Source: Rhodobacterales bacterium (GTDB lineage Bacteria > Pseudomonadota > Alphaproteobacteria > Rhodobacterales > Rhodobacteraceae). From it: a stretch of 64,000 nt of DNA. The translations under genes were made by a program, and so were the position numbers. The stretch lies in NCBI GenBank assembly GCA_002747035.1, contig PDRZ01000017.1, positions 1 to 64,000 of the forward strand. Direction: 5' to 3'. This document shows positions 1 through 64,000 of the stretch, piece after piece. The notes under the pieces were generated by a model, which saw only the letters and a program-made list of their open reading frames with translations, was not told where the DNA came from and ran no database searches. Numbering within the stretch: position 1 is the first letter of the stretch; the number at the start of each line of letters is the position of its first letter.

Positions 1-2
1 GC

Positions 3-92
3 ATAGCAATGCGGTCGGACAAAACCGATACATCCTATGCCGAAATGATCAACCTCTGCTCTGCCATCATCAATTCAAGGTGAATGTCCACA
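3..92 (+). CDS. possible C-terminal tail of a gene entering from the left
   Basis: An open frame enters at base 3 and stops with TGA at 90-92. It encodes about 29 residues with ordinary composition (SYAEMINLCSAIINSR at the end). It would be convergent with the phage-type regulator that ends at 97. Too little is visible to name a family, and the frame may be chance. Confidence 0.25.
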
Positions 93-96
93 AACC

Positions 97-555
97 CTAG
101 TTGGTTTCTTCTTCCAGATGCAGCTTCATGTCGATCAGAACCTGTTGCAACGCAACCGTTTCTTTGAGCAGCCGTTTGGCTTCGTTCACGGTGATAATTC
201 CGTCTTCGATCGACTGCTGGTATTCCGCCATGAGCATCGCGAACCGTTGGCTTAGCGCGATAACATCCGAATTGACCCCGCCCTTGTCGTCCGAATTTTT
301 GCGGCGGTCATCATATGACAGGGTGATGCCCTTCAATTCGGCCAGCGCGCTTGTCACGTGTGGATAGCTTGCGGCCTCTTCCAATGCGGCAACTGCATCC
401 ACGGGCATGAAACGATCCGCGTGTTCCGGGCTGTCCGAATAATATCGTCCAAGCGTTGCCTTGGATTTTCCGGTTAGAACACATGCCGGCTCAATCCCGA
501 CATCCTTGACCAAAGCCTCGGTGTGTTTCTTCAAATAGCCGCCTACGCCTGCCAT
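97..555 (-). CDS. phage-type regulatory protein (CII-like)
   Basis: About 152 residues from the ATG at 555 (MAGVGGYLKKHTEALVKDVG). In-frame upstream starts at 624 or 642 would lengthen it. The N-terminal part has the look of the helix-turn-helix of phage CII-like regulators: a TGKSKATLGRYYSD segment followed by a PEHADRFMPVDAVAALEEAA segment. The C-terminal half is helical and charged, with EAKRLLKETVALQQVL near the end. A GGGGA stretch precedes the chosen start. Such regulators normally sit in prophages, so the left edge may be a prophage margin, but no other phage gene is visible. DNA binding is inferred from family resemblance only. Confidence 0.5.
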   Translation of the reverse strand: MAGVGGYLKKHTEALVKDVGIEPACVLTGKSKATLGRYYSDSPEHADRFMPVDAVAALEEAASYPHVTSALAELKGITLSYDDRRKNSDDKGGVNSDVIALSQRFAMLMAEYQQSIEDGIITVNEAKRLLKETVALQQVLIDMKLHLEEETN

Positions 556-947
556 ATCATACTGTCCCCACTGCCATTTCCCCACACCTCCTGCGGCGGG
601 GGAAATCGTTCCCTCTTTTCCCATTAATCGGTTTGCAAACAAATGTCATTCATCAAATGTGCCCGCGTAACCAGTGATGTTTTTAAATGCACCGGCGAAA
701 TATGTCGGCATGTGGGTGGGGCCGTGATGTTTCGACGTCGCGGGGCTGTGATCCGACGTTGAGTTGTATCACGGCTGTGAACGGCAGATTGTGACAGGAA
801 GGCGTGCAAGCTCCATCCCCAGTGGCCTGTCCTGCGCGCGATATTCTGAGACAACTGCCGGTTCACACCCCGGGCACCTGCGCCTGCCAGGTCTTGCGTT
901 AAGAGACATGGTTGAAAACCGTTTGGACTCGGGTCAATAACAGGGCC
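556..947. other. intergenic region upstream of tdk and the phage-type regulator
   Basis: About 390 bp between divergently transcribed genes. It holds no convincing gene. Three loosely similar GGC-GTGA stretches occur between 720 and 785. They may be operator sequence for the left-hand regulator, but the similarity is too weak to call sites. If the regulator starts at 624 or 642 the gap is about 300 bp. Confidence 0.3.
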
Positions 948-1529
948 ATGGCAAAGCTATACTTCAACTATTCAACCATGAATGCGGGCAAGTCTACCGT
1001 GCTGTTGCAGGCGTCGCACAATTACCGTGAGCGAGGGATGAACACGTACCTGATGACCGCGCGCTTTGATGATCGTGCGGGTCAGGGACAAATCGCCTCG
1101 CGTATTGGAATAAGCGCCGCGGCGGACATGTTCGGGGCTGAGGATGATCTTTTCCAACGTATCAAAGACTGTCTGACGCAGGGGGAAGTAGCCTGTGTAT
1201 TCATTGACGAGGCCCAATTCCTGGGCCGGGACCAGGTCTGGCAGCTTGCGCGTGTGGTTGATGATCTCGGGGTGCCGGTCATGTGCTATGGCTTGCGTGT
1301 CGATTTCAGGGGAGAGTTGTTTCCCGGCTCCGCCGCCCTTCTGGCGATTGCCGATGAGATGCGAGAAGTTCGCACGATTTGTCACTGCGGCAAGAAGGCG
1401 ACGATGGTCATCAGGGCAGACGCCCAGGGGCGCGTCGTGCAAGACGGCGAGCAGGTACAGATTGGGGGGAACGAAACCTACACTTCGCTCTGCCGTCGCC
1501 ATTGGCGAGAAGCGGTGGGGGACCGGTAG
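948..1529 (+). CDS. tdk: thymidine kinase
   Basis: A 193-residue type II thymidine kinase, which phosphorylates thymidine with ATP in the dTTP salvage pathway in the cytoplasm. The P-loop lies near the N terminus (NAGKST, about residues 11-16). The Walker B-like FIDEAQFLG motif is near residue 85 and carries the catalytic Glu. Zinc-binding Cys pairs are visible at CHCGKKA and near the C terminus (SLCRRH). The length matches the family. The ATG at 948 is preferred over an in-frame start at 912 because homology begins at MAKLYFNYSTMNAGKS. It is convergent with the KAS III-like gene, with only 12 bp between the stop codons. Confidence 0.93.
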   Translation: MAKLYFNYSTMNAGKSTVLLQASHNYRERGMNTYLMTARFDDRAGQGQIASRIGISAAADMFGAEDDLFQRIKDCLTQGEVACVFIDEAQFLGRDQVWQLARVVDDLGVPVMCYGLRVDFRGELFPGSAALLAIADEMREVRTICHCGKKATMVIRADAQGRVVQDGEQVQIGGNETYTSLCRRHWREAVGDR

Positions 1530-1541
1530 AAGGTTCCGGCC

Positions 1542-2663
1542 CTAGGCCCGTTTCACCAGCACCGAACCTACGGAGTATCCCGCGCCAAAGGAGCAGATCA
1601 AACCGACCTCGCCGGGTTTCATGTCTTCGGAATGCTTCGAGAAGGCGATAATCGAACCTGCGGAAGACGTGTTGGCATAATCCTGAAGGATATTGGGTTG
1701 TTCCTCCCGCTCGGGTGTGCGGCCCAACACCTTTTTACCAATGAAATCATTCATAGACTTGTTGGCCTGATGCAGCCACATCCGTTTGAGGTCACTCGGC
1801 GCAACGCCTTCGTCCTTCATGTGATTCAGGATATGTTTGGAGACCATCGGGACCACTTCTTTGAACACCTTGCGACCATTCTGCATAAACTGCATGTCGC
1901 GCCGGTCCTTTACTCCGTCGGGGCGGTTGCGGCGCAGAAAGCCGTTGTTGTTGCGGATGTTGTTGGAGAATTCCGTGGCACAGCGGGTGGACAACACTTT
2001 CCAATGCGGTCCCTTTGCCTCTTCTTCACGTTCCAGAACCGTGGCCGTGCACACATCCCCGAAGATAAAGTGACAATCCCGGTCACGCCATTCCAGGTGC
2101 CCGCTGGTGATTTCAGGGTTCACGATAAGGGCTTTGCGCACGGATCCCGAACGTATCATATCGGCGGCGGCCTGAATGCCGAAGGTGGCAGAAGAACAGG
2201 CAACGTTCATGTCAAAGGCAAAGCCGCCCGCACCGATCGCCTTTTGAATTTCCACGGCCACAGCAGGATAGGCGCGTTCCATGTTGGAGGCGGCACAAAT
2301 GACAAGATCAATATCCGCCCCGTTCAACCCGGCCTGTTTCAACGCCTTTTCACAGGCATCCATCGCGATTTCCGTCATGATCCCATGTTCGTCATCGCTG
2401 CGCTGACGAAAATGGGGATACATGCGGTCGGGGTCAAGAATACCTTTTTTGTCAAGCACATAGCGTTGTTCAATGCCCGATGCCTTGAAGATGAAGTCGG
2501 ATGAGGACATCTCCATCTCTGCAACTTCTCCAGCGGCGATTTCCGCAGCATGGGTTTCGTTGAACTTTGTGGCATAAGCGTTGAAGGCTTCAACAAGTTC
2601 GTCATTGGTGATGACGTTTTCTGGGGTAAAGACCCCGGTGCCCGTGATGGCGGGTTGGTACAT
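1542..2663 (-). CDS. beta-ketoacyl-ACP synthase III family protein
   Basis: A 373-residue thiolase-fold condensing enzyme of the FabH-like group. The catalytic triad can be read directly: Cys156 in NVACSSATF, a His in WLHQANKSMNDF, and an Asn in YANTSSAGS. It is longer than housekeeping FabH (about 320 residues), with an N-terminal insertion around residues 30-60, as in the long KAS III paralogues. Those condense an acyl-CoA with malonyl-ACP, or shunt beta-oxidation intermediates into fatty acid synthesis. Which reaction applies here cannot be told from sequence. An AGGAG ribosome site lies about 8 bp before the ATG at 2663. Confidence 0.85.
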   Translation of the reverse strand: MYQPAITGTGVFTPENVITNDELVEAFNAYATKFNETHAAEIAAGEVAEMEMSSSDFIFKASGIEQRYVLDKKGILDPDRMYPHFRQRSDDEHGIMTEIAMDACEKALKQAGLNGADIDLVICAASNMERAYPAVAVEIQKAIGAGGFAFDMNVACSSATFGIQAAADMIRSGSVRKALIVNPEITSGHLEWRDRDCHFIFGDVCTATVLEREEEAKGPHWKVLSTRCATEFSNNIRNNNGFLRRNRPDGVKDRRDMQFMQNGRKVFKEVVPMVSKHILNHMKDEGVAPSDLKRMWLHQANKSMNDFIGKKVLGRTPEREEQPNILQDYANTSSAGSIIAFSKHSEDMKPGEVGLICSFGAGYSVGSVLVKRA

Positions 2664-2733
2664 GATATCGCTCCTGAATTGCCAGACAGATCACCTTGTT
2701 TTCTTTCGGAAATCAAGGGGAAGACCCCGAAAT

Positions 2734-3693
2734 TCAAACCAAATTCGGTGGAGTTTCTCCAGCAAAATGTGCGCGCAGATTTTCAATGGCCAACAGCCCC
2801 ATGTCGGTGCGAACCTCAAGGGCGGCGGTGCCAAGGTGCGGAAGCAGTGTCACGTTGTCGAGCTTCGCAAGTGCGTCGGGAACCCTGGGCTCGAACTCAT
2901 AAACATCCAACCCGGCCCCGCCAATACGCCGTTCTTCAAGACAAGAGATCAAAGCGGCCTCGTCCACAACATCCCCTCGGGCGATGTTGATGAAATGGGC
3001 ATGGGGCTGCATGGCGGCAAGGAAACCCGCATTGATCATGTGCCGGGTCTCTGCCCCGCCGGGCACTGAGGTCACCACGATATCGGCGCGTTGCGCGAGG
3101 TCATCCAAGGCAACCTGTTCGGCAGGGAAATCAATTTGTTTGGCGGAACGGTTGGCATAGATCACCTTCATTCCAAAGCCGAAATGACATCGTCGCGCAA
3201 TCGCTTGCCCAATCCGCCCCATTCCGACGATCCCGACGGTTTTGCCGCTGACGTGAAGGCCCAGCATCTGGGTCGGGTGCCATCCTTCCCAGTTCCCGGA
3301 TCGCACCAGCCGCTCACCCTCACCGGCCCGCCGTGCCGACATCAGCATCAGCGTCATCGCCGTGTCGGCAGTGGCATCCGTCACGGCACCTGGGGTGTTG
3401 GTCACTATGATCCCGTGGTCTTTGGCCCCGTCAACGTCGATATGGTTATAGCCCACACCGAAATTCGCAAGGATACGGGCGCGTGCTGTGTCTACATCGG
3501 CAAATACCTCGCTTGAAAACACATCGCCCAGGGTTGGCAGTACAGCATCATATTCGGAAAGTGCCGCGCGCAGTTCCAGCGGATCCAGTGGTGTATTGCT
3601 GTCGCGGACTACAACGTCCAATTTCGGGACGGGCAGCGCCCGCGCAGCCTCCAGAACCGCGCCCGGCAGGGGGCGGGTGATCAGCAATCGCAT
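2734..3693 (-). CDS. D-2-hydroxyacid dehydrogenase (glyoxylate/hydroxypyruvate reductase type)
   Basis: 319 residues. It shows the NAD(P)-binding Rossmann motif GMGRIG in the middle of the chain, the substrate Arg in NIARGDVVDE, the Glu in YEFEP and the catalytic His in LLPHLGTA. Together these identify the family that interconverts 2-oxoacids and D-2-hydroxyacids with NAD(P)H. The ATG at 3693 overlaps the TGA of the upstream CsaA-like gene by one base (TGATG), so the two are translationally coupled. An upstream in-frame extension to 3783 would run through that gene and is rejected. The likely substrate is glyoxylate or hydroxypyruvate; specificity is inferred from family resemblance. Confidence 0.88.
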   Translation of the reverse strand: MRLLITRPLPGAVLEAARALPVPKLDVVVRDSNTPLDPLELRAALSEYDAVLPTLGDVFSSEVFADVDTARARILANFGVGYNHIDVDGAKDHGIIVTNTPGAVTDATADTAMTLMLMSARRAGEGERLVRSGNWEGWHPTQMLGLHVSGKTVGIVGMGRIGQAIARRCHFGFGMKVIYANRSAKQIDFPAEQVALDDLAQRADIVVTSVPGGAETRHMINAGFLAAMQPHAHFINIARGDVVDEAALISCLEERRIGGAGLDVYEFEPRVPDALAKLDNVTLLPHLGTAALEVRTDMGLLAIENLRAHFAGETPPNLV

Positions 3694-4031
3694 CAATACA
3701 TCCTCGCCCCGTTTGGCACCTGTTGATCCGGTTGCAACAGCACCACCTCTCCATCCTCGTCCGGTACCCCAAGGATCAGGCATTCTGACATGAACTTGCC
3801 GATCTGGCGTGCGGGAAAGTTGACGACTCCCATGACCTGCCTGCCGACAAGGGTTTCAGGGGTATAATGAACAGTCAGCTGCGCCGAGCTTTTCTTTTCC
3901 CCGATCTCGGGGCCGAAATCGACCCACAGTTTGATCGCCGGTTTGCGGGCTTCGGGATAGGGTTCGGCGCGGAGTACCGTTCCGGCGCGGATATCCACGG
4001 CCAGAAAGTCGTCGAATGAAATCTCAGCCAT
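3693..4031 (-). CDS. csaA: tRNA-binding CsaA-like protein
   Basis: 112 residues (114 if the ATG at 4037 is used), covering a single OB-fold tRNA-binding domain like the C-terminal domain of MetG. Typical segments are DIRAGTVLRAE near the N terminus, KSSAQLTVHYTPETLVGRQV in the middle and NFPARQIGKFMSE towards the end. Family members bind tRNA and have been described as chaperone-like in protein export. The start overlaps the end of proC and the stop overlaps the next gene by one base, so the gene is the middle of a tightly packed minus-strand operon. Confidence 0.88.
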   Translation of the reverse strand: MAEISFDDFLAVDIRAGTVLRAEPYPEARKPAIKLWVDFGPEIGEKKSSAQLTVHYTPETLVGRQVMGVVNFPARQIGKFMSECLILGVPDEDGEVVLLQPDQQVPNGARMY

Positions 4032-4839
4032 TGGCAAGCTCCTTTGACCGGGCGGTGGCGGCTGCCACGGTGTTGTTCATCAACTTCGGCAGGCCGGTTT
4101 CGGGGTTCATCAGAACCTCCAGCCCGGCCTGGGTGGTGCCGTTGGGGCTTGTTACATTCATACGTAGCTGACCCGGGTCTTCGCCACTTTCCATCGCTAA
4201 TGCCCCCGCGCCCGCAACTGTAGCCCGCGCCAACTGTAGCGCGAGAGTGGGGGCTAACCCCTGTGCCTCTCCCGCTGCGGCAAGTGTTTCTATCATATGG
4301 AAAACATAAGCCGGCCCGGACCCGCTCACCCCTGTCACCGCGTCCATCTGGGCTTCGCTGTCCAGCCGGACAACCTCGCCCACAGTTGCAAGAAGGGTTT
4401 CGGCCAAATCCAGATCCGGTGCATTGGATAGCGTGTTACCGATAATCGCCGTGATCCCTTTGCCAACTGCCGCTGGCGTGTTGGGCATGGCTCTGATGAT
4501 GGGGGTTCCTTCCCCCAAAACGCTTTCATAGTGGCTGATCGGTGTGCCCGCGGCGACCGACAGGAACAGGGTGCCACCACCGCCAAGCGGGGCGAGAACA
4601 GGCAACGCCTCTTCCATCATCTGGGGCTTGACTGCGATCAGAACGATGGCGGGTTTCGGGGGAAGCGTGGAGTTGATATGAACCCCGGTCGATTTCAGCC
4701 AATCCGATGGAAACGGATCTTTGATCCACACCGAAGACGGCGGCAGGCCACCGTCCAGCCACCCCTGCAGCATGGCCGATCCCATCTTGCCACATCCCAG
4801 CAAAACCAGCCCGTCACGTGCCACGCGATCCAAATTCAT
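4024..4839 (-). CDS. proC: pyrroline-5-carboxylate reductase
   Basis: 271 residues. The enzyme reduces L-pyrroline-5-carboxylate to proline with NAD(P)H, the last step of proline synthesis. The N-terminal Rossmann motif is GCGKMGSAM. The family signature spans GVSGSGPAYVF, and the C-terminal helical domain contains SPNGTTQAGL. The ATG at 4839 has a G-rich ribosome site (GGGGGGA) just upstream, and residues upstream of it do not resemble the family. It is the first gene of the proC-csaA-dehydrogenase cluster and about 75 bp from the YbjN gene. The catabolic partner PutA is encoded 12 kb away. Confidence 0.95.
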   Translation of the reverse strand: MNLDRVARDGLVLLGCGKMGSAMLQGWLDGGLPPSSVWIKDPFPSDWLKSTGVHINSTLPPKPAIVLIAVKPQMMEEALPVLAPLGGGGTLFLSVAAGTPISHYESVLGEGTPIIRAMPNTPAAVGKGITAIIGNTLSNAPDLDLAETLLATVGEVVRLDSEAQMDAVTGVSGSGPAYVFHMIETLAAAGEAQGLAPTLALQLARATVAGAGALAMESGEDPGQLRMNVTSPNGTTQAGLEVLMNPETGLPKLMNNTVAAATARSKELANG

Positions 4840-4914
4840 GAGAGTCCCCCCCCGATTGTCCTGTGCATCCAGCATTACGCAGCAGGGCACAGGCTTACAA
4901 GCCGGAGGTTGGGG

Positions 4915-5415
4915 TCATGCGCGCCCGTAAGCTTCGGCAATGGCCACGTCCAACGCGTCTTCCGGTGTCCGGTTGCCCCAGACCACCAATTGGAAGGCGG
5001 GATAGTAGCGCTCGGCACTCAGAACAGCGGCTTTGATCAACGTATCGATCTGCTCGGATGATGCCACTTGCCCCCCCGCAAGAACAAGACCGTACCGGTA
5101 GACCATCATTTTTTGCTCTGCCCAATAGGTAAAGGCCCCGGCCCAGCATTGGTCATTCACAACATTCAGGGCGTGATAGAGAGCCGGCAGCTTCTCCTCG
5201 GGCGGCTCCATTTCGAAGGTACAGACCATCCGCAGAGTTTCATCATAGCCGGACCAGGCGAGCGTGATCGAATAGGTGCGCCACTGGCCTTCCACGGCCA
5301 TTGCGATTTGGTCATCTGCAACGCGATCAAAGTCCCAATCGTGATGCGTGGCCAGTGTTTCCACTATATCGATCGGATGAATTTCATCTTCCATGAAATG
5401 CTCGGACAATGCCAT
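4915..5415 (-). CDS. YbjN domain-containing protein
   Basis: 166 residues with the compact YbjN fold pattern. Segments such as DWDFDRVADDQIAMAVEGQW and YRYGLVLAGGQVAS are typical. Family members are small soluble proteins of uncertain role, sometimes linked to stress or motility phenotypes in enterobacteria. GAGGTGG gives a good ribosome site before the ATG at 5415. The gene lies upstream of proC in the same direction, and the possible structured RNA at 5451-5579 lies in its upstream region. Confidence 0.85.
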   Translation of the reverse strand: MALSEHFMEDEIHPIDIVETLATHHDWDFDRVADDQIAMAVEGQWRTYSITLAWSGYDETLRMVCTFEMEPPEEKLPALYHALNVVNDQCWAGAFTYWAEQKMMVYRYGLVLAGGQVASSEQIDTLIKAAVLSAERYYPAFQLVVWGNRTPEDALDVAIAEAYGRA

Positions 5416-5450
5416 ACCGCCACCTCGTTTTGTTTTGTCTTAGCGTTTGG

Positions 5451-5579
5451 AGCTTGGCAGCTCCCCAAGCGCTAGGTGCCTGCTCAAGGGACGGGGGCCT
5501 TGCCCGCCACCCTTACAACATATGGTGGGGCCTCAAGCGAGACCTGTAAAGCAATTTCTTGGGGATAACCGCAATAAGC
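5451..5579 (+). ncRNA. possible structured RNA (rod-like fold, 6S RNA-like)
   Basis: The segment can fold into one long interrupted rod. AGCTT (5451-5455) pairs with AAGCT (5575-5579). TCCCCAAG (5462-5469) pairs with CTTGGGGA (5558-5565). Towards the tip, CTTG pairs with CAAG and GCCACC with GGTGGGGC, closing a small apical loop. A competing hairpin, TAGCG...GCGCTA (5441-5474), overlaps the 5' arm. A rod with a central open region is the hallmark of 6S RNA, which binds RNA polymerase holoenzyme. At 129 nt it is short for that class, and I cannot confirm its conserved bubble. It could instead be the 5' leader of the YbjN gene on the other strand. Confidence 0.4.
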
Positions 5580-5599
5580 TGTGGATGAATCCACCTTGG

Positions 5600-5615
5600 G
5601 CACAAAACTTTGTGC
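5600..5615 (+). terminator. hairpin downstream of the possible structured RNA
   Basis: A perfect 7-bp stem (GCACAAA / TTTGTGC) with a 2-nt spacer is followed by a short T-containing stretch (GTCTT). It would suit the end of a plus-strand RNA from 5451, but the T tract is weak. Confidence 0.3.
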
Positions 5616-5780
5616 GTCTTCCATGGTGCTGGTTCGCACCCTCGGTCGCGCTATGCTAAAACGTTAGGTCATTAGCTCTTAACGTTGCGTCACTGCAAGC
5701 GATTGCGGATAAATCCTTGCTGTTGGGGCAACGACCTTCGTTAAATGCAGTTACGCGCCAGGCTTGAGAGGCGCGGACAA

Positions 5781-5800
5781 ATTGAATCAGATTGAATCAG
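5781..5800. repeat. tandem 10-bp repeat upstream of the liv-type operon
   Basis: ATTGAATCAG occurs twice head to tail, about 135 bp upstream of the binding-protein start. The spacing of one helical turn would suit cooperative binding of a regulator, but no cognate regulator is adjacent. Confidence 0.45.
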
Positions 5801-5811
5801 GAGGAGAACGC

Positions 5812-5847
5812 ATGGGATTTCGGGACCCGCCAAGACATCAGCAATAA
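5812..5847 (+). CDS. possible 11-residue leader ORF upstream of the binding-protein gene
   Basis: ATG at 5812 is preceded at ideal distance by AGGAGGAG (5799-5806), the strongest ribosome site in this part of the window. It encodes MGFRDPPRHQQ and stops with TAA. A second short frame (5850-5906, 18 codons) follows. Neither is rich in branched-chain codons, so classical attenuation by leucine or valine supply is not indicated. It may be a remnant start or a regulatory uORF. Confidence 0.35.
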   Translation: MGFRDPPRHQQ

Positions 5848-5933
5848 GCATGTTCGCGAACAGACGCATAAAGCGCGGCGGACGACTGCCAACCGAAAAC
5901 ACATGATGGACTTTTCCATAGGGAGGAAAACCA

Positions 5934-7175
5934 ATGAATTTTATTAAGAAACTGCTGCTGGGCGCAGCCGTGGCCGCGCTTGGTGCGACCTCGGCAATTG
6001 CCGAGAACGTAAAGATCGCTTTTATTGACCCGCTTTCGGGTCCTTTTGCGGCGACGGGTGCAGAAGGGCTGGCATTGTACAAATTTGCTGCCGAAGAACT
6101 TGTGAACAAGAAGGGTGGCGTACTGGGCGGTCAGAAACTCGAAGTGGTCGGCTTTGACAACAAGATCAGCCCCAAGGAATCATTGATCCAGCTTCAGGTC
6201 GCGATTGATCAGGGGATTCGCTATGTGGCTCAGGGCAACAGTTCAGGCGTGGCCAATGCGTTGACCGATGCCATCAAGAAACACAACAAGCGTAACCCCG
6301 AGGACCGGGTTCTTTTCCTGAACTATTCTGCGGTTGACCCGGTGTTGACCAACGACAAGTGTAATTTCTGGCATTTCCGTTTCGATGCCAACGCGGATAT
6401 CAAGATGGACGCGATGACCGATGTCATCGCCAGCGATGAGAGCATCAAGAAGGTCTATATCATCGGTCAGGACTATTCGTTTGGCAAAGCCGTGGCTGCG
6501 GCAGCGGTGCGTTTCCTTGGCGAAAAGCGCCCCGATATCGAAATCGTGGGGAACGAGTTGCACCCGATCGGCAAGGTCAAGGACTTCACCCCCTATGCGC
6601 GCAAGATCATGGCCGCAGAAGCGGATGTGGTGATCACCGGGAACTGGGGGGCTGATATGGTCGGCCTTGGTAAGGCCGTACTGGATGCCGGGTTCGAAGA
6701 CTCGATCTATACCTATTATGCTGCTGGAACCGGGATCACCAAAACCTTTGGTGCCGATGGCGTTGGCAAGCTGAAAATGGTGGGGGAAGGCAAATTGAAC
6801 CCCCCACACTCCGATGCGGCAAGCGCCTTTGTCAAAGCGTTCAAACAGGCCAACCCGGACAAGGATATCAGCCAGCCGCGGATCGCCAACGTTGTTGAAA
6901 TGCTGGCAAAAGCCATCAATGAAGCGGGCAGCGCCACGGATGTGGTCAAGGTCGCCATGGCGCTGGAAGGCATGGAGCATGACAGCCTCTGGGGCAGCAA
7001 GATCAAGATGCGGGCCGAAGACCACCAGGCGATCCAGGACGTACATATCCTGTCCCATACCGATCAGGGCGTTGTGCACGACATGGATAACTCGGGCTTT
7101 GGCCTTGTCGCTGAAAGCACGGTTTCCATGGCGTCGGCCGACAGTGCCACATCCTGCAAGATGAGGCGCCCGTAA
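5934..7175 (+). CDS. branched-chain amino acid-type ABC transporter, substrate-binding protein
   Basis: 413 residues. An N-terminal signal peptide of about 23 residues is followed by a type I periplasmic binding fold of the Leu/Ile/Val-binding family (AFIDPLSGPFAATGAEG at the mature N terminus). The protein binds its ligand in the periplasm and delivers it to the LivHM-type permease encoded just downstream. GGAGGA precedes the ATG at 5934. The true ligand is uncertain: this family also carries amides, urea and aromatic acids, and the operon ends with a serine hydrolase. A GC-rich hairpin follows the gene and may favour its own mRNA. Confidence 0.9.
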   Translation: MNFIKKLLLGAAVAALGATSAIAENVKIAFIDPLSGPFAATGAEGLALYKFAAEELVNKKGGVLGGQKLEVVGFDNKISPKESLIQLQVAIDQGIRYVAQGNSSGVANALTDAIKKHNKRNPEDRVLFLNYSAVDPVLTNDKCNFWHFRFDANADIKMDAMTDVIASDESIKKVYIIGQDYSFGKAVAAAAVRFLGEKRPDIEIVGNELHPIGKVKDFTPYARKIMAAEADVVITGNWGADMVGLGKAVLDAGFEDSIYTYYAAGTGITKTFGADGVGKLKMVGEGKLNPPHSDAASAFVKAFKQANPDKDISQPRIANVVEMLAKAINEAGSATDVVKVAMALEGMEHDSLWGSKIKMRAEDHQAIQDVHILSHTDQGVVHDMDNSGFGLVAESTVSMASADSATSCKMRRP

Positions 7176-7202
7176 AACGGGAGCTGTTATCCTGAACAAC
7201 CG

Positions 7203-7227
7203 GCCGGGCCGCGTGACGTGGCCCGGC
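7203..7227 (+). terminator. hairpin between binding-protein and permease genes
   Basis: An 8-bp perfect stem (GCCGGGCC / GGCCCGGC) with a 9-nt loop and no T tract. Such hairpins often protect the abundant binding-protein mRNA or partly terminate transcription before the permease genes. Confidence 0.5.
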
Positions 7228-7282
7228 GTATTACGAACATTCGGGCCGAACGCTTCGGGGCCAACAGGGCAGGAACCACGAA

Positions 7283-8239
7283 ATGTCTCTCTTTATTGTC
7301 AACATCCTTGATGGGTTGGTGACGGGTCTGCTGCTTTTCATGCTGTGCAGCGGCCTGACGCTGATCTTCTCCATGATGGGGGTTTTGAACTTTGCACATG
7401 CCAGCTTTTACATGCTGGGTGCCTATTTCGCATATCAGATCAGCACCTATACGGGGTTCTGGCTTGGTCTTCTGGTGGCACCTGTCGCCGTGGGTCTGTT
7501 GGGGGCTTTGATCGAACGATATGGGCTTCGGCGCGTCCATAAATACGGGCATGTGCCCGAGTTGATTTTCACCTTCGGTCTCGCGCTGTTGATCGAGGAA
7601 CTGGTCCAGTTTTTCTGGGGCAAAAACCAGATGGCATATGAAGCGCCGGAGGCGTTAAATTTTGCGGCCTTCTCAATCGCGGGCAATGCTTTTCCTGCCT
7701 ACAAGGTGTTCATGATTTTCGTGGCGATCGGAATTTTTCTGGTGCTGCTCTACATCCTGACCAAAACACGTGTCGGAATGACCATACAGGCGGCGCTCAC
7801 CTATCCCGAAACCGTTCAGAACCTGGGCCATAACGTGCCGCTGGTGTTCATGGGCGTGTTCGGCGTGGGTACTGCGATGGCCGGGTTGGCCGGCGTGATC
7901 GCAGGGCCGGTTCTTGGCACCTTTCCGGGCATGGCGTTTCTGTTGGGGTCCATCGTTTTCGTGACCATCGTGATCGGGGGGCTGGGTTCGCTCTGGGGGG
8001 CCTTGATCGCTTCGCTCATCATCGGGTGGCTTCAGACATTCGCCGCGTCCTACAACCTTCGGATGGAGGATCTTCTGACCTTCCTCGGCTTTACCAAGCC
8101 GGAACCGGTCTGGGATAGCACGTGGCAGGACCTCTGGACCCTGACCCTGCCACAGGTGGGACCGATCCTGCCTTATCTTCTGATGATCATTGTCCTTGTG
8201 GCGCGACCCCAGGGCCTTTTCGGGAAGCGTGAATCATGA
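7283..8239 (+). CDS. livH: branched-chain amino acid-type ABC transporter permease (LivH-like)
   Basis: 318 residues, almost entirely hydrophobic, with about eight membrane segments. The N-terminal GLTLIFSMMGVLNFAHASFY region and the later GGLGSLWGALIASLIIGW region are typical of LivH permeases. It forms the inner-membrane channel with the LivM-like partner. Its TGA overlaps the next start by four bases (ATGA at 8236-8239), indicating translational coupling. Confidence 0.93.
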   Translation: MSLFIVNILDGLVTGLLLFMLCSGLTLIFSMMGVLNFAHASFYMLGAYFAYQISTYTGFWLGLLVAPVAVGLLGALIERYGLRRVHKYGHVPELIFTFGLALLIEELVQFFWGKNQMAYEAPEALNFAAFSIAGNAFPAYKVFMIFVAIGIFLVLLYILTKTRVGMTIQAALTYPETVQNLGHNVPLVFMGVFGVGTAMAGLAGVIAGPVLGTFPGMAFLLGSIVFVTIVIGGLGSLWGALIASLIIGWLQTFAASYNLRMEDLLTFLGFTKPEPVWDSTWQDLWTLTLPQVGPILPYLLMIIVLVARPQGLFGKRES

Positions 8240-9528
8240 GCACTCCCTCGACAACTCCCCTGACAGCGGGGACCCGCCAACTGATTTCGCTGAACCATGT
8301 TATGCCGTGGCTGGTGGCCGCCGCGATCCTGATCCTGTTGCCGTTTGTGTTTGAAAGCCGCTCGGCGCTGACCGTCATGAACCAGATGGCGATCACCATC
8401 ATTTTTGCCCTTGCTTACAACATGTTGCTGGGACAGGGGGGGATGCTGTCCTTTGGTCACGCGGTCTATATGGGGCTTGGTGGGTTCTTCTGTATGCACC
8501 TTCTGAACATGGTTGAATATGATGGGCTGTGGCTGCCTCTGCCGCTTCTGCCTTTGTTCGGCGGGCTGTTCGGGCTTTTCTTTGCCATTCTCATCGGGTC
8601 GTTTTCCACCCGCCGTGCCGGGACCGTTTTCGCGATGATCTCGTTGGGTGTGGGCGAACTGATCGCGGCCTGCTCCATCATCATCGTGGTGTTCTTCGGA
8701 GGTGAAGAGGGCGTCAGCGGCGATCGCACCATGGGACCGTTGTTCTTTGGTTATGATTTTGCCTCGCAGCGCGAGGTTTATTACCTCACCGCCGCATGGT
8801 TGCTGATTGCCGCTCTGGGCATGTTCCTTTATTCCCGTACCCCCATCGGGCGCATTGCCAACGCGGTGCGCGACAACGAGGAGCGCGCCGAATTTCTTGG
8901 GTATTCTCAACGGAATGTGCGTTGGATGTCGTTCTGTGCTTCGGGTTTTTTTGCGGGCATTGCCGGGGCATTGTTTGCTATCAACTTTGAAATCCTGACC
9001 GAAGAGAATTTGAACCTGACCACGTCCGGTAGCATCCTTCTGATCACCTTTTTGGGCGGGGTCGGGTTCTTTGTCGGGCCGATCATCGGGGCCATCGTAT
9101 TTACCCTGCTGCAAACGGTGCTGAGCCTGTATACTGAGATTTGGACGCTCTACCTTGGCATCCTGTTCGTGGCCACGGTGATGTTCTTTCCTGGTGGGCT
9201 GGCGGGGGTGCTGGCGATGCATGTCCTGCCGATGAAAACCGGGCGGTTGGGGGTGCTGGCAGGGCCTTATGCCAGGATGTTTATCCCGGCGGTTGCCGTT
9301 GTTCTGGCCAGTGCCGCAATCCTTGAAATCCTGTTCCATGCGCGTCACGCGTCGATTGGGCACGAGGAAATGACGCTTTATGGGATCACCTTCAACAGCC
9401 ATGACTGGCTGCCCCTTATAGCGGCCATTGCGGTTGCGGCGGTCAGCGCATGGGCTTTGGTCAAAATGGCCCCGGCATTGAAAGACGCCTGGAGCGAGGC
9501 CACGCATATCGGGGGGGCAGAGCAATGA
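8236..9528 (+). CDS. livM: branched-chain amino acid-type ABC transporter permease (LivM-like)
   Basis: 430 residues. The first membrane segment follows a short N-terminal tail. The conserved YNMLLGQGGMLSFGHAVYMG motif of LivM lies near residue 60, and GGVGFFVGPIIGAIVF in the second half. At the C terminus there is an extra pair of hydrophobic segments (about residues 345-420) beyond the usual LivM core, including a poorly conserved stretch around AILEILFHARHASIG. It overlaps livH and livG by four bases each. Confidence 0.92.
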   Translation: MSTPSTTPLTAGTRQLISLNHVMPWLVAAAILILLPFVFESRSALTVMNQMAITIIFALAYNMLLGQGGMLSFGHAVYMGLGGFFCMHLLNMVEYDGLWLPLPLLPLFGGLFGLFFAILIGSFSTRRAGTVFAMISLGVGELIAACSIIIVVFFGGEEGVSGDRTMGPLFFGYDFASQREVYYLTAAWLLIAALGMFLYSRTPIGRIANAVRDNEERAEFLGYSQRNVRWMSFCASGFFAGIAGALFAINFEILTEENLNLTTSGSILLITFLGGVGFFVGPIIGAIVFTLLQTVLSLYTEIWTLYLGILFVATVMFFPGGLAGVLAMHVLPMKTGRLGVLAGPYARMFIPAVAVVLASAAILEILFHARHASIGHEEMTLYGITFNSHDWLPLIAAIAVAAVSAWALVKMAPALKDAWSEATHIGGAEQ

Positions 9529-10280
9529 CGGCTGCGATCGAGCTTCGTAATCTGGACAAGGCGTTCGGCCTGGCCAGGATTATCCAGGGGGTGAACCTGT
9601 CCATTGAAAGGGGGGAACGCCACGCCATCATCGGCCCCAACGGGGCGGGAAAATCGACCCTTTTCAACCTGATCACCGGGAAATACACGCCGTCGGGCGG
9701 GTCGGTGCATGTACATGGGCGCGATGTCAGCGGGTTGAAACCTTTTGAAATCAACCGCATGGGGTTGTCCCGCAGTTTCCAGATCACCAACATCTTCCAC
9801 AACATGACCGTGTTCGAAAACGTGCGCTGTGGGTTGATGTGGTCAATGGGGTACAAATACAGCTTCTGGCATATGGTGAATGGTCAGCGGGCCTTGACCG
9901 AAAAGACAGATGATATTCTGGAGCAGATCAACCTTTCTTCGCGCCGCAACATGGTCGCGGGGGCGTTGGCCTATGCCGAACAGCGGGCCCTTGAGATCGG
10001 GATCACCATTGCGGGGGGGGCCGATATCATCATGCTGGACGAACCCTGTGCGGGGATGAGCCATTCGGAAACCGACCTGATCGTCGATCTGATCCGAAAG
10101 GTGACCGAGGATAAAACACTGATCATCGTGGAACATGATATGGGTGTGATTTTCGACCTGGCCGACAAGATCAGCGTGCTGGTTTATGGCGAGATTATTG
10201 AAAGCGACACCCCGGAAAACGTACGGGCCAGCCGCGCTGTGCAAGAGGCCTATCTTGGCACCACTCTGGAGGAGGCGTAA
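9525..10280 (+). CDS. livG: ABC transporter ATP-binding protein (LivG-like)
   Basis: 251 residues from the ATG at 9525, which overlaps the livM stop (ATGA). Walker A is GPNGAGKST, Walker B ends in IIMLDEPCAGM, and the switch His lies in VEHDMG. The signature motif reads LAYAEQRALEI, where most LivG proteins have a Gly in place of the second Ala. The protein powers import on the cytoplasmic face together with the LivF-like subunit. Its stop overlaps the next start by one base (TAATG). Confidence 0.93.
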   Translation: MTAAIELRNLDKAFGLARIIQGVNLSIERGERHAIIGPNGAGKSTLFNLITGKYTPSGGSVHVHGRDVSGLKPFEINRMGLSRSFQITNIFHNMTVFENVRCGLMWSMGYKYSFWHMVNGQRALTEKTDDILEQINLSSRRNMVAGALAYAEQRALEIGITIAGGADIIMLDEPCAGMSHSETDLIVDLIRKVTEDKTLIIVEHDMGVIFDLADKISVLVYGEIIESDTPENVRASRAVQEAYLGTTLEEA

Positions 10281-10981
10281 TGCTTGAAGTCAAAGACCTG
10301 CACGCCTACTACGGCAAATCGCATATCCTTCAGGGGGTGAATTTCAACGTTCAGGAGGGCGAGATTGTCGCGCTTCTGGGGCGCAACGGGGTGGGGCGGT
10401 CAACCACCTGCAAGGCGGTGATGGGCGAGGTGCCACCGCAGGGCTCGGTCATGTTTCGGGGGCAGGAGATGGTGGGCAAACCCTCATATGAAATTGCCAA
10501 GGCCGGTATCGGATATGTCCCGGAAAACAGGGATATTTTTCCGGGTTTGACCACGCGGCAGAACCTCATATTGGGGTTGAAACCCGGCCAGAAGGATGGG
10601 CAGGGACGGTGGTCCATGGAGGCGATGTTTGATCAGTTCGAAAACCTGCGCAGGCGGGCGGATATCGAAGCCTCGGTGTTGTCGGGCGGTGAAAAGCAGA
10701 TGCTGACCGTGTGCCGTGCGTTGATGGGGGATCCCGATTTCATCATGATCGACGAACCGACCGAGGGGCTGGCACCGAAGATCGTAGAACAGGTGGGGGA
10801 CATGCTGGAGATGATCGCCGGGCGGGGTGTTTCGATCCTTCTGGTTGAGCAGAAACTGACCATCGCCCTGCGCGTTGCCACACGGGTTTACGTGATGGGG
10901 CACGGTCACATGGTGTTCGAAGGGACGCCGGATGAGTTGATGGCCAACGAAGACATCCGCAAGGAATGGTTGGAAGTATGA
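10280..10981 (+). CDS. livF: ABC transporter ATP-binding protein (LivF-like) with Arg in Walker A
   Basis: 233 residues. The signature motif VLSGGEKQML and Walker B FIMIDEPTEGL are standard for LivF. Walker A reads GRNGVGRST: the invariant P-loop Lys is Arg40 (codon CGG at 10397-10399). That would normally weaken nucleotide binding, so this site may be less active, with the LivG subunit carrying hydrolysis. The reading frame is otherwise intact and it overlaps both neighbours. The change may be a lineage feature of this transporter subgroup rather than damage. Confidence 0.92.
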   Translation: MLEVKDLHAYYGKSHILQGVNFNVQEGEIVALLGRNGVGRSTTCKAVMGEVPPQGSVMFRGQEMVGKPSYEIAKAGIGYVPENRDIFPGLTTRQNLILGLKPGQKDGQGRWSMEAMFDQFENLRRRADIEASVLSGGEKQMLTVCRALMGDPDFIMIDEPTEGLAPKIVEQVGDMLEMIAGRGVSILLVEQKLTIALRVATRVYVMGHGHMVFEGTPDELMANEDIRKEWLEV

Positions 10982-12177
10982 GCGCAGAACGTCTTGGTTT
11001 CACTACGGAAGGTCTGGTGCGCATCGACGCATGGATGGCGCGGAACCGCGAAATTGGCCGGTATTCGGGGTCCTCTTTGATCATTGCGCGGGATGGTGAG
11101 GTCGCGCACAGCTGTTGTGACGGTATGGCGCGGGTGGATGAAGGCATGGCCTATGCGCCGGATACGATCACCCGGATCTATTCCATGACCAAGATGGTGA
11201 CATCAGCCGCTTTTGCGATGCTGTTGGAGCGCGGGCTGGTGCATCTGAACGCTCCGGTGTCCGCGTTTTTACCCGAGTTTTCAGATATGTGCGCCTTGGT
11301 GCCCGGGGCGGCGTCACCAGAAGAGACCGAGCCCGCCGCAGCCCCGACGCTGGCACAGTTGCTGACGCATACATCCGGCATGACCTATTCCTTCAATCCT
11401 GGTTTGGCGGCGCGCATCTACGAAGCCGAAAGGGTCGATTTTGGTCCCCGGACAGGGGGATTGGCCGCAAATTGCGCGCGCGCTGCGCGGGTTCCATTGG
11501 CCTTTCAACCCGGCGCGCGATGGGAGTATTCGGTTGGGATCGATATCATCGGCCGGGTGATCGAAGTCATCGCGGGCAAGCCGCTGGACGCGGTGTTGCA
11601 AGAATGGATTTTTGACCCGCTTGGAATGGGGGATACCGGGTTCCATGTGCCCTTGGACAAGCTTGACCGATTTGCACATTGCTACAATCTGACCGAAGAT
11701 AACCCTTTGGCTTTGCTGGATTCTGCACGACAGAGTGCCTTTGCCGAAGGGCAGGTTTCAACCCTGTCCGGGGGTGGTGGGTTGGTATCGACGCTGGGCG
11801 ATTACCTGAAGTTTGGCGAAATGATCCGGCGAGGCGGAGAGTATGGCGGCGCGCGCCTTTTGGCTCCGCGCACGGTGGCGTTTATGCGGCGCAACCATCT
11901 GTCGGGCGACATCGCGTCCATGGGGGCAGAAAGCTTTGCGGAAATGCCCATGACCGGGATGGGATTTGGGATTGGCGGGGCCGTGGTGTTGGATCCGGCA
12001 AGGTCAAGATCCCCCGGTTCCATAGGGGATTTCGGGTGGGGCGGCATGGCCAGCACGAATTTCTGGACCGACCCGGTCGAACGTCTGTCGGTGGTGTATT
12101 TCACCCAACTGGTGCCGTCGTCCTCCTATTCCAGCCGGGCTGAGTTGAAGGCGCTGGTTCACGCGGCCTTGGCATAA
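10978..12177 (+). CDS. serine hydrolase of the class C beta-lactamase/esterase family
   Basis: 399 residues. The SxxK nucleophile motif is S69-M-T-K72, the second motif Tyr is about Y184 (EYSVG), and a HTSGM segment lies near residue 131. These mark the family that includes EstB-type esterases, D-aminopeptidases and some amide hydrolases. There is no clear signal peptide, so it probably acts in the cytoplasm. The start overlaps the livF stop by four bases (ATGA), so it is part of the transport operon. It may hydrolyse the imported compound, an inference from position only. Confidence 0.88.
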   Translation: MSAERLGFTTEGLVRIDAWMARNREIGRYSGSSLIIARDGEVAHSCCDGMARVDEGMAYAPDTITRIYSMTKMVTSAAFAMLLERGLVHLNAPVSAFLPEFSDMCALVPGAASPEETEPAAAPTLAQLLTHTSGMTYSFNPGLAARIYEAERVDFGPRTGGLAANCARAARVPLAFQPGARWEYSVGIDIIGRVIEVIAGKPLDAVLQEWIFDPLGMGDTGFHVPLDKLDRFAHCYNLTEDNPLALLDSARQSAFAEGQVSTLSGGGGLVSTLGDYLKFGEMIRRGGEYGGARLLAPRTVAFMRRNHLSGDIASMGAESFAEMPMTGMGFGIGGAVVLDPARSRSPGSIGDFGWGGMASTNFWTDPVERLSVVYFTQLVPSSSYSSRAELKALVHAALA

Positions 12178-12184
12178 GCCGAAG

Positions 12185-12237
12185 CCCCATGCCCGACACA
12201 CGGCCCACCCGCCCACCCCCGTGCGTCGGGCATGGGG
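12185..12237. terminator. bidirectional terminator with C-rich loop
   Basis: A 13-bp perfect stem (CCCCATGCCCGAC / GTCGGGCATGGGG) encloses a 27-nt loop made largely of CCCACCC-type runs. It lies between the convergent serine hydrolase and thioesterase genes. Two more hairpins of this design occur at 38162 and 42253, also between convergent genes. Confidence 0.7.
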
Positions 12238-12253
12238 CGGTTGGGCAGACAGA

Positions 12254-12742
12254 TCAGCGGAGTTTCATGATGATGCAGGTTGTCGACCCCGTGGCATAGA
12301 GTTTGCCATCCTCTGCGCCGCGGATTTCGCCATCTGCGATGCCGGTTGAACGGCCCGCATGATGGACGGTTCCGATGGCGTGAACCTTGGTGTCCAGCGG
12401 GATGGGGCGGATGATATTTATCTTGTATTCCAAGGTGGTATAGGTCGATCCCTTGGGCACGTAGGTTTGGATCGCACAGGCCATGCAGCTATCCAGCACG
12501 GTGCCGTACCACCCCCCGTGAACCGTGCCCAGAGGGTTCAGGACGTCGAAGCCGGGGGTGCCTGTGAAGACCACCCGGCCTTGTTCCACCTCGGTTGGCA
12601 TAAACCCAAGCGTTTTTCCAATTGGCGGGCCGGGATATTTGCCGTCGATCATGCCTTGCATGAATTCCAGCCCTGATTGAGACAGGACGTCGTCCACGGT
12701 TACAAGCTCATCCAGTGAACTGGCCCAGCGTTTTTTCGGCAT
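12254..12742 (-). CDS. PaaI-type hotdog thioesterase
   Basis: 162 residues. The hotdog-fold signature NPLGTVHGGWYGTVLDSCMA lies near residues 70-90, with the conserved Asp of the catalytic region in LDSCMACA. The C-terminal strand GSTTCIIMKL closes the fold. Family members hydrolyse acyl- or aryl-CoA thioesters in the cytoplasm; the substrate is not evident. It ends towards the C-rich-loop terminator and lies downstream of the metF remnant. Confidence 0.85.
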   Translation of the reverse strand: MPKKRWASSLDELVTVDDVLSQSGLEFMQGMIDGKYPGPPIGKTLGFMPTEVEQGRVVFTGTPGFDVLNPLGTVHGGWYGTVLDSCMACAIQTYVPKGSTYTTLEYKINIIRPIPLDTKVHAIGTVHHAGRSTGIADGEIRGAEDGKLYATGSTTCIIMKLR

Positions 12743-12805
12743 GTGCGTTTCCTCTCCTTGCGCCCGCTCAGCGTAGAGCGCAAAGGCGGGGGCTGCAATT
12801 GAGAG

Positions 12806-13081
12806 TTACGCCACGTTTTCCATTTGAATTCGGGGGGTTGCGCCAAGGGCATGGTACATGTCGCGGGTGGTGTCACCGGCGCCATAAGTCACCGATACAA
12901 AGCATGGTTCCTGAGAGGCCAGAGTTTGCACCGTGTCCCAAAGACGAAACGCCCCCTGCAGGTTCCGGGGCGGGAAGAATTCGAAACTTACGGTAGGGGC
13001 GGATATGGTGCATGGGTGGGTTGCCCTTTGAGCGCGAAAAAACCGATCATGAAATGATTTCATAATTATTGAGGTTTTCAT
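12806..13081 (-). pseudogene. metF: methylenetetrahydrofolate reductase remnant, internally deleted
   Basis: A 91-codon open frame. Residues 27-73 match the MetF N terminus (APTVSFEFFPP, LWDTVQTLA, FVSVTYGAG), and the last 16 or so (HALGATPRIQMENVA) look like the extreme MetF C terminus. The roughly 210 residues between, most of the barrel and flavin site, are gone in frame. The expected start codon before SAPTVSF reads ATA (13004-13006), and the usual second Gly of YGAGG is Asp. An ATG at 13081 still opens the frame. MetF makes 5-methyl-THF from 5,10-methylene-THF, and this product cannot be active. It is divergent from a metR remnant. Confidence 0.82.
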
Positions 13082-13093
13082 GAATCACATTCA
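13050..13093. promoter_or_regulatory. two MetR-type boxes between metF and metR remnants
   Basis: TGAAATGATTTCA (13050-13062) and TGAATCACATTCA (13081-13093) both fit the TGAA-N5-TTCA consensus of MetR. The centres are 31 bp apart, three helical turns. This is the expected arrangement in a divergent metF-metR promoter, although both genes are broken. Confidence 0.6.
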
Positions 13094-13235
13094 TGACGTA
13101 TGTTCCTTTCCAAAATTCACCATGCTGCGTCTGCGAAGCAGGTTAACCTTTGTGTTAACGGATGCCGGGATACGTTAACCAACCTGAGCAGCGCAGACGG
13201 GTGTGAGGAGCAACCTAGCAGCGGGGTGCTAACAA
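13094..13235. other. degenerate stretch 5' of the metR remnant
   Basis: This should hold the N-terminal half of metR, but no helix-turn-helix can be read in any frame. It contains three GTTAAC palindromes (near 13142, 13154 and 13174). Nothing else is recognised. Confidence 0.35.
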
Positions 13236-13600
13236 AGGCCTGCCCCGGCGGGCTGTTCAAACCCCTGTTTGATAATGGGCCCTGTTTCGTGGCCTCGGAC
13301 GCGCCACCTTCTGGCCGAAAGGGACTATGTTGAGGCCGAGGATTTCCGGGACCAGATATTGATCACCTATCCGGTAGAGCAGTCACGGCTGGATATGTTC
13401 AGCGGGTTGCTGTCTCCGGCCAGGGTCGAGCCGCGCGGGGTGTGGTATTCCAGCGATTATATCACCCGTCCGAATGCCGGATCCGGTATGGTCAAACGGG
13501 TTTATGCCGCGATCCGGGCCGAGGATGAGGACAAACCCTATATGGCGCATATATTGAAGCCGGGCCGTGAAACCCCGGTACGTTTGCACCGGGGCCAGGG
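13236..13600 (+). pseudogene. metR: LysR-type MetR regulator remnant, frameshifted and internally deleted
   Basis: Three pieces of a MetR-like effector domain can be read. GGLFKPLFDN lies in one frame. LAERDYVEAEDFRDQILITY through VEPRGV is in the next frame (about 13305-13440). A C-terminal piece, DYITRP to KPYMAHILKPGRETPVRL (about 13455-13590), follows with the intervening residues missing. The helix-turn-helix is not recognisable upstream. The position opposite metF and the MetR boxes support the identity. The frame beyond 13600 is not family-like. Exact limits are approximate. Confidence 0.7.
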
Positions 13601-13727
13601 CGCGCTCGCCCCTCCCTTGCGGGGGGGTCTCGTCATGTGCCGCTTGGCTTTGCCATGGTGTTCTGCCCCCTTGCCACACAAGGTTATGAGGCGTATACGC
13701 GCGGCTTGAACAAAAGGAGCCAGGGCC

Positions 13728-14522
13728 ATGCAGGGCAGTGCGAATCTCAATATCATGATCAAGGCGGCGCGCAAGGCGGGGCGGTCGTTGGTCAAGGATT
13801 TCCGCGAGGTTGAAAACCTGCAGGTGTCGATGAAGGGCGCGGGCGATTTCGTCAGCCGCGCCGATATGCGTGCGGAACAGATCCTCAAGGAAGAGCTGAT
13901 GGGCGCGCGCCCCACCTATGGCTGGCTGGCCGAAGAGGGCGGCGAGGAAGAGGGGCAGGACCCCACCCGCCGCTGGATCGTGGACCCGTTGGATGGCACG
14001 ACCAATTTTCTGCACGGGATGCCCCATTGGGCGATTTCGATTGCTCTGGAGCATAAGGGCAAGATTGTTGCCGGCGTGGTTTTTGATCCGGCCAAGGACG
14101 AGATGTTTTATGCCGAAAAGGGCGAGGGTGCGTGGTTGAATGACAATAACCGCCTGCGTGTTTCTGGCCGCAACCGGATGATCGAATGCGTGTTTGCCAC
14201 GGGGTTGCCTTTTGCCGGGCGCGGGGATTTGCCCGCGACGTTGCAGGATTTGGCACGGCTTTTGCCGGTCTGTGCCGGGGTGCGGCGCTGGGGCTCTGCG
14301 GCATTGGATTTGGCCTATGTGGCCGCGGGGCGCTATGACGGGTTTTGGGAGCGCGGGTTGCAACCTTGGGACCTTGCCGCAGGTCTTGTGATTGCACGCG
14401 AGGCCGGGGCGCTGGTGGAATGTGTGCGTGACGGGCGCGAAATTCTGGAGCACGGATCGGTGATCGCGGCAAACGAGCCGATGTTTGACCCGTTTGCCAA
14501 GATCATCCGCGACCGGGGGTAA
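13728..14522 (+). CDS. suhB: inositol monophosphatase family protein
   Basis: 264 residues. The metal-binding motif WIVDPLDGTTNF is near residue 84 and the second signature WDLAAGLVIAREAGA near residue 216. An acidic EEGGEEEG segment precedes the first motif, where the family has its third metal ligand. The enzyme hydrolyses myo-inositol phosphates or related sugar phosphates with Mg2+. Bacterial homologues also act as SuhB regulators of rRNA transcription. The gene is complete, with AGGAG (13716-13720) before the ATG at 13728, and stands alone downstream of the metR remnant. Confidence 0.9.
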   Translation: MQGSANLNIMIKAARKAGRSLVKDFREVENLQVSMKGAGDFVSRADMRAEQILKEELMGARPTYGWLAEEGGEEEGQDPTRRWIVDPLDGTTNFLHGMPHWAISIALEHKGKIVAGVVFDPAKDEMFYAEKGEGAWLNDNNRLRVSGRNRMIECVFATGLPFAGRGDLPATLQDLARLLPVCAGVRRWGSAALDLAYVAAGRYDGFWERGLQPWDLAAGLVIAREAGALVECVRDGREILEHGSVIAANEPMFDPFAKIIRDRG

Positions 14523-14706
14523 GGTTTCGCGTTAACCAAGGTTAACGTACCCGGAGGTTAACGCCCGGATGTGTCGCGATGGCGGCAGGGGTGACAAACG
14601 GGTGCCCGGACAGCACAGAAACGGCACCGCCGCGTTGCGGCATCTGTTAAGGTTTTGTTCAGTTAACCCGGCGTTCGGTCGTGCTTTGGTCGTGCGGCGG
14701 CGGGGT

Positions 14707-14755
14707 TAAAGCGTTTCCATATCACGCTGAGTCAACGTAATGCGGAAACGCTTTA
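14707..14755. repeat. R2 palindromic intergenic repeat
   Basis: 49 bp bounded by TAAAGCGTTTCC and its exact inverse, with GAGTCAACGTAATGC in the centre. The right end contains TTA at 14753-14755, which is the stop codon of the minus-strand GFA gene. Its core recurs around 38031-38054. Confidence 0.75.
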
Positions 14756-15115
14756 GCGATCCGAGGGGTGATTGACCCCATCGACCCAGCCGATGTCGTA
14801 ATCGCGCGGGTTGACCCCTTCCAAAGCGCCCATGTTGACGCCGTATTCATTCGGGTTCGAGCGGCGCTGGTGATGGGTATAGATTCCGCAGACCCTGCAA
14901 AAGTGGTGCCGCGCCGTGTTGGTGCCGAACTGATAGAGGGTCAGGTGATCGGCCCCCCTGACGATTTCGATCCCGTCCAGCGGCGCGCTGACCGCTGGGG
15001 CACCGCGGCGGCGACAAAAGGAACAGTCACAGCGGCGCGCCGTGTTCAGCCCGTCGGTGAGGGTCACGCGGAGTTCCACCGCGCCACAGTGGCATGTCAG
15101 CTTGTGAGAGTTCAT
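14753..15115 (-). CDS. GFA family protein (glutathione-dependent formaldehyde-activating enzyme fold)
   Basis: 120 residues with the zinc-binding Cys pattern of the GFA/CENP-V fold: CHCGAVEL near the N terminus, CDCSFCRRRG near residue 30, and CRVCGIYT near residue 73. The name derives from S-hydroxymethylglutathione formation, but many family members have other or unknown roles. The start overlaps the rhomboid stop by four bases (ATGA), so the two are coupled. The stop codon lies inside an R2 repeat. Confidence 0.88.
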   Translation of the reverse strand: MNSHKLTCHCGAVELRVTLTDGLNTARRCDCSFCRRRGAPAVSAPLDGIEIVRGADHLTLYQFGTNTARHHFCRVCGIYTHHQRRSNPNEYGVNMGALEGVNPRDYDIGWVDGVNHPSDR

Positions 15116-15849
15116 TTGCGTTTCACTCTTGGAATGTGGGATGGGGTGTATTCGGTTTCGGGATGCGGGGGCGCGCCGTGGTTCTGGCTCCAGAATGCCT
15201 TGCCTCCTTTACGCACAAAGACGGGAAAGGTCAGGATCAGCCCGGCGACGAACCCGCCCGCATGGGCCCAATAGGCCACTCCGCCGGTGGAGGGGTCAGC
15301 CGTGACCCCCAAAAACAGCTGGATCGCAAACCACAGGGCCAGCATGATCCAGGCGGGAATGGTGAACACTTTGAAGAAAATGATGAAGATCAAAAGGATA
15401 TCGACCTTTGCCCTGGGGAAAAGCAACAAGTAGCCGCCCATGACGCCAGCAATCGCACCCGAGGCTCCAACGGTGGGCACCAACGAGTCGGGCTGGAACA
15501 TCACGTGGATCAATCCCGCGGCAATCCCGGCGGCGACATAGAACAGGAGAAACCCGAGATGCCCCATCTCGTCCTCCATGTTGTCGCCAAATATCCACAG
15601 GAACAGCATATTGCCCAGGATATGCATGTATCCGCCATGCAGGAACATCGAGGTGACAAGGGTTTCATACCCATACCCGGCAGATATTTGCGCGGGCAGG
15701 ATCCCCCATTGGCGATAAAATGTGTCAATTGCGCGGGGATCGTTGAACAGGCCCAGATAGCTGATGAACAAGATGATGTTCATGGAGATCAGGGTGTAGG
15801 TGACAAACGGTGTGCGCCCCGAAGGGTTATGATCTCGTATTGGATACAT
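15112..15849 (-). CDS. rhomboid family intramembrane serine protease
   Basis: 245 residues with about six membrane segments. The catalytic Ser lies in TVGASGAIAGVMGGY (GxSG, near residue 130) and the His in YWAHAGGFVAG (near residue 197). The HGGYMHILGNMLFLWIFGDN loop before the second helix is typical. Rhomboids cleave transmembrane substrates within the inner membrane. A soluble C-terminal tail of about 30 residues ends in basic residues. It is the first gene of a two-gene operon with the GFA protein. Confidence 0.92.
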   Translation of the reverse strand: MYPIRDHNPSGRTPFVTYTLISMNIILFISYLGLFNDPRAIDTFYRQWGILPAQISAGYGYETLVTSMFLHGGYMHILGNMLFLWIFGDNMEDEMGHLGFLLFYVAAGIAAGLIHVMFQPDSLVPTVGASGAIAGVMGGYLLLFPRAKVDILLIFIIFFKVFTIPAWIMLALWFAIQLFLGVTADPSTGGVAYWAHAGGFVAGLILTFPVFVRKGGKAFWSQNHGAPPHPETEYTPSHIPRVKRK

Positions 15850-15930
15850 GGGGCGACGCTAGCGGTTTTTGCGACCCTTGAAAACCCTGCGCGACGGGTG
15901 CGGCAGGGGGGAGGGGCGAGCGAAGCGAGC

Positions 15931-15977
15931 CCCCCGGGGCGATGTGCGCAGCACAGCGCAAAACCTCGCCCCGGGGG
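15931..15977 (-). terminator. GC-rich inverted repeat downstream of putA
   Basis: An inverted repeat of 12 bp (CCCCCGGGGCGA / TCGCCCCGGGGG) with a GC-rich loop that can itself pair. It lies in the 197-bp gap between putA and the rhomboid gene. It is a plausible terminator for putA, without a T tract. Confidence 0.5.
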
Positions 15978-16046
15978 ACCCTCAAAAGGGACCCTCACAG
16001 GGAAACCCCGCAAGGGATCGCCGGGCGCCAGCACGGCGAAACCGGC

Positions 16047-19000
16047 TTACCCCATACCGCCCAATAATGCGGCATTCCCGCCCGAGGCAGTGGTGTCCAC
16101 ACAAACGTGCCGTTCCTCCATCACCCGCGTCACGTCCGGCGCACCGGTGATCAGCGGCCGGATCGGCCCGGACCGGGCGGCCAGGGCCTGTTCCATCTTG
16201 CGGGCGTCCTCATCCGCCCCCCAGAACAGCACCCCGCCAAACCCGGTCAGATGGATCAGGGCGTCAGGCGTCAAAGCGCCCGTGGCCTCGACCGCGACCC
16301 CGCCAAGGGCGCGCACCATGCGCGCCTGCTCTTGTGCGGCCTCAACCCCCGGACCAAGGCACAACAGCGCAGCGCGGGGCAGGGTGGTCAACACGTTGGA
16401 TTCACCCGTAGGGCCGGGGAGCGAGAGCGGACTGCCTTCCTTTCCCACGGGGGCGGCGTTCAGCCGCTCCTGTGCCGCGTTCCGGGTCATGGGGCCGTTC
16501 CACGCGCCCGCCGCCCGTTCCACGGAAACGGCGGTAAACCGGTCAAGGTAATGGGGTCCACCCGCCTTTGGCCCGGTGCCCGAAAGCCCCTCTCCACCAA
16601 AGGGTTGCGAACCGACAATGGCCCCGATCTGGTTGCGGTTGACATAGATGTTGCCCGCGCGGATACGATCCGACACATGTTGCACCCGGTCATCAATCCG
16701 GGTTTGCAGGCCAAAGGTCAGCCCATAGCCGGTGGCGTTGATCGCGTTGATCACATCGTCCAGCTCGTGGGATTTGAACGTGGCCAGGTGCAGTACGGGG
16801 CCAAAAACCTCCCGCTCAAGATCGCCAATCCCGGAAACCGAAATCAGGGTGGGCGCTATGTAGGTGCCCGAATTCGGGGTGCGCAATTCATGTATTAGCT
16901 GCCCGTCACGCCGCGCCGCTTCGATATGGGCGGCGATGCCCGCGCGGGCCTCTTCGTCGATCACGGGGCCGCAATCGGTGGAAAGCTGCCAAGGATTGCC
17001 CATGGAAAGTTCGTCCATCGCGCCCTTGAGCATTTCGGTGAAGGGGGCGGCGATGTCTTCCTGAACATAAAGACAACGCAGCGCGGAACACCGTTGCCCC
17101 GCCGATTGGAAGGCGCTTTCCACGATGGCGGTGATGGCCTGTTCCGGCAGGGCGGTGGAATCCACGATCATCGCATTCAACCCGCCGGTTTCGGCCAGCA
17201 AGGGCGCGCCGGGGGCAAGGTTGTCGGCCATGGCGCGGCGGATCAGCATCGCGGTTTCGGTGGACCCGGTAAAGGCCACGCCATCGACCCGCGCATCCGA
17301 AGTCAAAGCCGCCCCCACCGCGCCATCGCCGGGCAACAATTGCAGCGCCGCGCGCGGCACACCCGCCTCATGCAACAGCGTCACGGCGCGATGGGCGATC
17401 AACGGGGTCTGTTCGGCGGGTTTGGCCAGCACAGCATTGCCTGCGGCCAGGGCGGCGGAAATCTGGCCCGTGAAGATCGCCAGCGGGAAGTTCCAGGGCG
17501 AAATGCAGGTGAACACGCCTGCCGGGGGCGTGGTGGGGGCATTGGCGGCGTAATAGCGCAGGAAATCCACCGCCTCGCGCAGTTCGGCCACGGCGTCGGG
17601 CATGGATTTCCCGGCCTCGCGCGCCAACAGGGCGAACAGTTCGCCAAAATGCGCCTCGTAAAGCTCCGCCGCCCGGGACAGGATCGCGCCGCGCCGCTCG
17701 GGCGTGTTGTCCCACGCGGTTGCCGCGGCGAGCGCGGCTTCCGTGTCGGCGGGAGAGGCGACAGCAACAGTGCCGGCCCTGTCGGCGGCATCGGCGGGGT
17801 TGACCACATCCGCGATCGCGAGAGGCCGAGCCTCTCCTGCCAACAGCGGGGCGGCGTGCCATTCCCCCGTGGCAAAGGGCGCGCGGGCCTGTTCGATGGC
17901 CGCCAATGTGGGGGCATGGGTCAGGTCGAACCCCTTGGAATTGACCCGTTCGGGCTGGAACAGCTCTGGCCCCGTGGGCAATTCGGTGCGGGGGTCTTCA
18001 ATGGCCGCAAACGGATCGCGGGCGACCTCTTCGGGGGGTACGTCTTTGTCGACGATCTGGTTCACGAAGCTGGAATTCGCGCCGTTTTCCAGCAGACGCC
18101 GCACAAGGTATGCCAGCAGGTCGCGATGCGCCCCCACCGGGGCATAGATGCGGCAGCGGGTGTTCTGACCATTCAGCACGATGTCATGCAGCGCCTCGCC
18201 CATGCCGTGCAGGCGTTGGAATTCATAGGCCCCGGCCCCAACGCCATCGCTGCGCGCCATATCAAGGATGGCGGCCACCGTATGGGCGTTATGGGTGGCG
18301 AATTGGGGATAAATCCGGTCGGTCATGCCCAGCAATTTGCGGGCATTGGCGATATAGGAGACATCGGTCGCGGCCTTCCGGGTAAAGACCGGGAAACCGT
18401 CGATGCCTTCAACCTGGGCCTGTTTGATTTCCGTGTCCCAATAGGCACCTTTGACCAGCCGCACCATGATGCGGCGATCCCTGCGCCGGGCGAGGGTGTA
18501 AAGCGCATCCAGCGCCAGCCCGGCACGTTGGCCATAGGCCTGAACCACCACGCCGAACCCGTCCCATCCCGCCAGCGCGGGTTCGGACAGCACGGTGTCG
18601 ATGACTTCGAGCGAAATGGCGAGCCGGTCGGCCTCTTCCGCGTCGATATTCAGCCCCATGCCAGCGGATTTTGCCAACAGGGCCAGCGAGCGCAGGCGCG
18701 GCACGAGTTCTTCCATCACCCGCGCATGCTGAGCCACTTCATAGCGGGGATGCAGGGCGGACAGTTTGACCGAAATGCCGGGGTTTTCGCGGATGTCACC
18801 CGACGTACAGGCCGCCGCAATTGCCGTGATCGCGCGGGAATAGGCCAGATGATAGCGTTTGGCGTCCGCATCGGTTTTCGCCGCTTCGCCCAGCATGTCA
18901 TAGGAATAGGTATAGCCCTTTTCCTCCATCCCCGCAGCGCGGTCCATGGCACCGGTGATGGTTTCGCCCAGCACGAATTGCTTGCCCATCTCCTTCATCG

Positions 19001-19481
19001 CGCGGCCCACGGCGGTGCGGATCACCGGTTCGCCCAACCGTTTCACCGCCCCGCGCAGGGTGCCGATCAGCCCCGGTTCGCGGTCTTCCAGCACCTTGCC
19101 GGTCAGCATCAGAGCCCATGTGGACGCATTCACCAGCGGCGAGGTGGACGCACCGATATGTTTGCCCCAGTTCGAGGGGGCGATCTTGTCTTCGATCAGC
19201 GCGTCGATGGTTTCGGCGTCTGGCACACGCAGCAGGGCCTCGGCCAGACACATCAGGGCAATGCCTTCATCGGTGGACAGGCCATATTCGGCCAGAAACA
19301 CCTCCATCAGCCCGGGATTGGTGCGTTGCCGGATGTCGCGCACAAGCTCTGCCGCCGAGGCCACGATCCGCGCCCGGGCGGCGTGGTCCAGCGCGGCTGT
19401 GTCGATCAGGCGCGCGAGGGTTTCGCCTTCATCTGCATAGGTGGCTGCTTCCAGAGCGGCAAGGTGGTCGGACATGGACAT
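16047..19481 (-). CDS. putA: bifunctional proline dehydrogenase / L-glutamate gamma-semialdehyde dehydrogenase
   Basis: 1144 residues. The N-terminal half is the FAD proline dehydrogenase barrel, with RLVKGAYWD near residue 345. The second half is the aldehyde dehydrogenase, with the Glu of AETGGLNAMIV near residue 770 and the catalytic Cys in FQSAGQRCSALRC near residue 798. Together they oxidise proline to glutamate at the inner membrane face. There is no ribbon-helix-helix domain at the N terminus, so it should not autoregulate as in enterobacteria. The divergent Lrp-type gene is its expected regulator. A C-terminal domain of about 130 residues follows the ALDH part. Confidence 0.96.
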   Translation of the reverse strand: MSMSDHLAALEAATYADEGETLARLIDTAALDHAARARIVASAAELVRDIRQRTNPGLMEVFLAEYGLSTDEGIALMCLAEALLRVPDAETIDALIEDKIAPSNWGKHIGASTSPLVNASTWALMLTGKVLEDREPGLIGTLRGAVKRLGEPVIRTAVGRAMKEMGKQFVLGETITGAMDRAAGMEEKGYTYSYDMLGEAAKTDADAKRYHLAYSRAITAIAAACTSGDIRENPGISVKLSALHPRYEVAQHARVMEELVPRLRSLALLAKSAGMGLNIDAEEADRLAISLEVIDTVLSEPALAGWDGFGVVVQAYGQRAGLALDALYTLARRRDRRIMVRLVKGAYWDTEIKQAQVEGIDGFPVFTRKAATDVSYIANARKLLGMTDRIYPQFATHNAHTVAAILDMARSDGVGAGAYEFQRLHGMGEALHDIVLNGQNTRCRIYAPVGAHRDLLAYLVRRLLENGANSSFVNQIVDKDVPPEEVARDPFAAIEDPRTELPTGPELFQPERVNSKGFDLTHAPTLAAIEQARAPFATGEWHAAPLLAGEARPLAIADVVNPADAADRAGTVAVASPADTEAALAAATAWDNTPERRGAILSRAAELYEAHFGELFALLAREAGKSMPDAVAELREAVDFLRYYAANAPTTPPAGVFTCISPWNFPLAIFTGQISAALAAGNAVLAKPAEQTPLIAHRAVTLLHEAGVPRAALQLLPGDGAVGAALTSDARVDGVAFTGSTETAMLIRRAMADNLAPGAPLLAETGGLNAMIVDSTALPEQAITAIVESAFQSAGQRCSALRCLYVQEDIAAPFTEMLKGAMDELSMGNPWQLSTDCGPVIDEEARAGIAAHIEAARRDGQLIHELRTPNSGTYIAPTLISVSGIGDLEREVFGPVLHLATFKSHELDDVINAINATGYGLTFGLQTRIDDRVQHVSDRIRAGNIYVNRNQIGAIVGSQPFGGEGLSGTGPKAGGPHYLDRFTAVSVERAAGAWNGPMTRNAAQERLNAAPVGKEGSPLSLPGPTGESNVLTTLPRAALLCLGPGVEAAQEQARMVRALGGVAVEATGALTPDALIHLTGFGGVLFWGADEDARKMEQALAARSGPIRPLITGAPDVTRVMEERHVCVDTTASGGNAALLGGMG

Positions 19482-19602
19482 GGTGGCGGCTCCTTTTCAG
19501 GATGAGTTGGGGGTTTGGATCACCTTACCACCGATTTTGCAGGCGATATTCCCGAGTGTATATGATAGTAAGGTCGAAATGGCTGTAAGTAAGGGAGGGG
19601 TC

Positions 19603-20079
19603 ATGCCAAACACGTTTGAAACGCTGGACTCGTTCGACCGCAGGATTCTGCATGTGCTGGCCAGCGACGGGCGGATCAGCATCACCGACCTTGCCCGCCA
19701 GATCGGGTTGTCGAAATCCCCGACCCAGGCGCGGGTGAAGCGGTTGGAGGACAGCGGGGTGATCCTTGGGTATCGCGCGCTGTTTGATCCCATCCGCATG
19801 GGGTTGGATCACGTGGCCTTTGTTGAGGTTAAGCTGAACGATACGCGCGAGGCGGCGCTGGCAGCCTTCAACGCCGCCGTAGCCAGGATTCCTCAGGTGG
19901 AACAGGCCTATATGATGGCGGCGAATTTCGACTATCTGTTGAAAATCCGCACCCAAGACATGAATGATTACCGCCGGGTGCTGGCCGAAGAGATTTCGAC
20001 CCTGCCCCATGTGGCGGGCACCTCGACATTCGTGGCCATGCAGGCGGTGAAAGAGGCCGATGTTGCAGACGTTATTTAG
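19603..20079 (+). CDS. putR: Lrp/AsnC family regulator of proline catabolism
   Basis: 158 residues: an N-terminal helix-turn-helix (LDSFDRRILHVLASDGRISI through SKSPTQARVKRLEDSGVI) followed by the RAM effector domain. It is divergent from putA with a 120-bp shared promoter region, the standard arrangement for PutR, which activates putA when proline is present. A GGGAGGGG ribosome site precedes the ATG at 19603. Upstream in-frame starts would run into putA and lack homology. Confidence 0.9.
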   Translation: MPNTFETLDSFDRRILHVLASDGRISITDLARQIGLSKSPTQARVKRLEDSGVILGYRALFDPIRMGLDHVAFVEVKLNDTREAALAAFNAAVARIPQVEQAYMMAANFDYLLKIRTQDMNDYRRVLAEEISTLPHVAGTSTFVAMQAVKEADVADVI

Positions 20080-20291
20080 GCGTTAACCATAATATGGCAG
20101 GGTCAGGTCATGCGATATGGTCTGGCCCGGCCTGCCGGGGCGGCGACCTGTCCGGTGGTGCCGGATCATGCGGATGCCCTGGCCCGGTTGGTCGAATCTA
20201 TGCGCGCGGCGCGGCCTTCTGTGCCCTGATCCGCGCGCTTTCGAATTTCCGCTTGGCGGCACCATGCGCCTTGGCTATACCAGCCCGGCGT

Positions 20292-20585
20292 GCGGGCGTG
20301 GCGGAATGGTAGACGCATCGGACTTAAATGATTGAGTGCGCCGGTTGGAAACTCTGGCGTAGAACTGCTCAAATTCGGGGAAACCTGTGAAATGGCAATC
20401 CCGAGCCAAGCCCCGAAAGGGGAAGGTGTAGAGACTAGACGGGCAGCGCCTACGGCGAAAGCTAGGGCGAAGGGATAGTCCAGACCACAAACGCCCAGGA
20501 TACTGGGCGGCGGCGAAAGCCGTAGCTGGTAAGAAAATCCGTGGGGCGCAAGCCCGTGTGGGTTCGAGTCCCACCGCCCGTACCA
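20292..20585 (+). tRNA. tRNA-Leu(UAA), interrupted by a group I intron
   Basis: Exon 1 is 20292-20325 and exon 2 is 20534-20585, with CCA encoded. Acceptor stem GCGGGCG (20292-20298) pairs with CGCCCGT (20575-20581), including one G-U. The D stem is GCG/CGC. The anticodon UAA is split after its first U: exon 1 ends CGGACTT and exon 2 begins AAAATCCG. The long variable arm (GGGGCGCAAGCCCG) is typical of leucine tRNA. The T arm is GTGGG-TTCGAGT-CCCAC. A functional tRNA requires removal of the 208-nt insert. Confidence 0.93.
20326..20533 (+). ncRNA. group I intron in the tRNA-Leu(UAA) anticodon loop
   Basis: 208 nt, inserted between positions 34 and 35 of the tRNA, the site used by the cyanobacterial and plastid tRNA-Leu intron. 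P1 forms between ACTT at the exon end and GAGT (20334-20337), placing a U-G pair at the splice site. Core elements appear in order: P (ATTCGGGGAAACC), Q (AATCCCGAGCC), R (GAGACTAGACGG) and S (GGATAGTCC). P4 (CGGG/CCCG) and P7 (GACTA/TAGTC) pair. The last intron base is G (20533). It is small, has no homing endonuclease, and is probably self-splicing, subgroup IC3-like by similarity. Confidence 0.9.
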
Positions 20586-20739
20586 GTGTTCCTTTTCATC
20601 GCAAAAGGGCATGAAAAGGGCACGACCCGTTTCCCGGCCACCAGCCGCGGGCTATGGGCTTCTGCCCGTAGGGGTATTGTGTGTCGCTGATCCCGACTCC
20701 GTCCGGTGTTGAGCGTCAGTGTAGCCTCGGCTCACTCCC

Positions 20740-20871
20740 TCAAGCCATCAGCACGGTCACTTTCGGGTTGTCGATCAGGCTGGCCGAGAGACCAGGGAAT
20801 TTGAGCCGCTCCATTTTGGCCAACGGGAAGATGTTGCGAATGCTGTTCCCATAGAGGTTTTCGGGTTTCAT
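20740..20871 (-). pseudogene. unidentified C-terminal gene remnant next to an R1 repeat
   Basis: A 43-codon frame (from MKPENLYGNSIRNIFPLAKM to DNPKVTVLMA) ends in a stop at 20740. The LYGNSIRNIFPL segment resembles the final helix of amidohydrolase-type enzymes, but I cannot place it firmly. Upstream the frame runs into the R1 repeat, so any original N-terminal part is gone. Confidence 0.3.
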
Positions 20872-20875
20872 CAGA

Positions 20876-20990
20876 GAAAGCGTTCGGCCTTTACCCCGAG
20901 ACAGGGAAAAGGGCGAAGGCCGTGCGACATTTATGTGTTTCGCGTGTCCTGCCAAAAACCTGAATCACGGGTTTTTGGCAGGACGCTTTA
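20876..20990 (+). repeat. R1 intergenic repeat, copy A
   Basis: 115 bp from AAAGCGTTC to GGACGCTTTA. It holds three hairpins in order: CCTTTACCC/GGGAAAAGG, CGCGA/TCGCG-like around CATTTATGTG, and a long stem GTCCTGCCAAAAACC / GGTTTTTGGCAGGAC. It lies between the gene remnant and ald. Confidence 0.85.
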
Positions 20991-21005
20991 GGACAGCCGG
21001 GTCTG

Positions 21006-21036
21006 CCGGGTGCCTTCGGCAGGGAAGGGCACCCGG
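21006..21036 (-). terminator. terminator of ald
   Basis: A 9-bp perfect stem (CCGGGTGCC / GGCACCCGG) lies 14 bp beyond the ald stop codon. There is no T tract. Confidence 0.55.
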
Positions 21037-21049
21037 GGGATTGGTCGGG

Positions 21050-22165
21050 TTATTTGACCACAAGCTGCGGGGATACGACGTCGATTCCCAGGGCCTTGCC
21101 CACTGCGTAGTAGGTCAATTGACCGGCATGGACATTCAGCCCTTCCAACAGGTGAGGATCGTCGGCACAGGCCTGTTTCCACCCCTTGTCCGCAAGGGCC
21201 AGCATGAACGGCATGGTGGCGTTGCCCAACGCGATGGTCGAGGTGCGCGCCACGGCGCCCGGCATGTTGGCGACACAGTAATGCATGATCCCGTCCACGT
21301 CATAGATCGGGTCGGCATGGGTGGTCGCGCGGGAGGTTTCAAAGCATCCCCCCTGGTCAATCGCCACATCCACCAGCGCCGCGCCGGGTTTCATGGTGGA
21401 AAGCTGTTCGCGGCTGATCAGTTTCGGCGCGGCCGCGCCGGGGATCAGAACCGCGCCGATCACCATATCCGCCCCGGCCACCAGATCGGCTGTGTTGCCC
21501 CTAGAGGCATAAGAGGTGTTGAATTCCCCGCGGAACGCATCATCAAGATAGCGCAGGCGGGCCAAGGACATGTCCAATACGGTCACATCCGCCCCCATGC
21601 CCGCCGCCACGCGCGCCGCGTGGGTGCCGACAACGCCGCCGCCGATGACCACGACCCGGGCCGGACTAACGCCGGGCACGCCGCCCATCAACACGCCCCG
21701 CCCGCCATTGGCCTTTTGCAGGGTCCAGCTGCCGACCTGCGGGGCCAGCTTGCCCGCCACTTCGGACATCGGTGCCAACAGGGGCAGGCCGCCATTGCGG
21801 TCGGTCACGGTTTCATAGGCAATCGCGGTACAGCCCGATTCAAGCAGATCGTGGGTCTGATCGGGGTCCGGGGCGAGGTGCAGATAGGTGAACAGCAACT
21901 GGCCTTCGCGCAGCATCTTGCGTTCGACCGCCTGGGGTTCCTTGACCTTGACGATCATGTCAGCGGTGGCGAACACCTCTTCCGCCGTGTCAAGGATCGC
22001 CGCTCCGGTCGCGCGATAGGCGTCGTCGTCGAACCCGGCCCCCAGCCCGGCCCCTGTTTCAATAACCACCTCGTGGCCATGGGCCACCGCCTCTTGTGCC
22101 GCGTTGGGCGTCATGCCGACGCGAAACTCCTGGGGTTTGATTTCCTTGGGACATCCGATTTTCAT
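21050..22165 (-). CDS. ald: alanine dehydrogenase
   Basis: 371 residues. The enzyme reversibly deaminates L-alanine to pyruvate and ammonia with NAD. The N-terminal region [20 protein letters not shown] carries the substrate Arg, the active-site Lys lies in VKVKEPQ, and the catalytic His in FTYLHLAPD. The NAD motif is [10 protein letters not shown] near residue 175. Length matches the family. It is divergent from an Lrp-type gene that is its likely activator. Confidence 0.95.
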
Positions 22166-22316
22166 GAGCTTCTCCTCCTCGCGCCAATGCGGAATGAACG
22201 GTGTTGACAGAATGTCGCACCGGTTTCCGAATTGCCTTGAAAAGATCGCCGTTGCCGGTTGCCCTTTTGCAAGAATCTTCGATATTGTGCTGGAATGAAC
22301 GAAGGAGTGTGCGTCT

Positions 22317-22775
22317 ATGTCGCTTGATGAGACGGATCAACGTATCCTGAGGGCGCTTCAGCGCAAGGGTCGTATGTCGAATGCCGATCTGAGCGATAGC
22401 ATCAACCTGTCCCCCAGCGCCTGTCACCGGCGGGTGCAAAGGCTGGAGGCCGAAGGGTATATCCGCGACTATGTTGCCCTGTTGGATGCGCGCAAGATGG
22501 GGGTGCCCACCACCGTGTTTGTGGAAATCACCCTGTCCGGGCAGGCGGACGAAGTGCTGGACGCTTTTGAAAAGGCGGTGGCGCGCATCCCCGACGTGCT
22601 GGAATGTCACCTGATGGCGGGGTCGGCGGATTATATCCTCAAGGTGGTGGCGGAAAACACCGAGGATTTCGCGCGCATCCACCGCCAGTACCTTGCCCGT
22701 CTGCCCGGCGTGGCGCAGATGCAGAGCAGCTTTGCCCTGCGCACGGTGTTCAAGACCACGGCGCTGCCCGTGTGA
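22317..22775 (+). CDS. aldR: Lrp/AsnC family regulator of alanine catabolism
   Basis: 152 residues with an N-terminal helix-turn-helix (DETDQRILRALQRKGRMSNA through SPSACHRRVQRLEAEGYI) and a C-terminal RAM domain. It is divergent from ald with a 150-bp intergenic region, the usual AldR arrangement, so alanine-responsive control of ald is inferred. The window thus has two such pairs, putR-putA and aldR-ald, 2.7 kb apart. The two regulators are clearly different in sequence and not a recent duplication. Confidence 0.88.
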   Translation: MSLDETDQRILRALQRKGRMSNADLSDSINLSPSACHRRVQRLEAEGYIRDYVALLDARKMGVPTTVFVEITLSGQADEVLDAFEKAVARIPDVLECHLMAGSADYILKVVAENTEDFARIHRQYLARLPGVAQMQSSFALRTVFKTTALPV

Positions 22776-22922
22776 TTGCCCGCTGTGATTGCCTCCTGGG
22801 ATCGTTTCTGTGTGATCGCATCAGGCGTGTTTTCATAAATATCGAAACATTAAGCGTGACGACGTTTGTCGAGGCTTAAACCCTGACAGACCATTTTGGT
22901 GTGCCTTTCAGGGACCACGCCG

Positions 22923-23912
22923 ATGTTGACAATCACATTCGATGCCATTGATGAGGAGTTCGCCGCCGCGACGGGTTCCAATGTCAATGTATTGCCCGGG
23001 TTTTCGGTGTTCGACATGCCGCCAAATGCGTTCAGTGATCTGCAGATCACGGGTAATCCCGGCGATCCCGACCCACGCCATTTCGAGCTGGGCGATACCT
23101 GTGACCTGACATGGGGAGAGCATGGCGGGGGACGGATCATGGAGGGCGCGGTGGTTGTGCGCTCTGACGCTGTGCCCGGTGGTGGTGGCATTATCATATT
23201 CGAAGGTACGGATGAACGCGGCGCTCCGGCCCAGATCATCTGGACGCCGGGTTATAACCTGGAGCAATGGTATTGGGACAATCACACCCCTTGTGCCGAG
23301 CCACGGTTTTACACGACCGACACCGACGCCTGTTATTCTCATTCTTTTCTGTGCTTTGCTGCCGATACGCGGATTGCCACCGCCATGGGGCCGGTGGCCG
23401 CAGGCGAATTGTGGGAAGGCGATCATGTTCTGACGCGGGATTTTGGGCCTCAGCCGGTACAGTGGATCGGGCGGCGCTGCGTTGTGGGGCGGGGGGCCAA
23501 TACGCCGGTGCTGTTCGCACCCGGGACCATCGGCAACCACGCGCCCCTGCGCCTGTCGCCGCAGCACCGGGTGATGATCCAATCCCCCATGGCCGAAATG
23601 ATGTTCGCAGCGCATCAGGTGCTGGTGCCCGCCGAGGCGTTGATCAATGGCGACACCGTGCGGTATGATCCCTGTCGCAAGGTGGACTATGTCCAGCTTC
23701 TGTTACAGCACCATCATATTCTGGATGCTGAGGGCGCGCCTTGTGAAAGCCTGCTTTACGGCGATATGGCCCGGGCGATCAGCGGCGACATCTCCGGCCA
23801 TCTGAACACTGTCAAAACCGCGTGCCGTCCCATCCTGACCCATCGCGAGGCGCGGGCGGTGTTGGGGCGTCGCCGGAGCGATGCAAAACCACGCGTTGCA
23901 GCTTGGCCGTGA
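22923..23912 (+). CDS. Hint domain-containing protein
   Basis: 329 residues. The C-terminal half carries a Hint (hedgehog/intein-type) fold starting at Cys in CFAADTRIATAMGPVAAGEL near residue 145, with later blocks GDHVLTRDFGPQPVQWIG and LSPQHRVMIQ. The N-terminal part of about 140 residues is acidic and Gly/Asp-rich. There is no signal peptide, so export by a type I system is possible. Related proteins are abundant in Rhodobacteraceae, often of unknown role. The catalytic Cys and His suggest self-cleavage may be possible. The ribosome site is weak. Confidence 0.8.
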   Translation: MLTITFDAIDEEFAAATGSNVNVLPGFSVFDMPPNAFSDLQITGNPGDPDPRHFELGDTCDLTWGEHGGGRIMEGAVVVRSDAVPGGGGIIIFEGTDERGAPAQIIWTPGYNLEQWYWDNHTPCAEPRFYTTDTDACYSHSFLCFAADTRIATAMGPVAAGELWEGDHVLTRDFGPQPVQWIGRRCVVGRGANTPVLFAPGTIGNHAPLRLSPQHRVMIQSPMAEMMFAAHQVLVPAEALINGDTVRYDPCRKVDYVQLLLQHHHILDAEGAPCESLLYGDMARAISGDISGHLNTVKTACRPILTHREARAVLGRRRSDAKPRVAAWP

Positions 23913-23989
23913 TCCGCTAGTCTGTACCTTCAGGGCTAAGGGGTCAGAGGCCAGTGGTAAAGGGCCAGAGGGCAGGGGGGCAGTGGATC

Positions 23990-25570
23990 ATGCAGTGGGA
24001 TCACATCATCGTCGGAGCGGGTAGCGCGGGATGCGTGTTGGCCAAACGGCTGGCTGATGCCGGGCGCAGGGTGCTGGTGTTGGAGGCGGGGGGCCGCGAT
24101 ACCTATCACTGGATTCACATTCCCATGGGGTATCTTTATTGCATCGGCAATCCGCGCACCGACTGGATGTTCAAAACCGCAAACGAGCCGGGGTTGAATG
24201 GGCGGTCGCTGCTTTATCCCCGGGGCAGGGTGCTGGGCGGGTGTTCGTCGATCAACGGGATGTTGTACCTGCGCGGACAGGCGGCGGATTATGATGGCTG
24301 GCGACAGATGGGGCTGACCGGCTGGGGCTGGGATGATGTGTTGCCGTTGTTCAGGAAGTCCGAGGATTACGTGGACGGTGCCGATGACCTGCATGGTGCG
24401 GGGGGTGAATGGCGGGTGGATAATCAGCGGTTGCGCTGGGACGTGCTGGACGACTGGAAGGCGGCGGCCTGCGCCTGGGGGCTGCGCGAGGCCACCGACT
24501 TTAATACCGGCGACAACGAAGGGGTCGGGTATTTCCGGGTGAACCAGCGGCGCGGGTGGCGCATGAACACCGCCAGGGCGTTTCTGCGCACATCCATGGG
24601 GCGGGGCTTGCGCGTTGAAATCCGCGCCCATACCCGCCGGGTCCTGATCGAACAGGGGCGCGCCGTCGGGGTGGAATATGACCAGAACGGCGAACGGAAA
24701 ACCGCGCGCGCGGCCGAAGTGATCCTTTCTGCCGGGGCTATCGGGTCGCCGCAGATCCTGCAGCTTTCCGGGCTTGGCCCCGGCGCGCTGCTGCAACGCC
24801 ACGGGATCGGGGTTGTGCGCGACATGCCCGGTGTGGGCGCGCATTTGCAGGACCATCTGCAACTGCGCTGTGCCTGGCGGCTTGAGGGGGCCAGGACGTT
24901 GAACACCATGGCCAATTCCCTTTGGGGCAAGGCAAAGATCGGGCTGGAATATGCGTTGCGCCGTACCGGACCCATGTCGATGGCTCCCAGCCAGCTTGGG
25001 GCGTTTTCGCGGTCCTCTGACCGGGTGGCAACGGCGGATTTGGAATACCATGTACAACCTTTGTCACTGGAGGCTTTTGGCAAGCCGCTCCATGATTTCC
25101 CGGCCATGACCGCCAGCGTCTGTAACCTGCGCCCCGAAAGCCGCGGCGTGGTGGAAATCACCTCGCCCGACCCAACCGATGCCCCCCGTATCGCGCCCAA
25201 CTACCTGTCCACCGAAGGCGACCGTGCCGTAGCGGTGGCCGCGATCCGACAGGCCCGCGCGATCATGGCGCAGGCACCGATGGCAAAATACGCCCCGGAA
25301 GAGATCATGCCGGGGCTGGCTTTTGACAGTGAGGCCGAGCTGGTCAAGGCGGCAGGGGATGTGGGCACCACGATTTTTCACCCGACCTGTACCGTGCGCA
25401 TGGGGATGGAGGACGACGCGCCGCTGGACGCCGAAATGCGTCTGCGCGGGGTGGGTGGTCTGCGCGTGGTGGATGCCAGCGCGATGCCGCGCATTACCAG
25501 CGGCAACACCAATTCCCCCACCATAATGATGGCGGAAAAGGCGGCCGGGATGATCCTGTCACCTGCATGA
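23990..25570 (+). CDS. GMC family FAD oxidoreductase (choline dehydrogenase-like)
   Basis: 526 residues. The ADP-binding motif GAGSAGCVLAKRL is near the N terminus, the GMC signature GRVLGGCSSINGM near residue 85, and the C-terminal catalytic region around TSGNTNSPTIMMAEKAA. The expected active-site His is in FHPTCTVRMG. Such enzymes oxidise alcohols in the cytoplasm or at the inner membrane. Choline is only one possibility, and no betaine aldehyde dehydrogenase or BetI lies nearby. The ATG at 23990 is chosen because the flavin motif starts directly after it. Confidence 0.88.
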   Translation: MQWDHIIVGAGSAGCVLAKRLADAGRRVLVLEAGGRDTYHWIHIPMGYLYCIGNPRTDWMFKTANEPGLNGRSLLYPRGRVLGGCSSINGMLYLRGQAADYDGWRQMGLTGWGWDDVLPLFRKSEDYVDGADDLHGAGGEWRVDNQRLRWDVLDDWKAAACAWGLREATDFNTGDNEGVGYFRVNQRRGWRMNTARAFLRTSMGRGLRVEIRAHTRRVLIEQGRAVGVEYDQNGERKTARAAEVILSAGAIGSPQILQLSGLGPGALLQRHGIGVVRDMPGVGAHLQDHLQLRCAWRLEGARTLNTMANSLWGKAKIGLEYALRRTGPMSMAPSQLGAFSRSSDRVATADLEYHVQPLSLEAFGKPLHDFPAMTASVCNLRPESRGVVEITSPDPTDAPRIAPNYLSTEGDRAVAVAAIRQARAIMAQAPMAKYAPEEIMPGLAFDSEAELVKAAGDVGTTIFHPTCTVRMGMEDDAPLDAEMRLRGVGGLRVVDASAMPRITSGNTNSPTIMMAEKAAGMILSPA

Positions 25571-25854
25571 TCCGGTTCCCGGCGCAATCGGGGGGCGGTG
25601 TTGGATCGGTTACGTGCAACGCGGCCTGACATCTTGGGCCAAAGGCGCGCCGCCCCGGTTATGTCCGGTCAAGCGTCAGGGCGCGGACATAGGACAGGAA
25701 CGCGTCCGGCTCTTTGGGATCGGCCATTTGACCCGTGAACCCAAGCACACAGGCCGAGAGGCGCGACATGCGCTTTTCCATGTCGTTTGACTATAAGTCT
25801 CTGATATTACGCGGATGCTTCGTGGATTTTGAGATCAAAATTCACTCCCGTCAG

Positions 25855-25958
25855 CTATAAAAACCTGACTCACGGGGTGTTGGCAGGACGTGCGAAACAC
25901 ATAAATGTCGCGCTGCCTTCGCCCTTTTCCCTGTCTCGGGTGAAAGGTTGAAGGCTTT
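25855..25958 (-). repeat. R1 intergenic repeat, copy B (reverse, one end degenerate)
   Basis: Read on the minus strand it begins AAAGCCTTC, keeps the central CATTTATGTG and the GTCCTGCCA arm, and breaks off after GAGTCAGGTTTTT, where other copies continue GGCAGGACGCTTTA. Its left end lies against the dimethylglycine dehydrogenase-like fragment. Confidence 0.75.
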
Positions 25959-25959
25959 A

Positions 25960-26270
25960 AAGCTTGACCGGGATAGGCCCATCTGTTCGGCCATGGCGGT
26001 GATCTTCCCCAAGAACGCCTCGTCCCAGTCGATCCAGCGGTCCATGCCGGTCATGCCCGCTGTGTGCCCTTGGGTGAATTCTGCCGACCGGATGCCGAAA
26101 CTCTTTTCAAACCGTGTCGACAGCATGGCGTTGAACCCAACCTCTTTGGGGGCGCTGGCCTTTCCGGCCTCAAACAACTGGCGGCCTTGGGTGATGTGAT
26201 CGGCATTCAGCGCGTGGATGCCCCCGCAATGTGCAGGGCTTTGATCCCGCACCCAAAGGCTCCCGCCCAT
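25960..26270 (-). pseudogene. fragment of a dimethylglycine/sarcosine dehydrogenase-like protein (GcvT domain)
   Basis: About 100 codons. The stretch EVGFNAMLSTRFEKSFGIRS, then AEFTQGHTAGMTGMDRWIDW, then FLGK, follows the pattern of the folate-binding GcvT-type domain of dimethylglycine or sarcosine dehydrogenases. There is no FAD domain upstream, and the C terminus is replaced by R1 sequence, which adds about 30 meaningless codons. The first 40 residues fit the family poorly. The full enzyme would demethylate methylated glycines and pass the methyl group to THF. Confidence 0.5.
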
Positions 26271-26308
26271 TTCCCGTGCATTGAAATGCCCGGCATCTGG
26301 TTGGGCCC

Positions 26309-26355
26309 GGCGCTTTACCGGCCTGCGTGCAGCGCACGCAGGCCGGTAAAGCGCC
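26309..26355. repeat. 22-bp perfect hairpin
   Basis: A 22-bp uninterrupted inverted repeat starting GGCGCTTTACCGG and ending CCGGTAAAGCGCC, with a 3-nt loop AGC, about 120 bp upstream of the aldo/keto reductase. It shares the TAAAGCG word with the R1 and R2 termini but not the rest of their sequence. Confidence 0.7.
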
Positions 26356-26477
26356 CCCCGCGCGCCGCAGGCGAAGGCGCTCGGAAAAGAGCGGCTATTG
26401 AACCGTCGAGATTGTGGGTTGAGGTTTGCAGACTAAGCTGCAAACTTTGAGGCGTTGCAGAACGGAGAGCAGGTGCG

Positions 26478-27521
26478 ATGAAAACCCGCAAACTTGGAAA
26501 CAGCGACCTTGAGGTCAGCGAGCTGTGTCTTGGCACGATGACCTTCGGCACCCAAACAGCCGAGGCCGAGGCGCATGCCCAAATCGACATGGCACTTGAT
26601 CGCGGAGTGAATTTTCTGGACACGGCCGAGATGTATCCGGTCAACCCGCTGTCAAAGGAAACCCAGGGGCGCACCGAAGAGATCATTGGCAACTGGTTCG
26701 CGGCGTCCGGCAGGCGTGACGATGTTGTCCTGGCCACCAAACACTCCGGCGCGGGGTATAAGAATGTGCGTGACGGTGCGCCGATTTCGCCCGCCACCAT
26801 TCCCGGCGCGGTCGAAGGCAGCCTCAGGCGCCTGCAAACGGATGTCATAGACCTTTACCAGTTTCACTGGCCCAACCGTGGCTCGTATATGTTCCGCCAG
26901 AACTGGCGCTATGATCCATCAAAACAGGATCGCGCAGCCACGTTACAACACATGCACGATACGCTGGGAACCTTGCAGCAAGAGGTTGACAAAGGTCGTA
27001 TTCGCGCCTTTGGCCTATCAAACGAAAGCGCCTGGGGAACGGCAATGTGGCTAGGGGTGGCTCAGGAAACCGGGGGACCTAGGGTGGTGAGTATCCAGAA
27101 TGAATACTCTCTGTTATGTCGTCTGTACGACACCGATCTGGCCGAGCTGAGCGTCAACGAAAATGTCGGCCTTCTGGCGTTTTCCCCTTTGGCTGCCGGT
27201 TTCCTGACCGGGAAATACCAGGGCGGCACCGTGCCCGAAGCCTCCCGGATGAGCCTTGTGCCAGAGATGGGCGGGCGCAAGACGGCGCGGGTTTTTGATG
27301 CGGTTGCGGCCTATCTGGCTATTGCGAAACGCCATGGTCTGGATCCCACCCACATGGCTTTGGCGTGGACCCTCACCCGACCTTTCATGGGGTCCTCGAT
27401 CTTTGGGGCCACAACGCTGGAGCAGTTGGATCATGCCTTGGGGGCGGCGGATATAACGCTTGGCGCGGACATCCTGGAAGAGATCGACGCGACCCATCGC
27501 CAGCATCCGATGCCATACTGA
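26478..27521 (+). CDS. aldo/keto reductase (Tas-like)
   Basis: 347 residues of the NADP(H)-dependent aldo/keto reductase superfamily. The catalytic tetrad can be placed: Asp and Tyr in FLDTAEMYP, Lys in LATKHSG, and His in LYQFHWPNRG. The C-terminal cofactor region GSSIFGATTLEQLDHAL fits. The closest remembered family is Tas, with the typical NPLSKETQGRTEEIIGNW insertion. Physiological substrate is unknown. An AGGTGCG region precedes the ATG. Confidence 0.9.
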   Translation: MKTRKLGNSDLEVSELCLGTMTFGTQTAEAEAHAQIDMALDRGVNFLDTAEMYPVNPLSKETQGRTEEIIGNWFAASGRRDDVVLATKHSGAGYKNVRDGAPISPATIPGAVEGSLRRLQTDVIDLYQFHWPNRGSYMFRQNWRYDPSKQDRAATLQHMHDTLGTLQQEVDKGRIRAFGLSNESAWGTAMWLGVAQETGGPRVVSIQNEYSLLCRLYDTDLAELSVNENVGLLAFSPLAAGFLTGKYQGGTVPEASRMSLVPEMGGRKTARVFDAVAAYLAIAKRHGLDPTHMALAWTLTRPFMGSSIFGATTLEQLDHALGAADITLGADILEEIDATHRQHPMPY

Positions 27522-27674
27522 AGGGGGCTTGTCTCTGTTCCCGGGTCTGAACCCACCACGTCAGGACCGATGTCAAGAACCGACATCTCAATCCCGGCAC
27601 CCATTCCGAGGAGGAGGCCAAAGGCCGACGAACGAGACATCGTGGGTGCCTGAAAGGCACACGACCGGATCACG

Positions 27675-28685
27675 TCACCGCAGGCGCAACACGGGGGCGC
27701 GGCCGATGGGGATAGGGCCAAGCGACATCAACCCGCCTCCAAAGCTGAGCGGCAGATCCAGTGTCTCGGGGTTGCCCGACAGGCCCGCCACCATCCCCAA
27801 CCCTTGGGCAAACTGGTCTGCGACGGTCCCGGGAAGCCACCCGGCCTTTTCCGCCAGCGCAATGATGTCGCGCCAGTTGCGGGCCTTGACCGTGATCCTG
27901 CCCGTCGGGCGACCCGTCTCATCCACCTCCAGTGTCCCCGCGAATTGCAGCTCCAGCGCGCCCCAGCGCGCTTCGGCCAGTCTGAGCCGGATCCGGCGCG
28001 GTTGCGGGCGGGCCTGTTCGATGGCCGACAGGTCCAGGGGTTTGTCAAATCCAACGGTGACATCCGCGCGCAAGGCATCAAGCGTATCGGGCAGCGCCCC
28101 GCCGGTATCGAGGTGCAGTTTCAACGGCGCAGGCGGTGCAAACCCATCGACATTCACCGCCAGCCGATACTCGGAAACGGTGGTCTCCACCCGGTGCAGC
28201 GCCACTTGCACGCCCCCCAGCGCCACCCGCTGATCCGTGGCCGTATTCACCACCTCCATGGACGAGGCCACAAGGTTGGACCGTTCCAGCGGCAGAGAGG
28301 TGTCCGCCCCCATGACAAGCGAAGCCCGCAAATCATCGCTGGTCACATCATAGCGCGCCAGCGGCGTGGCAAAACTCTGTTGCTTTGGCCAGACGGCGAT
28401 GATGTGGTTGGGGCGATAGGCCAGCGCAAAAATCTGCAGGAACGGTGCCTGCCAGCTCAGCCCGGTTTCCGGGTCTGCCAGAACGGGCCGGGTCAGCGTG
28501 GTGTCAAACCTGTTGGGAAACCCCTTGAGGTCAAGCGCCGTATAGTCGGCCTGCCACCCTTCGGCCCGACGGGCGTCGAACCAGGTTTCAAAGCCGGCCC
28601 TGGCCCCGCGTGCGCCGACGGCCCAATAGGCCGAATAGCCCAGTGCAAAGACCACGATGACCACCAACAGTCGTTTCATTGCCAA
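27675..28685 (-). CDS. DUF2125 domain-containing protein
   Basis: 336 residues. An N-terminal membrane anchor or signal (about residues 4-22) is followed by a large beta-rich periplasmic region typical of DUF2125 (WQADYTALDLKGFPNRFDTT near residue 45). The family is common in alphaproteobacteria and has no assigned function. The start may be the ATG at 28685 or at 28679. It is divergent from the ChaC-like gene with 73 bp between the starts. Confidence 0.85.
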   Translation of the reverse strand: MAMKRLLVVIVVFALGYSAYWAVGARGARAGFETWFDARRAEGWQADYTALDLKGFPNRFDTTLTRPVLADPETGLSWQAPFLQIFALAYRPNHIIAVWPKQQSFATPLARYDVTSDDLRASLVMGADTSLPLERSNLVASSMEVVNTATDQRVALGGVQVALHRVETTVSEYRLAVNVDGFAPPAPLKLHLDTGGALPDTLDALRADVTVGFDKPLDLSAIEQARPQPRRIRLRLAEARWGALELQFAGTLEVDETGRPTGRITVKARNWRDIIALAEKAGWLPGTVADQFAQGLGMVAGLSGNPETLDLPLSFGGGLMSLGPIPIGRAPVLRLR

Positions 28686-28758
28686 GTTTCCCTTTCATGG
28701 CCCCATCTCACGGGGTACACGCTGTCTAACGCGGAGCAGGGCAGAGGGCCATAACAAG

Positions 28759-29286
28759 ATGACAATGTGGGTGTTCGGGTATGGGTCATTGGTCTGGAAC
28801 CCCGGGTTTGACGTGGCCGAACGGCGGATTGCGATGCTGACCGGCTTTGCCCGGTCGTTCTGTATGCGCTCGATCCACCACCGCGGAACCGAAGAGGCCC
28901 CCGGGCTCGTGCTCGCGCTTGACGCGATGGAGGGGCATCATTGCGAAGGCGTGGCGCTCGCCGTGATCGAGGGGCAGGAAGACGCGGTGCTGGCTTATCT
29001 GCGGGAACGCGAACTGGTATCTTCGGCCTATATTGAGCGGTCTCTGCCCATCCGTTTGGCCGATGGGCGCGAGGTTGAGGCGCTGACCTATGTGGTTGAC
29101 CCGGATCACGTGCAATATTGCGGCGGGCTGGATCTTGAGGAACAGGCCCATATCATCGCCCGCGCCCATGGGAAGCGGGGGCCGAATGCGGAATACCTGT
29201 TCAATACCGCCTCCCACCTTGCCGAGTTGGGGATTCAGGACAGCGAGATGGACTGGCTGACCCGCCGTGTAAAGGCGATGGGGTGA
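28759..29286 (+). CDS. ChaC-like gamma-glutamylcyclotransferase
   Basis: 175 residues. The substrate-binding loop FGYGSLVWNPG is at the very N terminus, which supports the ATG at 28759 (28765 is an alternative). The catalytic Glu probably lies in EGQEDAVLAYL, and the IERSLPI region is typical. Enzymes of this family release 5-oxoproline from glutathione in the cytoplasm. The gene is monocistronic, with a strong hairpin 100 bp downstream. Confidence 0.88.
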   Translation: MTMWVFGYGSLVWNPGFDVAERRIAMLTGFARSFCMRSIHHRGTEEAPGLVLALDAMEGHHCEGVALAVIEGQEDAVLAYLRERELVSSAYIERSLPIRLADGREVEALTYVVDPDHVQYCGGLDLEEQAHIIARAHGKRGPNAEYLFNTASHLAELGIQDSEMDWLTRRVKAMG

Positions 29287-29387
29287 GGCCGACACCCTTC
29301 TGGCTGGTTGAACCGGACGGGGGGCGGGCCAGACCACAGAAGCCGGACCATGTAAGCCGGGCCAAAGAACCGGGGTGCGGCCCCCGA

Positions 29388-29409
29388 ACCCCGGGATATT
29401 CCCCGGGGT
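29388..29409 (+). terminator. GC-rich hairpin downstream of the ChaC-like gene
   Basis: An 8-bp stem (ACCCCGGG / CCCGGGGT) with a short AT-containing loop lies in the 250-bp gap before the ExbB-like gene. There is no T tract. Confidence 0.5.
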
Positions 29410-29538
29410 ATTCATAGTCAGATGCAAACCAGATGAAAAACGAGGCGGCTTTTTCCCCCAAACGCTCTTAACACTTGGCAAATCCCTTTGGTTGCGCGTA
29501 ACCTTTGGCAAAACCAATGTCAGGAGCCCACCTGCGCG

Positions 29539-30747
29539 ATGGAGCAGCCAGACCGAGAGGCCGAACCGCAGTTTTCCCACCCGATCCGCCAGATCGTGTT
29601 GATGCTTGTTGTCCTAGGCCTGTCCACTGCGGGCGGTGTTCTGGCCTTGCCTCGGGTGTTGCCGGTGTTTCAGGCCAATCCCTATCTCAATGGATTTATC
29701 CTGTTCGTGTTTGTCATCGGGTTGCTGGCCTGTTTCTGGCAGGTGGCACAACTAATCCGCTCGGTGCGCTGGATCGAAGGGTTTGCCGGGTCCAGGGGGG
29801 CGGGGGATGTGAGCGCGCCGCAACTGCTGGCCCCGCTGGCGACCCTGCTGCGCAGCCGTGGGGCGCGATCCCAGATTTCATCCAGCTCGGCCCGGTCGAT
29901 CCTTGATTCCGTCGCCACCCGCATCGACGAAGAACGCGAGATCACCCGCTATATCGTCAACATGCTGATTTTCCTTGGGCTTCTGGGAACCTTTTATGGT
30001 CTGGCCACCACGGTTCCGGCGGTGGTGGACACGATCCGCTCGCTCGCGCCGCAAGAGGGGGAAGAAGGTGTCGAGGTATTCAACCGCCTGATGACGGGGC
30101 TGGAAAGCCAGTTGGGCGGGATGGGCGTGGCCTTTGCCTCGTCTCTGCTTGGTCTGGCGGGGTCCTTGATCGTTGGGTTGCTCGAACTTTTTGCCGGGCA
30201 TGGTCAGAACCGGTTTTATCGCGAGCTGGAAGAGTGGCTCAGTTCGATCACCCGGGTCGGGTTTTCGGCGGGTGACGCGGAGGGCGGCGGCGATCACGCG
30301 GTTCTGGCCGGGGTGGTTGACCACATGTCCCGGCAGATGGAAGAGTTGCAGCAGATGTTCACCCAGTCCGATGTGAGCCGGGCCATGGTGGATGAAAAGC
30401 TGAGCCATCTGGCCGACGCGATTGAGCGCATGACCTATCGCATGGGGGACCAGAACCCGGTGAACACCGCGCTGCTACGGGTGGCCGAAGGGCAGGAGGC
30501 CCTGTTAGAATACCTGCGGGAAAACCCCGCTGGCGGCGCGGCGGGCGACGGGATCGGGATGGATGCGGAAAGCCGGATGCGGCTGCGGTCCATCGACGTT
30601 CAAATGCTGCGGATTCTGGAAGAGATCAGCGCGGGCCGACAGGAAACCATGGCCGAGTTGCGCACCGACATTGCCGCGCTGGCCCGTGTGGTGGGCGAAG
30701 CCCGGGCGCGCCCCGTGCGCAAGGCAGCACCCAGGGACGAGGAATAA
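29539..30747 (+). CDS. MotA/TolQ/ExbB-type proton channel protein
   Basis: 402 residues. Two membrane segments lie near the N terminus (about residues 17-37 and 50-70) and two more around 140-160 and 190-215. The segment TRYIVNMLIFLGLLGTFYGL leads into the conserved channel helix, and GMGVAFASSLLGLAGSLIVG is the second channel helix. The C-terminal 180 residues are cytoplasmic and partly coiled. The stop is 3 bp before the OmpA-type gene, so the two form one operon and presumably one ion-driven complex across inner membrane and cell wall. The ATG at 29539 (MEQPDREAEP) is chosen over an upstream start at 29488. Confidence 0.85.
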   Translation: MEQPDREAEPQFSHPIRQIVLMLVVLGLSTAGGVLALPRVLPVFQANPYLNGFILFVFVIGLLACFWQVAQLIRSVRWIEGFAGSRGAGDVSAPQLLAPLATLLRSRGARSQISSSSARSILDSVATRIDEEREITRYIVNMLIFLGLLGTFYGLATTVPAVVDTIRSLAPQEGEEGVEVFNRLMTGLESQLGGMGVAFASSLLGLAGSLIVGLLELFAGHGQNRFYRELEEWLSSITRVGFSAGDAEGGGDHAVLAGVVDHMSRQMEELQQMFTQSDVSRAMVDEKLSHLADAIERMTYRMGDQNPVNTALLRVAEGQEALLEYLRENPAGGAAGDGIGMDAESRMRLRSIDVQMLRILEEISAGRQETMAELRTDIAALARVVGEARARPVRKAAPRDEE

Positions 30748-30750
30748 CCC

Positions 30751-33051
30751 ATGGCCCTGTCACGGCGCACCGGGCAACGGTTCCAGGCTTCGATCTGGCC
30801 TGGTTTTGTTGACGCTATGACTGGGCTATTGCTTGTCCTGATGTTCGTTCTGACCATTTTCATGGTGGTGCAGTTTGTGCTGCGCGAAACCATCACCGGA
30901 CAGGAAACCGAGCTGGACGAGCTTTCGGCGGAAGTGGCGGCTCTGGCTCAGGCGCTGGGTCTGGAACAACGCAGGTCCGGCGATCTGCGGGCGCGTGTGG
31001 GCGCGTTGAACACCACGCTGGACACGGCGCGGGCCGAGGCGGACCGGCAGGCCGCGGTGATTGCCTCGCTGACCGCCGAACGCGGTCAACAGGCGACGCG
31101 GATCGCCAGTTTCGAAGAGCAGGTGGCCGCGCTTCTGGCGGCGCAAACCGCCGATCGCCAGTCCATTGCCGGGCTTGAGGCGCGTCAGGCCGAGCTGCTG
31201 TCGCAGCAGGAGGCATTGAACCTTGCGCTGGCCAATGCGCGGGCCGAAATCGACGCGGGCGCCGAAACCGCCCGGCTTGCCGCCGCAAAGCGCGAGGCGC
31301 TGGAGGCGTTGATCGCCGGGCTGGAGCAGGAAAAGGCCGGGTTGGAAACCCGGTTGTCGCAGGAAGAGGCCGGGCGGCTGGTCGAAGCCGCCGCCGCCGA
31401 GGCGCTGCGCGAGAAGTTGAAAAACGCCGATGCCGAGCTGACAGCCATGACGCTGACGCTTGAGGCACAGCGCCGGGAGGCGGAACAGACCCTGACCTTG
31501 CTGGCCGCCGCAGAGAGTGCGGCCAAGGATCTGGATGAAAAGCTGATCGCTGCCCTGTTGGCCGGGGCCGATACGAAATCCCAGCTTGAGGCGCGCCTCG
31601 CGACACTTGAGGCGGCGTTGTCGGATACGCAGGCCCAGGCACAGGCGCTGGAAACCCGGCTGGCGGCGGATCAGGCAAGCTGGCAAGAGCGTTTGGCCAG
31701 GGCCGAGGCCGCGTTGGCCACGGCCCAGGGCGAAGCGGAAGCCAAGGCCGGAGAGGCCGTATCGCTGGCGGCGCAACTGGCCACGCTGGAGGCCGCGCTT
31801 GCCGAAAGCCGCAGCGCGGCGGAAGGCGAAGTGGCGCGGTTACAGGCCGCCCATGCGGGGCTTGAAGCGCGATTGGCGGCCGCCGAGGCCGCCCTGACAA
31901 AGGCGCGTGAAAGCGAGGCCACCGCGCGGCAGGATTTCGAAACCCGCCTTGCCACCGCCCAGGCGGCGCTGGCCCAGTCGCAAAGCGCACGCGCCGCGTT
32001 GAGCGCCACATCAGATGATCTTGAAACCCGGCTGGCCGCGGCGGAAGCCGCGCTTGCTGCCCGGTCGCGTGAGCTGGAGGATTTCAAAACCTCCGCAGGG
32101 ACTGATAAGGCGGTGATGGAGGCGCGGCTGGCCGAAGCCCTTGCCACGGCCCAGGCCGCGGGGGTCGCAGGCGAAGACCGCGCCGCGCTTCGCGCGCAAC
32201 TGGCGGCGGCGCTGGCGGCGAAACTGGCCGCGGAACAGGCCGCCCAGACCCAGATGAGCGCAGCAGAACAACGCGCCGCTCTTTTGGCCGCGGCGCAGAA
32301 GGCGCTGGAGGGGGAGGAGGCCAAATCGGCGGAAGCCCTGCGCCAACAGGCTTTGTTGAACCAACAGGTGAGCGCGCTGCGCTCGCAGCTTGGCTCGCTT
32401 CAGGCGTTGCTGGATGATTACAAGGACCGCGACGCGGCGGCGCGGGTGCAATTGCAGTCGCTGGGCTCTGACCTCAACGCCGCTCTGGCCCGCGCTGCGT
32501 CGGAAGAGCGCAAGCGGCGCGAGCTGGAACAGGCGGAAAACGCCCGGCTGGCCGCAGAAAAGGCGCGGCTGGAGGCCGAGGCGAAGACGCTGGAGAAGTA
32601 CCGCAGCGAGTTCTTTGGCCGTCTGCGCGATGTGCTGGGCACCCAGGAAGGCGTACGCATCGTGGGGGACCGTTTCGTGTTTGCCTCCGAGGTGCTGTTC
32701 CCGCCGGGCGGGGCCACCCTGTCGCGGCAGGGCCGGGCCGAGATCGCCAAAATCGCGGGGATTTTGCGTCAGGTCGTCGGGGATATCCCGGACGAGATCG
32801 ACTGGGTGATCCGCGTGGATGGCCATACCGACAACGTGCCCCTGACCGGGGCGGGCGAATTTGCCGACAATTGGGAGCTGAGTCAGGCCCGCGCGCTTTC
32901 GGTGGTGCGTTACATGATCAACTTCCTTGGTATCCCGCCCGATCGGTTGTCGGCCAACGGGTTCGGCCAATACCAGCCCATCGCGCCGGGCAACAGCGCC
33001 TCCGCACGGGCGCAAAACCGGCGGATCGAATTGAAATTTACAGAAAAATAA
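30751..33051 (+). CDS. MotB/OmpA-type protein with very long periplasmic coiled coil
   Basis: 766 residues. A single membrane helix (about 20-43) starts with Asp21 in FVDAMTGLLL, the position of the proton-binding Asp of MotB and TolR. Roughly residues 45-630 are Ala/Glu/Leu/Arg-rich heptads predicted to form one long coiled coil. An OmpA-like peptidoglycan-binding domain closes the protein, with VDGHTDNVPL near residue 690 and NRRIELKF at the end. The coil lies between membrane and wall-binding domain, so it would be periplasmic, tens of nanometres if fully extended. The TAA stop (33049-33051) is part of an R2 repeat. Confidence 0.87.
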   Translation: MALSRRTGQRFQASIWPGFVDAMTGLLLVLMFVLTIFMVVQFVLRETITGQETELDELSAEVAALAQALGLEQRRSGDLRARVGALNTTLDTARAEADRQAAVIASLTAERGQQATRIASFEEQVAALLAAQTADRQSIAGLEARQAELLSQQEALNLALANARAEIDAGAETARLAAAKREALEALIAGLEQEKAGLETRLSQEEAGRLVEAAAAEALREKLKNADAELTAMTLTLEAQRREAEQTLTLLAAAESAAKDLDEKLIAALLAGADTKSQLEARLATLEAALSDTQAQAQALETRLAADQASWQERLARAEAALATAQGEAEAKAGEAVSLAAQLATLEAALAESRSAAEGEVARLQAAHAGLEARLAAAEAALTKARESEATARQDFETRLATAQAALAQSQSARAALSATSDDLETRLAAAEAALAARSRELEDFKTSAGTDKAVMEARLAEALATAQAAGVAGEDRAALRAQLAAALAAKLAAEQAAQTQMSAAEQRAALLAAAQKALEGEEAKSAEALRQQALLNQQVSALRSQLGSLQALLDDYKDRDAAARVQLQSLGSDLNAALARAASEERKRRELEQAENARLAAEKARLEAEAKTLEKYRSEFFGRLRDVLGTQEGVRIVGDRFVFASEVLFPPGGATLSRQGRAEIAKIAGILRQVVGDIPDEIDWVIRVDGHTDNVPLTGAGEFADNWELSQARALSVVRYMINFLGIPPDRLSANGFGQYQPIAPGNSASARAQNRRIELKFTEK

Positions 33052-33100
33052 AGCGTTTCCAGTTATTGTGTGGATCACGGCAATAGCTGGAAACGCTTTA
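33049..33100 (-). repeat. R2 palindromic intergenic repeat
   Basis: 52 bp bounded by TAAAGCGTTTCCAG and its near-exact inverse, with a CAATAGC/GTTATTG inner pairing. Its first three bases are the stop codon of the OmpA-type gene. A related copy in the opposite orientation lies at 39344. Confidence 0.75.
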
Positions 33101-33230
33101 GCGCGAGAAACGGGGCAGGTACGGTACAGGGCTGCGGTGAAGAATCGGCCAGTGTTGGCCTCCCAACGAGGTTTGATTGGTGCCGCCTGTCCCGTCCGGG
33201 CAGAGTGGCGCAAAGAGAAGGAACGCAGAG

Positions 33231-33866
33231 ATGCCAGCATTGCTATCCACAAGGTTTTCGGCGCGTGGGACGTGGCTTGGCTGCGTTGTGGACCGCGCCG
33301 TGGGGTTGGAAAGTGTGGCGTTGGACCGGGTGGAGCTGGGCTGGGGTGGGGACGAATTCGAAGCCCATGGCGGCGTGACCCGGGAAAGCTGTAGCCGCGT
33401 GATGGGCCTGCACCCGAAGGGGACCGAGATTCGCAATGTGCGGCAAATCTCGATTGTTTCCGCCGAAGATCTGGCCGCCATCGCCGAAGAAATCGGTCTG
33501 GAGGAGGTCCGTCCCGAATGGCTTGGGGCCTCTATGGTGGTCGAGGGGCTGGCGGATTTCACCCACCTGCCGCCCAGTTCGCGCCTGCAGGCCCCGGGTG
33601 GGACCACGCTTGTCATCGACATGGAAAATCGTCCCTGTATCTATCCCGGCAAGGTGATCGAGGCGGCGCATTCCGGTCGTGGCCCCGGTCAGGACGCTGG
33701 TAATGGTTCCGGCCCTGGCAAAGTCTTCATGGGTGCGGCCCGGGGGCGGCGTGGCGTCACGGCCTGGGTTGAACGTCCGGGACAGGTCCGGCTGGGCGAC
33801 ACCCTGCGCCTGCATGTGCCCGACCAACCCGCCTGGGTCCATATGGGTGCGGCGCGCGGGCTTTGA
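33231..33866 (+). CDS. MOSC domain-containing protein
   Basis: 211 residues. A MOSC-type beta-barrel is suggested by ISIVSAEDLAAIAEEIGL in the middle, PEWLGASMVVEG, and PGGTTLVIDMENRPC with the expected Cys near residue 132. MOSC proteins bind molybdenum cofactor or pyridoxal-linked sulfur carriers and act in sulfur or N-oxide chemistry. AGGAA precedes the ATG at 33231. The gene stands alone between an R2 repeat and fhs. Confidence 0.75.
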   Translation: MPALLSTRFSARGTWLGCVVDRAVGLESVALDRVELGWGGDEFEAHGGVTRESCSRVMGLHPKGTEIRNVRQISIVSAEDLAAIAEEIGLEEVRPEWLGASMVVEGLADFTHLPPSSRLQAPGGTTLVIDMENRPCIYPGKVIEAAHSGRGPGQDAGNGSGPGKVFMGAARGRRGVTAWVERPGQVRLGDTLRLHVPDQPAWVHMGAARGL

Positions 33867-33898
33867 TCTGCTGTCCACACAAGACGCGCGGCCGGTTG

Positions 33899-33948
33899 AA
33901 AGCGTTTCGGGATCAGCTTGAGACCGGACAGTGAGTTCGAAACGCCCA
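33899..33948. repeat. possible degenerate R2 repeat
   Basis: AAAGCGTTTCG at the left and CGAAACGC at the right are inverted and about 50 bp apart, the R2 size. The centre does not match other copies. It lies in the 280-bp gap upstream of fhs, where nothing else is recognised. Confidence 0.3.
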
Positions 33949-34145
33949 CAACATCGCAAGGCTCCGCGCGTTTTGAAACGGTCGGGATAGCTTCTGTTCC
34001 GATCTGAAACGCCCATGGGTTGTCTCGCCGCAAGCAGGGCGGAAAATGTCGGAATCGCAACTCGGATCCGGGCGTGGCGGCGCTATATGCGAATAGGATG
34101 CGAACAGGAATACCGCCGTTGCGCACAATCAAAAGGGTTGCCGAC

Positions 34146-35822
34146 ATGAGTTACAAGACCGACATTGAAATCGCCCGCGAGGCCAGGAAACGCCCGATTC
34201 AGGAGATCGGTGCCACGCTGGGGATATCCAGCGATGATCTGCTGCCCTATGGCCATGACAAGGCCAAGGTGAGCCAGACGTTCATCAACAGCGTGCAGGG
34301 CAATGACAATGGCAAGCTGATCCTTGTGACCGCGATCAACCCGACCCCGGCGGGCGAGGGCAAGACCACCACGACCGTGGGTCTGGGCGACGGGCTGTGC
34401 GCGATTGGCAAGAAGGCCGCGATCTGTATCCGCGAGGCGTCGCTGGGCCCGAATTTCGGCATGAAGGGCGGGGCCGCCGGGGGGGGCTATGCGCAAGTGG
34501 TGCCGATGGAGGAGATGAACCTCCATTTCACCGGGGATTTCCACGCCATCACCAGCGCGCATAATCTGCTGTCGGCGATGATCGACAACCACATTTATTG
34601 GGGTAACGAGCTTGAAATTGACGAGCGCCGCGTGACCTGGCGTCGGGTTCTGGACATGAACGACCGGGCGCTGCGCGACACCGTAACTTCGCTTGGCGGT
34701 GTGGCCAACGGGTTCCCGCGCCAGACCGGGTTCGATATTACCGTGGCCTCCGAAGTCATGGCGATCCTCTGTCTGGCCAGGGATCTGCCGGATCTGAAAA
34801 AACGTCTGGGCGACATGATCGTGGCCTATCGCCGGGATCGCAGCGCGATCTATGCCCGCGACATCGGAGCCGACGGCGCAATGTCGGTTCTGCTCAAGGA
34901 CGCGATGCAGCCCAACCTGGTGCAGACTTTGGAAAACAACCCGGCCTTCGTGCATGGCGGTCCCTTCGCCAACATCGCCCATGGCTGTAACTCGGTCATC
35001 GCCACCACCACCGCGTTGAAAGTCGCGGATTATGTGGTGACCGAAGCCGGGTTCGGGGCTGATCTTGGTGCCGAGAAGTTCATGAACATCAAATGCCGCA
35101 AGGCGGGGCTTGCCCCCGATTGCGTCGTGCTGGTTGCCACCGTGCGCGCGATGAAGATGAACGGCGGCGTGGCCAAGGCCGACCTGGGCGCGGAAAATGT
35201 CGAAGCGGTTCAGGAGGGGTGCCCCAATCTTGGCCGCCATATCGGCAACCTCAAGGCGTTTGGCGTGCCGGTGGTCGTGGCGATCAACCACTTTGTCACC
35301 GACACCGATGCCGAGGTGCAGGCGGTGAAGGATTACGTGGTAAGCCAGGGTTCTGAAGCGATCCTGTGCCAGCACTGGGAAAAGGGCAGCGAGGGCACCA
35401 AAGAGCTTGCCACCCGCGTGGCCGAGATCGCCGACAGCGGTGTGTCGCAATTCGCGCCGCTTTACCGGGACGAACTGACCCTGTTCGAAAAGGTCGAAAC
35501 TGTCGCCAAGCGTATCTATCGCGCTGATGAAGTGTTGGCCGATAAGAAAATCCGCGATCAGTTGAAAGCCTGGGAAGATGCCGGATATGGCGACCTGCCG
35601 GTCTGTATGGCCAAAACCCAGTATTCGTTCAGCACCGATCCCAACCTGCGCGGCGCGCCCACCGGCCATTCGGTGCCCGTGCGCGAGGTGCGCCTGTCCG
35701 CAGGGGCCGGGTTCGTCGTTGTGATCTGTGGTGAGATCATGACCATGCCGGGCCTGCCGCGCAAACCCGCGGCGCTTGAAATCGGGTTGAATGAACAGGG
35801 CGACATCGTCGGGTTGTTCTGA
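34146..35822 (+). CDS. fhs: formate--tetrahydrofolate ligase
   Basis: 558 residues. The P-loop is [11 protein letters not shown] near residue 68. The family segment [20 protein letters not shown] follows, and [11 protein letters not shown] lies near residue 305. The enzyme links formate to THF with ATP, giving 10-formyl-THF, or runs in reverse to release formate during one-carbon oxidation. With folD downstream it forms the usual THF-linked C1 pathway, which in roseobacters serves methyl groups from DMSP and methylated amines. The start at 34146 ([15 protein letters not shown]) matches the family. Confidence 0.97.
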
Positions 35823-35830
35823 TTGACACC

Positions 35831-35856
35831 GGGGCGGAGGGGAAACTTTCCGCCCC
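35831..35856 (+). terminator. terminator-like hairpin after fhs
   Basis: GGGGCGGA and TCCGCCCC form an 8-bp stem 8 bp beyond the fhs stop codon, followed by CACTTCATTTT. It may allow read-through into folD. Confidence 0.55.
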
Positions 35857-35949
35857 ACTTCATTTTCGGGCGCGGGATTGATCTTGTGCCTTTCTGGCGG
35901 ATAGCGGTGGCCCGACAAACGGTTCACAAGGTTGAAGGAGAACGGGCGG

Positions 35950-36852
35950 ATGACGGCTCAGATCATTGATGGCAAGGCGTTTGCCGCAACGGTGCGCGAA
36001 AAGGTGGCCGGCCACGTGGCGCGGTTGAAAGAGGAAAACGGCATCACCCCCGGTCTGGCCGTGGTGTTGGTGGGCGAAGATCCGGCGTCTCAGGTCTATG
36101 TGCGCTCCAAAGGCAAACAGACGATCGAAGTCGGGATGAACTCGTTCGAACACAAGCTGGACGTGGGCACGTCCGAAGCGGATCTTCTGGCCTTGATCGA
36201 GCAACTGAACAGTGATCCGGCGGTGCATGGTATCCTGGTGCAATTGCCGCTGCCCGCGCATCTGGACGAAGACCTTGTGATCAATTCCATCGCGCCGGAA
36301 AAGGATGTGGACGGGTTCCACATTTCCAATGTTGGCCTTTTGGGCACGGGTCAGAAGTCCATGGTGCCCTGTACGCCGCTGGGATGCCTGATGATGCTGC
36401 GCGATCATCACGGGTCGCTGTCGGGCATGGATGCGGTGGTGATTGGCCGTTCCAACATCGTGGGCAAGCCGATGGCGCAATTGCTGTTGGGCGACAGCTG
36501 TACCGTCACCATCGCCCATAGTCGCACCAGGGACCTGCCTGATGTGGTGCGCCGTGCCGATATCGTCGTGGCCGCCGTGGGCCGCCCGGAAATGGTGCCC
36601 GGGGATTGGATCAAGGAAGGTGCCACCGTGATCGACGTGGGCATCAACCGGATCGACGCGCCCGAAAAAGGCGAAGGCAAAACCCGTCTTGTAGGGGATG
36701 TGCATTTCGAAAGCGCGGCGGCGCGGGCCGGAGCGATCACGCCGGTGCCCGGGGGCGTTGGACCGATGACAATCGCCTGTCTTCTGGCCAACACCGTCAC
36801 CGCCTGTTGCCGGGCCAACGGGTTGGCCGAGCCGGAAGGGCTGACCGCCTGA
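35950..36852 (+). CDS. folD: bifunctional methylenetetrahydrofolate dehydrogenase / cyclohydrolase
   Basis: 300 residues. The catalytic Lys region is [14 protein letters not shown], followed by [12 protein letters not shown] and the signature [13 protein letters not shown]. The NADP-binding part is [18 protein letters not shown], and the C terminus has the family [12 protein letters not shown]. It interconverts 5,10-methylene-THF and 10-formyl-THF, joining the Fhs reaction to methylene-THF. GAAGGAGAA precedes the ATG at 35950. The next step towards methyl-THF (MetF) is broken in this window. Confidence 0.96.
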
Positions 36853-36861
36853 TCCGGGGGT

Positions 36862-36880
36862 CCCGCAGCCTTTCTGCGGG
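36862..36880 (+). terminator. hairpin after folD
   Basis: CCCGCAG and CTGCGGG form a 7-bp stem with a CCTTT loop, 10 bp after the folD stop. There is no T tract. Confidence 0.45.
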
Positions 36881-37098
36881 GCCGCGCCGTGGGCATATAT
36901 GCCCGTCTGAAACACGCTTGCCCGCCAAAGCGTCAGCCCCCGTTTTGGGGTTTTGCTGTGCCCATATCAACGGTGCCCACACAGGGGCACCCCGCCGGTG
37001 CCGATCCGTTTTCGCGGGATGTGTTTCGGCGTTACGTTACATCTTGTCACGCGCCCCACCCTGGCGTTACCCTTTGGTTAATGTGTGTGGGTGGTGCA

Positions 37099-37887
37099 AT
37101 GTTGCAACGCGTTCTTCAATCGGGTGATTATGTAATAGTGTCAGGACTTTCTCTTGTATTTACCCGGACACGGATTGCCATATGGGCGGTCCTGACGGTT
37201 GTCGCCACTGTGACCGGGCCTTTTGGCACCTATGATGGCCAAGCCTGGCAAGTGCGCTTGCTCTACTGGGCCATCATTGTCGCGATTTCGGTGTTTCTGA
37301 GCAAAGTTATTCGGCTGGCTGTAGAGTACCGGCTACGGCACCAGCCCTTTTGGCTCATCGAGGCCGTATTCACCTTGATCGTTGTGCCGATTCTGACCTT
37401 TGCTGTCATAGTCATCTCCCGGTCTATTCTGGACGTGGATTTAGAACGTTTACCCAACCCATGGCTGATTTTCTTCTTCGTGTTTTTCGTGACCACATGC
37501 GTTGTTGCGCTGCGCACCAGCCTGCAATCCTTTGGCTATCTGTCGATTGCGGATGCAACGGCGAAACAGGTCATCGCGCCTCGGCTTCTTGATCGGCTGG
37601 ACGACGCGGACTGCGCACCGATCCTGCGTCTCAGCGGGGATGGTCATCTTGTCGAGATTGTGACCGCAGCCGGGACAAGCAAGGTTCGGATGCGGCTTGT
37701 GGATGCGATCCGCGAAATGGAACCGGTGATTGGGTATCGTACGCACCGGTCCCACTGGGTGGCCCACGCAGCGATTTCGGGGGTTGAGAGGGAGGCCGCA
37801 AAAACCTTCCTGTGTCTCAGCAACGGAGACCGTGTGCCTGTGACGCGAAAATACCGCGCGAGCCTGGAGGAGGCCGGAGTGGTCTGA
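37099..37887 (+). CDS. membrane-bound LytTR-type DNA-binding regulator
   Basis: 262 residues from the ATG at 37099 (37081 is also possible). Four hydrophobic segments fill about residues 20-150, ending in PWLIFFFVFFVTTCVVAL. The C-terminal 100 residues fit the LytTR DNA-binding domain: LRLSGDGHLVEIVTAAGTSK, then a VIGYRTHRSHWVA segment and NGDRVPVTRKYRASL at the end. It lacks a receiver domain, so any signal is probably sensed by the membrane part. Similar proteins are widespread in Rhodobacterales with unknown targets. Confidence 0.82.
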   Translation: MLQRVLQSGDYVIVSGLSLVFTRTRIAIWAVLTVVATVTGPFGTYDGQAWQVRLLYWAIIVAISVFLSKVIRLAVEYRLRHQPFWLIEAVFTLIVVPILTFAVIVISRSILDVDLERLPNPWLIFFFVFFVTTCVVALRTSLQSFGYLSIADATAKQVIAPRLLDRLDDADCAPILRLSGDGHLVEIVTAAGTSKVRMRLVDAIREMEPVIGYRTHRSHWVAHAAISGVEREAAKTFLCLSNGDRVPVTRKYRASLEEAGVV

Positions 37888-37981
37888 TGTGGTTCGACCC
37901 GTGGACAACATGGTCTCCGACCGAAGTCTCCGGCAGAAAGGGGCGCGGCGTCCGCCAGAGCGCAAAATGCGTTTCCCGTCC

Positions 37982-38054
37982 AAAGCGTTTCCACAGCACG
38001 CGAGAAACACATAAAGGTCGAACGCTTTAAGTCAACGTAATGCGGAAACGCTTT
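37982..38054. repeat. nested repeat: shortened R1 inside an R2 palindrome
   Basis: The outer arms AAAGCGTTTCC (37982-37992) and GGAAACGCTTT (38044-38054) are R2 termini, and the right side shares AGTCAACGTAATGC with the copy at 14707. Between them lies, inverted, a 32-bp derivative of R1: its TAAAGCGTTCGACCTTTA end is joined directly to TGTGTTTC, losing about 38 bp. The loss falls between two TTTA words of the full element. Confidence 0.65.
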
Positions 38055-38439
38055 GGACGGGCAGGCCACGGAGCCTGCGAACCGCACCAGGCGTTATAAC
38101 TGTGACGGCGTCGCACGCATCCTGTGAACAGCATCGTCCAAGGGACCCAGGGGGCATAGCCGGATTTTCCGACAGATGTCCCACCCACCCTCCCCCATCT
38201 GTCGGAAAATCCTATTCGAGCGCGTTCAGCTCAGTTGGTTTCATATCCTGCCGCATTCGTCAGGCGTGAGGAGAGCCCAAAGAGTTTCAGCAGAGATTCC
38301 CAACAGCACGCCAAAGATCGTCATGTGACCTTGCGGCGCGTTTTTCAGTGGGCGGAATTCCCAGTTCGATCAGTGCAACCACCCCCCCCCCGCCCGCGGC
38401 ACGCGGTGATTCCCGAAGGGAACACGGGAGGGGGCGAAG
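38055..38439. other. intergenic region between LytTR gene and phytanoyl-CoA dioxygenase
   Basis: 385 bp between convergent genes. It holds the C-rich-loop hairpin at 38162-38212. A run of ten C occurs near 38384. No gene or gene remnant is recognised. Confidence 0.5.
38162..38212. terminator. bidirectional terminator with C-rich loop
   Basis: A 17-bp perfect stem (GGATTTTCCGACAGATG and its inverse) around a 17-nt loop made of CCCACCC/CCTCCCC runs. The A/T at the stem base gives TTTTCC on either strand. Confidence 0.7.
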
Positions 38440-39234
38440 CTATCTTTTCAGCAGCACCGGAAACCAGTCCTCGCGCAACCGCTGACCCTGTTCCATTCCG
38501 TGATCGGGGAAGGGAGGCGAGGTCGGTCCCGGGCGTTCGGTATATCGTGCGTCCTCTCCGACAAGCCGAAGCGAAAAGGCGCGGCGCGGCGTGGTCGAGG
38601 TGTTGCCCCGTGCGCCATGCAGGATGTCAAAGTTGAAGGCCACCGCGTCGCCCGGCTCCATCTCCCATTCCAGCACCTTCATGCCTTCGGCATCCGGGTC
38701 GGGAACGGGCATGTATTCGTCGGCATTGGGGAAATAGGCCTCTTCGCTGACCCAACGCATGGGCAGGACAGGCTTTTCCCATTTATGCGACCCCGCCACC
38801 GTGCGTAGCGCGGCGTCTTTGACCGGATCAAGCGGTGACCAGAAGCTTATGGTCTGTTTGCCTTTGACAAAGTAGTAGGGGCCGTCGGTGTGCCAGGGCG
38901 TGGCCATCGAGGTGCCGGGCTCCTTGACCAGAACGTGGTCGTGGAAAAGCTGGACCGTGGGGGATTGCATGAGGTCGGCGGCCACTTCGGCGGCGGGGCT
39001 GTTGCGGATCACCTCTTCGAATTCCGGGATGCGCTGCCAGTTGCAGTAATCATCGAAAAACCGCCCGGTTTCGCCATCTTTGAAGTTGTCCGAGGCGAAA
39101 GGGCCAGGGGCTTCCATGTTACGTGCCACTCCTCTGCGCAGCGTGTCGACGTAATCTTTGAACAGCCCGCGAATAACGGTGACACCATCACGTTGGTATT
39201 GGTCGATCTGGCTCTGGGTCAGTAGCGGATGCAT
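38440..39234 (-). CDS. phytanoyl-CoA dioxygenase family protein
   Basis: 264 residues of the Fe(II)/2-oxoglutarate oxygenase fold. The HxD metal pair is in TPWHTDGPYYF near residue 116 and the distal His in FNFDILHGARGN near residue 203, with an Arg shortly after (RRAFSLRL) for 2-oxoglutarate. The N-terminal QYQRDGVTVIRGLF is typical. Substrates in this family range from lipids to osmolytes and natural products, and the one here is unknown. The gene is monocistronic. Confidence 0.88.
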   Translation of the reverse strand: MHPLLTQSQIDQYQRDGVTVIRGLFKDYVDTLRRGVARNMEAPGPFASDNFKDGETGRFFDDYCNWQRIPEFEEVIRNSPAAEVAADLMQSPTVQLFHDHVLVKEPGTSMATPWHTDGPYYFVKGKQTISFWSPLDPVKDAALRTVAGSHKWEKPVLPMRWVSEEAYFPNADEYMPVPDPDAEGMKVLEWEMEPGDAVAFNFDILHGARGNTSTTPRRAFSLRLVGEDARYTERPGPTSPPFPDHGMEQGQRLREDWFPVLLKR

Positions 39235-39343
39235 TGGAGGTGCTCCTTGTTGGAAACGGGTTTGCGGCGACTATGCCAGTGCTGTGCCGCTCTGTCCAGA
39301 GAAGGAAAGAAGGGTGACGCCGCACAACATATCGGGAGTGCGG

Positions 39344-39390
39344 GTGCTTCCAGCTATTGCTGTGATCCAATAACAACCGGAAACGCTTTA
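39344..39390 (+). repeat. R2 palindromic intergenic repeat (left end degenerate)
   Basis: The centre TTCCAGCTATTGC and the right end GGAAACGCTTTA match the copy at 33049 read in reverse. The left terminus has lost TAAAGCG. Confidence 0.6.
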
Positions 39391-39479
39391 TCGAAATGTG
39401 AGACGGGAATAGGCGGTGCCGGTGAGGTGATGGATTTGCAACGCCCCAGCGGGGCGGTGCCGCCTGCGGCGGGCGGGGG

Positions 39480-39520
39480 GCGGTTCCCCTATGGGCGCTT
39501 TGCGCCCATAGGGGAACCGC
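39480..39520 (-). terminator. 19-bp perfect hairpin downstream of hom
   Basis: GCGGTTCCCCTATGGGCGC pairs perfectly with its inverse across a TTT loop. It lies 100 bp beyond the hom stop and probably ends that transcript. Confidence 0.55.
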
Positions 39521-39621
39521 CGGGCCCAACCAGGCAGCGGGCATCTTTGATGCCAGCGGGATGGGCGGGAGCGCTCTGTGGCTGGTTGCCTGTTCAAGCG
39601 GGGGTGGGACGACGGTGCCGT

Positions 39622-40908
39622 TTAGACTTTCTCGATCCTCAGGGCCACGGGTTGGGTGGTCACCACGCCGGTATCCTGCATCTGTTCCAAAGCCTCGGAC
39701 AACGCGCTGCGGGCGGTTTTGTGGGTGACGATCAGAACCGGTGCCTGGGTGTTGTCATGGCTGTACTGGCGCATCCTGTCGATGCTGACTCCGGCCTCGC
39801 CCAGAACGGTGGCCACTTTGGCCAGAGCGCCGGGTTTGTCCTGGAGCGTCATGCGCACGTAATATGGGGCAGGTGTTGCGCTTTGGGCGGGGGTGGCGGA
39901 CACAAGCTCGGCTGCGGGGACACCGAAAACAGCCGGGCGAATGCCGCGGGCAATATCCATCACGTCGCCCATCACCGCGCTTGCTGTGGGGCCTTCGCCC
40001 GCGCCTGCGCCGCGCAGAACGATCTGGCCGACATGGTCGCCTTCCAACACCACCATGTTGGTGCCGCCTTCCAATTGACCCAAGGGGCTGTTGGCGGGGA
40101 CCAGGCAGGGGCTCATGCGTTGCTCAAGACCCCGGCCAGTCATTTGCGACACGCCCAGAAGCTTGATGCGATACCCCATGTCAGCGGCCTGTTCGATATC
40201 CTCGATAGTGACCGCGCCGATCCCTTCCAGTTCGACCCCGTCAAAATTGACCTGAGAGCCAAAGGCGATGGCGGACAACAGCGACAGTTTGTGACCGGCG
40301 TCGATCCCGCCCACATCCAGGTTGGGGTCTGCTTCAAGGTAACCCAGCCCGTCGGCTTCGGCAAAGGCCTCTTCATAGGTCAGAGCGGCATTCTGCATCC
40401 GGGTCAGAATATAGTTGCAGGTGCCGTTCATCACGCCCATGACGCGGGTGATGTCATTGCCCGCCAACCCTTCGGTCAATGCCTTGATCACCGGAATTCC
40501 ACCGGCGACGGCGGCTTCGAAACGGATCACCCGGCCCGCCTTTTCGGCGGCCAGGGCCAGGGCCTGACCGTGATGGGCCAGCAGGGCCTTGTTGGCTGTG
40601 ACCACATCTTTGCCCGCCGCAAGCGCGGCTTCCGTGGCGTCTTTGGCCGGGCCTTCATGGCCGCCCATGAGTTCGACGAACACGTCGATGTCGTCACGTT
40701 TGGCCAGCGCCACGGGGTCGGTTTCCCAGGCATAATCGGCAAGCGGAACGCCGCGATCCTTTGAGGTCGAGCGGGCCGATACGGCGGTGATCACCACCGG
40801 GCGTTCGGCGCGGGCCGCCAGAAGGTTGGCTTTCTGCCGGATAATCTTGACCACACCGGTGCCAACGGTGCCCAGTCCGGCGATGCCAAGGCGCAGGGGT
40901 TCAGACAT
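39622..40908 (-). CDS. hom: homoserine dehydrogenase
   Basis: 428 residues. The NAD(P) motif GIAGLGTVGTGV is at the N terminus, the substrate-binding segment with conserved Lys and Glu lies around MNGTCNYILTRM and DPNLDVGGIDAGHKL, and a C-terminal ACT domain (MTLQDKPGALAKVATVLGEA) starts near residue 350. The enzyme reduces aspartate semialdehyde to homoserine for threonine and methionine. The ACT domain suggests feedback control by threonine. The start at 40908 (MSEPLRLGIAG) is family-like, and the 31 residues upstream are not. Confidence 0.95.
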   Translation of the reverse strand: MSEPLRLGIAGLGTVGTGVVKIIRQKANLLAARAERPVVITAVSARSTSKDRGVPLADYAWETDPVALAKRDDIDVFVELMGGHEGPAKDATEAALAAGKDVVTANKALLAHHGQALALAAEKAGRVIRFEAAVAGGIPVIKALTEGLAGNDITRVMGVMNGTCNYILTRMQNAALTYEEAFAEADGLGYLEADPNLDVGGIDAGHKLSLLSAIAFGSQVNFDGVELEGIGAVTIEDIEQAADMGYRIKLLGVSQMTGRGLEQRMSPCLVPANSPLGQLEGGTNMVVLEGDHVGQIVLRGAGAGEGPTASAVMGDVMDIARGIRPAVFGVPAAELVSATPAQSATPAPYYVRMTLQDKPGALAKVATVLGEAGVSIDRMRQYSHDNTQAPVLIVTHKTARSALSEALEQMQDTGVVTTQPVALRIEKV

Positions 40909-41093
40909 GTCAGCGTTCCTTTGTTGTGGTGCGTGCGGTAGGTTGCGATGTAGCGGGTTCCGCGCGGCCTTGCAACGCAGCTTTGGCTCAAGCCGGGCCA
41001 ATGGCGTGAGTTTCCTGCGGGTTCCGTGGGTTTTTCGGGTGGTCCGGTCCGGCGGGCTCCTCCCCGCCGGGGGTGCTTTAGCTGCGTTGGTTT

Positions 41094-41206
41094 AAACCGT
41101 TCGCGCTTTAACCTGAGACCGGGAAAAGGGCGAAGGCAGCGCGACATTTATGTGTTTCGCGTGTCCTGCCAAAAACCCGTGAGTCAGGTTTTTGGCAGGA
41201 CGCTTT
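41094..41206 (+). repeat. R1 intergenic repeat, copy C
   Basis: 113 bp, from AAACCGTTC to GGACGCTTT, with all three hairpins present. Its right arm forms the last codons and stop of the minus-strand lipoprotein gene. Confidence 0.85.
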
Positions 41207-41534
41207 CGTCGCGTGTGTCGCTGATTCCACGGGCCATGCGGGCCTTGGTGGCCCTGTCGACCACTGGCCCTGACAGGCGGGCGGCTCTGGTACGCAGGGC
41301 TGCGACGCGTGCTGCCATTCCGGCCATGGTGGTTTCGGTGATGGCGGGAGCGCGCGCGGCGGTCACAAGTGGTTCGACCGGTACGAGGGTGGGAAAACCC
41401 GCCTCTTTCATATGGGCCGGCACGGTGCCGTCCAGTTCGGGGAACTCTTCACAGGCCGCGAGGGCACACAGCAGCACAGCACACACCGCCCGGCAAACCG
41501 GGAAACGATGGGGGGTGGGCGAAGCTTGCCGCAT
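41184..41534 (-). CDS. small lipoprotein, C terminus formed by R1 repeat
   Basis: 116 residues from the ATG at 41534, with an alternative start at 41570. The signal peptide ends in a lipobox LCALAAC (about residue 28), predicting an acylated periplasmic protein. The rest is a short helical region rich in Ala and Arg. The final residues ESVLPKT and the TGA are encoded by the R1 repeat, so the original C terminus seems to have been replaced. It is divergent from the TetR gene. No function is recognised. Confidence 0.6.
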   Translation of the reverse strand: MRQASPTPHRFPVCRAVCAVLLCALAACEEFPELDGTVPAHMKEAGFPTLVPVEPLVTAARAPAITETTMAGMAARVAALRTRAARLSGPVVDRATKARMARGISDTRDESVLPKT

Positions 41535-41637
41535 CTGACGGGTCCTGAAACTGTGATCCTGCACTGTCATGCAACGTTCGCGGGGCAAGGGCAAGCAGGG
41601 GGTTTGATTTGAACGTTTGTTCAGATAAAAATCGCTC

Positions 41638-42234
41638 ATGGCACGTACCCAGGGTTCTCATTCCGATATCACCGGCCCCCGTATTCGCGAGGCAGCCCTG
41701 ACGCTTTTTGCGCGCCATGGATTCGCGGCCGTCTCCATGCGCCAGATTGCAGCAGAGGTTGGGGTGCAGGCCGGCGCGCTTTACAACTATATCCCGGACA
41801 AGCAGTCGCTTTTGTTCGAGTTGATGCGGCACCACATGGACGCGTTGCTGTCGGCGCGTGCGGCGGTAGATGTGGGGCGTGATCCGTTGGCGCGGCTGGA
41901 GAATTTTGCCCGGTTCCACATTCGATTTCACGTTGAGCGCCCGGAAGAGGTGTTCATTGCCTATATGGAGTTGCGCAGCCTGTCGCCCCGGAATTTCGAA
42001 GTGATCGAAGGGTTGCGCCGACGCTATGAGGATGAGCTTGAGGCGATTTTGCGAGATGGGATTGCGGCTGGGGTGTTTGACGTGCCGGACCCGAAAGTGG
42101 CCACTCTGGCGGTGATTGCGATGCTGACCGGGGTCAATACCTGGTATCGTGCGGGCGGGCGGTTGTCCCTTGCCGAGGTTGAGACGCTGTATTGGGATAT
42201 GGTGCGCAAAACCGTGCTGGGTCAGGCGCGTTGA
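41638..42234 (+). CDS. TetR/AcrR family regulator
   Basis: 198 residues. The N-terminal helix-turn-helix reads AALTLFARHGFAAVSMRQIAAEV followed by ALYNYIPDKQSLLFEL. The C-terminal ligand domain contains VERPEEVFIAYMELRSLSP, as in the subgroup that responds to acyl-CoA-like ligands, but no ligand can be assigned. It is divergent from the small lipoprotein gene and followed by a C-rich-loop terminator. Confidence 0.88.
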   Translation: MARTQGSHSDITGPRIREAALTLFARHGFAAVSMRQIAAEVGVQAGALYNYIPDKQSLLFELMRHHMDALLSARAAVDVGRDPLARLENFARFHIRFHVERPEEVFIAYMELRSLSPRNFEVIEGLRRRYEDELEAILRDGIAAGVFDVPDPKVATLAVIAMLTGVNTWYRAGGRLSLAEVETLYWDMVRKTVLGQAR

Positions 42235-42252
42235 TCTGAAAAGCTGTTCGGT

Positions 42253-42307
42253 GCCAATTCTCCCCGGGCCCTCCCGCCCACCCACCCCGGTCCCGGGGAG
42301 AATTGGC
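42253..42307. terminator. bidirectional terminator with C-rich loop
   Basis: A 16-bp perfect stem (GCCAATTCTCCCCGGG and its inverse) around a 23-nt loop of CCCTCCCGCCCACCC type. It lies between the convergent TetR and lipoprotein genes. Confidence 0.7.
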
Positions 42308-42334
42308 GGGCGTGATGTCGGGTCTCATGGTGGC

Positions 42335-42910
42335 TCATTCGGGGTTATGGCCGGGGTTGCGGCGGCTTTTACGCGCGCGTTTGAAGGCGAGGACCTCGTC
42401 CCTTGGTGTCCAGTTATAGTGGCTGTCATTCGCCGCAGGTGCCCAGATCAGGAAGCCCCCTTTGCGCCAGGGATCGAGCACCAACGCATCCTGAAAGGCC
42501 GCGCCTTTGCTGCTGATCAATACCGTTGAATGTTCTATCAACAGGTTGTTGTAATTGGCCACGCCGCGATGCAGGTCGAGGGTTTCGAACCCTTCCTGTT
42601 TGAGCCTGCGTTCCAGATCCTGCGCCCAGTGCCAGCACAGCCCGCGCGGGCGCAGACCGGCATTGACCTTTGCATTATGGACCAGAGCAGAGTCGGTCAC
42701 GCCGTATTGCTGCTGTAACGCCCGGGAATAGGTGATTGAGATTTCGGCGGCCCGTTCGGCTTCGGCCGGATCGACATCAGCACCAAGCGCGGCGATGGTG
42801 CGGGCCAGATCCGGGATGCGGGCGCGATCATTCGGTACGGGTGCGGCGGCACAGGCCACCAGCAGTATCATCAAAGCCAAAAGGCCGGAAAATCGTGCCA
42901 TCACCGTCAT
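42335..42910 (-). CDS. conserved lipoprotein of unknown function
   Basis: 191 residues. The signal peptide MARFSGLLALMILLVAC ends in a lipobox Cys near residue 20. The mature part has a Cys/His-containing centre (GLRPRGLCWHWAQDLERRL) and a conserved Trp-rich end (VLDPWRKGGFLIWAPAANDS), reminiscent of a papain-like or transglutaminase-like fold with Cys, His and Asp in order. That is only a resemblance. The start may be 42910 or 42901. Confidence 0.75.
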   Translation of the reverse strand: MTVMARFSGLLALMILLVACAAAPVPNDRARIPDLARTIAALGADVDPAEAERAAEISITYSRALQQQYGVTDSALVHNAKVNAGLRPRGLCWHWAQDLERRLKQEGFETLDLHRGVANYNNLLIEHSTVLISSKGAAFQDALVLDPWRKGGFLIWAPAANDSHYNWTPRDEVLAFKRARKSRRNPGHNPE

Positions 42911-43193
42911 GTATTTCGCCTGTTTTGCCCGGTTTGGAGGGCAAAGTACAGCGGGCGGGGGGCTGTTGTCGAGACCGGGTAGGACAGACACGGGTCCCGC
43001 TGTGTCCCTGCAACACCTGCCCCCTGCACCGGATCGCGAGGTTACGTGCTTTTTGGCAGGGCGCCTTATTCCCTGAACGTCTGTGTTCTGGTTCAAATCG
43101 CGCTTGCGGATCGCGATGAGGCGTGGTGAATGACGAACGACAGCTCCGTTTCGGGGGGCGCTCTTCGAACCGCGATCCGTTACTTTCGTGTCG
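42911..43193. other. intergenic region with a possible R1 remnant
   Basis: About 280 bp. GTGCTTTTTGGCAGGGCGCCTTA near 43046-43068 resembles the right end of R1 (TTTTTGGCAGGACGCTTTA) without the rest. No gene is seen. Confidence 0.35.
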
Positions 43194-43751
43194 TCAGTTT
43201 TGCCACAAAAGCTGTGGCGCGAACCGGGGTTTGGTGAAAACGAAGGTTCCGATTTCCTGGTCATCCATCCCGATGTTGAAGGGCGGGGTGTAATCGGTGA
43301 AGGTTTCCACCACGATGATCCGTTCATTGTTCAGCAGCGCCGGGAGCTTGTCGTGCCAGTTTCTCACGTCGCGGTTTGACAGCTCTCTCAAACCACCCCC
43401 GCCTACAACTTTGGACCAGTCGCGGCGAAACTGGTCCTGGTTTTCCACATACCGGACCACCGAAACCCGCAGCCGGACCGGATTGCGCGACCGTGACAGG
43501 AATTCCAGCATCGCATGGGAGGCATTCATGTAGTCGCGGTCAATCGGGTCGGTTTCGCGGCTCAGCATGTCCGAAATCGTATACGCGGCCTTCTGGTTCA
43601 CGCTGACCTGTCGGTAGGCGTCGAAATAGACGAACATCGCGCAGTAGGCCCAATACAGCATGGGCAACAGCACCACGACTTCGACCGTGATCGAACCGCG
43701 GGCATCGTCGGCAAAGGCGCGCAGGCGGGATTTCAAACGGGTCCACAGCAT
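43194..43751 (-). CDS. TadE-like pseudopilin-related protein
   Basis: 185 residues. The basic N terminus and the segment DARGSITVEVVVLLPMLYWA, with Glu after a hydrophobic run, are typical of TadE-like minor pseudopilins. The rest is a predicted periplasmic domain. The start ATG shares its base with the end of the preceding TadE gene. No secretion ATPase or prepilin peptidase lies in the window, so the rest of the Tad machinery would be elsewhere. Confidence 0.78.
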   Translation of the reverse strand: MLWTRLKSRLRAFADDARGSITVEVVVLLPMLYWAYCAMFVYFDAYRQVSVNQKAAYTISDMLSRETDPIDRDYMNASHAMLEFLSRSRNPVRLRVSVVRYVENQDQFRRDWSKVVGGGGLRELSNRDVRNWHDKLPALLNNERIIVVETFTDYTPPFNIGMDDQEIGTFVFTKPRFAPQLLWQN

Positions 43752-44287
43752 CAGTTCGGCTCCTGTACAAAGGCAGAGGACGCAACCATGGCCGCGTTCC
43801 CGGCACCGTCTTTGTCATAGTAATACCCAAGTCCGCCCCCCGGAAAGACGGGAGAGAACACGAAACAGGCACGCAGGAACATCATTTCATTGGCCTGTCC
43901 GGCGACGAATTCGCGCACTGGGGCGACTTCTTCGGAATTGTCGATACAGTCGGCATCGGCCCGCGGTTCGACAAAGTTGCGCATGTCGACCCGGATCATC
44001 TCAAGCCGCAGGTTGTTTTCACAGTCCGGCAGAACCCCGGCAAAATTGCATACCATTTCCTTGATATCGTCGTGCTGGGGCGGGGTGCCAGTGCCCAGCC
44101 GGATGTTGCGCACGGCCATGTCCATCCCGCGTTCCAGCATGGAATGACGGAACGTGTTGATGCTGATTTCAATCGACGACAGGAACACGGTCACCATCAA
44201 CGGAAACAGGATCGCGAATTCTACCGTGGCGTTGCCTGCCTCGTCGCCCGCGAACCGGCGTAGCGTATGTTTCAACAGGCGTCTCAT
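43751..44287 (-). CDS. TadE/TadG-like pseudopilin-related protein
   Basis: 178 residues with the TadE signature DEAGNATVEFAILFPLMVTV near residue 15-34, followed by a periplasmic part containing several Cys. It is the middle gene of three with overlapping ends. Related proteins form minor components of Tad (Flp) pili used in surface attachment. Confidence 0.82.
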   Translation of the reverse strand: MRRLLKHTLRRFAGDEAGNATVEFAILFPLMVTVFLSSIEISINTFRHSMLERGMDMAVRNIRLGTGTPPQHDDIKEMVCNFAGVLPDCENNLRLEMIRVDMRNFVEPRADADCIDNSEEVAPVREFVAGQANEMMFLRACFVFSPVFPGGGLGYYYDKDGAGNAAMVASSAFVQEPN

Positions 44288-45903
44288 TGGGTCAACCTCA
44301 ACTGGCTGATGGACGAGGCGATGGCCGAAAAGGCGTCTGCGATTTCAAGCCCGTCCACGTCAAAGAAGTGGCTGGGAGAGCTGGCACAGTCGCGCAGTTC
44401 GTTTTCGCCGTGGGTCGTGGCCTCGAAGCCGATGGCATAGATCACCACGCCGTTGTCTTTGGCCGCCTGACAGATGCTTTGCAGACGCGAATCCTTGACG
44501 CCGCCGTTTAGCTGTGTGTCGTAGGTGCCATAGTACCAGGTGTTCCAGGCCGCAGATGAACCGATTGCGTTTGTGTAGTTGTACCTGGCATTCGATGCCA
44601 TGGAGATTTTGTGCCACAGTTGGGGATAGGTCAGCCGCACGGCGCTGCCGCTTTCCGAGGAGCCTTGCCCATAGGGGTGATCATTCCAGCTGTTGTTATT
44701 GGGCCAGAAGTATTTGTTGTTGCCCGCGCGCGAGCCGATGTACAGCGAATAGCGGCCCGAGTTGCTGTTGTACCAGACATCCGAGTTGCCTTCGCGATAC
44801 TGGTCTTTCAACTGATATTGAGTGGTGTTCTGGCCGTCGGTCATGACCACGATCACCTTCACGGTTTCCCCGTCTTCATAGCTGGTCGGGCGTCCGGCGA
44901 ACACGTTGTTGACGGTGCCGTCCGAAATCATGTTCGTGACCGTGCCGCGCATACTGGGGTCCAGAAGGGCCGTGGCCCATTTCATGCCCACGTCGATTGA
45001 CGTGTTGCCACCGGCAACGAGCTGGTTGATCTGGCGTTTCAAGCCGTCACCATCATTGGATAGCGGTGCGATGGAGAGCGCAGATCTGGTGGAGCAGATC
45101 GGCGCAGACAGATTGCCCGAGGAATAGGTGAAGATATCGAAATGTCCTGTCCGCTCCAATTCTTCCGTGCTGCTAAGCGCGGTCGTGTTGAAATGGGCGG
45201 CGTCGAAGTTCACGCAGTGGGAATAGTCATGTTCATCGGTCACGTTCAGGTGGCGCAGGATATCATCCCCTGCCGAAACCTGGGTGTTATAGGGCACCAA
45301 TGAAATCGAGATGTCGTCCAGGTCGGTCAGTGCCAGAACCGTATCGACAAAGGACCGCGCTGCAGGTTTCAGGTTGGTCAGCCGGTTGTTGGAGTGCATG
45401 GACCCGGATACGTCCAGCACCATCGAGATTTCCACGCCTTCGATCCGCTCTTCGGCGGTGCTTGAGGCCGGGGCGTACATCGTATCAATGCCAAGCATGT
45501 GGGTGAACTGGGTTGTAATGGCGGTCTGTGCCTCGGCGCTGACGATGCGATAGTTCAACCCTTCGTCTACCGTAGGATCGGCCAGCGATGCGCTCAGGTC
45601 GGCCTTGTTGAAATAGTCCCGCACCACGTCGGCGGGAGGCGATTCCTGGTCCAGGTCGGCCGCAGCGAGCACCGCGCGGTCCAGCGTGTTCTGAAGTTTG
45701 GTCCGCTCCATTTCAAACCGCATCAGGTCGATCCCGATACCACCCACGATCAGGGTGATCAGGAAGAAGAACACCGTATATGCGACCATGACTCCGCTTT
45801 CGTCATCGCGGAACCGTTCAAAAAATCCGCAGTTGCCGGGGTCTGCCGGTTTTGCATCAGAAGCCTTTACCTTGTCAGTCGATCGCGCATCATACGTCGT
45901 CAT
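44284..45903 (-). CDS. TadG-like protein with von Willebrand factor A domain
   Basis: 539 residues. An N-terminal cytoplasmic stretch leads to a Tad-type membrane segment (DDESGVMVAYTVFFFLITLI near residues 33-52). A VWA domain starts at EISMVLDVSGSMHSNN (MIDAS, about residue 162). The C-terminal part is rich in Asn, Ser and Tyr (residues about 370-450), which looks like an insertion in the VWA fold. It is probably exported and may mediate adhesion or interact with Tad pili. It is the first gene of the trio. Confidence 0.85.
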   Translation of the reverse strand: MTTYDARSTDKVKASDAKPADPGNCGFFERFRDDESGVMVAYTVFFFLITLIVGGIGIDLMRFEMERTKLQNTLDRAVLAAADLDQESPPADVVRDYFNKADLSASLADPTVDEGLNYRIVSAEAQTAITTQFTHMLGIDTMYAPASSTAEERIEGVEISMVLDVSGSMHSNNRLTNLKPAARSFVDTVLALTDLDDISISLVPYNTQVSAGDDILRHLNVTDEHDYSHCVNFDAAHFNTTALSSTEELERTGHFDIFTYSSGNLSAPICSTRSALSIAPLSNDGDGLKRQINQLVAGGNTSIDVGMKWATALLDPSMRGTVTNMISDGTVNNVFAGRPTSYEDGETVKVIVVMTDGQNTTQYQLKDQYREGNSDVWYNSNSGRYSLYIGSRAGNNKYFWPNNNSWNDHPYGQGSSESGSAVRLTYPQLWHKISMASNARYNYTNAIGSSAAWNTWYYGTYDTQLNGGVKDSRLQSICQAAKDNGVVIYAIGFEATTHGENELRDCASSPSHFFDVDGLEIADAFSAIASSISQLRLTQ

Positions 45904-46159
45904 CGTCTCACCCTTTCACGTTCTTGCAATGCCGGGGTTCACCCAATCCCAATGACATTGCTCCGAGTGTTTTTGTGACAGGGAAGTTGGGCCAAATTGG
46001 GGCGAAAATCGTTAAATTTAAGGCTTTTTCCGTTGAGTGTAGAGGCAATGCTGTTTCAAGCGGCGGTGTTGTTTCGGGCCGGGAAACAATCGCCCGGGAC
46101 TCGAGGAAATTGCATCGGGCGGCGGAAAACCGTGGTTTTGTTAGAAACCTGGAAACCTG
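45904..46159. other. intergenic region between the Tad trio and gdhA
   Basis: The 360-bp gap between divergent genes (45904-46265) holds the promoters of both. Apart from the tandem repeat near its right end, no feature is recognised. Confidence 0.4.
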
Positions 46160-46197
46160 TGATTGCCATTATGTCGGGTGATTGCCATTCTGTCGGG
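46160..46197 (+). repeat. tandem 19-bp repeat upstream of gdhA
   Basis: TGATTGCCATT(A/C)TGTCGGG occurs twice head to tail with one mismatch, 70 bp upstream of the gdhA start. It could be a two-site operator. Confidence 0.55.
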
Positions 46198-46265
46198 GGT
46201 GCGACAATTTGAACTCATACGGGGGTGAACGTCCCCGACCCCCTGTGCAAGTTGGAGAAGCGCAA

Positions 46266-47696
46266 ATGCCTGTTGTGAAAGAACCGAGTTTTCGGGAGAG
46301 TGTGGATTTGATGTTCAACCGCGCGGTTGCGATCATGGATCTGCCGCCGGGGTTGGAAGAAAAGATACGCGTGTGCAACGCCACCTACACGGTGCGGTTC
46401 GGGGTGCGATTGCGTGGCCAGATCCAGACCTTTACCGGATACCGGTCGGTTCATTCGGAACATATGGAGCCGGTCAAGGGCGGTATTCGTTTTGCCAGTG
46501 CGGTGAACCAGGACGAGGTCGAGGCGCTGGCGGCGCTGATGACCTATAAATGTGCGCTGGTTGAGGCTCCGTTTGGCGGCTCCAAGGGCGGGCTTTGCAT
46601 CGACCCGCGTCAATATGATGAACATGAGCTTGAGCTGATCACCCGCCGCTTTGCCTATGAACTGGCCAAACGCGATCTGATCCACCCGTCCCAGAACGTC
46701 CCGGCACCCGACATGGGGACGGGCGAACGCGAAATGGCCTGGATCGCCGATCAATATGCGCGGATGAACACCACTGACATCAATGCCAAGGCCTGTGTGA
46801 CCGGCAAGCCGTTGAATGCCGGTGGCATCTCGGGGCGGGTCGAGGCGACGGGTCGCGGGGTGCAATATGCGTTGCAGGAGTTCTTCCGGTATGAAGAAGA
46901 CAAGGCCAGGGCGGGGCTGAGCGGCACGTTGGACGGCAAACGCATCATTGTGCAGGGGCTTGGCAACGTGGGGTATCACGCGGCCAAGTTCCTGTCCGAA
47001 GAAGATGGGGCGCGGATTGTCGGCATCATCGAACGGGATGGCGCGCTTTACAGTGAAAATGGCATTGATGTTGAGGCGGCGCACGGCTGGATCGTCAAAC
47101 ATGGCGGGATCAGCGGATTCCCGGATGCCACCGTGGTGGCGGATGGGGTTTCGGTGTTGGAGGAAGAGTGTGACATCCTGATCCCGGCGGCGCTGGAAGG
47201 GGTCATTACGTTTGAAAACGCGGACCGGATCAAGGCTCCGTTGATCATCGAGGCGGCGAATGGCCCGGTCACGGCGGGCGCGGACGAAGTGTTGCGCAAG
47301 AAGGGCACGGTGATCATTCCGGACTTGTATGCCAATGCGGGTGGCGTGACGGTGTCCTATTTCGAATGGGTCAAGAACCTGAGCCATATCCGTTTCGGCC
47401 GGATGCAGCGCCGCCAGGAAGAGGCGCGCCACCAGTTGGTGATTGACGAATTGCAGCGGCTGGACGACTACCTTGGCGATTCCTGGTCCATGTCCCCGGA
47501 TTTCAAGGACAAGTATCTGCGCGGCGCGGATGAGCTTGAACTGGTACGGTCGGGATTGGATGACACGATGCGCATTGCGTACCAGTCCATGCGCGACGTC
47601 TGGCACGCCCGGGATGATGTGGAGGATCTGCGCATGGCGGCGTATCTGGTGTCCATTGGCAAGGTGGCGCAAAGCTATCGTGCCAAGGGGTTGTAG
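46266..47696 (+). CDS. gdhA: Glu/Leu/Phe/Val family glutamate dehydrogenase
   Basis: 476 residues. The substrate pocket is in PVKGGIRFA, the catalytic Lys in MTYKCALVEAPFGGSKGG near residue 100, and the NAD motif is GLGNVGYHAAK near residue 223. The family signature for oxidative deamination, and the extra C-terminal helix (DKYLRGADELELVRSGL), match the NAD-linked branch. The enzyme converts glutamate to 2-oxoglutarate and ammonia. Together with putA and ald it suggests an amino-acid-degrading lifestyle. GGAGAAG precedes the ATG at 46266. Confidence 0.94.
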   Translation: MPVVKEPSFRESVDLMFNRAVAIMDLPPGLEEKIRVCNATYTVRFGVRLRGQIQTFTGYRSVHSEHMEPVKGGIRFASAVNQDEVEALAALMTYKCALVEAPFGGSKGGLCIDPRQYDEHELELITRRFAYELAKRDLIHPSQNVPAPDMGTGEREMAWIADQYARMNTTDINAKACVTGKPLNAGGISGRVEATGRGVQYALQEFFRYEEDKARAGLSGTLDGKRIIVQGLGNVGYHAAKFLSEEDGARIVGIIERDGALYSENGIDVEAAHGWIVKHGGISGFPDATVVADGVSVLEEECDILIPAALEGVITFENADRIKAPLIIEAANGPVTAGADEVLRKKGTVIIPDLYANAGGVTVSYFEWVKNLSHIRFGRMQRRQEEARHQLVIDELQRLDDYLGDSWSMSPDFKDKYLRGADELELVRSGLDDTMRIAYQSMRDVWHARDDVEDLRMAAYLVSIGKVAQSYRAKGL

Positions 47697-47772
47697 GCGC
47701 GTTTGATCCGGGGCGGCGGAGGCACCCGCAGCTCTTGCGGCCTGGGATCAGTCCGGCCTTGAACGGGAAGAG

Positions 47773-47794
47773 GGGCGGCTTCGCCGCCCATTTT
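47773..47794 (+). terminator. terminator of gdhA
   Basis: GGGCGGC TTC GCCGCCC is a 7-bp stem with a stable triloop, followed by ATTTTG. Further GC-rich hairpins follow up to 47850. Beyond them, up to the R1 repeat at 48041, no gene is recognised. Confidence 0.65.
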
Positions 47795-48040
47795 GCGTAT
47801 GCCTTCGGCACACGCCGCCTGCGGCGGGCGGGGGCGCGCCTGCGGCGCGCGGAATCGGGTGCCTGTATGAAAGGATACGCCATGGGCGTTGATGGAGAGG
47901 AGTCCCCAGCTTCCAAAACCCGTTCCATCCAAGACTGACGTCTGTTCGCGTATTCGCGGCTTGGGATGCCGAAAATGATCGGGATGCACATATGGGGCAT
48001 TGCTAACCTGCACGGGACTTGGTTCAGCGGGCCAAGCGGC

Positions 48041-48155
48041 TAAAGCGTTCGACCTTTACCCCGAGACAGGGAAAAGGGCGAAGGCCGCGCGACATTTATG
48101 TGTTTCGCGCGTCCTGCCAAAATCCTGTGAGTCAGGTTTTTGGCAGGATACTTTA
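48041..48155 (+). repeat. R1 intergenic repeat, copy D
   Basis: A full 115-bp copy, from TAAAGCGTTCGACC to GGCAGGATACTTTA, with all three hairpins. It lies 80 bp upstream of the soxB remnant. Confidence 0.88.
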
Positions 48156-48235
48156 GGGGGCGGGGATGCGATTTTCGGGTTGGCGGGTGATCAAGGAAAG
48201 TTTGACCGGCAACAGGGGGTGTACATCTTATTGGC

Positions 48236-48909
48236 GCGATCCCGGAGCTCAAGGCGCAGTATGATGCCATCATCATCGGCGGCGGTGGCCACGGGCTTTC
48301 CACCGCCTAAAGCGCAACCACGGCATGAGCAATATCGCCGTGCTGGAAAAGAGGTATCTGGGTGGTGGAAATGTGGGCCGCAACACCACCATTGTGCGGG
48401 CCAGTTATTTCCTGCCGGGCAACTCGGAATTCTACTCTCATTCCCTCAAACTCCGGGAAGGGCTTGAGGAAGAGCTGAACTATAACGTCATGTATTCCCA
48501 GCGCGGGCTGATCAGCCTGTTTCATTCCGATGGGCAGCGTGATGCCGTTGTGCGGCGCGGCAAAGCCCTTGGTTGATCACGTGATCAGCTTTGGTATGGG
48601 GCATTTCTATATCAGCCAGTCAGACAAGGGCGGGTTGGTCTTTGGTGGTGACCTGGATTTCTGTCCCCCGTATGCCCAGCGGGGCAACCTGCCGATGAAA
48701 GAGCATGTGCTGGAGGTCGGCATGGCCCTGATGCCAGCCATTGGCAAAGCACGGGTGTTGCGCAGTTGGGGGGGATCATGGATATGTCGCCCGATGGCTC
48801 ACCGATCATCGACCACACCCATATAAATGGGCTCTACCTGAATTGCGGCTGGTGGTATGGTGGGTTGATGGACGAAGAGGGCGCGGGTGCCCTGCACAAT
48901 CTGCACTGA
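48236..48909 (+). pseudogene. soxB: sarcosine oxidase beta subunit-like remnant
   Basis: Four pieces of a SoxB-type FAD protein can be read in different frames: the dinucleotide motif YDAIIIGGGGHGLSTA (to 48308); then SNIAVLEKRYLGGGNVGRNT through YSQRGLISLF (48325-48570); then GHFYISQSDKGGLVFGGDLD through LRSWGG; and finally the C-terminal SPDGSPIIDHTHINGLYLNC to the TGA at 48909. About half of the expected 400 residues is missing, mostly from the centre. The intact enzyme would oxidise sarcosine, passing formaldehyde to THF. Confidence 0.8.
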
Positions 48910-48944
48910 CCTGAAACTATTACGACGTGATCAAGGAGAAACCC

Positions 48945-49367
48945 ATGCGTTTTCTTGCAAAAATTGTCCCTTCCCTTGCACTTGCTCTTGCATTGGCAAT
49001 GCCCGCCACGCTGGTAGAAGCCCGGCAGAAGGCCAGTTCGCCCCAGATTCAGGCGGCGATTGACAGGGTGTTGTTCCGCGCCAAACCGAGCGTGGGTAAA
49101 CCCATGGCACGGGGGATGATCCTGCGCCGGGCGCACCAACTGGGTGATATCATCATGTTCGACATTGATATCGTCGATAAGCAGATGGCCGCGACTGCGC
49201 GGACCAATCCGCAGATCCTTCAGAACTTTGTGGGTAAGAACATGGGGCGCAAATTCTGCCGCAAAGGCAGCGGCACCCGGTCGTTCGTTGATATGGGGGG
49301 CGAAATCCAGATCCTGTTCAAGGAAGGCCGCAAGGTGCTGAGCGGTGGTCGCCTGACCCGTTGCTGA
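48945..49367 (+). CDS. secreted hypothetical protein
   Basis: 140 residues with a clear signal peptide (hydrophobic run SLALALALAMPATLVEA, about residues 10-26). The mature part is basic, with two Cys (KFCRKGSG and the C-terminal LTRC) that could form a disulfide. AAGGAG precedes the ATG at 48945. No family is recognised. It follows the soxB remnant by 35 bp. Confidence 0.7.
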   Translation: MRFLAKIVPSLALALALAMPATLVEARQKASSPQIQAAIDRVLFRAKPSVGKPMARGMILRRAHQLGDIIMFDIDIVDKQMAATARTNPQILQNFVGKNMGRKFCRKGSGTRSFVDMGGEIQILFKEGRKVLSGGRLTRC

Positions 49368-49675
49368 CCTCAAGTTGCCCCCGAATTGATAAGGGCCGGT
49401 CCGAAATCGCGCGACCGTCTGAACCGGTTCCTTGATACTCCGATCGACAATGACAGTTTTCCCTTCATGGGCTGCGGCCCGGTTGCGGTCGCTGGGCAAC
49501 AGTTTCTGCGCTGCGGCGGTGCCGCGTCTGTGCCGCCTTGCTGCGCAAAAGTCACCCCCCCCGGTTGGCTGTTTGCCGCGCGGTTTTCGGATCGGGTTAG
49601 GGGGACGTTGCTCATCCTCTCAAGGCAGGGCAAAATGCGCCACCGATTCCTCTTTGTTCAAAGGCCGTCACATCC
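49368..49675. other. intergenic region without recognised features
   Basis: 308 bp between two small secreted-protein genes. A weak frame exists but has no ribosome site and no family resemblance. A run of eight C is present near 49553. Confidence 0.45.
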
Positions 49676-49975
49676 ATGTTCCGATTTCTTGTTCCCGCGC
49701 TGATCCTTGCGGCAACCCCTTGTTTTGCCGAAACAAAAAAGCAACGTGCCGCGCGGTGTGAGGCCGTCTCCGAGATCATGGGGCAGGCCGTGGAGTTGCG
49801 CCAGAAGCGCAAATCCGAGAAAAAGGCCAAGGCGGTGATCCTAGAAACCGTCGACGAAAAGTGGGCCACGACGGTGCCGATCCTTGTGGGGCATGTCTAT
49901 ACGCTTCCCCGTAAGGATTTGAAAACATACGATAAAGATGTTGTTCTCGAACAATGTAACGCTCATAAACTCTAA
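49676..49975 (+). CDS. small secreted hypothetical protein
   Basis: 99 residues. A signal peptide of about 18 residues (FLVPALILAATPCFA) precedes a Lys-rich helical segment with Cys near residue 28 and 95. It ends 8 bp before the dnaG start, so the two may share a transcript. No family or function is recognised. Confidence 0.6.
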   Translation: MFRFLVPALILAATPCFAETKKQRAARCEAVSEIMGQAVELRQKRKSEKKAKAVILETVDEKWATTVPILVGHVYTLPRKDLKTYDKDVVLEQCNAHKL

Positions 49976-49983
49976 AGGTTCTC

Positions 49984-51987
49984 ATGGCTCTGCCCCCTGG
50001 ATTTCTGGATGAACTGCGCGCCCGCACCTCGTTGAGTCAGGTGGTCGGGCGCAAGGTGATGTGGGATCAGAGGAAGTCGAACCAGGGCAAGGGTGACATG
50101 TGGGCACCATGTCCCTTTCACCACGAAAAAACTGCGTCTTTTCATGTAGATGACAGGAAAGGCTACTACTATTGTTTCGGTTGTCACGCCAAGGGGGACG
50201 CGATTTCCTTTGTGCGGGAAACTGAAAATGTGGACTTTATGGAGGCGGTGCGAATCCTGGCCGGAGAGGCCGGGCTGCCGATGCCCGAACGCGACCCCGA
50301 AGCCCAGAAAAAGGCGGATCGCCGGACCTTGATGGTCGAGGTGATGGAGCAGGCGGTTCAGTATTTTCGCTTGCAACTTAAGACCTTGTCGGGATCGGTC
50401 GCGCGCGACTACCTTGCGGGGCGGGAATTGGATGACGCGGCCTGTGACCGCTGGGATATCGGGTTTGTGCCCGAAGGTTGGCAGGGGCTGTGGGACCACC
50501 TGACCGGCAAAGGGGTTGATCCGCAGCTGATCCTGGATTGTGGCCTTGCCAAACCGTCGTCCAAGGGCGGCAAGCCCTATGACACTTTCCGCAACCGGAT
50601 CATGTTCCCGATCCGCGACGCGCGGGGGCGGTGCATCGCGTTTGGCGGACGGGCAATGGACCCGAACGATAATGCCAAGTATTTGAATTCACCGGAAACT
50701 TTGCTGTTCGACAAATCCCGAACCCTGTTCAACCACGGCCCCGCGCGGGCTGCGGTGGGCAAGGGCCATGACCTGATCGTGGCCGAAGGGTACATGGACG
50801 TGATCGCATTGGTCGAAGCCGGTTTCGAAGGCGCGGTGGCCCCACTTGGCACCGCGATTACAGAGTACCAGTTGCAAATGCTCTGGCGCATCGCGCCCGA
50901 GCCGGTGATCGCGCTTGACGGTGATACCGCAGGCCAGCGCGCCATGGGGCGGCTGATCGACTTGGCTCTGCCCCTGCTTTCGCAGAGTAACAGCCTGTTT
51001 TTCCTCACCTTTCCTGATGGAGATGACCCGGACGATTTTCTGAAGAAGCACAAAGCGGAAGGTTTGCGGGCCTATCTTGGCGAGCACCGAACGGCCTTGG
51101 TTCAGGCGCTTTGGCGGCGCGAACTGAACGAGACCAAGGCGAATGCGCGGGTCATGCTGAGCACCGACCTGACCCCCGAACAAAAGGCGGGCCTTGACAA
51201 ACGCCTTCGGGCGCTGATCGGGAAAATCGCTGACCCGGATATCAAACGCTATTACGGCGAAGCGTTGAAAGAGTATCGCTGGAGCGAGTTCAAACCCAAC
51301 AACTGGGCCCCCGAATTTCGTCGCAAACCCGGCAGTGTAAAAGGGGGCCATGCAACGGCTTCGGCGCGCAATTCCCTGTTGGCGCGGGGGGGGCAGTCCG
51401 ACAACCTTTTATCGGTTCAAACGGACGAGATGCACAAGGTGCGCGAGCGTGTGGTTGCAGCCATGGCGATGGCGAACCCCGAAACCGCCTATCAATTCCG
51501 GGATGGGTTGGAACAGTTTGAAATCACGGATAAATTCGCGCGGCTTGCGGTTCAGGCCATGTTGGCGTGGGAGCCGGGCCTGTCCCAGGAAGAGGCGCGC
51601 GCCGCCCTTGAGGACGCCATTGGACACGAAGCTTTTGCAACACTGTTGGGCGACCGGTTCGTGCGCATTCACCCCTGTGTTAAGGGGGCGTTCGATGCAG
51701 ACATCGTTTTGCATGAAATGGCCGAGAATATCGCCCGTGTGACCGCCGATCGTATGGCACGGCTTGAAATGATCGAGGCGGAAGAAGATATAGACGACGT
51801 CGCGACCGAAGTTCTGACCTATCGCCTTGGCCAATCGGCCCTGGCCCGTAATGAGGCCAATAAAGGCGAGACCGAGGATCGAGCCAGCTACGACGTAGCC
51901 AACAACGGTTTTGCCCTTGAAAAGGGCGAGCGAGACGCTTTTGAAGCGCTCTTAAAACGAATCACCGCGCCCAAACCGCAACGCTGA
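49984..51987 (+). CDS. dnaG: DNA primase
   Basis: 667 residues. The N-terminal zinc ribbon is CPFHHEKTASFHVDD...YYYCFGCHAKGD (residues about 41-75). The TOPRIM core follows with VAEGYMDVIAL near residue 262 and the acidic ALDGDTAGQRA near residue 310. A C-terminal helicase-binding domain follows. DnaG makes RNA primers for lagging-strand replication. It is followed 125 bp later by rpoD, the common macromolecular-synthesis arrangement, here without rpsU. Confidence 0.97.
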   Translation: MALPPGFLDELRARTSLSQVVGRKVMWDQRKSNQGKGDMWAPCPFHHEKTASFHVDDRKGYYYCFGCHAKGDAISFVRETENVDFMEAVRILAGEAGLPMPERDPEAQKKADRRTLMVEVMEQAVQYFRLQLKTLSGSVARDYLAGRELDDAACDRWDIGFVPEGWQGLWDHLTGKGVDPQLILDCGLAKPSSKGGKPYDTFRNRIMFPIRDARGRCIAFGGRAMDPNDNAKYLNSPETLLFDKSRTLFNHGPARAAVGKGHDLIVAEGYMDVIALVEAGFEGAVAPLGTAITEYQLQMLWRIAPEPVIALDGDTAGQRAMGRLIDLALPLLSQSNSLFFLTFPDGDDPDDFLKKHKAEGLRAYLGEHRTALVQALWRRELNETKANARVMLSTDLTPEQKAGLDKRLRALIGKIADPDIKRYYGEALKEYRWSEFKPNNWAPEFRRKPGSVKGGHATASARNSLLARGGQSDNLLSVQTDEMHKVRERVVAAMAMANPETAYQFRDGLEQFEITDKFARLAVQAMLAWEPGLSQEEARAALEDAIGHEAFATLLGDRFVRIHPCVKGAFDADIVLHEMAENIARVTADRMARLEMIEAEEDIDDVATEVLTYRLGQSALARNEANKGETEDRASYDVANNGFALEKGERDAFEALLKRITAPKPQR

Positions 51988-52111
51988 GTCGTTTTGGTGA
52001 GGAATTGGTAAAGAAAACAGGGTAAACGGGGTTTCCGAATCACTCAAAGCCGAACATGATTCGCCAACTGCGAATCACTTCGCCCGTTCTGCCACCGTTC
52101 AGGAGACTCAC

Positions 52112-54094
52112 ATGGCCGCCAAGGATACCGACGACCGCAAACCCGACGATCAGGACGCGGAGACTTCACTGGACATGAGCCAGGCGGCGGTCAAGAAGAT
52201 GATCGCCGAGGCGCGGGAGAAGGGCTATATCACCTATGATCAGCTCAACCAGGTTCTGCCGCCGGATCAGGTCAGTTCGGAACAGATCGAGGACGTGATG
52301 TCGATGCTCAGCGAAATGGGCATCAATATTATCGAGGACGAAGAGGCCGAGGACGAAGAGCAGAAGTCCACCGATCTTGTCGCGGCCGGCCAGAAGGGCG
52401 AACTGACCCTTGGAGCCGCCCAGACGGAAAAGCTTGATCGCACGGACGACCCGGTGCGCATGTATCTGCGCGAAATGGGCAGTGTCGAACTTCTGTCCCG
52501 CGAAGGCGAGATTGCGATTGCCAAGCGGATCGAGGCCGGGCGGAACACGATGATTGCGGGGCTGTGTGAAAGTCCGCTGACCTTTCAGGCGATTACGATC
52601 TGGCGTGACGAATTGCTGAGCGAAGAAATCCTTTTGCGCGATGTGATCGACCTTGAAACTACTTTCGGCAACCAGCTTGGCGATGACGACGAGGAAGAGG
52701 AACCCGTTGTCGATACATCGGCGGCCCCGGCGGCCACGACCGAAAAAGATGATCAGCCCGAGTTGGACGCCGATGGCAACCCGATTGTCAAGGAAGAGGA
52801 CGACGACGAGGATGAACAGGCCAACATGAGCCTGGCGGCCATGGAGGCAGCGTTGAAGCCCCGTGTGCTTGAAACGCTGGACCGGATTGCGGACGACTAT
52901 GCCCAGTTGAGCGAAATGCAGGATCTGCGTATTTCGGCAACGTTGAACGAAGATGGGTCTTTCTCGGACAAAGCTGAACAGACCTATCAGAAGCTGCGCG
53001 CCGAAATCGTCGAACTGGTGAATGAACTGCACCTGCATAACAATCGGATCGAGGCGCTGATTGACCAGCTTTACGGCATCAACCGCCGCATCATGCAGAT
53101 CGACAGCGCCATGGTGAAGCTGGCCGATCAGGCCCGGATCAACCGGCGTGAGTTTGTCGAGGCATATCGAGGCCGCGAGCTTGACCCCACGTGGTTGGAC
53201 GAGATGGGCGAAAAGCCCGGGCGTGGCTGGCAGATGTTCATCGAACGCTCGACCGACAAGATCGAAGAACTGCGCGCCGATATGGCACAGGTGGGTCAGT
53301 ATGTGGGTCTGGACATCAGCGAATTCCGCCGCATCGTGCAACAGGTTCAGAAGGGCGAAAAAGAAGCCCGCCAGGCCAAGAAGGAAATGGTCGAGGCGAA
53401 CCTGCGTCTGGTGATTTCCATCGCCAAGAAATACACCAACCGCGGGCTTCAATTCCTTGATCTTATTCAGGAAGGCAACATCGGTCTGATGAAGGCGGTG
53501 GACAAGTTCGAATATCGCCGGGGCTATAAATTCTCGACCTATGCGACCTGGTGGATTCGTCAGGCGATCACCCGGTCCATCGCGGATCAGGCCCGCACCA
53601 TCCGTATCCCGGTGCATATGATCGAAACCATCAACAAGCTGGTCCGCACCGGCCGCCAGATGCTGCACGAAATCGGCCGCGAACCCACGCCCGAGGAACT
53701 GGCCGAAAAGCTGCAAATGCCGCTTGAGAAGGTCCGCAAGGTGATGAAAATCGCCAAAGAGCCGATTTCTCTGGAAACCCCGATTGGCGACGAGGAAGAC
53801 AGCCAGCTTGGTGATTTCATCGAGGACAAGAATGCCGTGCTTCCCTTGGACAGCGCCATTCAGGAAAACCTCAAGGAAACCACGACACGGGTTCTGGCGT
53901 CGCTGACCCCGCGCGAGGAACGGGTGCTGCGGATGCGGTTCGGAATCGGCATGAACACCGACCACACGCTGGAAGAGGTGGGGCAACAGTTCAGCGTCAC
54001 CCGCGAACGCATCAGGCAGATCGAGGCCAAGGCGCTGCGCAAGCTGAAACACCCCAGCCGAAGCCGCAAGCTGCGCTCCTTCCTGGATCAATAA
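52112..54094 (+). CDS. rpoD: RNA polymerase primary sigma factor sigma-70
   Basis: 660 residues. Region 1.1 is at the N terminus ([20 protein letters not shown]), followed by an acidic linker. Region 1.2 contains [20 protein letters not shown], region 2 [20 protein letters not shown] and [20 protein letters not shown], and region 4 [14 protein letters not shown]-like sequence ending in [20 protein letters not shown]. It directs core polymerase to housekeeping promoters. An acidic non-conserved region (about residues 190-235, DDDEEEEP and EEDDDEDEQ) is typical of primary sigma factors. Confidence 0.98.
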
Positions 54095-54100
54095 CTCGAA

Positions 54101-54129
54101 GCGGTGCCCTTCGCGGCACCGTTTTCTTT
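54101..54129 (+). terminator. rho-independent terminator of rpoD
   Basis: CGGTGCC and GGCACCG form a 7-bp stem followed at once by TTTTCTTTT. This is the only textbook rho-independent terminator I see in the window. Confidence 0.88.
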
Positions 54130-54224
54130 TGGCCGGTGGATCACAGTGTTGCGGGTTGGGCTTGCGAAAGGGTCCTTACGCTCTATCTGTGATGGCAAAG
54201 GGATCGATCCAAAGGGGTGTCGCG

Positions 54225-54656
54225 ATGCGCAAAGCCTTGATGATGTTTGTGGCGCTTGGCATGGCCAGCCCGGTTTCTGCATTCCGGGCGGTGAACTTCA
54301 ATACCGTTAACCCGTTGAACGAAAGCGGAAATTTCGAGGTTGTGTTGCGCGCTGGTGATGGCCCGATGCAGGTTTGGTGCGCAGCGTCTGACTATGCCTC
54401 TCGCGTTTTGCGGGCTGGGGACCATACGCGAATATATATTACAGAAGGTCTGGGACACAGCCAGACAGCGCCCGGTCGCAAGGGCGTATCTTTCACCGTT
54501 CGCCCGTCCAAAGAACTGGCCAATGGCCCGCGACCTGGAGACAACGGCAATTACTCGGTCAGCTATCGAAAAACCGGGTTTAACCTTTCGGTGGTCCACG
54601 CCGGACAGTTTTGCATTGATCCTGATGACGACATCTGGGAATTTAACAGACCCTGA
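54225..54656 (+). CDS. secreted hypothetical protein
   Basis: 143 residues with a signal peptide of about 19 residues (MFVALGMASPVSA). The mature part is a compact beta-rich domain with two Cys (QVWCAASDY and GQFCIDPDDD) and a YASRVLRAGDHTRIYI segment. It resembles a small conserved family of Rhodobacteraceae periplasmic proteins without known function. The start at 54225 follows from the signal peptide. It lies alone after the rpoD terminator. Confidence 0.7.
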   Translation: MRKALMMFVALGMASPVSAFRAVNFNTVNPLNESGNFEVVLRAGDGPMQVWCAASDYASRVLRAGDHTRIYITEGLGHSQTAPGRKGVSFTVRPSKELANGPRPGDNGNYSVSYRKTGFNLSVVHAGQFCIDPDDDIWEFNRP

Positions 54657-54697
54657 TCAGCTTGTCTTTTCCGGGTTAATCGCACAGCATTCGCGTC

Positions 54698-55118
54698 ATG
54701 CAGACCGAGTTTCAGATTTCCACCCACGGCCCCGGCCTTTATGAATTTACCCATGACGTAACCCGTTGGGTTGCCGCGCAGAGCGTGTGCGAGGGGCTTT
54801 TGACCCTGTTCGTGCGGCATACCTCGTGCAGCCTGCTTGTTCAGGAAAACGCCGACCCCGAGGTGCAGACCGACCTGCGGAATTTTTTTCACCGGCTGGT
54901 CCCCCCCACAACCGACCCGTCGATGTCTTACCTGACCCATACCTATGAAGGTCCCGATGACATAGCCGGCCCATATCAAGGCCGCGATGCTGCCTGTGAC
55001 ACTGTCTATTCCGGTGTCACAGGGGCGTATCGTGTTGGGGACATGGCAGGGTATTTATCTGTTTGAACATAGAAATGCGCCACATACCCGTCAGGTGGCA
55101 GCGCATTTCAGTACATGA
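54698..55118 (+). pseudogene. yjbQ: YjbQ family protein, frameshifted by one inserted base
   Basis: The first 89 codons follow the YjbQ (UPF0047, secondary thiamine-phosphate synthase) pattern: LFVRHTSCSLLVQENADPEV and FFHRLVPPTT. After GPDD the frame is lost and would stop at 55066. In the next frame the expected remainder is complete: MPAHIKAAMLPVTLSIPV, then GTWQGIYLFEHRNAPHTRQV, to TGA at 55116-55118. Removing the A at 54964 restores GAC ATG CCG GCC, giving DMPAHIK exactly. The gene is either a very recent pseudogene or the base is an assembly error. Confidence 0.85.
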
Positions 55119-55335
55119 CCGGTCTTTGGGGCTGACCAGCTTGCCCCTAATCATACCCTGGCGCCCGGGTAGGCAACAGGGGAAGGAAATCGGGATTTTC
55201 CCCCTTGTCTGCATTTTGGGGTGTGATTTGCCCCCTACCCAAATCCTAGAGGCTGTCCTATAGTGCCTGTGGATAAGTCGGGGGCGAACCCCACGATCAG
55301 AGGCAGAGACAGAAAAATGAGAAGGGGGACGGCCC

Positions 55336-55803
55336 ATGCGCTGCCCGTTTTGCGGAAATATTGACACTCAGGTAAAGGATTCACGCCCGGCAGAGGATCA
55401 CGTGTCGATCCGTCGCCGCCGGTTTTGCCCGGCATGTGGGGGGCGGTTCACGACGTATGAACGTGTGCAGTTGCGTGACCTGATTGTCATCAAATCGAAT
55501 GGCCGCCGCGAAGATTTCGATCGCGACAAGCTGGAACGGTCGATCCGGATCGCGTTGCAGAAACGCCCGGTTGAGCCTGAGCGTATGGAGCAGATGATTT
55601 CCGGCATCGTGCGACGGCTGGAAAGCATGGGCGAAACCGATATTCAATCCAAGGCGATTGGTGAGATTGTCATGGAGAGTCTGGCCCGGATCGACACCGT
55701 TGCTTATGTGCGGTTTGCCAGTGTTTACAAGAACTTCCAGGCGGCGGATGATTTTGACAAGTTTGTCAGCGAACTGCGTCCTGATGTGAAACCCGAAGAC
55801 TGA
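55336..55803 (+). CDS. nrdR: transcriptional repressor NrdR
   Basis: 155 residues. The zinc ribbon [18 protein letters not shown] ... [12 protein letters not shown] is at the N terminus and the ATP-cone domain follows ([20 protein letters not shown]). NrdR represses ribonucleotide reductase genes in response to (d)ATP. A TGTGGATAA DnaA-box-like nonamer lies at 55268-55276, upstream. It is followed by ribD after 13 bp, a common arrangement. Confidence 0.97.
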
Positions 55804-55816
55804 GTGGCAATGTCGC

Positions 55817-56911
55817 GTGAACCTGTCTGATCGCCGGTATATGGCGCTTGCCCTGTCTTTGGGGCGGCGCGGGTTGGGAAACACCTGGCCCAACCCTGCG
55901 GTGGGCTGTGTGATTGTGCGCGACGGGCGGATTGTTGGCCGGGGGTGGACTGCGCCCGGGGGACGTCCCCATGCTGAACCTCAGGCCTTGGCGCAGGCCG
56001 GAGAGGCCGCGAAGGGGGCAACCGCGTATGTCACGCTGGAACCCTGCTCGCATCACGGCAAAACCCGGCCCTGTGCCCAGGCGTTGATTGATGCCGGGAT
56101 TGCCCGGGTGGTCGCGCCAGTGGCCGATAATGATGCCCGCGTGTCCGGTCGTGGTTTCGACATGTTGCGCGCGGCGGGGATCGAGGTGGAAACTGGCGTG
56201 ATGCGGGCCGAGGCGGAATCGGACCATGCGGGGTTTATACTTAAAACCGACCTGGGCCGCCCGTTCGTGACCCTGAAGCTGGCCAACAGCTTTGATGGAC
56301 GGATAGCGACCGCGACGGGCGAAAGCCAGTGGATTACCGGACCACAGGCGCGGCGCGCCGTGCATGCCATGCGTGCGTCCCACGATGCGGTGGTTGTTGG
56401 CGGTGGAACGGCGCGGGTTGATGACCCAACGCTGACGGTGCGGGATATGGGCGTGTCGCGTCAACCCGTCCGGGTTGTGGTGTCACGCCGTCTGGACCTG
56501 CCTAAAATGGGCAAGCTTGCACGGTCTGCGCGCGACGTGCCACTGTGGCTGGCCCATGGGCCGGACCCTGATCCGATGTTGAAAGCGGCCTGGGACAGTA
56601 TCGGCGCGACCCTGCTGCCCTGCGGCCTTTCCGGTCAACAGTTGGACATGGTGTCCGTGCTGCAGGAACTGGGCCGTGCCGGGCTGACCCGGGTCTTCTG
56701 TGAAGGCGGTGCCGCATTGGCCGCATCGCTTCTGGCTGCTGACCTTGTCGATGAACTCGTGGGATTCACCGCAGGCGTTTCGATCGGGGCAGAGGGGCTT
56801 CCGGCCATCGGCGCACTTGGTATTGAAACGCTGGCCGAAGCGCCGCGGTTCACGTTGATCGAAAGCCGTCAGATCGGAAACGATATTCTGCATCGCTGGA
56901 GACGCGCCTAA
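55817..56911 (+). CDS. ribD: bifunctional riboflavin biosynthesis deaminase/reductase
   Basis: 364 residues from a GTG start. The deaminase domain has the zinc motif GRPHAEPQAL and PCSHHGKTRPC, near residues 50 and 77. The reductase domain begins around FVTLKLANSFDGRIA and contains VVVGGGTARVDDP. The enzyme carries out the second and third steps of riboflavin synthesis. It lies 13 bp after nrdR. The TAA stop (56909-56911) is the first triplet of an R1 repeat, so the true C terminus is marginally uncertain. Confidence 0.95.
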   Translation: MNLSDRRYMALALSLGRRGLGNTWPNPAVGCVIVRDGRIVGRGWTAPGGRPHAEPQALAQAGEAAKGATAYVTLEPCSHHGKTRPCAQALIDAGIARVVAPVADNDARVSGRGFDMLRAAGIEVETGVMRAEAESDHAGFILKTDLGRPFVTLKLANSFDGRIATATGESQWITGPQARRAVHAMRASHDAVVVGGGTARVDDPTLTVRDMGVSRQPVRVVVSRRLDLPKMGKLARSARDVPLWLAHGPDPDPMLKAAWDSIGATLLPCGLSGQQLDMVSVLQELGRAGLTRVFCEGGAALAASLLAADLVDELVGFTAGVSIGAEGLPAIGALGIETLAEAPRFTLIESRQIGNDILHRWRRA

Positions 56912-57023
56912 AGCGATCGGCCTTTGACCTGAGACAGAGAAAAGGGCGAACGCAGCGCGACATTTATGTGTTTCGCGCGTCCTGCCAAAAAACCGTGATT
57001 CGGGCTTTTGGCAGGACGCTTTA
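56909..57023 (+). repeat. R1 intergenic repeat, copy E
   Basis: A full 115-bp copy, from TAAAGCGATCGGCC to GGACGCTTTA. Its first three bases are the ribD stop codon. Confidence 0.9.
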
Positions 57024-57097
57024 GTTTTGGACCTGTCGGGGCTGGTTGTTGTGAGCAAGCGACGATAGAGTTGCATCAGGCGGGTACGAGGGGCGAT

Positions 57098-58900
57098 ATG
57101 ATGGAAGACTCATCTGGCGAAACAACAGCAATGGTCGACCTGGACGGAGGTGCGAAAGATCGCCTTGTCATGGGGGTATTGGGAGGCGTCGCCGGGTGCG
57201 CGCTCTGGCTGTTCATCGACGTTCTTCCCGACCGGATCGAGAACCAACGCGTTTTGCTTGTGTTGGGGGCGTTTATCCTTGGCAGCTTCGGCGTTGCGCT
57301 GGCGCTCGCTGCCCCCCCCCGATATCTGCGCGCGGCACTTGGCGGTGTCGGGGTCAGCCTGATTGCTGCCCTATTGCTGTTCTGGGTCTCGTTTCGCTAC
57401 GAAAACATCGAACCGTTTTTTGAATCCGGTTATCCCGTCGCTGCCTATTTTGCGATTTTGTGCATATCCACGCCATTTGTTGCCGCTGCGTTTAGCAGGA
57501 CCGGGGGGTGGAAAAAGTATGAGCTTTTGTTCGACACGTCCTGGAACATCGTTGTGCGTTATGTCGCGGGCGTTGTTTTTACAGGGGTGTTCTGGTTGGT
57601 TCTTATGCTATCCAACACGCTGCTGAAACTTGTCGGGATCAATTGGATCGAGGATTTGATTGATGTGGACGGTGTGCCTTATGTACTGAGTGGCGTAGTA
57701 TTGGGGCTGGCGCTTTCGGTGGTTCATGAGCTGCGCGACTATGTGTCCCCCTTTCTTATTCATCGGCTTTTGCGCCTTCTTTTGCCTGTGCTGTTGGGGG
57801 TGGTTCTGGTCTTTGTGGTGGCCTTGCCCCTGCGCGGTCTGTCCGAGCTGTTTGGCGATTTTTCGTCAGCGGCCACCCTCATGTCCGTCGGTCTGGCCTC
57901 TGTCACGTTGATTTCCACTGTTCTGGCACGAGACGATGAAGAAGCGACCAAGGGCTGGTTCATGATCCAGGCCACGCGTGTGCTTTGCATACTTACGGCG
58001 GTGATCGCCGGATTGGCTGTCTATGCCGTCTGGATACGTGTCGCGCAATATGGCTGGACACCCGACCGCATGTTTGCGGCGCTCGCGGCCTTGTTCCTGT
58101 TTGGCTATGGCGTGCTTTACGCAGTGGCCGTGGTGCTGGGTCAGGCATGGATGGCCCGAATTCGCAACATTAACCGCAATATGGCCATGGCGTTCGTGGC
58201 ACTGGCCGCGCTGTTGCTGACCCCTTTGCTTGATCTTGAGCGCAGTTCGGTTGCCAATCAAATCGCCCGGTTCGAAGCGGGGCTGTCCAAGGTTGAAAAC
58301 CTGCCGTTTTGGGAAATGGCCCATGACTGGGGAGTGGCAGGGCAGGCAGGTCTTGATCATCTGGCCTCACTGAAGAGCCACAAGGATCACGCCGTGATCA
58401 TGACACAGATCGAGCGCACACGCACAGCGGGGTCCCGATACATGTTTCAACGTGACACGATGACGAAAAGCGAGCTGGCGCAGGTAAAGGAACTTCGAGA
58501 GATCATTCCGGTGGTGCCGAAAGAAATTTCGCTGCCCGAAGACGCGTTTGAACAGCTCAGGCCATACGAGGTTTCCAACATTCTGCGCGGATGCAAACAG
58601 CAAATCCGTCAGGCGCAAAAAGGATGCGTGATTTTGTTTGGACAGTTTCACGCAAAGGTTGCAGAGAGGCACGGTCTGTTGATTTATTCCGACTCGATGG
58701 GACAGGCACAGATCGAACAGTTCGTCCTGAGGGATGGGAAAGTGTATTTGCGCGGACGCGTGGAGCAGCCAAGGGGCCAGGAACGCAATCTGAAAAGTGA
58801 AGAGGTGATTGGGGCGATCCATGCGGGGAAGTTCAGGCTGGCCCCGTCTTCGACCAAATCGCTTTGGGTGGGCGATACGGAACTTATTCCGAACAATTGA
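57098..58900 (+). CDS. DUF4153 domain-containing membrane protein
   Basis: 600 residues. The first 420 form about ten membrane segments of the DUF4153 type (LVMGVLGGVAGCALWLF at the N terminus, GVVFTGVFWLVLMLSNTLLKLVGI in the middle). The remaining 180 residues are soluble and contain a CKQQIRQAQKGCVILFG segment. The location of the tail (cytoplasm or periplasm) is not clear. Function of the family is unknown. The ATG at 57098 follows the R1 repeat by 75 bp. Confidence 0.82.
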   Translation: MMEDSSGETTAMVDLDGGAKDRLVMGVLGGVAGCALWLFIDVLPDRIENQRVLLVLGAFILGSFGVALALAAPPRYLRAALGGVGVSLIAALLLFWVSFRYENIEPFFESGYPVAAYFAILCISTPFVAAAFSRTGGWKKYELLFDTSWNIVVRYVAGVVFTGVFWLVLMLSNTLLKLVGINWIEDLIDVDGVPYVLSGVVLGLALSVVHELRDYVSPFLIHRLLRLLLPVLLGVVLVFVVALPLRGLSELFGDFSSAATLMSVGLASVTLISTVLARDDEEATKGWFMIQATRVLCILTAVIAGLAVYAVWIRVAQYGWTPDRMFAALAALFLFGYGVLYAVAVVLGQAWMARIRNINRNMAMAFVALAALLLTPLLDLERSSVANQIARFEAGLSKVENLPFWEMAHDWGVAGQAGLDHLASLKSHKDHAVIMTQIERTRTAGSRYMFQRDTMTKSELAQVKELREIIPVVPKEISLPEDAFEQLRPYEVSNILRGCKQQIRQAQKGCVILFGQFHAKVAERHGLLIYSDSMGQAQIEQFVLRDGKVYLRGRVEQPRGQERNLKSEEVIGAIHAGKFRLAPSSTKSLWVGDTELIPNN

Positions 58901-58966
58901 AATTATTGGGCGTTTTTTAACACCTGTGACGGCATCATTCGGCAAGAAGAATTGGATGCTGAACCG

Positions 58967-59557
58967 ATGCATGGACTAATTAACAGGGCGATACAGTGTT
59001 TTGTGCGCGATACCTATGGCGCGCGCAGTTGGGAAAATGTGGCCAGTAAGGCGGGGTTGGGATTTTTGGAATTCGAACCGATGCTGATCTACGAAAATGC
59101 GCAGACCGAAGCGGTGCTGGATGCCATTTGCGATGAACTGTCAAAGTCGCGGGATATGGTGCTTGAGGATATCGGCACCTACCTTGTGACCCACCCCAAT
59201 GTCGAAGCGTTACGGCGTTTGCTGCGTTTTGGCGGCGTGGATTTCGTGGAATTCCTGCATTCCCTTGATGATTTGCCGGATCGCGCGCGACTTGCGGTTG
59301 CCGATCTTGAACTCCCGGCATTGGAGTTGCGTGAACATGCCGTCGATCAGTTCAGCCTGACTGTCAGGTCCCAGGGGGTTGAGGGGTTTGGACATGTTAT
59401 GATGGGAATTTTGCGGACATTGGCCGATGACTATGGCGCATTGGTATTCCTGGAGCATCAGGGAGGGCGGCAAGGCGTGGAAACCATTGAAATTACTCTG
59501 ATTGAAACGGCATTTGCCAAAGGTAGGAGTTTCGATCTGGGAGCACAGGTAGGGTAA
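58967..59557 (+). CDS. heme NO/O2-binding (H-NOX) sensor protein
   Basis: 196 residues. The N-terminal MHGLINRAIQCFVRDTYG and the block LLRFGGVDFVEFLHSLDDLP are characteristic, with the heme ligand His at residue 98. The usual Y-x-S-x-R heme-propionate motif is not apparent; the corresponding region reads QFSLTVRS. The protein is cytosolic. The stop lies two bases before the diguanylate cyclase start, so the two are almost certainly co-translated and act together, with NO or O2 controlling c-di-GMP synthesis. The ATG at 58967 is chosen by homology. Confidence 0.88.
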   Translation: MHGLINRAIQCFVRDTYGARSWENVASKAGLGFLEFEPMLIYENAQTEAVLDAICDELSKSRDMVLEDIGTYLVTHPNVEALRRLLRFGGVDFVEFLHSLDDLPDRARLAVADLELPALELREHAVDQFSLTVRSQGVEGFGHVMMGILRTLADDYGALVFLEHQGGRQGVETIEITLIETAFAKGRSFDLGAQVG

Positions 59558-59559
59558 CG

Positions 59560-60582
59560 ATGTTTGGAATTGATACGGTTTCCGAGGCTCTTGATTCACT
59601 GTGTCCGATGCATGTCTGGGTGAATGTGACCGGGCATATCACCCATGTCGGCCCGACCTTGCAAAAGCTGCGGCCCGACGCCCCGCTCGCCGGGCAACGG
59701 TTTCTGGAGGTGTTCGAATTGCGCCGCCCGCGCACGGTGACCTCTATGGCGGACCTTATGGCCTCCAGCGGGATCAAGCTGCACCTGCGTTTCAGGGATA
59801 CGCCCCAGACCGATTTGAAAGGCATTCTTGTCCCGCTACCTGATGATCAGGGCGCTGTTGTGAATCTGTCTTTCGGGATTTCGATTCTGGAAGGGGTGCG
59901 GGATTACCAATTGACCAGTGCCGATTTCGCGGCGACGGATCTGACGATCGAAATGTTGTACCTTGTTGAAGCGAAATCCGCTGCGATGGAAGCGTCGCGA
60001 AAGCTCAATCTGCGTCTTCAGGGGGCAATGATCGCCGCAGAAGAACGTTCATTTACGGACACATTGACGGGGCTTAAAAACCGCCGGGCAATGGATCATA
60101 TCCTGGATCAGTTGATCGAGGGGGGGAAGCCGTTTGCGTTGATGCATGTTGATCTGGATTTTTTCAAAGCGGTGAACGACACGATGGGGCACGCGGCGGG
60201 CGATCATGTGTTGGAACGCGTGGCCGAAGTGATGCTTGATGTCACCCGAAGCACGGATGTCGTGGCGCGGGTAGGTGGCGATGAGTTCGTGTTGTTGTTC
60301 GAGGGGGTGACGGACCCGGAGATCCTGCAAAATCTGGGCGCGCGTATTATCGAACGGCTTGAGGAACCGATTCCCTTCGAGGGTAAAACGTGCAGGATTT
60401 CGGCGAGTTGTGGCACGACCATTTCCACATTCTATTCCAAACCGGATAGCAAGGAGATGCTTGCCGATGCCGACCTGGCCCTTTACGCGTCAAAGCATAA
60501 GGGTCGCGCCTGTCATACTTTCTTTTCCAATGAACTTCGCACAGATAGCACCCTGCCGGGTGGGGCGATGCTCGCGTCTTAA
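59560..60582 (+). CDS. diguanylate cyclase with H-NOX-associated N-terminal domain
   Basis: 340 residues. The N-terminal 130 residues (PMHVWVNVTGHITHVGPTLQ) match the H-NOX-associated, PAS-like domain. A helix about 130-165 links to the GGDEF domain. The catalytic motif is GGDEF at 239-243, and RSTD (230-233) five residues before it fits the product-inhibition I-site. It should make c-di-GMP from GTP under control of the upstream H-NOX sensor. The TAA stop is the first triplet of an R1 repeat. Confidence 0.92.
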   Translation: MFGIDTVSEALDSLCPMHVWVNVTGHITHVGPTLQKLRPDAPLAGQRFLEVFELRRPRTVTSMADLMASSGIKLHLRFRDTPQTDLKGILVPLPDDQGAVVNLSFGISILEGVRDYQLTSADFAATDLTIEMLYLVEAKSAAMEASRKLNLRLQGAMIAAEERSFTDTLTGLKNRRAMDHILDQLIEGGKPFALMHVDLDFFKAVNDTMGHAAGDHVLERVAEVMLDVTRSTDVVARVGGDEFVLLFEGVTDPEILQNLGARIIERLEEPIPFEGKTCRISASCGTTISTFYSKPDSKEMLADADLALYASKHKGRACHTFFSNELRTDSTLPGGAMLAS

Positions 60583-60694
60583 AGCGTTCGCCCTTTAACC
60601 TGAAACAAGGAAAAGGGCGAACGCAGCGCGACATTTATGTGTTTCGCGCGTCCTGCCAAAAAACCGTGATTCAGGTTTTTCGCAGGACGTCTTA
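60580..60694 (+). repeat. R1 intergenic repeat, copy F
   Basis: A full 115-bp copy, from TAAAGCGTTCGCCC to GGACGTCTTA. Its first three bases are the diguanylate cyclase stop codon. It separates two convergent genes. Confidence 0.9.
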
Positions 60695-60759
60695 ACAGTA
60701 GACCGCACATCCTTGAAAAGGGTCGGGCTTGAAAATAGTCAGGCCTGAAAACGGTCGGG

Positions 60760-61434
60760 CTATCCCCGCCACACCACGGTTTCGTCAAGCGTTGCACGCT
60801 CTGTTCGAAAACTGTTTGCGGGATGCGTTTTGTCCGCATAGCCAAACGAGATCGCTGCAATAACCAGCCGGTTTTCGGGAATATCGAACCATTGGTGCAG
60901 GAAGGGAGCAAAGCTTGCTACGGCCGCCTGTGGGATAGTTGCGATGCCAAGAGCTTGTGCGACAAGGGTGAAGGCGGTGATATACCCACCACAATCCAAT
61001 GCGCCATACGCGCCCAGATCCGCTTCTGACGTGATCAAAGCCATGTGTGGGGCACCAAACAGATTGAAATTCTCCAACATCTGTTGAGCGGATGCAGCCC
61101 GATCACCGCGTTCGATACCAACCGCTTCGTAAAGCTGGAGGCCACAGGTTTTGCGCCGTTCCTGATAGACGCCGGTATATTGCCGCGGCCAATCAAGGTC
61201 GGGCTTTGCGGTTTGTGTCGTCGCAGTTTCATAAAGTGCGACCCGGAACCGATCAGTTTCCTCGCCTGAGGTAATGATCACCTGCCAGGGTTGGGCGTTG
61301 CACCAGGATGGAACATAGGCGGCCGCGCTCAGAAGTTTTTCAATCGTGGCGCGTTCTACGGGATCAGGCAGAAAGGCGCGACAGGAGTGACGCTTTTTCA
61401 AAACCGCAGCAAGTTTGTCGAATTCCTCTGTCAT
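60760..61434 (-). CDS. nitroreductase family protein
   Basis: 224 residues. The N-terminal KKRHSCRAFLPDPV carries the FMN-binding Arg/Ser motif, followed by AAYVPSWCNAQPWQVIIT. The C-terminal FGYADKTHPANSFRTER matches the family. It would bind FMN as a dimer and reduce nitro, quinone or enoyl-type compounds with NAD(P)H. The ATG at 61434 overlaps the stop of the zinc-ribbon gene by four bases. Confidence 0.9.
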   Translation of the reverse strand: MTEEFDKLAAVLKKRHSCRAFLPDPVERATIEKLLSAAAYVPSWCNAQPWQVIITSGEETDRFRVALYETATTQTAKPDLDWPRQYTGVYQERRKTCGLQLYEAVGIERGDRAASAQQMLENFNLFGAPHMALITSEADLGAYGALDCGGYITAFTLVAQALGIATIPQAAVASFAPFLHQWFDIPENRLVIAAISFGYADKTHPANSFRTERATLDETVVWRG

Positions 61435-62522
61435 GCGGCCCCCTGTTCAACGGCGATGGCATAGCCGACCGCACCCGCGATAAGCAGACCCAAGATCACG
61501 GCAAAGCTGAGTTTCCATACCGACCAGGGGCGCTCTCCCTGAACTCTGCCGGTTTGGCCGTTGACGACAAAGCGATATGTTTTTCCACGATATTTGTACG
61601 CCGCCAGCCAGATGGGAAGCAGGATATGCTTGAATGCAACGTCCCTGACGTCCGTATTGATGTCATGAATGCGCTGGCGGTCGCCGCCGATATCGAATTT
61701 CACGTCTCGCTCGATCACACGCGCCATGTGGCGGCGGGCTTCGTCATATCCATCATCCAACGCGATGGTATAGCCTTCGGCATCGAACCCGGCCAGATAT
61801 TCAGGCGCATAGGGTTGCAGGGCAGAGAGATCCCAGGGTTGAAGGGCATCGGTGAACCTTTTGGGGAGTGTTTTCGACGCCAACACCAACACGTCGTCAA
61901 AGAAGCGTGTGACGCGCCCGCGTGCGGATTGCCAACGCACCTTTTGAACCTGTTGTTGTACCCGTTTGCCATCTCGCATCACCGTACGGGTTTCATAATA
62001 GATTGTGCCCCGTTCCCCGGAATAGGTTGACGTTGTATCGGCGTCGAAGGTCCAGTAAGGGACATAAACCCCGCGCATCTTGCGCCCTTTGCGTGCGTAT
62101 TGTTGCACCCCCCGTGGCGCGAACCAAAGGGCACCCAGCCATTCGGACATGGCTTCGCGGGCCTGTTTTTCCTCTAAAACAAAGGGGGCCACGGCCCGAG
62201 GTTTGATGTGGCGGTGCAGACCTGTGTCGATAACCACGGGGGTGCCACAGAATGGGCATTCGGCGGCGTGATCCTTATCCTCAAACGTGATCTGTGCCGC
62301 ACAATTGGGACAGTGCGACAGGCGTGTCTCTTCCACGTCCTGCGCCGGCAACTGCGCCTCGAGCGCGCGGTGGAAATCCAGCTCGCGGATGGCATTCCGA
62401 GGCGCATCCTGGATGGAGTGCTCATGCCCGCAATGGTCGCAAACCAAGGCGTTGGTTTGTGGTGCAAAGCGATAGTCGGCACCGCATTGTTCGCACGGAA
62501 ATCGTTGGTCAGAGACGGGCAT
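61431..62522 (-). CDS. double zinc-ribbon membrane protein
   Basis: 363 residues. Two zinc ribbons stand at the N terminus: PCEQCGAD...VCDHCGHE (about 9-33) and HCPNCAAQ...ECPFCGTPV (about 69-93). A long middle region has no recognised domain, with YVPYWTFDADTTSTYSGERG typical of this uncharacterised family. A single membrane helix is near the C terminus (LSFAVILGLLIAGAVGYAIA). It probably lies between an upstream SPFH gene and the nitroreductase in one minus-strand transcript. Similar zinc-ribbon proteins occur next to SPFH genes in other proteobacteria, but no function is known. Confidence 0.82.
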   Translation of the reverse strand: MPVSDQRFPCEQCGADYRFAPQTNALVCDHCGHEHSIQDAPRNAIRELDFHRALEAQLPAQDVEETRLSHCPNCAAQITFEDKDHAAECPFCGTPVVIDTGLHRHIKPRAVAPFVLEEKQAREAMSEWLGALWFAPRGVQQYARKGRKMRGVYVPYWTFDADTTSTYSGERGTIYYETRTVMRDGKRVQQQVQKVRWQSARGRVTRFFDDVLVLASKTLPKRFTDALQPWDLSALQPYAPEYLAGFDAEGYTIALDDGYDEARRHMARVIERDVKFDIGGDRQRIHDINTDVRDVAFKHILLPIWLAAYKYRGKTYRFVVNGQTGRVQGERPWSVWKLSFAVILGLLIAGAVGYAIAVEQGAA

Positions 62523-62656
62523 GGATCACATCGGCCAATGAATGAATCGCAGTACGACGATGACTTGCTACCGTCCCGGGATCAACCTGTTTTGCACGAA
62601 GAGTTAAGGGCTTGGGTCTAGAATATCGACGTGGTCGGTTGAATTGGAGCGTTTGA

Positions 62657-63061
62657 ATGTCTGGTGATGTTGTATAGGAGCACATCCGCAAAGCGATTGG
62701 GGCACATGGGGTGTGGAAACTATGGTTGCGGGTCGCAGCAGAAACCGCAAGCGAAGCTTTGAACGTGGATGACATTTGCAAGGATGACAAATACGAATTT
62801 GGAAAGATTTTGATCAAGGTTCGAAATTCCCAAGCAGGTAACGCGAATTACGATCGCATCTGCGCGCTTCATGCGTCCTTCCACGGCGAAGCAGGTAGAA
62901 TTGCGAGCATGATCAACAAAGGGTAAAAGAGCCAAGCCCTCGCAGCGCTCGGTGGTGGGCGGGTGCTTTCTGAACGCTCTGAAGAATTGCGGGTGGCTTT
63001 GCGGGATTGGCGTGCCGATTTGCGGGCTGCCACCTTAAGCGGGGGGCGGGGGCGGCGGTAG
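62657..63061 (+). pseudogene. CZB (chemoreceptor zinc-binding) domain protein with two nonsense codons
   Basis: One frame reads from ATG at 62657 to a stop at 63059 with only two internal stop codons (TAG 62675-62677, TAA 62924-62926). The translation fits a free-standing CZB domain: the first His in GAHGVWK, Cys in VDDICKDDKYEFGK, and the HxxxH pair in LHASFHGEAG, so all zinc ligands remain. The C-terminal helix LALGGG-like to RVALRDWRADLRAAT is in the same frame. Single-base changes would repair both stops. The gene is convergent with the SPFH gene and overlaps its end by 27 bp. Confidence 0.72.
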
Positions 63062-64000
63062 GATGGTGAACAACCGTGCAATATCTGTTACCTGACCTGC
63101 AGATTTCCAGCCATCTTGCCCTGGGGTCCAGACAAGCGTATCCCGCGTCATCGTTCCATCCGCAGCCATCCGGCCCAGAGATGCCGTGGAAAACGGACCC
63201 TTGGTCTGGCCATTTTCCGCGATGTGCCAGACATGTTCCACAGGTGGGGGAGGCGGCGGCGCAATCGAGTTGGGTTGAGCGGCCTGGGCCACCGCAGGAC
63301 GTGTGCCCCACGGTCCAACCTGCTGACCGATCTGCATCCCAAGCCCGGCACCCAATCCGGTTTGAAGCGCCGCAGCCCCGGCTCCGTCACGCCCAAGGGC
63401 CTCGGCGGCCTGAAATTGCATGTAGTTGGAAAGGTCGCCAACCACGCCCATCGAGGTTCGTTTGTCCATCACGGCTTCTACCGCATCGGGGAGCGAGATG
63501 TTTTCGATATAAAGCTCGGGGATTTCCAGCCCATATTCCGCCAGCACCGGTGCAATGTCACGCGCTACCAACCGACCCAGTTCACGGGTGTTTGCGGCCA
63601 TGTCCAGGACGGGAATCCCAGCACGGGCGATGGTACGCGAAAATTCCTGAACAATGATATTACGAATCTGGAAGCTGATTTCATCCATTGTGAATTCGCC
63701 GTCGGTCCCTACGATTTCCACAAGGAAACGTGCCGGATCGGCGACGCGGATCGAATAGGTGCCAAAGGCACGCAGGCGCACCGGTCCGAATTCGGGATCC
63801 CGCGCGATGATGGGGTTTTTGGTGCCCCATTTCAGGTCCGAAAACCGCGTGGTGTTCACAAAATAGATTTCGGATTTGAACGGACTTTCAAACCCGTGAT
63901 CCCAGTGGTTCAACGTTGTCAGGATCGGCATGTTGTTGGTTTCCAACATGTAAAGCCCCGGGGTAAAGACATCGGCCAACTGACCTTCGTGAACAAACAC
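63035..64000 (-). CDS. SPFH domain protein with C-terminal GYF-like domain (partial)
   Basis: 321 residues are visible; about 50 N-terminal residues lie beyond the window. The SPFH (band 7) part covers HEGQLADVFTPGLYMLET through PELYIENISLPDAVEAVMDK (about visible residues 4-190), followed by an Ala/Gly/Gln-rich linker with a proline run. The C-terminal domain WHIAENGQTKGPFSTASLGR through DTLVWTPGQDGWKSAG fits GYF_2. It is related to the bacterial YdjI-type SPFH branch, which may form membrane or cage-like assemblies. The zinc-ribbon gene follows in the same direction. Confidence 0.88.
   Translation of the reverse strand: MFVHEGQLADVFTPGLYMLETNNMPILTTLNHWDHGFESPFKSEIYFVNTTRFSDLKWGTKNPIIARDPEFGPVRLRAFGTYSIRVADPARFLVEIVGTDGEFTMDEISFQIRNIIVQEFSRTIARAGIPVLDMAANTRELGRLVARDIAPVLAEYGLEIPELYIENISLPDAVEAVMDKRTSMGVVGDLSNYMQFQAAEALGRDGAGAAALQTGLGAGLGMQIGQQVGPWGTRPAVAQAAQPNSIAPPPPPPVEHVWHIAENGQTKGPFSTASLGRMAADGTMTRDTLVWTPGQDGWKSAGQVTDIARLFTILPPPPPPA

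Follow-up and report, generated by a model that had tools for sequence, protein, structure and literature searches.

Group I introns in the tRNA-Leu(UAA) genes of cyanobacteria and plastids belong to subgroup IC3, and the well-known group I introns of proteobacterial tRNA genes are located in tRNA-Arg(CCU) and tRNA-Ile(CAU). A group I intron in the tRNA-Leu(UAA) gene of a deep-subsurface gammaproteobacterium was reportedly described by Vepritskiy in 2002. To our knowledge, there is no agreed explanation for the persistence and spread, in bacterial tRNA genes, of small group I introns that lack a homing gene, and we know of no report on proteobacterial tRNA introns which mentions a link to an integrase or a broken native gene. 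Genomic islands located in tRNA genes are described, in the passages of the Islander paper that concern them (PMC4383910), as restoring the target that they split.

In the window, i.e., the whole stretch of 64,000 nucleotides that was analysed, positions 20292–20585 (+ strand) contain a tRNA-Leu(UAA) gene interrupted after U34 by a group I intron of 208 nt. These coordinates, the length of the insert and its location after the first anticodon base were those given in a preliminary description made from the sequence alone, and they proved correct when ARAGORN was run with introns on and the group I rules were applied. The Rfam model Intron_gpI (RF00028; gathering score 50 bits) matches positions 20316–20509 of the + strand with 56.9 bits (E value 7e-13). 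The match extends from position 1 to 253 of the 253 in the model and includes the conserved core P3–P8 with the guanosine site in P7, which bears out the claim of a complete group I core; at this E value a chance resemblance was ruled out. At an E value of 0.001 or less, the window intron is the single match to RF00028 in the whole assembly. With introns off, ARAGORN found no tRNA in the window; with introns on it found one (20292–20585), shifted the insertion by two bases, and labelled the product Phe(aaa). For annotation, this means that such a gene is missed in the first mode and misnamed in the second. In group I introns, the last base is G and the U at the 5' splice site (here U34) pairs with a G, and the exon-intron boundaries were placed by these rules and not by ARAGORN.

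The 5' exon (20292–20325, + strand) ends with ...CGGACUU through U34, the intron occupies 20326–20533 between U34 and A35, and the 3' exon (20534–20585), which begins with AAAAUCCG..., has an encoded CCA. As read from the sequence, the internal guide GAGU (20334–20337) is the P1 partner of ACUU in the 5' exon, with a U-G pair at the splice site, and the last base of the intron is the G at 20533, both as the preliminary description had stated. The conserved core includes TCAAATTCGGGGAA in the P3/P4 region (20369–20382; Rfam core alignment), a word also present in many relatives, and GTGTAGAGACTAGACGG (20426–20442; Rfam alignment), the 5' side of P7, whose partner AUAGUCC is at 20475–20481. After joining of the exons, the anticodon loop is CUUAAAA with the anticodon UAA, and the acceptor stem has 7 of 7 pairs between the 5' and the 3' exon. 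The fold of the precursor beats 200 of 200 dinucleotide shuffles (z -3.75). Based on its tRNA location and size, we take the intron to be a member of subgroup IC3. The transcript would have to lose it by guanosine-started self-splicing.

The source assembly (2.52 Mb, 47 contigs, 77.7% complete) has 27 uninterrupted tRNA matches, and neither among these nor by a tolerant pattern was an intronless tRNA-Leu(UAA) gene found. A second, intronless copy was therefore rejected, though within an assembly of that completeness, and the earlier suggestion that the interrupted gene is the only one of its kind fits this result without being proved by it. Group I intron matches were present in 19 of 295 genomes sampled over the family Rhodobacteraceae. 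By their exons, at least 14 of these genomes (G000 and 13 others; a lower bound, the best 6 candidates per genome having been scored) carry the intron in tRNA-Leu(UAA), two in tRNA-Arg(CCU), two in tRNA-Thr(GGU), and one in tRNA-Arg(UCU); G108, a genome with a Leu intron, has a second group I intron in tRNA-Ile(UAU). A pattern search revealed intronless tRNA-Leu(UAA) genes in 127 of the 295 genomes. Among the 14 genomes with a Leu intron, G137 alone was found to have an intronless gene too, one further exact match, in G029, being no tRNA. Both sets together account for 140 of the 295, and the other 155 would represent exon variants or missed introns. The intron had been presented as exceptional in an alphaproteobacterium; given its occurrence in at least 14 family genomes, it is not.

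Over 84,980 species genomes, a pattern of exons plus intron matched at least 118 stretches. Among the matches listed are those of cyanobacteria, alpha- and gammaproteobacteria, Bacteroidota, and one Desulfobacterales, which gives the taxa present and not their frequencies. Both exons and the intron were extracted from 115 of the 118, and the three that were missed (L131, L182, and L183) lie at contig ends. Six gammaproteobacterial tRNA-Leu(UAA) introns (L100, L101, L108, L135, L144, and L185) are 688–698 nt long and carry a similar ORF of about 155 aa, of which the one scanned, in L100, matches an HNH endonuclease domain. By exon reading, two Rhodobacteraceae genomes have group I introns after the third anticodon base of tRNA-Thr(GGU) (L042, 1457–1745, and L043, 1412–1692, both on the - strand), a site of which we know no record in print. 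Exon reading also places group I introns in tRNA-Ile(UAU) (L034, 402–723) and in tRNA-Arg(UCU) (L037, 1477–1797).

A quick tree of 138 introns, in which 63 of the 133 inner branches are open, separates 27 cyanobacterial rows and one gammaproteobacterial MAG contig from all other introns (SH-aLRT 100). This contig (L166, 'Tatlockia'), which has a gene of the cyanobacterial type, is probably misbinned. The window intron is located among alphaproteobacterial introns, the nearest being L038 (92% identity), L030, and L035, all from the same family, in a part of the tree that has an SH-aLRT of 87, is drawn open and is weakly supported. The insertion point is indeed the one used in cyanobacterial tRNA-Leu(UAA), as had been pointed out; the close link with the cyanobacterial introns was not upheld by the tree, and a cyanobacterial origin of the window intron was rejected on the same basis. 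Introns of Rhodobacteraceae are interspersed with those of the remaining alphaproteobacteria (15 changes vs a shuffled mean of 20.7). Those that the family has in Arg(CCU), Thr(GGU), and Arg(UCU) fall within the alphaproteobacterial Leu introns, and its Ile(UAU) intron groups with gammaproteobacterial introns. From this placement of the introns of other tRNAs, it seems that introns have moved from one tRNA to another inside the proteobacteria. Bacteroidota Leu(UAA) introns (L136, L153, L093, L197, L090, and L094) are found near the base of the non-cyanobacterial part. The row of L074 arose from a faulty extraction (end branch 10), and L074, L063, and duplicate loci were left out of the counts of broken halves, exon identities and exon traits given below. 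Identical 5' exons with introns occur in Rhodovulum, Novosphingobium, Enterovirga, Mesorhizobium, and enterobacterial plasmids, and the horizontal transfer of such genes that had been considered in the preliminary description is supported by the relatives. In toto, that description stands as regards the intron, its site, and transfer, and falls as regards exceptional status and the cyanobacterial tie.

Directly upstream of the window tRNA gene, at a distance of 215 bp, is a gene for a presumed AsnC/Lrp-type regulator (19603–20079, + strand), which tblastn of the neighbours showed to be conserved beside the tRNA gene, with or without intron, in several relatives. The second conserved neighbour (16047–19481, - strand; ORF, tblastn) is presumably PutA-like; both names are based on sequence resemblance. 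In tblastn searches, the AsnC neighbour was found beside eight intronless tRNA-Leu(UAA) genes of the family (L058, L064, L066, L070, L072, L073, L078, and L081) and beside seven further intron-bearing ones (L035, L040, L084, L106, L111, L125, and L154), and in view of this common neighbour the window gene is at a native place. Six copies of an interspersed repeat of about 115 bp (20877–20992, 25859–25961 on the - strand, 41093–41206, 48041–48156, 56909–57024, and 60579–60689) are also present in the window; they are pairwise 84–92% identical, have the inverted-repeat end TGTCCTGCCAAAAACC...GGTTTTTGGCAGGAC, and one of them begins about 290 bp past the tRNA.

The exons of the window gene share 96.4–97.6% identity with those of intron-bearing genes of the family (L030, L125, L038, and L035), and 90.4% and 89.5% with those of intron-bearing genes of other orders, from Sphingomonas and a Bradyrhizobium element, respectively. 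Identity to the intronless genes of the AsnC locus is 84.3% or less, and to L071, an intronless gene at another locus, 90.4%. Base 11 is C in the window gene, in 18 of the 22 intron-bearing genes of the family, and in 2 of its 28 intronless ones. A 5' exon of 34 nt, as in the window, is found in 25/28 intronless and 9/22 intron-bearing family genes and in 9/81 intron-bearing genes elsewhere (cyanobacteria apart), while the G1-U72 pair of the window gene is found in 12/28, 3/22, and 5/81 of these, respectively. The exons thus appear to be mosaic, combining traits of intron-bearing genes with those of native ones, a composition which fits a transfer followed by recombination and also fits the entry of the intron alone. 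Because of this mosaic, the descent of the window gene from a mobile element, as proposed below, is uncertain. Within the 64 kb of the window, no second tRNA-Leu(UAA) half was found, and the integrase-family profile had no match at E values up to 10.

In relatives, genes of this kind appear to ride on elements that break the native tRNA-Leu(UAA), which the preliminary description could not have seen. A broken 5' half of tRNA-Leu(UAA) that ends in the anticodon loop is present at 17 of 131 intron loci (L045, L083, L091, L095, L098, L111, L121, L122, L128, L133, L151, L152, L158, L167, L173, L175, and L198; L121 and L095 were counted although decayed), in every case upstream and on the same strand. 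By label, all 17 loci are alphaproteobacterial, which corresponds to 17/65 of the alphaproteobacterial intron loci and 0/66 of the others. At the 131 loci, no broken half was found in the 2.6 kb downstream on the same strand or upstream on the other strand; on the other strand downstream, the single match belonged to a second, intron-bearing gene of L088. Intact tRNAs for other leucine codons, recognised by their pairing anticodon stems, were excluded: three in the position of the broken halves (L029, L089, and L160), six that are upstream but on the opposite strand, and one downstream. Near intronless tRNA-Leu(UAA) genes, no broken half was found at any of 28 loci in flanks of up to 1.5 kb. 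At loci with flanks of 1.5 kb or less, whether intron-bearing or not, a half located just beyond would escape.

At the broken halves, ARAGORN found no tRNA-Leu, and the sequence past CTTAAAA contains no pairing 3' half, i.e., the target is not restored. The left ends of L317 and L319 contain decayed sequence resembling a 3' half, which may hint that elements of this type formerly reconstituted the gene as other islands do. At the AsnC locus of L111, a second tRNA-Leu(UAA) 5' half is located about 220 bp ahead of the complete intron-bearing gene. Broken halves are likewise present in L173 and L128, whose introns belong to the same part of the tree as that of the window; in L173 there is an integrase as well. 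A second kind of left end is seen in L091, L133, and L175, where the broken 5' half is followed by about 190–210 bp with no integrase and then by the intron-bearing gene. In L122, the gap of 2.2 kb contains two other ORFs, and the integrase profile has no match there.

In seven loci (L083, L098, L151, L152, L158, L167, and L198), a single ORF fills the 1.4–1.5 kb between the broken half and the intron-bearing gene; L152 comes from Sphingobium cupriresistens and L098 from Bradyrhizobium lablabi. Its products are 410–450 aa from stop to stop, encoded on the same strand, and resemble tyrosine recombinases; the two scanned against the Pfam domain Phage_integrase (PF00589) scored 25.2 and 21.2 bits, below the cut-off of 27.1, and the annotation of some relatives on plasmids reads site-specific or tyrosine-type integrase. 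A profile built from the seven ORFs matches an ORF in the corresponding position of L173, L177, L179 (truncated at the start of the locus), and L050 (in pieces). Wherever a match adjoins an intron gene, it is the ORF that immediately precedes this gene in the same orientation. A weak match to the profile (22 bits) near a tRNA-Ser was also recorded in the window's own genome (L028).

In a reverse test, the integrase was sought regardless of introns. Matches came from 41 different genomes, with 14/385 genomes of the class, 4/40, 18/249, 1/5, and, within the window's order, 7/196 (six of them distant) in the individual samples. Eight of the integrase loci, in eight genomes, are at tRNA-Leu(UAA) (L229, L230, L235, L243, L245, L277, L283, and L286), and in 8/8 the tRNA-Leu(UAA) adjoining the integrase is intron-bearing. 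It begins 27–70 bp downstream of the integrase in seven of them; in L235, the open frame of the integrase and the start of the tRNA gene share 45 bases, and the contig stops inside the intron. A broken 5' half lies upstream in 8/8, those of L243, L245, and L277 having been recognised by eye in variant or decayed letters, and in the eight genomes the tolerant-pattern matches include no complete intronless tRNA-Leu(UAA). The remaining relatives of the integrase mostly follow intact tRNA genes (Met, Arg, Phe, Gln, Trp), or no tRNA was called beside them. In L237, the gene downstream is an intronless Leu(UAG), and in L278 a decayed intron-bearing gene is farther off from the integrase. In an integrase tree of 52 rows, 17 of which have the Leu intron, this state takes 4 changes to explain, and starred branches require no fewer than 2 of them. 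The Leu(UAA)-sited integrases are therefore related, and the 8/8 loci are not fully independent.

Both ends of an element could be matched in three genomes. The broken 5' half and a 3' half lie about 20.4 kb apart in G393, about 27.5 kb apart in G303, and on two contigs in G617, and in each case the halves give 7/7 pairs in the acceptor stem and 5/5 in the anticodon stem. The word common to the element ends is CTTAAAA, the seven bases of the anticodon loop. The cargo of the G393 and G303 elements includes a relaxase (PF03432), NikA/MobC, and a coupling protein (PF02534). To these, the G393 element adds a type I restriction system and an AbiEii-type toxin, and the G303 element SIR2, caspase, and HipA domains. 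Based on the relaxase and the coupling protein, these two elements, each with both ends on one contig, are predicted to be integrative mobilizable elements.

Among plasmid records that match the window gene, 1263 of 1282 cover at least 80% of it, mostly from Enterobacteriaceae. Two enterobacterial plasmids and one Acinetobacter plasmid (L048, L049, and L052, at about 6001–6300) carry an intron-bearing tRNA-Leu(UAA) of the alphaproteobacterial type. In all three plasmid stretches examined, aac(3)-II genes are 0.6–2.1 kb downstream of the intron gene. The plasmid stretches contain GGACTTAAAA about 150–170 bp upstream of the intron gene and then a left end resembling those of Enterovirga and Bradyrhizobiaceae (42 bp, 85.7%), and the plasmid introns nest beside that of Enterovirga (SH-aLRT 83). 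A phage origin of the window gene was rejected, the best phage record covering 66% of the query at 76.2% identity and 0 of 47 covering 80%; viral contigs scanned with one integrase of the family yielded no relative.

We propose that the window gene stems from an imported intron-bearing tRNA-Leu(UAA), and that in relatives mobilizable elements carry such genes as spares which the intron shields from the integrase; we consider this explanation, by a small degree, probable. The tyrosine recombinase of the element would cross over in the 7-base anticodon loop CTTAAAA of the native tRNA-Leu(UAA) and thereby break the native gene, with no fragment of the element restoring it, and the intron-bearing spare would take over its function. 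A spare with an uninterrupted loop would itself be a target of the integrase. The intron divides CTTAAAA into CTT and AAAA in the DNA of the spare, i.e., it splits the same seven bases, and the spare would therefore be no target, while splicing would return a normal loop in the RNA. At the AsnC-PutA locus, an imported gene would most likely have replaced, or recombined with, the native one, and the window is perhaps the end state after decay of an element. In its general form, our proposal is that elements break the host tRNA-Leu(UAA) and substitute a spare with an intron in the attachment site, the ribozyme acting as a removable mask, that the cell becomes dependent on them, and that their decay leaves an intron-bearing tRNA; here we see the arguments for and against as evenly balanced.

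The intron, the broken halves, the matched element ends and the gene order from which this explanation starts are read from the sequences, and it is supported because broken halves occur at 17 of 131 intron loci and upstream only, because the reverse test gave 8/8, and because the element ends match and enclose mobilization genes. Since the window exons are nearer to intron-bearing genes overall and have C at base 11, they support a lineage through an intron-bearing gene, as do the broken halves of L111 at the AsnC locus and of L173 and L128. Counting against it are the lack of a broken half and an integrase in the window, the mosaic exons, and the 90.4% identity to L071, points that agree either with an intron that entered by itself or with recombination involving the native gene. 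Further points against it are the share of alphaproteobacterial intron loci with a broken half (17/65), the weak support for the window's part of the intron tree, and the kinship of the integrases in the eight loci of the reverse test. According to the former alternative, the intron entered the native tRNA-Leu(UAA) by reverse splicing or homing, with no element involved, and the element-borne genes are a side branch. It agrees with the location of the window gene at the AsnC-PutA locus, 215 bp after the AsnC gene and with remnants absent, with a short 5' exon and a G1-U72 pair that are traits of intronless family genes, and with the similarity of the intronless L071 exons. An HNH endonuclease is a usual means of homing, and the similar ORF in six gammaproteobacterial Leu(UAA) introns, HNH in the one scanned, adds to these points, whereas the window intron of 208 nt is too small for an endonuclease gene. 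Moreover, overall identity and base 11 place the window exons with intron-bearing genes, those of other orders included, over the intronless genes of the AsnC locus, and L111, at the same locus, has a broken 5' half. We regard the entry of the intron alone as doubtful, though not far-fetched.

It might also be argued that the elements took their spare tRNA-Leu(UAA) from a host that chanced to have an intron, which would then mask nothing. The Leu(UAA)-sited integrases do occupy a restricted portion of their tree, the 17 rows needing 4 changes, so that the 8/8 loci are not independent, and a relative, L237, is followed by an intronless Leu(UAG) gene. However, the intron sits within the very 7-base word that is common to the element ends, the starred branches require at least 2 changes of the Leu-intron state, and an intronless Leu(UAA) spare was found in 0 of the 8 loci; a chance association of this type is therefore a tenable but rather improbable explanation. 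An old vertical inheritance, with the intron present since the ancestor of the proteobacteria, or of proteobacteria and cyanobacteria, and mostly lost thereafter, would account for the same site in cyanobacteria, proteobacteria, and Bacteroidota. It is difficult to reconcile with the patchy distribution (127/295 family genomes with intronless genes vs at least 14 with Leu introns), with identical 5' exons with introns across Rhodovulum, Novosphingobium, Enterovirga, Mesorhizobium, and enterobacterial plasmids, and with a tree that is not species-like and in which the Rhodobacteraceae introns are scattered (15 changes), and we consider it very improbable. The import of an intron-bearing gene, with the intron as the shield of element-borne spares, is thus the reading that we prefer.

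If true, the link with the integrase would give the intron a selectable job, and the decay of elements that leave the intron-bearing tRNA behind would explain the patchy occurrence of tRNA-Leu(UAA) introns in alphaproteobacteria. The link would also represent a new way for a mobile element to become indispensable: no functional tRNA except that of the element would read UUA codons, and the cell would therefore depend on the element. The idea of masking is testable, in that the seven bases at the element ends are those split by the intron. A literature search, with older and subscription literature outside its scope, returned no paper recognised as linking tRNA group I introns with integrases. 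The word intron is absent from the texts of PMC11476347, PMC9897764, and PMC12884075, as it is from the Islander text (PMC4383910).

The introns of cyanobacterial and plastid tRNA-Leu(UAA), as described in the relevant passages (PMC4033280, PMC3984707), have the tRNA, the insertion after U34, the core, and P1 in common with the window intron. Unlike them, the introns on the window's side are located on the other side of the tree, are scattered, and are linked to an integrase in some alphaproteobacteria. The known proteobacterial introns of tRNA-Arg(CCU) and tRNA-Ile(CAU) differ in site, and the Arg(CCU) introns of the family nest among the alphaproteobacterial Leu introns. With the islands treated in the passages of the Islander paper (PMC4383910), the elements proposed here share a tyrosine recombinase, a crossover in the anticodon loop, and a native gene halved at the element ends; they differ in leaving the target disrupted and bringing along a complete gene with an intron instead. 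Tycheposons (PMC10872708) similarly have a tyrosine recombinase beside a tRNA gene at the element border, but they occur in other hosts, and the passages concerned do not mention an intron. In IStrons, according to the part of PMC4227781 that deals with them, a group I intron is likewise partnered with a mobile DNA element. There, the intron splices out and makes the insertion harmless, whereas here it would protect the spare gene from the element's own integrase.
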